Below are positions 1 to 22,808 of a DNA stretch of 22,808 nucleotides, one piece after another. This stretch comes from a virus. The notes under the pieces were generated by a model. That model was not told where the DNA came from. It searched no databases and saw nothing but the letters and a program-made list of their open reading frames with translations. How positions within the stretch are numbered: the first letter of the stretch is position 1; each line of letters starts with the position of its first letter. The DNA lies in IMG/VR virus record IMGVR_UViG_3300024518_002131, positions 1 through 22,808 of that record; one strand, given 5' to 3'. The position numbers were made by a program, and so were the translations under genes.

Positions 1-58
1 GGATGGACGCCTCGCTCCCGGAGGGTAGCTTTCCGAGGTTCAATTCCTCGGCGCGCCA
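1..58 (+). tRNA. tRNA 3' portion, cut by the window start
   Basis: The 3' half of a tRNA is visible. The T-stem is CGAGG (34-38) paired with CCTCG (46-50) around a canonical T-loop TTCAATT (39-45). It is followed by a 7-nt acceptor strand GCGCGCC (51-57) and discriminator A58. The 5' acceptor strand lies before the window. Upstream, CCTC (10-13) can pair with GAGG (21-24) around a 7-nt loop GCTCCCG. Taken as the anticodon loop this would give TCC (Gly), but position 33 would be C instead of T and the variable region would be 8 nt, so the identity is uncertain. CCA is not encoded. The next unit begins two bases later, after AT. Confidence 0.55.
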
Positions 59-60
59 AT

Positions 61-130
61 GCTTCCGGAATACGGTATCCGCGAGGACCGTGAGGGCGCT
101 CGACACGTCCAGAATCCAGTTCCGGGAGCA
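61..130 (+). other. tRNA-like unit with acceptor pairing only
   Basis: GCTTCCG (61-67) pairs over 7 bp, including one T-G pair, with CGGGAGC (123-129), followed by A130. The unit starts two bases after the preceding tRNA end and is followed by AT, as in the neighbouring units. Inside, stems can form at 72-91 (GCGA tetraloop, two-base bulge) or alternatively at 85-110. No canonical T-loop is seen. It may be a decayed tRNA, a spacer folded by chance, or a reduced tRNA-like RNA. The register and the AT spacing are the main reason to list it. Confidence 0.3.
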
Positions 131-132
131 AT

Positions 133-201
133 GCGACGGAACGGTTCCCGCTGCGGTGGTGATTCGCACGTAGCGGCCGAGCTTCGAGGCTCGGCGTCGC
201 A
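133..201 (+). tRNA. D-arm-less tRNA-like unit
   Basis: GCGACG (133-138) pairs with CGTCGC (195-200), followed by A201. A T-arm-like hairpin CGAGC (178-182)/GCTCG (189-193) closes a short 6-nt loop TTCGAG. Between the acceptor and the central arm there are only 8 nt (140-147), too few for a D-arm. The central arm can be drawn in two ways. In one, TGCGG (152-156)/TCGCA (164-168) close a 7-nt loop TGGTGAT, which differs by one base from a typical His anticodon loop (GTG anticodon). In the other, a longer arm CCGCT (148-152)/AGCGG (172-176) has inner pairs. It could be a functional reduced tRNA or a decayed tRNA gene. Confidence 0.4.
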
Positions 202-203
202 AT

Positions 204-269
204 GCGGCGGCAATAAGCAACGGTGGGACTCCGTATCGAAGCCGTTCCGGGTGAAAGCTCGGCGTCGCA
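204..269 (+). tRNA. D-arm-less tRNA-like unit
   Basis: This has the same plan as the unit at 133-201. GCGGCG (204-209) pairs with CGTCGC (263-268), followed by A269. There is an 8-nt linker (211-218), then a central arm AACGG (219-223)/CCGTT (242-246), or alternatively ACGG/CCGT around a 7-nt loop TGGGACT (224-230). A T-arm-like hairpin CCGGG (247-251)/CTCGG (258-262) has a 6-nt loop without the TTC motif. Its 3' end shares an exact 16-bp repeat with the previous unit (189-204 and 257-272). The missing D-arm and abnormal T-loop mean a standard tRNA finder may not call it. Confidence 0.38.
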
Positions 270-271
270 AT

Positions 272-391
272 GGCGGTGTGGTGCAAGACGGAAGCACGCG
301 ACGGTATTGGAATCAGGATCGGCCAGAGATAACGCTAGCACCGATTCCCAAGTACGCCGTCGAGATCCTGGTTCGAGTCCAGGCGCCGCCA
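272..391 (+). tRNA. tRNA cloverleaf with hyperextended anticodon arm (120 nt)
   Basis: All cloverleaf elements except a normal anticodon loop are present. The acceptor GGCGGTG (272-278)/CGCCGCC (384-390) is 7/7 with one G-T pair. T8 is present. The D-stem GTGC (281-284)/GCAC (294-297) carries a D-loop with A14, GG and A21. The stem CGACG (299-303)/CGTCG (358-362) is in the anticodon-stem position, followed by a 4-nt variable loop. The T-arm CCTGG/CCAGG has loop TTCGAGT, then discriminator A391. The interval inside the anticodon stem is 54 nt instead of 7. Its flanks keep pairing (304-305 with 356-357, then 307-314 with 343-351 with one bulged base), leaving an apical loop at 315-342. It may contain an intron-like insertion or may be a tRNA-derived RNA with a different job. 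No anticodon can be assigned. Confidence 0.6.
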
Positions 392-394
392 ATC

Positions 395-432
395 GGTCGG
401 GCACAGCCTTTGGCAACGACCTTGTCATTTTT
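395..432 (+). terminator. possible Rho-independent terminator after the tRNA array
   Basis: GGTCG (395-399) pairs with CGACC (417-421), with an inner GCC TTT GGC hairpin (406-414). Five thymines follow at 428-432. The T run starts 6 nt after the stem, which is looser than a classic terminator. Its position just after the last tRNA-like unit fits an end-of-array terminator. Confidence 0.3.
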
Positions 433-483
433 GGCACTGTGGGGCGTGTCCGGCCGTCTTTTGAACGGTTCGACAGGGGGTGG

Positions 484-933
484 ATGATGGGGTTGACCAA
501 AGAACAGACGATCGAGAATGCAATCGCGAGCGTCGAGAAAGCGTACATGGATACCGAGTCGGAACAAATCGAAAGAGGATTGCGGTACGCTCGGCGTCAT
601 CTGGTTGATGCGTTGGTCGATCTACGTAAGGTTCCGTGTGAACCGAGTGATGGATCGATGACGATCGATGAACTTGACGAACTGCAAAACTATAAGCCAG
701 TTCCTGCCAGGGAAACGATGATGCACACGGTCGACTCATCGCAAAAGATAAGTAGCCTGCAGCGCGAGACGATCGAGCGTGCCCTAAAGAGGATCGTCGA
801 ACTGCTCGACGACGAAGACGCTCATCCGACGGACACGATCGAGCAAATCGAGGAAACGTTCGCCCGAATGGGCGTCCCGGTTGGCGGTCTACGGGATTCC
901 GCTTGCGATCGTTCCGGTGACGGCGTAGGATGA
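484..933 (+). CDS. hypothetical protein, about 149 aa
   Basis: I do not recognise this gene. The likely start is ATG 484 or the adjacent ATG 487, preceded by a GGGGG ribosome-binding site at 476-480. The frame is open further upstream, but that stretch is the tRNA-like array. The protein is acidic and helical, with segments such as TIEQIEETFARMG and RETIERALKRIVELLDDED that suggest amphipathic helices. It has no signal peptide or membrane span. It is the first protein gene after the RNA array and is followed by a gene-free stretch. Codon use looks like the rest of the window. Confidence 0.65.
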   Translation: MMGLTKEQTIENAIASVEKAYMDTESEQIERGLRYARRHLVDALVDLRKVPCEPSDGSMTIDELDELQNYKPVPARETMMHTVDSSQKISSLQRETIERALKRIVELLDDEDAHPTDTIEQIEETFARMGVPVGGLRDSACDRSGDGVG

Positions 934-1331
934 CCAAACGAAAACGCCCCGCGACGCGAACACGTCCGGGGCAGGGCTTGATCGATTGCGGCGATCTCGC
1001 GAACACATCGTATCGCGACCGCGACAATCCTTCAAGCATATTTCGACAACCGAACGGGCAGTGTCGATCACGCCCAAGCGCCCAAGGCGAAAGCACAGGC
1101 CGAGTTGATCGAACCTCCGGGCGATGGGAAGCCCGCTTTGTCCCCTACCTTACGCCCCCTGTTCGCAGGGATACGGCTCACGGGGACCGTCGAGAGGGGA
1201 GCCAACTGGTTCCGGGTCCAGGCCGCACACCAACGGCCGGGCAGTTGCCGCGACGCAAAACAAAGGGCGGGGTATGGAATCGGTATGCGCAGAGGTTGAG
1301 AAGAGAAGAACCCTTTAAGGAGACTGAAATC
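934..1331 (+). other. hairpin-rich stretch with no convincing gene
   Basis: One frame is open through this region into the next gene, but its product is a low-complexity Arg/Pro/Gly-rich sequence without domain character. A strong ribosome-binding site sits at 1316-1321 just before ATG 1332, so I do not extend that gene upstream. Another frame gives a 64-codon stretch (1105-1299) with no good ribosome site. Several stems are visible: CCCTG-TTCG-CAGGG (1157-1170, a UUCG tetraloop hairpin), GTCCCC (1140-1145) with GGGGAC (1182-1187), GGCTC (1175-1179) with GAGCC (1199-1203), and GGCCG/CGGCC (1221-1238). It may be a structured leader or small RNA. A small diverged gene cannot be excluded. Confidence 0.4.
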
Positions 1332-2045
1332 ATGGTTGCAACGAAGAACCGTATCAGCGAGAACGGCAAGGCTCCAGCGAATGGGAAGGTGACGAAGGAC
1401 GCGGCGATCGTGATCGATCCGTTGAACATCGTGTATGCGACGTTCACGATTCGCGGTGACGCTCCGCTGGTGATGAACCGTTTTTCTCGACGAGTGCAAG
1501 AGGAACTGGTCGGCAAGCAAAAGGCCGGCCAGGACGGGAAGAACACGGGCAAGACTCGCGACCCGAAAGACTTCGAGTTGTGTTTCGAGGAGGCGAAGCA
1601 CAAGATCGCCAATGGAAAGTACAAGGGCCGCTATGGCATCCCGGCCAGCGGGTTGCGTTCGGCGATGATTCGTGCGACATCGCTTGTTGGCCACAAGATG
1701 ACGATGGCGAAATGTACGGTGTTCGTGATCGAGGATGGGTTCGGCGATGACGGTTGCCCATTGGTGGTGATCGAATGCGACGAGCCGGAACAGACCATTA
1801 TGCCGGTTCGCAACTCTGGCCCGGCTGGCGTGATCGATTTCCGTGCTCGACCGATGTTCCAGCGGGGCTGGACGGCGTCAGTGACGCTGCGGTTTGATTC
1901 CGATCAGTTCTCGACTCAATCGGTAGCGAACTTGTTGCACCGTGCTGGTCAGCAGGTCGGCATCTGCGAGGGGCGCCCGTTCTCTCGCAACTCTACCGGC
2001 ATGGGCTGGGGGACGTTCGTCGTGGGATCAACTGCGAAGGAATGA
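1332..2045 (+). CDS. conserved phage protein of unknown function, 237 aa
   Basis: ATG 1332 is preceded by AAGGAG at 1316-1321. After a Lys/Ala/Asn-rich N-terminal tail of about 25 residues comes a compact domain. It has the features PLVMNRFS, a central Lys-rich segment KTRDPKDFELCFEEAKHK, GRYGIPASGLRSAMIRA, and a C-terminal FQRGWTASVTLRFD with a Gly-rich end. From memory this pattern resembles a phage protein family that is widespread but uncharacterised. I cannot name a confirmed function. No nuclease or helicase motif is visible. It is followed directly by the pentamer repeat tract and then by another protein of a recurrent phage family (2509-3015), which suggests a shared context in DNA or RNA metabolism; this is inference. 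Confidence 0.75.
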   Translation: MVATKNRISENGKAPANGKVTKDAAIVIDPLNIVYATFTIRGDAPLVMNRFSRRVQEELVGKQKAGQDGKNTGKTRDPKDFELCFEEAKHKIANGKYKGRYGIPASGLRSAMIRATSLVGHKMTMAKCTVFVIEDGFGDDGCPLVVIECDEPEQTIMPVRNSGPAGVIDFRARPMFQRGWTASVTLRFDSDQFSTQSVANLLHRAGQQVGICEGRPFSRNSTGMGWGTFVVGSTAKE

Positions 2046-2050
2046 ACGAC

Positions 2051-2486
2051 GGTTCCCGTGGTGTGGCCATGTCTCGGATTGGTGCGGTTTGGCTGGTATG
2101 GCCAGTTCGCGTGGCGAGTGGTCCGGCGCGGTGGGGTCGGGTTCGGCTGGTACGGCGTGGCGCGGTACGGCATGGTCGCGTCCGGTTCGGCTGGTGCGGT
2201 CTTGTCCGGTGTGGCAGGGATAGGCGAGTTCGGGTACGGCTGGTGAGGTCTGTCAAGGCGTGGTTAGGTACGGTGGGGCTGGTAAGGGCCGGCTTGGCTG
2301 CTTGGGGTGGGGTATGGTGTGGCTGGTTACGCTCGGCGGGGTGCGGGCTGGTGTGGTACGGACTCGTTCGGCTGGTTTGGTGTGGCAGGCATGGCTCTGT
2401 GGGGCCAGGTTCGGCGGGGTTCGGTTTGGCTGGTAAGGTGCGGTTGCGATTGGTCCGGTTCGGTTGGGCTGGGCACGGCTGGTATG
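2051..2486 (+). repeat. G/T-rich degenerate GGNNN pentamer tract
   Basis: The + strand is very rich in G and T and poor in A and C. It can be read as consecutive blocks beginning with GG about every five bases, for example ggtac-ggcgt-ggcgc-ggtac-ggcat. The word GGTTCGGCTGGT and close variants recur (for example near 2140, 2180 and 2370). Several overlapping frames are open on both strands, as expected when stop codons are excluded by composition; the predicted proteins are monotonous Gly/Val/Trp/Arg strings. I therefore treat it as a noncoding repeat. It could be a structured or G-quadruplex-prone element, an origin-like or recombination-prone site, or a long leader for the next gene. Confidence 0.7.
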
Positions 2487-2508
2487 TACTTCAACTCTGG
2501 AGAAAGCG

Positions 2509-3015
2509 ATGAAGAATCGACCGATGATAGCAGAGGAACTGGAACAGATCCGCAACGCGAATGGCGGGTCGTTGAATCCGTCCGCTGTGGTTTCGTTCGG
2601 GCGCGATAACCCGGAATCAGCGATTCACCGGGAGTTGAATTGGGACGATACGGACGCTGCCGAGAAGTATCGGGTGTACCAGGCAGGGCGATTGATTCGG
2701 GCCGTTGTGACCGTCGTCAACACGCCACCGACGAAGGTTAATGCGGCGATCGACAACCGGAACCATTCATCCCGTGCGTATTACTCGCTTCCATCGAACC
2801 GTGGAAAGGCGGGATATCAGCACGTTGACGACATCATGCGTGACGAGCAAAAGCGATACGAACTCCTCGAAATGGCTGCGGCGGAACTGGAATCGTTCCG
2901 TCGTCGCTATTCCCACTTGGAGGAATTGGCGAAGGTGTTCGAGGCTGGCGATAAGTTCAAGGACTCGCTTCGTAAACCGAAGGGCAAACTGAGGAGTAGA
3001 GGAAAATCGGCATGA
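2509..3015 (+). CDS. conserved phage protein of unknown function, 168 aa
   Basis: The start at ATG 2509 has GGAG at 2499-2502, six bases upstream. Longer in-frame starts fall in the repeat tract and are not used. The N-terminal half contains MIAEELEQIRNANGG and a segment rich in Trp/Asp/Ala (ELNWDDTDAAEKYRVYQAGRLIR). The middle has a beta-rich stretch ending in AYYSLPS. The C-terminal half is a long helix (KRYELLEMAAAELESFRRRYSHLEELAKVF) with coiled-coil character and a basic tail. The pattern of a W-D/AA helix, a short beta region and a long helix resembles a recurrent but uncharacterised phage family, recalled from memory. No catalytic motif is evident. Confidence 0.7.
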   Translation: MKNRPMIAEELEQIRNANGGSLNPSAVVSFGRDNPESAIHRELNWDDTDAAEKYRVYQAGRLIRAVVTVVNTPPTKVNAAIDNRNHSSRAYYSLPSNRGKAGYQHVDDIMRDEQKRYELLEMAAAELESFRRRYSHLEELAKVFEAGDKFKDSLRKPKGKLRSRGKSA

Positions 3016-3042
3016 CGCGAAGAGGTTGTGCTTGGAGAGGGA

Positions 3043-3065
3043 CGAAGAGACCTTCTAGGAGGAAC
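3043..3065 (+). repeat. 23-nt leader repeat, copy 1
   Basis: This segment matches 3273-3295 at 21 of 23 positions. Each copy consists of CGAAGAGACC, three variable bases, and TAGGAGGAAC, including a perfect AGGAGG ribosome-binding sequence. Copy 1 lies before the gene at 3082, but no start codon sits at the usual distance from its AGGAGG. Confidence 0.6.
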
Positions 3066-3081
3066 AACGAAAGGGCGACCG

Positions 3082-3288
3082 ATGACAAGCGAAGAGAAAC
3101 TGGACTTGTCCGAGGTTATCAGGCAAGCGGGAGTGAAGCTGTTGCGGATAGCTGGGTCATGCGAACACTCGGAGGCCGATGGCTATTTGTTGCGTAGGAT
3201 TGGTGATTCCTTGTGTCAGGCAAGAGAATCGCTGGCGAAAGTGACGACGCTCGACCAAGAGCCGCTGAAGCCCGAAGAGACCCTATAG
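3082..3288 (+). CDS. small hypothetical protein, 68 aa
   Basis: I do not recognise it. Start ATG 3082 has AAAGGG six bases upstream. A GTG at 3028 in the same frame would add 18 residues, but these are encoded by a duplicated leader-like segment and look noncoding. The protein is mostly helical (SEEKLDLSEVIRQAGVKLLRIAG, then GYLLRRIGDSLCQARESLAKV) with an acidic end. Its stop codon overlaps the AGGAGG ribosome site that serves the next start. Confidence 0.55.
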   Translation: MTSEEKLDLSEVIRQAGVKLLRIAGSCEHSEADGYLLRRIGDSLCQARESLAKVTTLDQEPLKPEETL

Positions 3289-3295
3289 GAGGAAC
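3273..3295 (+). repeat. 23-nt leader repeat, copy 2
   Basis: This is the second copy of the segment at 3043-3065. Here AGGAGG (3287-3292) overlaps the upstream stop codon and is seven bases before ATG 3300, which opens only a five-codon reading frame. Confidence 0.6.
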
Positions 3296-3299
3296 GAAG

Positions 3300-3317
3300 A
3301 TGGGGGACGACGAATGA
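3300..3317 (+). CDS. five-codon leader peptide frame (MGDDE)
   Basis: ATG 3300 has the best ribosome-binding site in the neighbourhood (AGGAGG, 7-nt spacing) but reads only MGDDE before TGA 3315-3317. That stop overlaps ATG 3314 of the next gene. This arrangement would allow translational coupling: ribosomes end at the stop and restart on the overlapping ATG. It could also be a relic of a lost gene start. Confidence 0.3.
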   Translation: MGDDE

Positions 3318-3580
3318 GCAGTGTTACACCAGACACGAAGCGGATAGTGGACAGCGTCGAATCGTTCCGTCTGGCGTTCCGGACGATGGACCGCGAAGTG
3401 CTCGCCAGGATTGCGGCAATCTACTTCGTGGCAGTAGACGAAGCGGGTGCGGAGTTGCTTGAAGTGGTTCGGCCAGTGATTGAATCAATGAGCGAATACG
3501 AAAAAATTGAGCTTGCGGAAGCGATGACGGCGTCGGGGGATAACGCGGATATTGTGTTCAAGAGGCTGCAACCGAAATGA
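3314..3580 (+). CDS. small hypothetical protein, 88 aa
   Basis: I do not recognise it. The protein is helical and acidic (SVESFRLAFRTMDREVLARIAAIYFVAVDEAGAELLE in overlapping helices, then MSEYEKIELAEAMTASGDNADIVFKRL). It lacks a membrane segment or signal. Translation probably starts at ATG 3314, overlapping the stop of the five-codon frame. Its own stop overlaps the start of the next gene (ATGA). The next protein ends its core with a similar motif (AMAAAAEGNADVLYDWF versus AMTASGDNADIVFKRL), so the two genes may be diverged relatives or partners. Confidence 0.65.
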   Translation: MSSVTPDTKRIVDSVESFRLAFRTMDREVLARIAAIYFVAVDEAGAELLEVVRPVIESMSEYEKIELAEAMTASGDNADIVFKRLQPK

Positions 3581-3909
3581 CCGTTCGCAAAGAGGTTCTT
3601 GAACTGCTTGCCATGGGGGCTGTTCTCGGTGGGCGCCGCGACCTGCTGGAGGGAATGCCGGAGATCGTTCGCACGCCGAAGGGTCGTTCGCTGTGCTCGG
3701 CGATGGCTGCGGCTGCGGAAGGGAACGCGGACGTTCTCTACGATTGGTTCCGTGAGCACTTGAAGGTTGACTTGGACCGTGGGCCGGAACGGATCGTTGA
3801 CGCGATCGTTGCGGAGCTGGAGGAAACGGCCCGGTTGGATCGGGAATCGATCGAATCGTTCTCGAAGGGTATTGCGGCAGCGAAACAACTTGCAAAGAGG
3901 ATGAAATGA
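3577..3909 (+). CDS. hypothetical protein, 110 aa
   Basis: I do not recognise it. It begins at ATG 3577, overlapping the stop of the upstream gene, so translation is probably coupled. It is predicted to be all helical: a Gly-containing first half (ELLAMGAVLGGRRDLLEGMPEIV), a central AMAAAAEGNADVLYDWFREHL, and a C-terminal helix (LEETARLDRESIESFSKGIAAAKQLAKRM). There is no catalytic signature or membrane span. The shared GNAD(V/I) element with the upstream protein hints at a common origin. Confidence 0.65.
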   Translation: MTVRKEVLELLAMGAVLGGRRDLLEGMPEIVRTPKGRSLCSAMAAAAEGNADVLYDWFREHLKVDLDRGPERIVDAIVAELEETARLDRESIESFSKGIAAAKQLAKRMK

Positions 3910-4002
3910 GCGACGACGCGCATGACGAGTATCATGGTCCCCCGTTGACACCAGTAGCCGAAACCGGACAATACCGGGAAAGGCCATCAACGGGGGGACT
4001 CG

Positions 4003-4407
4003 ATGGAAGAACCAACCGGACCAAACGATCCAGGTCGAAACGTGGTTCGCGTGCTGTCGTTTCTGTGGTCTGCTGGTGGCGTAATCTGGGTAGGACTGTG
4101 TGCCGGTGTGGCGTTCGCGGTCTGGGCTGCTGGAGCAGCAAGCACCGTAAATACCAGGTTGCAGGCGCTGGAAATCCACAAGGCGACAACCGAGCAACGG
4201 CGGACCGAAGATCAACGATCGGTAGCCGCTGTACTGGATAAGATCGACGAGGCGAATGAGGGCTTCGGAGAACGGCTTCGAGCGGTGGAGCGAGAGCTTG
4301 CGAAGGTGGCAGCATTGCTTGAGAGGGACAGGAGGCAAGGGGCAAAGCCAACGACAGGCGACGACGAGTCGGTCGCTTCCGTTCCTTGTTCCGAGGATGG
4401 ACGATGA
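4003..4407 (+). CDS. membrane protein with coiled coil, holin-like candidate, 134 aa
   Basis: Start ATG 4003 follows a GGGGGGA ribosome site at 3992-3998. After a short polar N-terminus there is a long hydrophobic stretch at about residues 17-48 (Leu/Trp/Gly/Ala-rich, one or two spans). A long Glu/Arg/Ala-rich coiled coil follows to about residue 115, then a polar tail. Small membrane proteins with a coiled coil in a phage cluster are often holins, spanin partners or superinfection-exclusion proteins, but the sequence does not decide. Its stop overlaps the next start. Confidence 0.6.
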   Translation: MEEPTGPNDPGRNVVRVLSFLWSAGGVIWVGLCAGVAFAVWAAGAASTVNTRLQALEIHKATTEQRRTEDQRSVAAVLDKIDEANEGFGERLRAVERELAKVAALLERDRRQGAKPTTGDDESVASVPCSEDGR

Positions 4408-4688
4408 AGCCCGAACGAATCAATCGATGGTTGTTCTTATGGCTTGCTGTTTCGCTTGCGTTGAACGCTGGGCAAGCGTGGCGTGAGTTGTTTCGCGAGC
4501 CGGTTCGTATCCAGGAGCCGGCCCACGAGATGACGGTCGACGAACTGCGCCGGGAGTCGAAGCGGTTGGGTCTGCCAGCTTATCAGTGCAATGGTCGTAG
4601 GCTGAATCGTTCAGACCTAATCAAGCAGGTCGACGAGATGGAGCGGGCGTTACGGCGAATGCAAGAGCAAATCGACGAAAGGAACTGA
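4404..4688 (+). CDS. membrane-anchored small protein with SAP-like helix-loop-helix, 94 aa
   Basis: ATG 4404 overlaps the preceding stop and has GAGG seven bases upstream. A single N-terminal membrane span (about residues 9-27, WLFLWLAVSLALNAGQAW) is followed by a segment MTVDELRRESKRLGLPAY and NRSDLIKQVDEME. This resembles the SAP / Rho N-terminal helix-extended-loop-helix pattern, which is usually nucleic-acid binding. A short coiled coil ends the protein. The combination would place a possible DNA-binding motif at the membrane. Alternatively it is an i-spanin-like lysis protein, with an N-terminal anchor and a helical tail. Both readings are inference. Confidence 0.55.
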   Translation: MKPERINRWLFLWLAVSLALNAGQAWRELFREPVRIQEPAHEMTVDELRRESKRLGLPAYQCNGRRLNRSDLIKQVDEMERALRRMQEQIDERN

Positions 4689-4895
4689 ATGAAAGGAAAA
4701 CAAAGGAAGTACGGGCAAGTAAACGGCAAGTGCATGCCATTCCAGCGACGACGATGCAACGACGATCGACAAACGAAAAAGACCCCATGGCACTGGACCG
4801 AGGCGTACAACGAACCGCCGAACCGATGGTGGCATTGGGTCTTCGGGACCGTGTTCTTCGCTGTTGTGATGTGGATTCTCTCGGAATGGATGTAG
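4689..4895 (+). CDS. small C-tail-anchored membrane protein, 68 aa
   Basis: This starts directly after the upstream stop with AAGGAA in front. The first 45 residues are basic and polar. The C-terminal end is one aromatic-rich hydrophobic span (WWHWVFGTVFFAVVMWIL). I do not recognise a family. Its place within four consecutive single-span proteins suggests a lysis or envelope module. Confidence 0.5.
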   Translation: MKGKQRKYGQVNGKCMPFQRRRCNDDRQTKKTPWHWTEAYNEPPNRWWHWVFGTVFFAVVMWILSEWM

Positions 4896-4906
4896 GGAGT
4901 GGGTCA

Positions 4907-5029
4907 ATGGATGACCTGCACAACGACCAGGGGCAGAAACCGGTTCTGGCGTCAATCATGTTGACCATCGCAGGTATCGTTTGCACTGTAGCGATGATCT
5001 GGTTGCTTGTCGAAACAGCGTACTATTGA
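4907..5029 (+). CDS. single-span mini membrane protein, 40 aa
   Basis: ATG 4907 is preceded by GGGAG at 4894-4898. The product has a polar 12-residue N-terminus (MDDLHNDQGQKP) and then one membrane helix to near the C-terminus (LASIMLTIAGIVCTVAMIWLLV). Longer in-frame starts overlap the upstream gene and lack a ribosome site. It could be a holin-like or regulatory mini-protein. Function unknown. Confidence 0.45.
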   Translation: MDDLHNDQGQKPVLASIMLTIAGIVCTVAMIWLLVETAYY

Positions 5030-5052
5030 TAGTCGAAGGCCGTGAGATGGGG

Positions 5053-5082
5053 TTGTAACGGGGGCATTGCGGTGCATAGAAT
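5053..5082 (+). promoter_or_regulatory. possible sigma70-type promoter before the protease gene
   Basis: TTGTAA (5053-5058), an 18-nt spacer, then TAGAAT (5077-5082). The -10 element matches five of six consensus bases and the -35 four of six. It lies in one of the few real gaps between genes, just upstream of the start at 5110. The host's promoter consensus is unknown. Confidence 0.3.
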
Positions 5083-5109
5083 CGGTGAATCATGTCAAGG
5101 GACCAACTC

Positions 5110-6561
5110 ATGAGCGGAATCGTCGGCGCCAGCGTCGCGGCCATCGTCATCGCGGCAGTCAACGCCAGCGGCTATTCGATCAAGATCACCCACGATGGGG
5201 CATTGCCGGACGAGCCGATTCCGTGCTCGACGGCCCGCAACGCCAACGAGGCGGCCACGGTTCGTATTTGGGATACGGTGGGTCGGCAATCGTCTGGCGG
5301 TTCTGGCGTCATCGTCGGTCTCAACTCTCGGGAAGCCCTGGTTCTCGGTTGCTCGCATACGCATGACGGCGGTGGCAGGAACATCACGGTTCGGCTCGCA
5401 GGCTACGAGGGCCGGGCGCGAATCGTGGCTCGTTCGCGCCGCCGAGACTTGGCGTGGATGGTGATCCCTGCGGACCCCCGTATGCGTGTCGCCAAGGTCG
5501 CCAACCGCCAAATGCGATCCGGTGATCGCGTGACGCTGACCGGGTTCGGAGGGAGTGGACGAGGATTGCAAGCTCGCAAAGGGGTGGCGAGATCGTCGAC
5601 GCACGTCGGGGCGCGGACCGATTACGGGGATTCCGGTGGTCCAGCGTTTGTTCGTGGTGAACTTGTCGGTATCGTGTGGGGCAACTCAAAGCCGGGATCG
5701 GCATACGGAACGAGTTCGCTGGTCCCATTGAGGGACGTGGTCGAGACTGCTGTCGTCGTTCGTTCGACTCAGGCCGGCGGTCGAGTGTACCAACATCGGA
5801 ACGATACCGAACTGTGCGGATTGTTTCCGGCTGTCGGCCGGCTGATCTTTGCGAACCGTGGCAAACGAATGGGTAAAGGTCCGTGGCGTGGACAGGGACA
5901 AGGAGGATGCGGTCCTGGTGGTTGCGATCCAGGACAGGGTGGAGGCCAAGGAAGCGGTGAGCCTGGGCCTGACGACGACTGGTACGCTCCAGGTTATGGG
6001 CCGGATGACGCAGTCGGGCCGAACGAAGAACGACCAGCCCCGAAGCCTGGTGAGCCAATCGTGATCGATCCTCCTCCGGGATCGACCGTTGAGGTGGACT
6101 TGAGCGGGCTGGTTCAACGACCGGAGTTCGATGCGTTGCTCGGTCGGTTCGACACGCTTGCAACTCGGGCGGACATCGAGATCGTGATCAACCGCGTCAG
6201 CCAACTCGATGACGTGGTCGGACAGACGGCCGTGGTGATCGGACAGATCGACACGCGGTTGACCGCAGTTGAGGAAGCCGCATCTAAACCTGTCGAGCCG
6301 CCGCCGCCCGTACCGGTGAAATCCCATTGGGTGGTCGTTGCGGATTGGTCGGCGTCGTCATGGCCGGCATTGCTCAAGCAAATAGAGGCGACTCGTTCGT
6401 CATCGGGCGCTGCCATCGACACGGTCGATTCACGGCGTATCAATGGGGTTGTCGGGTCGCCGCAGTTGATCGCGTATCGTGGCGGGGTGCCGTCCGAACC
6501 GATTGCCGGCGACCGAGCCGTAGCGTTGGAACTGTTCGAGATCGCAAGAGGAAGTCGATGA
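5110..6561 (+). CDS. membrane-anchored trypsin-like serine protease with coiled coil and thioredoxin-like tail, 483 aa
   Basis: I chose ATG 5110 because AAGGGA lies 7 nt upstream; ATG 5092 lacks a clear ribosome site. Residues 3-18 form a hydrophobic signal or anchor. The protease domain spans about 45-215: GGSGVIVG, His83 in GCSHTH, Asp113 in RRDLAW, and Ser175 in GDSGGP, so the chymotrypsin-fold triad is complete. A Gly/Gln/Pro-rich linker (about 255-325) follows, then a helical coiled coil (about 330-392) and a Pro run. Residues 405-480 look like a thioredoxin fold: VVVADWSASSWPALLKQIE and GSPQLIAYRGG, with a Pro in the cis-Pro position but no CxxC cysteines. That assignment is inference. 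Likely role: proteolysis at the envelope or exported side, in lysis, host takeover or particle processing. Confidence 0.8.
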   Translation: MSGIVGASVAAIVIAAVNASGYSIKITHDGALPDEPIPCSTARNANEAATVRIWDTVGRQSSGGSGVIVGLNSREALVLGCSHTHDGGGRNITVRLAGYEGRARIVARSRRRDLAWMVIPADPRMRVAKVANRQMRSGDRVTLTGFGGSGRGLQARKGVARSSTHVGARTDYGDSGGPAFVRGELVGIVWGNSKPGSAYGTSSLVPLRDVVETAVVVRSTQAGGRVYQHRNDTELCGLFPAVGRLIFANRGKRMGKGPWRGQGQGGCGPGGCDPGQGGGQGSGEPGPDDDWYAPGYGPDDAVGPNEERPAPKPGEPIVIDPPPGSTVEVDLSGLVQRPEFDALLGRFDTLATRADIEIVINRVSQLDDVVGQTAVVIGQIDTRLTAVEEAASKPVEPPPPVPVKSHWVVVADWSASSWPALLKQIEATRSSSGAAIDTVDSRRINGVVGSPQLIAYRGGVPSEPIAGDRAVALELFEIARGSR

Positions 6562-6797
6562 TCCAAACCGTAATGCTCACCGTGACGTTGTTCGGTGCTC
6601 CCGACTGCCGCGACGGTTCGTGCCGCAATCCGCGCATCCTCATCCGCGTCCCCGGCGTCCGTATCGACGTTCGTCCGACGGCGCCACCGATTCGATTGGT
6701 TCCTGCACCGGTTCCGTACCGGCGTCCGATGGTCTACCGTCGTGGTTGGTTCGGGAAGTGGAAGTACAAGTCGAAGGTCAAACGGCGGGGCTGGTAA
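6558..6797 (+). CDS. small hypothetical, possibly exported basic protein, 79 aa
   Basis: ATG 6558 overlaps the protease stop (ATGA), with GAGG upstream, so the two genes are probably coupled. A short hydrophobic N-terminus (MIQTVMLTVTLFGAP) precedes a Cys-containing segment (DCRDGSC). A Pro/Arg-rich body follows, ending in a strongly basic aromatic tail (RRGWFGKWKYKSKVKRRGW). It could be a small exported or envelope-binding peptide. No family recognised. Confidence 0.5.
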   Translation: MIQTVMLTVTLFGAPDCRDGSCRNPRILIRVPGVRIDVRPTAPPIRLVPAPVPYRRPMVYRRGWFGKWKYKSKVKRRGW

Positions 6798-6798
6798 A

Positions 6799-7068
6799 AT
6801 GGACGGCGTCAAGATACCGGCAATTCTCACGCGAGAATCTTCGGGGCACTATTCGCTTACGTCTCGTCCGATGGTTCTGTCGATGGTCGATGGCGAACGA
6901 GTTCGAGACGTGTACGTGGCGCCGGGTGACGGTCTTGGGATTCGCCACTTGTGTCCTCTGAAGGCCGAGAAGATGTTCGGCATGAACCTGTCGAGGTTCG
7001 AGTCGATCCAGGTCGAACTGACCGGCCGGGTGGTCGAAGGGGCTGTTCCGGTCAAGCTGTGGAAATAG
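6799..7068 (+). CDS. hypothetical protein, 89 aa
   Basis: ATG 6799 comes right after the upstream stop. Upstream frame extension overlaps that gene and is not used. The protein has alternating short beta strands (IPAILTRE, GHYSLTSRPMVLSMV, RVRDVYVAPGD) and a C-terminal FESIQVELTGRVVEGAVPVKLWK. No signal or membrane segment is seen. It looks like a small beta-rich phage protein of unknown role. Confidence 0.6.
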   Translation: MDGVKIPAILTRESSGHYSLTSRPMVLSMVDGERVRDVYVAPGDGLGIRHLCPLKAEKMFGMNLSRFESIQVELTGRVVEGAVPVKLWK

Positions 7069-7079
7069 GGGAATGAACC

Positions 7080-7310
7080 ATGCCAGAAGAAGAGCGGCGA
7101 TACAGAACGACCTATCCAGGCTACACGATCGAGGAGATGCTCCCCGACGGCGGGGCCAAGACGATCTTCCGGTCGTTGGGTTGCGTATGGGAAGACGCGC
7201 CCGCTTACGTTCATCTGTCGCTCCAGGAGAAAGAAGGTAAGATGCGCGACGAATTGCATGCGCTGGCCAAGGCTCAAGACGAAAAGCGGAAGCCACGAAA
7301 GAACCAGTAG
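7080..7310 (+). CDS. hypothetical protein, 76 aa
   Basis: AGGGG upstream of ATG 7080 supports the start. The N-terminal half reads like a small beta-containing domain (YRTTYPGYTIEEMLPDGGAK, TIFRSLGCVWEDAPAYVHLS). The C-terminal third is a charged helix ending in a Lys/Arg-rich tail. Family not recognised. Confidence 0.55.
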   Translation: MPEEERRYRTTYPGYTIEEMLPDGGAKTIFRSLGCVWEDAPAYVHLSLQEKEGKMRDELHALAKAQDEKRKPRKNQ

Positions 7311-7366
7311 GGCAGCGGTCGCGTAGACCGTTGCAAGGGTTTGACGGAACCGAGGAGAGAGAATCG

Positions 7367-7582
7367 ATGCCATTGGATACGAACGAGCAGTTGACCCTGC
7401 TCCAGATGAACGGCGCCACGCTCGGCGCGGAAAACGTCCGTTCGGCGAACGGCGTGGCCACGCAGGCGGGCAATATGGCTATCCTCAGCGTGATCCAACA
7501 AAACGCCGGCACGGGCGACGACGCGGGGTTGATTGCCGCGTTGAACACGGCCGACCGAACCCCGCAGGGTGGGCGTTCGTAG
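7367..7582 (+). CDS. hypothetical protein, 71 aa
   Basis: Start ATG 7367 follows GAGGAGAGAG. An upstream in-frame start is poorer. The protein is Ala/Asn/Gly/Gln-rich (NEQLTLLQMNGATLGAENV, GNMAILSVIQQNAGTGDDAGLIAALNTADR), probably helical. It opens a run of four small proteins with Gln/Ala-rich helices that may work together. No function assigned. Confidence 0.55.
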   Translation: MPLDTNEQLTLLQMNGATLGAENVRSANGVATQAGNMAILSVIQQNAGTGDDAGLIAALNTADRTPQGGRS

Positions 7583-7584
7583 CC

Positions 7585-7845
7585 ATGGAAACGCCCGATG
7601 CAACCGACGGGGGGTTGGCGAAACTCGTAACCGATTCCGTCCAGCGCATCGAAGCCCAGCGCCGCGACTACGCAGATCGGTCGCGGCGCCTCAACAACTT
7701 CTTTGTCCGCACTATGACAGACCAGACCGGCGCTATCATCCGACGCGAACGGGTCCAAATGGTCGACTTTGTCCGACTGGCCCAAATCATCGAAGGTGAG
7801 CCGCCGAGGCCAACCGAAGGAGAAAGGGGACGATGGCGGAACTGA
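7585..7845 (+). CDS. hypothetical helical protein, 86 aa
   Basis: The start at ATG 7585, two bases after the upstream stop, suggests coupled translation. A long amphipathic helix (about residues 10-65: LVTDSVQRIEAQRRDYADRS, NNFFVRTMTDQTGAIIRRERVQMVDFVRLAQI) dominates, followed by a Pro/Arg-rich tail. The tail overlaps the next gene by 13 bases. Coiled-coil oligomerisation is plausible. No family recognised. Confidence 0.55.
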   Translation: METPDATDGGLAKLVTDSVQRIEAQRRDYADRSRRLNNFFVRTMTDQTGAIIRRERVQMVDFVRLAQIIEGEPPRPTEGERGRWRN

Positions 7846-8084
7846 GTCTTGACGTAGTCCGAGAAGGCGATGAGCTACACCGGATAGCGCTTGAGCAGCA
7901 AGTGGATCGAACGGCAAACCAGGTCCAAACCCTGATCGAGGCCACTGCTGCGCAAACCATCCAACGATTGAACATCGAAGCATCTCGCCGGCAATCGGCA
8001 CAGGCAGCGGCCGACAGCGAGATCGGGAACTCAGCCGTTCGGGCCATCCAGGAGGTGGTCGTATCACCGGGGTTTTCGCAATGA
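7833..8084 (+). CDS. hypothetical helical protein, 83 aa
   Basis: AAAGGGG before ATG 7833 supports this start although it overlaps the upstream gene. The protein is Gln/Ala/Glu-rich and almost entirely helical (LHRIALEQQVDRTANQVQTL, IEATAAQTIQRLNIEASRRQ, SAQAAADSEIGNSAVRAIQEVV), like its neighbours. It overlaps the next gene by ATGA. Function unknown. Confidence 0.55.
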   Translation: MAELSLDVVREGDELHRIALEQQVDRTANQVQTLIEATAAQTIQRLNIEASRRQSAQAAADSEIGNSAVRAIQEVVVSPGFSQ

Positions 8085-8449
8085 ACGAACGGTTGCAAGA
8101 TGGCCTAGTCCGGTCGCTGGTGGCAACGGCCGACGACGCACGGGAACGGGCCGCTTGGCGGATTGGTATGCCGAACTCTCCGCCGCGAATCGAGTGGCCA
8201 GATCCGGAACCGGTCCAAGTTCTGCCGCCGGCAATCGTTCAACGGCCAGCGGAACCCAAGCCCAAATCGAACATCTGGAAGAAAATCGGAATAGGCGCGG
8301 CCATCGTCGCAGGAACGACCGGCATTGGCGCTGGAGCGGCATACGTCGGCCACCTGCTCCAGCCACCCGTTCAACCTCCAGCGGTACAACCGGCTGCCGA
8401 TGTGGTACAGTGGCTGGGCGAGCACGGATACGATAGGCCGCAGGAATGA
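8081..8449 (+). CDS. hypothetical membrane protein with Pro-rich flanks, 122 aa
   Basis: ATGA overlap with the upstream gene. A helical N-terminus (about residues 1-28) leads into a Pro-rich stretch. A Gly/Ala-rich hydrophobic span (about residues 68-92, IGIGAAIVAGTTGIGAGAAYVG) follows, then a second Pro/Gln-rich segment and a short end. Gly-zipper-like spans of this kind occur in phage channel or ejection proteins, but nothing here is specific. Confidence 0.55.
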   Translation: MNERLQDGLVRSLVATADDARERAAWRIGMPNSPPRIEWPDPEPVQVLPPAIVQRPAEPKPKSNIWKKIGIGAAIVAGTTGIGAGAAYVGHLLQPPVQPPAVQPAADVVQWLGEHGYDRPQE

Positions 8450-8667
8450 TCATCATCAAGTGGTCCGGTCGCTGGTGGACCTGCAATCATGGCGGCAAGC
8501 GAAGGCAACTCAGGGGCGTTGCTCACGGCGCCCGTTCGGAACTGATCGCTGCCCGTTACCGGTTGATTGTCGATCCGGACGAGACGAACATCGTGATCGA
8601 TCGTCATGCTGGCCAGTTCGATGGGCTGACAGGCAAACTGATCCGGAAACGGTGGGGAGCAGACTAG
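8446..8667 (+). CDS. small basic hypothetical protein, 73 aa
   Basis: ATG 8446 overlaps the preceding stop (ATGA). The product is basic and likely beta-rich, with an aromatic N-terminus (IIIKWSGRWWTCNHGGKRR) and a strand pair (RYRLIVDPDETNIVIDRH). No recognised family. It is the last gene before a short hairpin-containing gap. Confidence 0.5.
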   Translation: MIIIKWSGRWWTCNHGGKRRQLRGVAHGARSELIAARYRLIVDPDETNIVIDRHAGQFDGLTGKLIRKRWGAD

Positions 8668-8672
8668 AGCCA

Positions 8673-8729
8673 CCACGCGGCGCATATCTTGGGGGAGAGA
8701 CTCGTCGCGTGGCTGCCCGGCGGGCCGGG
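8673..8729 (+). terminator. two strong consecutive hairpins in an intergenic gap
   Basis: CCACGCGGCG (8673-8682) pairs over 10 bp, with one G-T pair, with CGTCGCGTGG (8703-8712). A second stem CCCGG (8716-8720)/CCGGG (8725-8729) follows. CCCGG near 8743 can compete for the same CCGGG strand. No T run directly follows, so this is more likely an attenuator or mRNA-stability structure than a classic terminator. It separates the small-gene cluster from the structural genes. Confidence 0.35.
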
Positions 8730-8782
8730 TTGACTCCAGACAGCCCGGTCCGCTTTTACGGTTTTAATGGGGAGGTGAAGTC

Positions 8783-9061
8783 ATGGCGTACGGAACAGCG
8801 AAACACGACGCATTCAGTCAACGGTGCGCGAACCACGCAGGCGCGATGCTTGCTTTGTGGGAAGAAGGCCAGCGGCTCGACGAGATCTATATCAACGAAG
8901 GCGAAAGCGGCGGTCATGCGGCTTTCGTCAGCAATACGATCGCGACCAAGCAAGAGTACATCGACCTGATCGTTGCGATCCGGGCGTTCGATGCGTACGT
9001 GAACAATGCCGCCGTGGCGACGCTTGACCGCATGCAGAACATCACTCCGTTCACGCAATAA
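8783..9061 (+). CDS. hypothetical protein, 92 aa, first of the structural run
   Basis: A GGGGAGG ribosome site precedes ATG 8783. The protein is helical (KHDAFSQRCANHAGAMLALW, ATKQEYIDLIVAIRAFDAYVNNAAVATLDRMQ). A central loop GESGGHAAFV lies between the helices. It contains no membrane span. It sits directly before the beta-rich appendage gene, and by position could be a small structural protein or chaperone. I do not recognise it. Confidence 0.6.
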   Translation: MAYGTAKHDAFSQRCANHAGAMLALWEEGQRLDEIYINEGESGGHAAFVSNTIATKQEYIDLIVAIRAFDAYVNNAAVATLDRMQNITPFTQ

Positions 9062-9074
9062 GAGTAGGTGACGC

Positions 9075-10412
9075 GTGGCGATTGACTTCTACGTCGACAG
9101 CACCGCAGCGGGCGACGGCTTAGGTGGCAGTTGGGTGAACGGTGCGGCAACGGTTGGGGCTGCGTCGGGCCAAGCTGCCGGTGCCCATGTCGCTGTGTCG
9201 AAAAACCACGCTGAAACGGGTGGCTCGGCAGTCGCTGTAACCTTTTCAAACGCCACGATAGCGAACCCGATCAAGATCATCTGTCGAGATCCGGCCGATG
9301 ATTCGTTGGCTACGGGCGGCAGCATCACCACCACAGGAACGAACGACAGGATTGCTCTTGTCGGATCGATCTACGTCTACGGGATGACCATCAACGCCGA
9401 CGAGGACGTTCAGATAGCGGGCGGCACTACTGACCAGTATCAATGCTGGGAAAACTGCACCTTCGGACACGGGGCTTCGAGTGATGCTAATCGCGAGATC
9501 CAAGTAGGTTCGGTTGACACCTCTGACGCAAGATCGACCAACGCAGACCTTATCAATTGCACGTTCAACCCCTCAGCCAATCCGATCAAACTCGGTGCTC
9601 GCGGACTGTTCCGATACTACGGGTGCGTGTTCAACCTGGAAACCGCTGCTGGCCTGTCCGCTAACATCATGCACGGGTCGACGCATCGGTTCGAGGGCTG
9701 CAACTTCGCCGGTGACGCGAACCCGACGACGTTCTTCTCTTTCCGCAACGGGACGGGCCAATACAGCGAATGCCATATCCGCAACAGCATACTTCCGGGC
9801 GCCATCACGACGGCGAACGGGACCGGGAACACGAACCAACAATTGCTGATCGAGAACAGCGAAGACGGCACGATCATCGTTCCTCCGCTCGGGCTTAATT
9901 GGTTGGAGAATCCCTACGGAACCATCAAGGCGACACTGGCGAAATATCGGACCGGCGGAGCCACTGATAAAGAGCAAGCGAACGCGTACGCGTGGGATAT
10001 GGTGTCCTCGGCGAATTGCATCGAAGGTATCCGTGGACTCGAAAGCCCGCCAATTCCTCGTTGGGTCAAAGGCGGATCGGCGATCACGTCGACGATACAC
10101 TTCGCCGGTGGCGCGACCATGAATGATGATGATGTGGGCATCAAGTGGCTGCATCCGGACCAGACAGCAGCCCCAAACGCGACAGCGCTGCACGAACAGA
10201 CGATTAAGCGAATCACGGACGTAGCCGAAGGAACTCCGGCGGCGCATACGACCGACAGCGGTTCGACATGGAATGGGACGGGCGTCGGGACCAAGCAACA
10301 GCATTCGACGGCGAGCTACACGCCAACGGAAGCGGGTCATACGTACGTTCGGGTGATGCTGTACAAGCCGTCGACGACGCTGACCATTGATCCTCAGGTG
10401 GCCAATACCTGA
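9075..10412 (+). CDS. putative beta-helix appendage protein, 445 aa
   Basis: GTG 9075 is the start, with AGGTGA just upstream. The N-terminus FYVDSTAAGDGLGGSW resembles the opening of phage or surface proteins with a right-handed parallel beta-helix. Repeated short strand segments follow, with spaced Asn/Cys/Thr (CWENCTFGHG, DLINCTFNPSANP, RYYGCVFNLET, RFEGCNFAGD, YSECHIRNSI), as expected for pectin-lyase-like coils. The C-terminal part (about 310-445) is a separate Thr/Gly-rich domain with YTPTEAGHTYVRVMLYKPS. Likely a particle-surface or tail-associated protein that binds host glycans. Its stop overlaps the next start (TGATG). Confidence 0.65.
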   Translation: MAIDFYVDSTAAGDGLGGSWVNGAATVGAASGQAAGAHVAVSKNHAETGGSAVAVTFSNATIANPIKIICRDPADDSLATGGSITTTGTNDRIALVGSIYVYGMTINADEDVQIAGGTTDQYQCWENCTFGHGASSDANREIQVGSVDTSDARSTNADLINCTFNPSANPIKLGARGLFRYYGCVFNLETAAGLSANIMHGSTHRFEGCNFAGDANPTTFFSFRNGTGQYSECHIRNSILPGAITTANGTGNTNQQLLIENSEDGTIIVPPLGLNWLENPYGTIKATLAKYRTGGATDKEQANAYAWDMVSSANCIEGIRGLESPPIPRWVKGGSAITSTIHFAGGATMNDDDVGIKWLHPDQTAAPNATALHEQTIKRITDVAEGTPAAHTTDSGSTWNGTGVGTKQQHSTASYTPTEAGHTYVRVMLYKPSTTLTIDPQVANT

Positions 10413-11530
10413 TGTCCAAACAGACGTTCTTTGGCGGTGTCCAGAACGACGACAGGGCCGACGAGGATCTGTTCTTTGGCGGTGTCCAGACAAAAGCGGA
10501 CGAAGCGGCGGTTGGCGGAACAATCGCGCCGATCGCGGCGCACTATTATCGGCGATTGCGAGGTGTTGAAGTGCGGTTGCTGAAACAATCGACGGTGAAG
10601 ATCTTTCGCATCGGCCCGTTCGTCGATTCCACCGACGGAGTGACAGCCGAAACTGGCCTGACGATTGCGCAGGCCGACATCCAAATCAGCAAAGCAGGCG
10701 GGGCGTTCGCTCAAACGTCAGATGCTTCCCCAACGACGACCCACGATGCTGACGGATGGTACCAGTGTCCGCTTACGGCAACCGACACGGGAACGTTGGG
10801 CCTTTTGACTGTTCAGGTAGTTGCGTCGGGCGCGTTGATGGTGTGGGCCGATTTCGAGGTTGTGCCGGCGAACATTTTCGACTCGTTGGTGAGCGGTTCG
10901 GACAAGATCGACACAGGAATCGGCGACTCTGTCACGGGGGCTGTCGGATCGGTGACGGGGGCTGTTGCAAGCGTAACCGGCGCGGTCGGCTCAGTCACAG
11001 GGGCTGTTGGATCGGTAACAGGTGCTGTCGGCAGCGTAGCCGGAAATGTCGACGGCAACGTCACTGGCAGTGTCGGTTCGCTGACCGGGCATACGGTTCA
11101 GACTGGGGATTCGTTCGCACGGATCGGGGCGGCTGGCGCTGGCCTTACGTCGATCGCCACGGCGGCAGCATTGGCCACGGTGGATACTGAGGTTGGTCAG
11201 ATCAAGGCCGTCACGGATGTCATCCCCGACAGCGGCGCTATGACAAGCATTTCGACGGCAGCGGCGGTGACCGTTATCGACACGAACGTTGATTCAGTGT
11301 TGGCCCTCTTGGACGACGCACGGACCGAGCCGGCCCAAGGGGCGCCGCCGGTGAACCCGGATATGGCCACGAAGATCGACTGGCTCTACAAGGCATGGCG
11401 GAACAAGAAGACGCAGACCGCAACAACGCTGAGTCTGTTCGCCGATGACGCTTCCACGGTAGACACGAAATCGACGGTGAGCGACGACGGAACGACTACG
11501 ACGATCGGCGAAATGGCCACGGGACCGTAG
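10412..11530 (+). CDS. repeat-bearing appendage or fibre-like protein, 372 aa
   Basis: ATG 10412 overlaps the upstream stop. The N-terminus carries the motif LFFGGVQ/TFFGGVQ twice. The underlying DNA has a 20-bp exact direct repeat at 10426-10445 and 10471-10490. Residues about 45-150 form a beta domain (VEVRLLKQSTVKIFRIGPFV, GWYQCPLTATDTGTLGLLTVQV). After VPANIFDSLVSG comes a tract of 7-residue repeats, S-V-T-G-A-V-G type (about 172-225). An Ala/Thr/Ile-rich region follows, then a charged helix and a polar tail. Similar SVTG-type repeats are familiar from phage fibre-like structural proteins. Role in adsorption or decoration is inferred. Confidence 0.65.
   Translation: MSKQTFFGGVQNDDRADEDLFFGGVQTKADEAAVGGTIAPIAAHYYRRLRGVEVRLLKQSTVKIFRIGPFVDSTDGVTAETGLTIAQADIQISKAGGAFAQTSDASPTTTHDADGWYQCPLTATDTGTLGLLTVQVVASGALMVWADFEVVPANIFDSLVSGSDKIDTGIGDSVTGAVGSVTGAVASVTGAVGSVTGAVGSVTGAVGSVAGNVDGNVTGSVGSLTGHTVQTGDSFARIGAAGAGLTSIATAAALATVDTEVGQIKAVTDVIPDSGAMTSISTAAAVTVIDTNVDSVLALLDDARTEPAQGAPPVNPDMATKIDWLYKAWRNKKTQTATTLSLFADDASTVDTKSTVSDDGTTTTIGEMATGP
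10935..11092 (+). repeat. in-frame repeats coding VTGAVGS heptapeptides
   Basis: These are imperfect tandem 21-nt units within the gene at 10412, each coding a variant of S-V-T-G-A-V-G. The third positions differ between copies while the peptide is kept, which indicates selection on the protein. The last copies drift to S-V-A-G-N-V-D-G-N-V-T-G. Confidence 0.7.
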
Positions 11531-11548
11531 CAGAGAGGATGTGACGTG

Positions 11549-11743
11549 ATGGAAAGCGAGATCCAGGTGTCGTACGAGTTGTTGGACGAAGCGGAAAGGC
11601 ATATTGTCGATTCAGTGATCCGAGCGTTCGCAGAGCGGCGACAATCGACAGAAATGGTTAAGTGTTTGGCAACCGAGTTAAACAGATCGAACGAGCGGTT
11701 GAATCAGATATTAAATACGGTTGCCGCGGGGTTTAAGGCGTAA
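11549..11743 (+). CDS. small hypothetical protein, 64 aa
   Basis: ATG 11549 (or GTG 11546) follows AGAGAGG. The product is one long amphipathic helix pair (LDEAERHIVDSVIRAFAERR and LATELNRSNERLNQILNTVAAGF). It may form a coiled coil. The terminal TAA overlaps the next ATG (TAATG), so translation is coupled. Not recognised. Confidence 0.55.
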   Translation: MESEIQVSYELLDEAERHIVDSVIRAFAERRQSTEMVKCLATELNRSNERLNQILNTVAAGFKA

Positions 11744-12036
11744 TGGCGCTCGACAGCAAGCAGAAACGCGGTTCGGCCATTTCGCTGACGATGCCGCATC
11801 GTTCGTGGTTGGCCGAGCCTGACGGGACGTTGGCCGATACCGACCGCATGTCGTTGCTGAAGCTTTGCTCGGCGATAGCGCCAGATGCTCCGGTGTCTGA
11901 GTTGGTTGGCGCCCTCTGCGGAACAGCGTCCACCGCTGCTCGGCTGTCTGGGGTTGTAGCGTCCGCTGCTCGGTTGTCTGGGGTCGTAACGATTACGGCG
12001 CGGTTGAAGGGAATTGTTCGCAACGCTTGCACGTAG
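11743..12036 (+). CDS. phage-type protein with ARLSGVV decapeptide repeats, 97 aa
   Basis: ATG 11743 overlaps the upstream TAA. The N-terminus MALDSKQKRGSAISLTMPHR and the Asp-containing ADTDRMSLLKLCSAI segment resemble a family of small phage proteins found near structural genes, recalled from memory. The C-terminal third contains three 10-residue repeats (AARLSGVVAS, AARLSGVVTI, TARLKGIV). The two better copies lie at 11935-11960 and 11965-11990 and match at 23 of 26 bases. Probably a structural or accessory particle protein. Confidence 0.6.
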   Translation: MALDSKQKRGSAISLTMPHRSWLAEPDGTLADTDRMSLLKLCSAIAPDAPVSELVGALCGTASTAARLSGVVASAARLSGVVTITARLKGIVRNACT

Positions 12037-12045
12037 GAACTGACC

Positions 12046-12375
12046 ATGAGCACGCCAATTCTCCCGCTCTACTTGAGCGAAGACAACCTGATCGAGATGG
12101 ACGAGTTGACCGATGCGGCCGACGGGACGTACGTCAACGACGCGACGATGACGTTCAGCATCAAGGATACGGCGGAGGCCGTTTTGACAGGAGCTAATGG
12201 TGTGACGATGTCGTATGTAGCTGCCTCGAACGGGAAGTACCAGGGCGTGTCTCCAAAGACAGTGGTGTTTACAGTGGCCACGACGTACTACCTTGAGGTC
12301 ACTGCGGCGAGTTCTGGCCGAGACGGGTTCCGGCGGATCACTTGCAAAGCACAATACCACGGAGCGAAGCCGTGA
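12046..12375 (+). CDS. small beta-rich structural protein, 109 aa
   Basis: ATG 12046 lies nine bases after the previous stop. The sequence is a chain of beta strands (ILPLYLSEDNLIEMDELTDAAD, TYVNDATMTFSIKD, TMSYVAASNGKYQGVSP, TTYYLEVTAASSGRDGFRRITCKAQYHG), typical of Ig-like or appendage-accessory phage domains. Proteins with this N-terminal LxEDN and YVNDATVT pattern occur beside fibre-like genes in phages, from memory. I infer a particle-surface accessory role. Confidence 0.6.
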   Translation: MSTPILPLYLSEDNLIEMDELTDAADGTYVNDATMTFSIKDTAEAVLTGANGVTMSYVAASNGKYQGVSPKTVVFTVATTYYLEVTAASSGRDGFRRITCKAQYHGAKP

Positions 12376-12400
12376 CGAGCATTTAAAAGGCGATGATGTA

Positions 12401-12577
12401 ATGGACACGACAAAGCGAGAAGAAATGGTTCAGAAGGTGAAGCGGCAAGTTGCCGAAGAGATGGAGTATCGCCGGAACATTGTCGAGATACCGTTGTCGG
12501 TCGAGGCGTTTTTCGGCGTGATGTTCGACACGTCGGACGAAGTGTGCAAAAACAAAGCGTCGCACGAAAACCACTGA
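12401..12577 (+). CDS. small hypothetical protein, 58 aa
   Basis: ATG 12401 has AAAAGG about a dozen bases upstream. The frame is open further upstream, but that overlaps the preceding gene. The product is charged and helical at the N-terminus (KREEMVQKVKRQVAEEMEYRRNI) with a hydrophobic middle (VEAFFGVMF) and a polar end. Its stop overlaps the small terminase start (TGATG). By position it could be a regulator or terminase-associated peptide; no family recognised. Confidence 0.45.
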   Translation: MDTTKREEMVQKVKRQVAEEMEYRRNIVEIPLSVEAFFGVMFDTSDEVCKNKASHENH

Positions 12578-13140
12578 TGGCACTGGGCAGCACCGTGACG
12601 ATCGCCAATGGCAAAGTTCGACAGCCTGGCAAGAAGCCGCCAAAGAACGCATCGAAAGTAGGGGAAACGTCGGTCACGATCAACTACGACCGACTCACCG
12701 GGAGTATGCTTGCGAGGATGCTTGGAGTGGCGAACGCCACTCCTGGCAATTGGTTTCGTTCTGGCATGCCTCGCAATCTCGACACCAGCTACAGGCTCGC
12801 GGACGTGTTTCAGTGGCACAAGTCGCGGGTGTTCGGAAAGGGAGACCCGGTAGTCGATGACGTGGAGATGGTCCAATCTCCGGCGCTCGAGCGATACCGG
12901 GAAGAGCGAACCAAGCTGGCGCGAATCGAACGGCTTCGCAAAGAAGAATCCGTGATGTCGATCGCGGACGTTCGTCGCGGCTGCGAACTGATCGCCAAAG
13001 CGTTCCGTGAGGTCGGCGAGTTCGCGAAGCGGAACGCATCACAAGAGATGCTTGACATCATCAACGAAAGACTCGACGAGGCCGCACGCCATGCCGAAGC
13101 AGAATTCGGCGCAGATATTGACGGATCTCCTATTCGATAA
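12577..13140 (+). CDS. terminase small subunit, Nu1-like, 187 aa
   Basis: The start overlaps the preceding stop. After a basic N-terminal tail, residues about 40-85 form a winged-helix-type DNA-binding domain (TGSMLARMLGVANATPGNWFRSGMPR, then YRLADVFQWHKSRV), matching the pattern of lambda Nu1: domain, short linker, helical C-terminus. Residues about 105-180 are a long helical region rich in charged residues, as used for oligomerisation and binding of the large subunit. It should recognise the packaging site and recruit the large terminase encoded immediately downstream. The last 50 bases overlap the start of that gene. Confidence 0.75.
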   Translation: MALGSTVTIANGKVRQPGKKPPKNASKVGETSVTINYDRLTGSMLARMLGVANATPGNWFRSGMPRNLDTSYRLADVFQWHKSRVFGKGDPVVDDVEMVQSPALERYREERTKLARIERLRKEESVMSIADVRRGCELIAKAFREVGEFAKRNASQEMLDIINERLDEAARHAEAEFGADIDGSPIR

Positions 13141-15088
13141 GGCGCGGGTCAAACGAATCAGGACGATGCGTGAGTTCGCCGAACAAGACATCATCATCCC
13201 GGATGGACCGTATAAGGGATTGCGATTCAAGTGCGACCGACAGCCGTACTCTTCTCTGTGGTTCGACCAGGTCGGCAAATGGCGGCGGCACTTCGCGGTT
13301 GGTCCGACTCAATCGGGAAAGACCTTGACCTGCTTCGTAATCCCAACGATGTACCACTTGTTCGAGATCGAAGAGACCGTCATTTGTGGCGTGCCTACCG
13401 AAGAGATCGCGTCGGACAAGTGGCGAGAAGACTTCGAGCCGGCCATTCGCGCATCGCGATACGCTCGCTATCTCCCGGACAAAGGCGACGGTTCACGGGG
13501 TGGAATCCCCCGCTCGGTGGAGTTCAAGAACGGCTCCACGCTAAAGTTCATGACGGCAGGTGGTGGAGACAAGAAACGCGCCGCGTTCACGTCTCGCGTT
13601 CTGGTCGTGACCGAAACCGATGGATTCGACGAGGTAGGGCACAAATCACGCGAGGCCGACAAGTTCACGCAACTCGAAGGACGCTTGCGCGCGTTCACGC
13701 CGAAGACCGGATCGCCGTCGGTTCTCTACGCGGAATGCACCGTATCAGTAGAGGAGGGAAGGACGTGGAGAGAGTACACCAAAGGGTCATCATCGGTCAT
13801 CGTGAGGCCTTGTCCGCACTGCGACGCATGGGTCACTCCTGGCAGGGATAACGTCTTCGGGTATCAAGATGCAGAGGAAGAACAGGAAGCGTACGACTTA
13901 TCCGACTGGATATGTCCTGCTTGCGGTGAAGTGTGGAGCGAAGACGATCGCCACAAGGCCAACTCGTTGTCGAAGGTGGTCCACAAAGGGCAATCTGTCG
14001 ACAAGTGTGGAGCAGTCAAAGGAGAAACTCCAAGGACGCCTACGCTCGGTTTCCGCTGGACCGCTTTCGACAACGAGTTCATTACCGCTGGCGTCGTCGG
14101 AGCTGATGAATGGTTGGCCTCAAGGGCAGAGGATGAGGACAATGCCGAAAAGGAAATGCGTCAATTCGTTTGGGCGTTGCCGTACATCCCCGACAAGGAA
14201 GACATGACCAAACTGGACTACCAGACTATTTCCAGTCGCTACATCGGCATGCCGCCCAAGGGGATCGTGCCGGCCGATGCGTTGCACTTGGTCGCGGCGA
14301 TCGACTTGGGGAAGTACCTATGCCATTGGACGGTGGCCGCGTTTGGCGAAGGCGCGGCGCCTCATTTCGTCGAGTACGGGCGGGTCGAGGTTGCGTCTGA
14401 CGACGTAGGAGTTGAACGCGCGCTGGCTATCGCGTTGCGAGAATGGAAGGACGAGATCAGCGCAGGGTGGGAAGACGACGACGGGGACACCCATTTTCTG
14501 GAAATGACTTTGGTCGATGCCGGGTGGCAGCCTGAAGTGGCGTATGACTTCTGCTTGGATGCCGGGGGGCGGTTCCTTCCAGCCAAGGGGTTTGGGGCCA
14601 GCCAGGGGATGGCGAAGCACTACACGTCTCCTCGTTCAGTCGGGCAAAACATTCTCCGCAAGGGGCGAGAGTACGACATCCGCAAACTCAAGAGAGAGGC
14701 CGGCAAACGGCTCGTGAAGTTGGTCCACATCAACGTCGACCACTGGAAGAGTTGGCTCCATAGCCGGTTCTCGACGCCATTGGATCAGCCAGGCGCGGCG
14801 ACTGTCTACAAGGTCGCCAACAATCGCGAGCATCTATCGTTCGCCAAACATCTGACCTCTGAGCGGTTGACTCAGGACAGGGACGCGAGAAATCGAATGG
14901 TAGAGCGATGGGAACAAGTCAACAAAAAGAACCACTGGCTTGACGCCGGGCAGATGGCATGCGTTGCCGGCCACATCGTCGGCGCGAGGTTGGTTGGAGA
15001 AGCCACGGCGCCGGTAGTGAGGCGACGGCGTTCGAGCACGGTCATGGCGCCCGATGGTCGGGCATTCTTTGTAGGGGAGCGGGACTGA
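13091..15088 (+). CDS. terminase large subunit, GpA-like, 665 aa
   Basis: ATG 13091 was chosen because residues MPKQNSAQIL begin the family-like region. Upstream codons in this frame shadow the small terminase. The ATPase domain has a Walker A motif GPTQSGKT (about 71-78) and a Walker B-like VLVVTETDGFDE (about 170-181). A zinc-ribbon-like insertion has CPHC (241-244) and CPAC (275-278). The C-terminal nuclease domain begins near AIDLGKYLCHW (Asp405) and includes VDAGWQPEV (Asp476). Size and layout fit lambda gpA. It translocates DNA into the prohead and cuts the concatemer. Its stop overlaps the next start. Confidence 0.9.
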   Translation: MPKQNSAQILTDLLFDKARVKRIRTMREFAEQDIIIPDGPYKGLRFKCDRQPYSSLWFDQVGKWRRHFAVGPTQSGKTLTCFVIPTMYHLFEIEETVICGVPTEEIASDKWREDFEPAIRASRYARYLPDKGDGSRGGIPRSVEFKNGSTLKFMTAGGGDKKRAAFTSRVLVVTETDGFDEVGHKSREADKFTQLEGRLRAFTPKTGSPSVLYAECTVSVEEGRTWREYTKGSSSVIVRPCPHCDAWVTPGRDNVFGYQDAEEEQEAYDLSDWICPACGEVWSEDDRHKANSLSKVVHKGQSVDKCGAVKGETPRTPTLGFRWTAFDNEFITAGVVGADEWLASRAEDEDNAEKEMRQFVWALPYIPDKEDMTKLDYQTISSRYIGMPPKGIVPADALHLVAAIDLGKYLCHWTVAAFGEGAAPHFVEYGRVEVASDDVGVERALAIALREWKDEISAGWEDDDGDTHFLEMTLVDAGWQPEVAYDFCLDAGGRFLPAKGFGASQGMAKHYTSPRSVGQNILRKGREYDIRKLKREAGKRLVKLVHINVDHWKSWLHSRFSTPLDQPGAATVYKVANNREHLSFAKHLTSERLTQDRDARNRMVERWEQVNKKNHWLDAGQMACVAGHIVGARLVGEATAPVVRRRRSSTVMAPDGRAFFVGERD

Positions 15089-15384
15089 TGGCAAAAGCGA
15101 AACACGGAACTCCGGTATTGGACGATGACCTTGAAGATGAAGTGCCAGAGACGGTGCTCGCGCCCGCAAGGGAGATCCAGACGACCATCATCAATACGCC
15201 GATCGTGGAATTGCGCCCGAACGCGTATTGCCGGCAGCACGTCGAGATTCATCTTACCGGTGCGCAAGCGGAAACTCTGCGGCGGATTCATGACGCCCTT
15301 GAAGAACGTGGCGACATGCTTGATAACGGCAGGGCAGTGAGGTCTCCAGCCGACGCACTACGATGGATCATCGAGCAAGCGTAG
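15088..15384 (+). CDS. small conserved protein beside the terminase, 98 aa
   Basis: ATG 15088 overlaps the terminase stop (TGATG). The first 45 residues are acidic and disordered. The second half is a compact domain: CRQHVEIHLTGAQAETLRRIHDALEERGDML followed by NGRAVRSPADALRWIIEQ. This arrangement resembles a small recurrent phage protein near terminase genes (from memory), with a strand-helix-helix shape reminiscent of small DNA-binding folds. Function is unknown; a packaging accessory role is inference. Confidence 0.65.
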   Translation: MAKAKHGTPVLDDDLEDEVPETVLAPAREIQTTIINTPIVELRPNAYCRQHVEIHLTGAQAETLRRIHDALEERGDMLDNGRAVRSPADALRWIIEQA

Positions 15385-15442
15385 AGTTACAATCCGATTC
15401 GGATGGTGTTGACTGATGTAACGCCAGGCCCACAATGGGATT

Positions 15443-15739
15443 ATGGCACTAACGTCTGCAAGCACTGATGCGCAAGTCGAGGCCGCGTACGAAGACAACG
15501 CGGACTACGACACCACCAATTCCACGACCAAAGCCAAGGACTTCATCCAGGCGTCGCGGTTCAAGATGAATCGCATGGCCCAGGAAGTCCGGCACGGCGG
15601 CGCGTCGGTCCGCGACGAATACCTCAAATACGAACGCGCACTCAATGCGGCGACCGGTTGGCTCAAGACCAACGATACGTCGTTCGCCGGCGGTGCGTCC
15701 GGACTCGTCAAACACGTCAGCTTCGAGGACTTTCGATGA
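15443..15739 (+). CDS. small head protein in the gpW position, 98 aa
   Basis: Start ATG 15443 follows a weak GGGA. The first helix-rich half reads TSASTDAQVEAAYEDNADYDTT and SRFKMNRMAQEV. The second half is SVRDEYLKYERALNAATGWL. Its place between the large terminase and the portal matches lambda gene W, the head-tail joining protein, but it is longer than gpW (68 aa) and I see no definite gpW signature. The stop overlaps the portal start. Confidence 0.5.
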   Translation: MALTSASTDAQVEAAYEDNADYDTTNSTTKAKDFIQASRFKMNRMAQEVRHGGASVRDEYLKYERALNAATGWLKTNDTSFAGGASGLVKHVSFEDFR

Positions 15740-17391
15740 AGAATCGGAACGTCCCCGCGCCGAACGTCACGCTTTCGGAAGGTTTCGAGGGGATGCGGTC
15801 GGACTATACCGCCGCCAAACTCGGTCGCTTCCGACGCCGCAGAACCGGCATTTCGTCGATGGGGAGCGGAGCCGATTACCACTATCGGTCCGAGGCCGAC
15901 TTCCTTCGGATGCTTGAGTACGCGAGAGACATGGACCGGAACGACGCCGTCGTCGGGCAAACGGTCGACCGCGCAGTTGTGAACACGGTCCAAGACGGGA
16001 TCAAGGTCGACCCGAATACGGGCGACAAATCGCTCGACAAAGACCTGTCTGCACTGTGGAAGGATTGGGCCGAACACCCCGATCAATGCGACATCCAAGG
16101 AGAGATGGCGTTTTGCGATCTGGAGCGTTTGGCGTTGCGATCCACGATCGTTGATGGCGATATCATCGCGTTGTTGACCCGTTCGGGCCGCATCCAGATG
16201 ATCGAGGGTCACCGCGTTCGCACGCCTCGAAGCACTACGCGGAACGTCGTCCATGGCGTCCTTCTCGATCAGCTTCGCAACCACTTGGAATACTGGATCA
16301 CCAGGGAAGACATCGACCCGTTGAGGTCGGTCGCGAAGGTCTCGGAGATACGGCCATTCGCAACTCGCGACGACGATGGAAACCGCCAAGTCGCTCACGT
16401 CTACAACCCGAAGCGAGTGTCGCAAACTCGTGGCGTAACAGCGTTTGCGCCCATATTCGACACAATGGGGATGGGCGAAGACATCTTCTTTGCCAAGCTC
16501 GTTCAGCAGCAAATCGTGTCGTGCTTCGCGATCATCCGCGAAGTCGAGGAAGGCGCGACGGTGTCCGACGAGCAGCTTGGCGACCGAGAAACGGAGAGCC
16601 TGACAGGCGGAAGCGGCGTCCGGACGATTGATCAGATCTCTCCCGGCATGGATGTGACGGGTGACCCAGGCGAAAAGATCAAGGGATTCTCGCCGGGCGT
16701 TCCGAACGCGGAGTTCTTCGAGCACGCGAAGATGATCATGTCGCTGATCGGCGCCAACATCGGCATGCCGCTAGTGATGATGTTGATGGATGCGTCGGAG
16801 ACCAACTTCTCCGGCTACCGTGGCGCGGTGGATCAGGCTCGCTTGGGGTTCAAAGACAATCAGCGTTGGCTCGTTAGCCGCTTCCATCGGCCAGTCTATC
16901 TGTGGAAAGTACGCCAATGGATGAACGCCGATCCCTCGATGGCGGCGGCAGCCCTCCGTACTGGCGTCGACATGTTCGGTCACCGCTGGAATCCGCCGAC
17001 GTGGCCGTACATCGAGCCAAAGAAGGACGCGGAAGCCGACCTCGTACTCATGGCGAACGGCGTGAACTCCCGGCGTCGGGTGCATGCGTCGCGCGGCCGT
17101 GACGTTCGCGAAGTCGACATGGAGAACATCGAGGACAACAGCTTCGCGATCATCGAGGCCAAGAAGGTGGCGATGAAGATCAATGAAGCGTTCGATGACG
17201 GCCAACCGGTTCATTGGAATGAGATAGTGACTCTACCGTCGAGCAATGGTGGCGTTGCGATGGCGGCTCCGGTTCCAGACGAGGAAGACGAAGACGAAGA
17301 CGAAGACGAACAAGAGAACGAGGACCAGGGGAATCAAAATGGCGAACGAAACGGAACTCGAAATCGATCTCGGGCCGATTCTCGCTTTTGA
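15736..17391 (+). CDS. portal protein, lambda gpB-like family, 551 aa
   Basis: ATG 15736 overlaps the preceding stop. The frame extends further 5' but only over that gene. Family-like features include an N-terminal helical region with RDMDRNDAVVGQTVDRAVVNTVQDG, a core with LVQQQIVSCFAIIREV, and the segment EFFEHAKMIMSLIGANIGMPLVMMLMDASETNFSGYRGAVDQAR. That last stretch, with an N-F/S-S/G-x-R element, is characteristic of lambda-type portals. The C-terminus carries an acidic run (EEDEDEDEDEQENED) and a basic end. It forms the dodecameric DNA channel at one capsid vertex. Its last 53 bases overlap the protease gene. Confidence 0.9.
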   Translation: MKNRNVPAPNVTLSEGFEGMRSDYTAAKLGRFRRRRTGISSMGSGADYHYRSEADFLRMLEYARDMDRNDAVVGQTVDRAVVNTVQDGIKVDPNTGDKSLDKDLSALWKDWAEHPDQCDIQGEMAFCDLERLALRSTIVDGDIIALLTRSGRIQMIEGHRVRTPRSTTRNVVHGVLLDQLRNHLEYWITREDIDPLRSVAKVSEIRPFATRDDDGNRQVAHVYNPKRVSQTRGVTAFAPIFDTMGMGEDIFFAKLVQQQIVSCFAIIREVEEGATVSDEQLGDRETESLTGGSGVRTIDQISPGMDVTGDPGEKIKGFSPGVPNAEFFEHAKMIMSLIGANIGMPLVMMLMDASETNFSGYRGAVDQARLGFKDNQRWLVSRFHRPVYLWKVRQWMNADPSMAAAALRTGVDMFGHRWNPPTWPYIEPKKDAEADLVLMANGVNSRRRVHASRGRDVREVDMENIEDNSFAIIEAKKVAMKINEAFDDGQPVHWNEIVTLPSSNGGVAMAAPVPDEEDEDEDEDEQENEDQGNQNGERNGTRNRSRADSRF

Positions 17392-18682
17392 TCTGGATCT
17401 CTCGCAGTACTTCGGGCTGTGGGCAGTGGAGAGCCATCGATTCCTTGCGACGTTCGACCGCGTTGCGCGCATGGATCTGTTCTCACACGTGGCGGCGAAC
17501 ACTGCCGAGCCACAAGCATCGGCTCGCAAATCAGCAACGAAGATGGGCGACGATATCGCGGTGCTGGACATTCGCGGAACGATGACCAAGCGAGGGAGCA
17601 GTCTGGCGGGCGGAGGGATGATCGAGGTGCGCCAGCAACTTCGGCAAGCGATCGCCGACCCCGAAGTCGAGGGCATCTTGCTGCGGATCGATTCACCAGG
17701 AGGAACGGTATCTGGAACGGCCGATCTTGCGAACGACGTGTTCAAGGCGAATAAGCGGAAGCCCGTGTTGGCGTTCGCGGAAGACCTCGCAGCGTCGGCG
17801 GCGTTTTGGGTCGCTTCGCAAGCGGACGCGATCATCGCCAATACCGAGACCGCGATGGTCGGCTCTATCGGGACGTTCATCGGACTTCACGATCTATCCG
17901 GGGCGGCAGGCCAACAGGGAATCCGCCCGATCGTGATCAAGTCCGGTCAGTTCAAGGGCGCCGGATTCCCTGGAACGGAGATCACGACGGAGCAGGTTGC
18001 CGAGTGGCAGACGCTCGTCGACAAGACACAGACCCAGTTCACGTCGTCCGTAGCACGTGGGCGGGGGATGTCGGAATCCGCCGTTGCGGAACTGGCCGAT
18101 GGTCGGGTTCATATGGCGGCCGATGCCGTTGAGCTTGGCCTTGTGGATGGAATCGGGTCATTCGGTGACGTGGTGAGCGAGTTACGGACTCGCGCATCTT
18201 CTCGCCGAAATGGGAGAAAGGCAATCGCAATGAGCGAAGGAACGAAGACTGTGGAAGCCAACACCGCGACTCAGGCAGCGACGTTCGAGCAAATCAAGGC
18301 GGCCCTTCCGACTGCCGATGCCGATTTCATTTGTGCTCAATTGGGCGCGAAGACAACCATAGAGCAAGCCCAGTCCTCATGGATGGCGGCTTGCGAGAAG
18401 CGAGCTAGAGAAGCGGAAGCCACTTCGGAACTCGCGATCTCGGCCTTGGAATCCATGAAGTCCGCACCTGGCGTCGAGGAGTTGTCGGAATCGACCGCAA
18501 CCGACACCGACATGGGAGACATGCGGTCCGAATGGAACGCCAAGATCGATGCGCTCGTCAGCCAAGGGATGGCGCGGGCCAAGGCGGTTTCGGCAGTGGT
18601 CAAGAAACATCCGGATCTGCACCGTGGCTACGTGGCGATGATCAACGAAGAGAACAAGCGACCAACCGGGCGGTTCCGGTAG
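17339..18682 (+). CDS. S49-family head maturation protease with C-terminal scaffold domain, 447 aa
   Basis: ATG 17339 has AGGGG about 8-10 bases upstream and lies inside the portal gene's 3' end. Residues about 70-290 form an S49 (SppA/gpC-like) protease with DSPGG (118-122), the nucleophile Ser153 in DLAASAAFW, GSIG, and the general base Lys206 in KSGQFKGAG. The Ser-Lys spacing matches SppA-type enzymes. The C-terminal 150 residues are helical and Ala/Glu/Ser-rich, like the Nu3 scaffold part of lambda gpC. The enzyme would cut scaffold and portal during prohead maturation. Confidence 0.88.
   Translation: MANETELEIDLGPILAFDLDLSQYFGLWAVESHRFLATFDRVARMDLFSHVAANTAEPQASARKSATKMGDDIAVLDIRGTMTKRGSSLAGGGMIEVRQQLRQAIADPEVEGILLRIDSPGGTVSGTADLANDVFKANKRKPVLAFAEDLAASAAFWVASQADAIIANTETAMVGSIGTFIGLHDLSGAAGQQGIRPIVIKSGQFKGAGFPGTEITTEQVAEWQTLVDKTQTQFTSSVARGRGMSESAVAELADGRVHMAADAVELGLVDGIGSFGDVVSELRTRASSRRNGRKAIAMSEGTKTVEANTATQAATFEQIKAALPTADADFICAQLGAKTTIEQAQSSWMAACEKRAREAEATSELAISALESMKSAPGVEELSESTATDTDMGDMRSEWNAKIDALVSQGMARAKAVSAVVKKHPDLHRGYVAMINEENKRPTGRFR
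18230..18682 (+). CDS. nested in-frame scaffold protein, Nu3-like, 150 aa
   Basis: An internal ATG at 18230 is in the protease frame and is preceded by GGGAGAAAGG (18212-18221), a clear ribosome site with 8-nt spacing. It lies just after the end of the protease domain. The product (starting MSEGTKTVEANTATQ) is helical and ends in a basic tail (HPDLHRGYVAMINEENKRPTGRFR), which suits a scaffold that binds capsid protein. Lambda encodes its scaffold Nu3 in exactly this way within gene C. Confidence 0.65.
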   Translation: MSEGTKTVEANTATQAATFEQIKAALPTADADFICAQLGAKTTIEQAQSSWMAACEKRAREAEATSELAISALESMKSAPGVEELSESTATDTDMGDMRSEWNAKIDALVSQGMARAKAVSAVVKKHPDLHRGYVAMINEENKRPTGRFR

Positions 18683-18733
18683 GCTCTACGGCGTTTGTCT
18701 GGCAGTCGGTAATCACACCAGAAAGGCAAGATC

Positions 18734-19096
18734 ATGGCTCAGTTTGTCGATGGCCCAGCCCGCACTTTCACGGCGGGGGCCGCAATCCCGCAGCACGCCC
18801 GGGTCAAGCTCAGTTCCGGAGTGCTTGTCGTCGCGGTCGCTGGCACGACCGATGAAGTCCTGGAAATCGGCACCATGGAAAAAGAGAGTTTCGCGTCGGG
18901 CGATATCGTTGCGGTGCGTCTCCGTAGTGCGGCCGGTACTCACAAGATGATTGCGTCGGCTGCAATTGCGGAGGGCGTGGCCGTCTATGGAGCAGTCGAC
19001 GGCGAGATCGCCACAACGTCCAGCGGGGCGGCAATTGGCGTATCGATGGAAGCGGCTGGCGCTGACCAGGACATCATCGAAGTCCTGCGATTCTGA
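18734..19096 (+). CDS. head decoration/stabilisation protein, 120 aa
   Basis: AAAGG precedes ATG 18734. The protein is a compact all-beta sequence (AGAAIPQHARVKLSSGVLVVAVAGTTDEVLEIGTME, then SGDIVAVRLRSAAGTHKMIASAAIAEGVAVYGAVDGE). It has the repeated Gly-turn pattern of phage capsid cement proteins (gpD/DUF2190-like). It sits between the protease/scaffold and the major capsid gene, as lambda D does. It would bind the expanded capsid surface and resist internal pressure. Confidence 0.8.
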   Translation: MAQFVDGPARTFTAGAAIPQHARVKLSSGVLVVAVAGTTDEVLEIGTMEKESFASGDIVAVRLRSAAGTHKMIASAAIAEGVAVYGAVDGEIATTSSGAAIGVSMEAAGADQDIIEVLRF

Positions 19097-19146
19097 ACGT
19101 CAGCCCATGTGTTAGCAAATGAGAAAACGATAGGGAGATAAGACTC

Positions 19147-20118
19147 ATGCCGTCCCCAAGCACTTCACTGGCCACCTTGCGTCCCGACTTGGGCGCCTCG
19201 TTCATGGAGTTCGATGCCGCGATGGATGCGGAAGGCTACATCGCCACTCGCTGCCTCCCTGTGTTCAATACGATGAAGCAATCCGGACCGTTCGGGAAGA
19301 TCCCGGTCGAGCAATTGCTCAAAGAACGTGATACGGCACGGGCGCCAGGCGCGGCCTATAGCCGTAGCAAGTTCACGTTCACCACCGATACGTTCGCGTG
19401 CGAGGAGCACGGCGCCGAGGAACCGGTCGATGACCGGGAATCTCAGATGTACTCGGACTACTTCGACGCCGAGCAAATCTCCGCGATGCGGGCACGGTTC
19501 GACGTTCTACGGAGTGCCGAACAACGTGCGGCCGCGTTGCTGTTCAATGCGACGACTTGGGCCTCGCACACAACCGCGATCACCAATGAATGGGATGATA
19601 CGGCGAATGCTGTCCCGGTTACCGATGTCGAAGCGGCGGTTCAGTCGATCTACGCCGCGTCAGGGTTGTGGCCGAATGCGTTGATCATCAATCGCAAGGT
19701 CTTCCGCAACCTCCGGAACTGCGCGCAGATTATCGACCGGTCGAAGTCCCAAGGGTTCATGGACGTTCGCGCCGGAGCCATCAATGTGCAGCAGTTAGCA
19801 CAGGTGTTCGACCTGGACCAGATCATCGTCGCCGGCGGCACGAAGAATACCGGAGTCGAGGGCCAGACGGCCTCGCTCGCACCGATCTGGTCGAATGAGT
19901 ACGCGATGATCTGCAAGGTCGCGACTTCCAATGATATCCGCGAGGCTTGCGTAGGCCGCACGTTCCATTGGAGCCAGGACGGTTCGAGTATCGGCGGGAC
20001 CGTCGAGACCTACCGCGAGGAAAACGTGCGGTCGGATGTCGTACGGGTTCGTCACGATGTCGACGAAAAGGTCTTGTTCGTCGAGGCCGGCCACTTGCTC
20101 AGTAACGCAACCACGTAA
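19147..20118 (+). CDS. major capsid protein, lambda gpE-like (HK97 fold), 323 aa
   Basis: A GGGAG ribosome site lies before ATG 19147. The order (after D) and length (lambda E is 341 aa) fit. Features typical of gpE-type capsid proteins include an N-terminal GYIATRCLPVFNTMKQSGPFGKIPVEQLL and a central LRSAEQRAAALLFN with WDDTANAVPVTDVEAAVQSIY. Further on are LWPNALIINRKVFRNLRNC and a C-terminal WSQDGSSIGGTVETYREENVRSDVVRVRHDVDEKVLFVEAGHLL. It forms the hexamers and pentamers of the shell. Confidence 0.88.
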   Translation: MPSPSTSLATLRPDLGASFMEFDAAMDAEGYIATRCLPVFNTMKQSGPFGKIPVEQLLKERDTARAPGAAYSRSKFTFTTDTFACEEHGAEEPVDDRESQMYSDYFDAEQISAMRARFDVLRSAEQRAAALLFNATTWASHTTAITNEWDDTANAVPVTDVEAAVQSIYAASGLWPNALIINRKVFRNLRNCAQIIDRSKSQGFMDVRAGAINVQQLAQVFDLDQIIVAGGTKNTGVEGQTASLAPIWSNEYAMICKVATSNDIREACVGRTFHWSQDGSSIGGTVETYREENVRSDVVRVRHDVDEKVLFVEAGHLLSNATT

Positions 20119-20130
20119 CCGAGGGTGATA

Positions 20131-20322
20131 ATGGAAATCACACTTGTCGCTCGGCGTCCCATCGGACCAGAAATATCGGTCGGTGATACGATTGCCGAAG
20201 TGTCGCTGCCCAAAAATACGCCGATGTCCACGGTGTCGGATTGGTTTCGAGATGGCGTCATCGGCGAGAAACAGCCGGACCAAGCGGTTGCGGCCGGTGA
20301 CGCGGACGAGTTCAGTTTATGA
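20131..20322 (+). CDS. small protein in the gpFI position, 63 aa
   Basis: ATG 20131 has GAGGG five bases upstream. GTG 20125 is an alternative. It lies between the major capsid protein and the connector, where lambda FI is found, but it is half the size of FI and I see no sequence signature. The product is beta-rich (MEITLVARRPIGPEISVGDTIAEVSLP) with an acidic end and overlaps the next gene. Confidence 0.5.
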   Translation: MEITLVARRPIGPEISVGDTIAEVSLPKNTPMSTVSDWFRDGVIGEKQPDQAVAAGDADEFSL

Positions 20323-20693
20323 GCCGTCTGGATGCCACGTTTGCGCGTGTCGTTGGGATGCTTGAGCGTCATCTTGGGCAATCAGTCACCCATACGGACT
20401 TGCATGGCACGGCCACGGTCTATACGAGCGGTTTGGTAGATATCAACGAAATGCTCGGGGATACGCAAACCGACCGAGGCCGGGTAGCCAGACGCAAGGC
20501 GCTGATCCAGATTATGGCCGATGGGACGAAAGGACCATCCGCTGTCGTGGTGGGTGAAACCTTCACGGTCGGCAGCGACATCTGGGAAATCGAAGAGGCG
20601 CCAGACAAGTCGGGCGGCATGTGGGCACTGATCGTGGGCCAGACGAAACCAAAGGAACGGTCGGGACGAAACTACCGGGAAGAAAATGGGTAA
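20319..20693 (+). CDS. head-tail connector, gpFII-like, 124 aa
   Basis: ATG 20319 overlaps the upstream stop (ATGA). Its length is close to lambda FII (117 aa). A helical N-terminus (LDATFARVVGMLERHLGQ) is followed by beta strands (ATVYTSGLVDI, SAVVVGETFTVGSDIWEIEEAP, GGMWALIVGQ), consistent with the beta-barrel head-tail joining proteins. It should bind the portal/connector end of the DNA-filled head and offer a platform for the tail. Confidence 0.65.
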   Translation: MSRLDATFARVVGMLERHLGQSVTHTDLHGTATVYTSGLVDINEMLGDTQTDRGRVARRKALIQIMADGTKGPSAVVVGETFTVGSDIWEIEEAPDKSGGMWALIVGQTKPKERSGRNYREENG

Positions 20694-21173
20694 ATGGCTA
20701 CGACCACCACCCAGCTTGTCCAGGAAATCGTCGCAGGATCAACTACGTTCCAGGCGTGGGTGAGAGCATCCACTGCGGCCGAAGCAACCAAACGGGTCTT
20801 TCGGTACGCGGTTCCGGGTGCAGACGAGTCGGAGCTGGATGTAAACCACGGAATAGTCCGACCGTACTGCCTTGTCGAAGGGATTCGCAAATCGCGTAGC
20901 TCTCTGACCGGCGCGTTCGCAAGCGGTGACGCGTTCATCATGTTCGAGGCCGACGTGACCGACGAACAGAAGTTCGATCATGACGCGGCTATGGAGGCGT
21001 GGGAGATCAAGATGGACGCCATAGTCTCCGATATCATGGCACTGGGCCGGACAGGCGGATATCTGATGGTGAAGGATGTGGACGACTTGGAGATACCACA
21101 GAGAGAATCCGCGCCCAACCAACAAGACGCGCATATCAGCCAGCGGATGGTGTTAACGTGGGGGCCGAGGTAA
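20694..21173 (+). CDS. probable tail terminator (gpU position), 159 aa
   Basis: ATG 20694 directly follows the upstream stop. The sequence has an N-terminal helical region, a beta segment (VFRYAVPGADESELDVNHGIVRPYCLVEGIRKSRSS), a helix (DHDAAMEAWEIKMDAIVSDIMALG), and a final strand (GYLMVKDVDDLEIP). The alpha/beta layout and position between the connector and the Z-like gene fit a tail terminator or completion protein, with the order of the U and Z genes swapped relative to lambda. The assignment rests mainly on context. Confidence 0.5.
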   Translation: MATTTTQLVQEIVAGSTTFQAWVRASTAAEATKRVFRYAVPGADESELDVNHGIVRPYCLVEGIRKSRSSLTGAFASGDAFIMFEADVTDEQKFDHDAAMEAWEIKMDAIVSDIMALGRTGGYLMVKDVDDLEIPQRESAPNQQDAHISQRMVLTWGPR

Positions 21174-21718
21174 TGGCTCGTCTCGGTCCTGGCGGACGTG
21201 CTCCAGTAAGGGTTGGTTCCGGACGAGGGACTCTCGGCTCTCATATCCGGATGTTGCGCACCGACTGGGACGGCATGCAGAAGGACTGGAACGCGTTGGT
21301 TCGGGCGGTGATGGAAGAGGTGGGCGAACTGTGGGTCGAGCAGTTCATGCCTCTTCACTTTCGACCTGGAGCCACGAATCGTTACGGATACCGTATTCGC
21401 TCGGACGCGTGGAAGGAATACAAACGTAGGATCTACGGGCACTCGAAACCGTTGATCGAGACGGGCTTGATGCGTGACCGACTGTTGGCGAACGCCGGCA
21501 TCCGGATCGTGGCGCGAGCGACCAACAAGAAAGCATCAGTACGGGTCAAGATGCCCCTGCCTCATCCGTTGAACCCCAAGGCTGGCAAAGGCGAGATTGG
21601 ACGGCTTGACGTTGATCGCCGCGAAGAGGACGTAATGGTGCGGTTCGCCATGAAGCTGCTGAAACGATCAATCGTGAGCAAAGTGCTCCGTCAAAAAGTG
21701 CTGAAAAGGGCCGCATAA
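21173..21718 (+). CDS. minor tail/completion protein, gpZ-like, 181 aa
   Basis: ATG 21173 overlaps the preceding TAA (TAATG) with GGGGG eight bases upstream. The 5' extension in this frame shadows the previous gene. It is a basic protein with a long helical core (WDGMQKDWNALVRAVMEEVGELWVEQFMPLHF), a YGYRIRSDAWKEYKRR segment and a basic C-terminus. This resembles gpZ/HK97 gp10-type proteins that join the tail to the head. Identification is by position and general character. Confidence 0.6.
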   Translation: MARLGPGGRAPVRVGSGRGTLGSHIRMLRTDWDGMQKDWNALVRAVMEEVGELWVEQFMPLHFRPGATNRYGYRIRSDAWKEYKRRIYGHSKPLIETGLMRDRLLANAGIRIVARATNKKASVRVKMPLPHPLNPKAGKGEIGRLDVDRREEDVMVRFAMKLLKRSIVSKVLRQKVLKRAA

Positions 21719-21719
21719 C

Positions 21720-22670
21720 ATGGGCGTCGACAATCTCCATACCTTAGAGCGGCACGTGTTCGCCGGGTCCGGCGCGTTCAATCTGTCGCAGATCCCAGAC
21801 CGCGAAATCGACCTCGGGATTACTGAGGAACTCGGCTACGGCGCTGGGCAACTGTCGCCGTCGCACGTATCTGTGATGTCGCAAGCCCCGGTGATCAGCG
21901 GTGGCACAACCGAGATCGCCAGGTTTCTGACCAACATCGACGCGTTGCTTGGCCTGGCGATTCCGTCGACTACCGTCATCACCTCGGTGGCGTTCTACTT
22001 CCAGTCGGCCCAACTGCTGGGCGGAATCAAGGCTGGCTCAAGCCATCTGACCGGCACGCTCAACAAAGGGATGGTGATTCCGACCGGGGTCTCTGTCGAG
22101 CAAGACGGTGTCGCCACCCTGAACTTCGACATGCACGCGTTGTACGACGGGACGAACCTGCCGATCGTGTGGGCGGACAGCCAAGCCTTGGCATCCGGAA
22201 CGCCAGCGGTTGACGAGCAGTTCACGCTCGGACCAACGTTCATCAACAACGTGCAGGTTCCCGGCTTGCAGGGCATGACCTGGGACTTCGGTATCGAGGT
22301 CGAGAAGCATTCGACGGACGGGCAGGTATACCCGTTGACGATGCGCATCATGCGGGTGACCCCGATGATCACGCTACGAAGCGTGGATGTCGTCACGGCA
22401 AGCGACTTCAACCTGACGGGAACGGCGTTGGATGCCAATACGTTCAAGACGTACATTCAGAAGATGGACGACGAGGGCGACCGGGTTGCGATCGCTACGA
22501 CCGAGCACGTGGAGATAGCGGGAACCGCAAGCCAAGGGTTCGTGACGGTCGAGAACCTCGGCGGGGCGAACCAGGAATCTCACGTGAGCGAGATCAAGAT
22601 CAGACCGACGGTCGGGTCGGGAGCCGTCTACACGATCGACGCAACTGCCGCGATTCCGGCATTCTCGTAG
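21720..22670 (+). CDS. major tail (tube) protein, gpV position, 316 aa
   Basis: It starts two bases after the upstream stop. It is beta-rich with Thr/Gly/Val strands (TVITSVAFYFQSAQLLGGIKAG, VSVEQDGVATLNFDMHALYDG, VPGLQGMTWDFGIEVEKHS) and an extra C-terminal beta domain (HVEIAGTASQGFVTVENLGG onward). Phage tube proteins of this size are common, and many have an added C-terminal domain. Its place after the connector/terminator genes matches lambda V. It would polymerise as hexameric rings of the flexible tail. Confidence 0.7.
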   Translation: MGVDNLHTLERHVFAGSGAFNLSQIPDREIDLGITEELGYGAGQLSPSHVSVMSQAPVISGGTTEIARFLTNIDALLGLAIPSTTVITSVAFYFQSAQLLGGIKAGSSHLTGTLNKGMVIPTGVSVEQDGVATLNFDMHALYDGTNLPIVWADSQALASGTPAVDEQFTLGPTFINNVQVPGLQGMTWDFGIEVEKHSTDGQVYPLTMRIMRVTPMITLRSVDVVTASDFNLTGTALDANTFKTYIQKMDDEGDRVAIATTEHVEIAGTASQGFVTVENLGGANQESHVSEIKIRPTVGSGAVYTIDATAAIPAFS

Positions 22671-22679
22671 GGGTGAACC

Positions 22680-22808
22680 ATGGGCGTCAGCATGCCGCAA
22701 ATCATGGAGATCAAGAAGTTGGCAGAGAAAGCTGGACTGCCGGCCTCGTTCGCTCGCCGCATGGTCATCCAAGGCGTGTCGATGGACAAGATCCGTTCGC
22801 TGATGGAT
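22680..22808 (+). CDS. start of a further tail-region gene, cut by the window end
   Basis: ATG 22680 follows GGGGTGAACC. The 43 visible codons (MGVSMPQIMEIKKLAEKAGL, then ARRMVIQGVSMDKIRSLMD) are helical. In lambda the G/T tail chaperone genes follow V, so this could be such a gene, but the fragment is too short to say. Confidence 0.6.
   Translation, partial: MGVSMPQIMEIKKLAEKAGLPASFARRMVIQGVSMDKIRSLMD

Follow-up and report, generated by a model that had tools for sequence, protein, structure and literature searches.

The question raised by this locus is what kind of gene occupies the first 393 bases of the phage DNA studied here. The window, by which we mean the whole stretch of 22,808 bases, is a 22.8-kb virus record carrying the head genes of a tailed phage (terminase, portal, protease and capsid). 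An earlier note had described at its left end five tandem tRNA-like units ending at A58, A130, A201, A269 and A391, each followed by AT, all of which were confirmed in the sequence, as were the lengths of 70, 69, 66 and 120 nt for the four complete units (61–130, 133–201, 204–269 and 272–391). A protein gene across the array was considered and rejected: the four mechanical ORFs have no PHROGs or Pfam match at E 0.01. The start of the gene which follows was taken as ATG 487, its frame being open from GTG at 223. Blastn searches of window positions 1–500 against named phages gave no match, the unit 4 pattern had 0 matches in genome contigs, and the helicase alignment run against genome contigs returned 97 pattern stretches, none of them a relative. 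Elsewhere the window contains a 21/42-base tandem repeat (10937–11032) which lies in a coding frame and is translated as repeats of GSVTGAV; a gene (5092–6561) with a trypsin-like match slightly under the Pfam cut-off (19 versus 20.6 bits); and, at the overlap between the last bases of the portal frame and the first of the protease frame, a perfect 6-base GAAGAC tandem repeat (17284–17310).

The array can be followed upstream in the 44.5-kb contig IMGVR_UViG_3300024520_000141 (L003), which derives from the same phage and shows 1 mismatch over the 22,808 bases of the window. The earlier note had suggested extending upstream in search of more units. This completed unit 1 (L003 8223–8320, 98 nt, of which 40 nt precede the window start), and no unit was seen upstream of it in L003, the array total thus remaining at five. 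Since unit 1 starts 3 bases after the stop codon of a helicase gene (domains ResIII and Helicase_C), the array is complete at its upstream side. The features are as follows, L022 being the homologous locus described below:

1–58, + strand: tRNA-like unit 1, 3' part, with T-arm CGAGG-TTCAATT-CCTCG, acceptor 3' strand and A73; homologue, L022 unit A
59–60, + strand: spacer AT, from the sequence and the spacing test
61–130, + strand: tRNA-like unit 2, 70 nt, with a long acceptor-side helix and T-arm absent; without L022 homologue
131–132, + strand: spacer AT, from the sequence
133–201, + strand: tRNA-like unit 3, 69 nt, with a 6-bp acceptor, central hairpin and T-like hairpin; without L022 homologue
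202–203, + strand: spacer AT, from the sequence
204–269, + strand: tRNA-like unit 4, 66 nt, its central hairpin almost the same as in L022 unit B
270–271, + strand: spacer AT, from the sequence
272–391, + strand: tRNA-like unit 5, 120 nt, with acceptor 272–278/384–390, D-arm 281–297, T-arm 367–383 and A391
306–352, + strand: insert of 47 nt in the anticodon loop of unit 5, placed by ARAGORN between acggt and tacgc; missing from L022 unit D
392–393, + strand: AT behind the last unit, retained in L022 (AATCG)

All window units terminate in A, with CCA not encoded. Against dinucleotide shuffles, with folded stretches whose limits deviated from those of the units by at most two bases, the fold z-score was −3.7 for unit 1 (L003 8222–8321), −3.2 for unit 3 (one base off) and a weak −1.7 for unit 2 (69 of its 70 bases); as single sequences units 4 (−0.95) and 5 (−0.99) did not fold clearly better than shuffles. 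Units 2–4 have no standard T-loop and are more degenerate. Unit 5 has an otherwise ordinary tRNA frame plus a 47-nt insert, with GG in the D-loop and TTC in the T-loop; neither this insert nor the wider set of units described below had been noticed in the earlier note. That standard tRNA finders would miss most of the array proved correct: ARAGORN without introns found 0 tRNA genes in the window, and the Rfam tRNA model RF00005 matched unit 5 alone (41 bits, E 2.2e-7), with none of units 1–4 reported up to E 10. Allowed introns, ARAGORN read unit 5 as tRNA-Val(UAC) with 47 extra bases after U33; a 5-bp anticodon stem with a 7-nt loop is found in this unit when the 47 nt are removed and not otherwise. 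By ARAGORN defaults no tmRNA was found in the window, in L021 or in L022, and its tmRNA calls in the array came at low stringency, each of them spanning several units.

The spacing between units had been claimed to lie beyond chance, and this was borne out. In a test modelled on the earlier note (units of 60–125 nt, a 6-bp acceptor, a final A and joints of exactly 2 nt) positions 1–393 gave a chain of four units, which 0 of 1000 dinucleotide shuffles attained; 65 reached two units and 0 reached three. Allowing any one spacing between 0 and 8 let 5 of the 1000 shuffles reach three units and 0 reach four. The real sequence also chains four units at spacing 0 and 1, as CAAT permits neighbouring registers. 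Among units found by the scans described below, 9 of 13 junctions of at most 15 nt measure 2 nt (four in the window, two of the three in L022, and CT in L130, L135 and L153), the rest being 3, 3, 4 and 5 nt. Tight spacing is in itself not extraordinary, since the tRNA genes of T4 are annotated 1–10 nt apart. According to PMC11143913, most T-even dimers have spacers shorter than five nucleotides, and the T4 Pro-Ser pair has one of 3 nt.

A homologous array was found in L022 (IMGVR_UViG_3300024518_002276, 5.8 kb), where units A, B, C and D stand directly behind a related helicase (80% identical over the 109 residues present). A is the homologue of unit 1, B of unit 4 and D of unit 5; C, which is preceded by G at its acceptor start, is new, and units 2 and 3 are absent, so that for these two the support comes from spacing, acceptor pairing and fold. 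The spacers are AT, ATG and AT, with AT again after D; thus the short spacing, whose fate in homologues the earlier note had wished to see followed, is kept, with the exact two bases lost in one of three cases. It had likewise proposed a search for compensatory acceptor changes in relatives, and pair-keeping double changes were found between unit 5 and D: 8 of the 14 acceptor bases differ, all 7 pairs are kept, and three changed through a double change (pairs 1-72 to 7-66: G-C/U-A, G-C/C-G, C-G/U-G, G-C, G-C/U-A, U-G/U-A and G-C). Consensus folds gave z-scores of −5.2 (1/A), −5.2 (5/D) and −1.5 (4/B) with 0 broken pairs in all three, the number of double changes not exceeding the maximum of 100 column shuffles (4 versus 4 for 1/A, 4 versus 5 for 5/D). 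Ten groups folded in this way ranged from −1.5 to −5.6, two of them having broken pairs (1 and 3). Units 4 and B are identical at 59 of 66 aligned bases, the central hairpin being almost unchanged.

According to the alignment D is without the 47-nt insert, and by eye its anticodon region holds no 5-bp stem with a 7-nt UAC loop, which argues against an intron in unit 5; a group I or an archaeal-type intron was rejected on this ground, and group I introns are in any case far longer than 47 nt. Judged from these alignments, the array is modular and appears to be maintained as RNA. No such array was seen in the 2 kb behind the more distant helicase of L021 (67%), and visual inspection of the 620 bases which follow the helicase at 18 loci, the L021 record included, showed none either. 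About 700 bases after the array L022 carries a further tRNA-like gene (1390–1490), called by ARAGORN as Leu with an 8-nt intron and scoring 29.3 bits with RF00005.

Does the window array belong to something larger? When helicase-relative records were searched with RF00005, 10 of 29 gave some match, 7 of them above the cut-off, and several units were odd. The largest subset is of the type GGATCGG-CGGCGTG ... GCAGGTTCGAATCCTGC-CCGATCC, and two pattern scans yielded 19 and 80 stretches. In the latter a 3' partner was present for 42 distinct units and absent for 35 starts, some of these being real with shifted T-arms and some coding. We judged 38 of the 42 to be real, dropping L187, L177, L159 and L188 as false; among these 38 members L126 2193 has a wrong 3' end, and two (L156, the 63-nt member, and L174) lie inside same-strand ORFs of at least 120 codons. 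A grammar independent of that sequence (7-bp acceptor, D-arm, T-arm) had 67 distinct hits when applied to all loci and 2 when applied to one mononucleotide shuffle of them. Five of the 67 were set aside: L003 8172 was a misregistered unit 1, and L185, L049, L058 and L027 were judged false. The remaining 62 include ordinary tRNAs, and 38 are at least 95 nt long. In 148.5 kb of T4, phiKZ and lambda DNA, used as a control, the grammar recovered 2 of 8 annotated T4 tRNAs, from which its sensitivity is low, and one 89-nt phiKZ hit, with none of at least 95 nt.

Most members of the wider set were found through sequence patterns. In loci fetched by protein similarity alone the grammar had no hit among phrog_4652 relatives (211 kb) and 5 among helicase relatives (296 kb), of which 2 were judged true (L060 and L062); the class is thus sparse in those relatives. 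At gathering level Rfam reported one tRNA and no other family in 19 family loci, and a family element had only 26–27-nt matches (E 0.3–0.4) in named phages and plasmids. What ties the window array to the wider set is its architecture, together with helicase relatives which carry the GGATCGG type (G043, G045 and G047); no similarity in unit sequence was found linking the two.

The members of the wider set retain the acceptor, D-arm and T-arm. Between the two arms, where a tRNA has its anticodon arm, stand 13 to 137 mostly unrelated bases. Pair 1-72, which had been left free in the 5' pattern scan and so was not a selection criterion, forms a pair in all 44 distinct units that have CCGATC downstream (the false L187 still included), as against 33.4 expected under independence; the types are G-C 36, C-G 3, A-U 2, U-A 2 and G-U 1. 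Set aside from this count were 29 starts without CCGATC, among them L153, L155, L156, L170, L175 and L190, which are treated as members in other counts. The D-loop and T-loop also change together (positions 18/19 with 55/56): GACGG occurs with UUC, GACAG with UGC and GACAAC with UGU, and all 11 distinct GA-type combinations are concordant (permutation p 0.0007, under a rule framed after the loops had been seen and a permutation which ignores relatedness). These 11 were taken from 33 units with usable loops, nine GT-type combinations and one other being left out; the GT type was omitted as its positions 18/19 are ambiguous, and at least two such combinations break the simple rule (GTGGGTA with TGCAAAT, GTGGCGA with TTTGAAT). 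Pair 19-56 is G-C in 9 and A-U in 1 of 10 rows, a switch from G19-C56 to A19-U56. In a paired-column test all 18 pairs were 100% paired and 8 had double changes, a result reached by 0 of 500 shuffles; the units tested were 10 of 29 distinct modules, those with eight-base D-loops, and had been selected by the scans for pairing except at pair 19-56. Covariation between D-loop and T-loop is a signature of the tRNA elbow, and these comparisons support the view that the wider set keeps this contact.

Several members have ordinary-looking tRNAs nearby. In L193 such tRNAs and an enlarged GGATCGG-type unit cluster together (7488–7636, 7727–7844 and 7982–8053), two of the tRNAs being 73 nt long with a 3-nt spacer CAT, and the first pair of the enlarged unit being U-A. 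Short tRNA-like genes end 2 nt (CT) before an enlarged GGATCGG unit in L130 (145–212), L135 (4549–4620) and L153 (7013–7084), and the stretch before L129 3613 is likewise a short tRNA-like gene 2 nt ahead of such a unit. The short gene of L130 has the word CATAAGCT, common to L068 and L097, as in a CAU anticodon arm. ARAGORN called L060 4671–4743 a tRNA-Pyl (CTA); the stretch 4663–4743 is an 81-nt GGATCGG-type member, which makes the amber-suppressor label doubtful. L010 holds a tRNA-Leu gene (181–265) and, 16.5 kb away on the same contig, a partial copy (16702–16791), and L030 has a tRNA fragment near 1501–1560 by an apparent integrase gene. These pieces are probably attachment sites, an explanation which may account for the fragments in L010 and L030 and was rejected for full units with inserts.

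The inserts themselves are highly variable. The 69 units, ordinary tRNAs included, fall into 58 insert clusters, and among them no common insert motif or word was found beyond chance. A closing helix like that of an anticodon arm occurs in 10 of 44 inserts, with 9.3 expected by chance, and the shortest member, of 63 nt with a 13-nt insert, leaves no room for an anticodon arm. Insert structure is weakly above that of shuffles (mean z −0.52, with 8 of 44 below −2). A search for targets of the inserts and window units in all fetched loci (blastn-short, E up to 0.05) produced, outside the family, one 20-nt and one 16-nt match, and hence no target.

At fixed loci inserts are replaced. Three phages which carry a unit behind the same recT gene have upstream flanks 91–94% identical and unrelated inserts (13–27%), and behind a second gene, one without a Pfam match, a pair has upstream flanks at 97% and inserts at 16%, with four looser pairs at 70–82% and 16–34%. 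The downstream flanks of these eight flank-sharing pairs are 19–86% identical and mostly different, such that most swaps could have arisen by a single crossover within the 5' portion held in common; two pairs with unrelated inserts are alike on both flanks (L122/L192, 91 and 71%; L123/L104, 82 and 86%). The reverse situation is seen in ten same-insert pairs, chosen by the analyst, with L135/L150, L135/L190 and L175/L178 not in the table. Here the inserts are 85–98% identical with at most one unmatched base, and the upstream flanks are 24–39% identical in nine of the ten and 75% in one (random pairs average 30%, with a maximum of 47%), those downstream being 23–54%. L135/L150, which share the same type of insert in part, are a counter-example with 26 unmatched bases. 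In G043b/L107, where the insert is 15% diverged, one base in 172 columns is unmatched and three double changes are seen, of which the insert holds two (null mean 0.84, maximum 3). Shared inserts in unrelated surroundings show that units move together with their inserts and that the inserts persist through the transfer. The alignments therefore support the recurrence of whole units, insert included, across phages and surroundings, and the insert does not look like mere filler.

On balance we favour, with some reserve, the reading that these are natural tRNA scaffolds which carry RNA payloads and would be matured by tRNA enzymes, both the processing and the payload function being inferred, the former from known biology. 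The five tRNA-like RNAs would presumably be encoded on one transcript. Processing unit by unit, as the earlier note proposed, is plausible: host RNase P would cut where each unit begins, the AU left behind its end would be trimmed and CCA possibly added, as in phage tRNA arrays. For T4, PMC11143913 describes dimeric precursors with spacers under five nucleotides and a Pro-Ser pair without encoded CCA. The tRNA-like body may protect the RNA and give it exact ends, and the insert would be the working part, a trans-acting RNA with a different target for each unit. Insert turnover at fixed loci leads us to think host defence or rival elements the most likely targets. A broader proposition is more tentative, and we consider it possible though less likely than not: that there is a widespread, unannotated class of phage RNA in which a fixed acceptor and elbow frame a cassette of 13–137 bases swapped between phages, occurring singly or in arrays and cut out by host tRNA enzymes, its target changing from one phage to the next.

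The strongest rival, itself rather unlikely in our estimation, regards the RNAs as decoys which soak up or block proteins that bind the acceptor and elbow, such as tRNA-cutting defence nucleases, Cas12a3-like tail cutters, the CCA enzyme or EF-Tu; the insert would then merely remove the anticodon arm and need carry no information. The conserved parts, acceptor stem, T-arm and elbow, fit this, and phage tRNAs are reported to aid escape from tRNA-cutting defences and retrons (PMC10264068, PMC11555353), although those papers deal with tRNAs or tRNA cutting, and the word decoy is absent from PMC12851939 and from the searched text of PMC10264068. Filler, however, need not stay constant as it does in the ten same-insert pairs, nine of them in unrelated surroundings, an argument which L135/L150 in turn counters. 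It is known that mitochondrial tRNAs punctuate polycistronic messages, and tRNA-like units might similarly be cut sites which divide those of phages. For 10 of 38 units there is indeed at most 39 nt between the unit and the end of the longest same-strand ORF upstream, and the conserved parts are those read by RNase P (PMC11143913); for that purpose one unit would be enough, and as this accounts neither for arrays of four or five nor for insert exchange we think it improbable.

About equally improbable are real translation tRNAs with unusual bodies or introns. The ARAGORN reading of unit 5 as a tRNA-Val(UAC) with a 47-nt intron and the ordinary or near-ordinary tRNAs adjoining family members in some phages speak for them; the missing anticodon stem in the insert-less D of L022 and the lack of space in the 63-nt member speak against. 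Chance, or decaying tRNA pseudogenes, would suit the degenerate units 2–4, the weak consensus fold of 4/B and the single-sequence folds of units 4 and 5, but given the shuffle test, acceptor pairs kept after 8 changes and 67 grammar hits against 2, we regard it as very improbable. Two other candidates were rejected. Integron attC sites resemble the units in their conserved ends and variable middle, but the separate D- and T-hairpins and the elbow covariation misfit the attC consensus as it is generally known; and for a Y RNA the TROVE-domain partner was found in 0 of 33 phage records at E 0.1, records which may be fragments.

Among known systems the tRNA clusters of T-even phages resemble this array in being phage arrays of RNA genes 1–10 nt apart with short spacers. 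The T4 cluster also holds, by annotation, stable RNAs of 139 and 119 nt, rnaC (species 1) and rnaD (species 2); it differs in that its other members are annotated as ordinary tRNAs and no exchangeable insert is annotated. YrlA, a bacterial Y RNA which works with a Ro/TROVE protein, likewise mimics tRNA and is unlike our units in that dependence and in layout. The gammaherpesvirus MHV68 has tRNA-like RNAs fused to microRNA payloads, the payload standing behind the tRNA body; these are virus-encoded tRNA-like transcripts too, albeit of a eukaryotic virus. In engineered tRNA scaffolds foreign RNA sits at the anticodon position of the tRNA body. Such scaffolds for recombinant RNA are a man-made analogue (PMC3753655). 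T-even tRNA clusters are processed by RNase P, and this enzyme also acts on the precursor of the nearest functional precedent, the C4 antisense RNA of phages P1 and P7 (both from PMC11143913); Rfam found no C4 in L003 8210–8670 up to E 10, and none in the 19 family loci at gathering level.

The nearest published case comes from soil metatranscriptomes, where polycistrons of irregular sequences resembling allo-tRNAs were described (Mukai et al. 2017, via PMC7609411). These are also tandem and environmental, the soil ones could not be charged by E. coli synthetases, and a G-1 base is mentioned, L022 unit C likewise having G before its acceptor. Unlike our units they mostly have 8/4 bodies, in which an extra loop separates the acceptor from the D-stem, and the section describing them mentions no hypervariable insert where the anticodon arm would be; possibly they are part of the same world. 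In the full-text literature searched, with most subscription journals lying outside it, no account was found of phage RNAs which are tRNA-like and carry exchangeable inserts, an absence of little weight given that coverage.

What phages gain from their tRNA genes is a long-standing debate, and few units such as these are reported by the standard searches run here, as the empty ARAGORN result for the window and the single Rfam tRNA in 19 loci illustrate. If the class is real and expressed, it would add to that debate stable phage RNAs with a variable part which changes at fixed loci, and such change is what one would expect of a conflict between host and virus. If true, engineered tRNA scaffolds and tRNA-guide arrays would have a natural forerunner in these RNAs.
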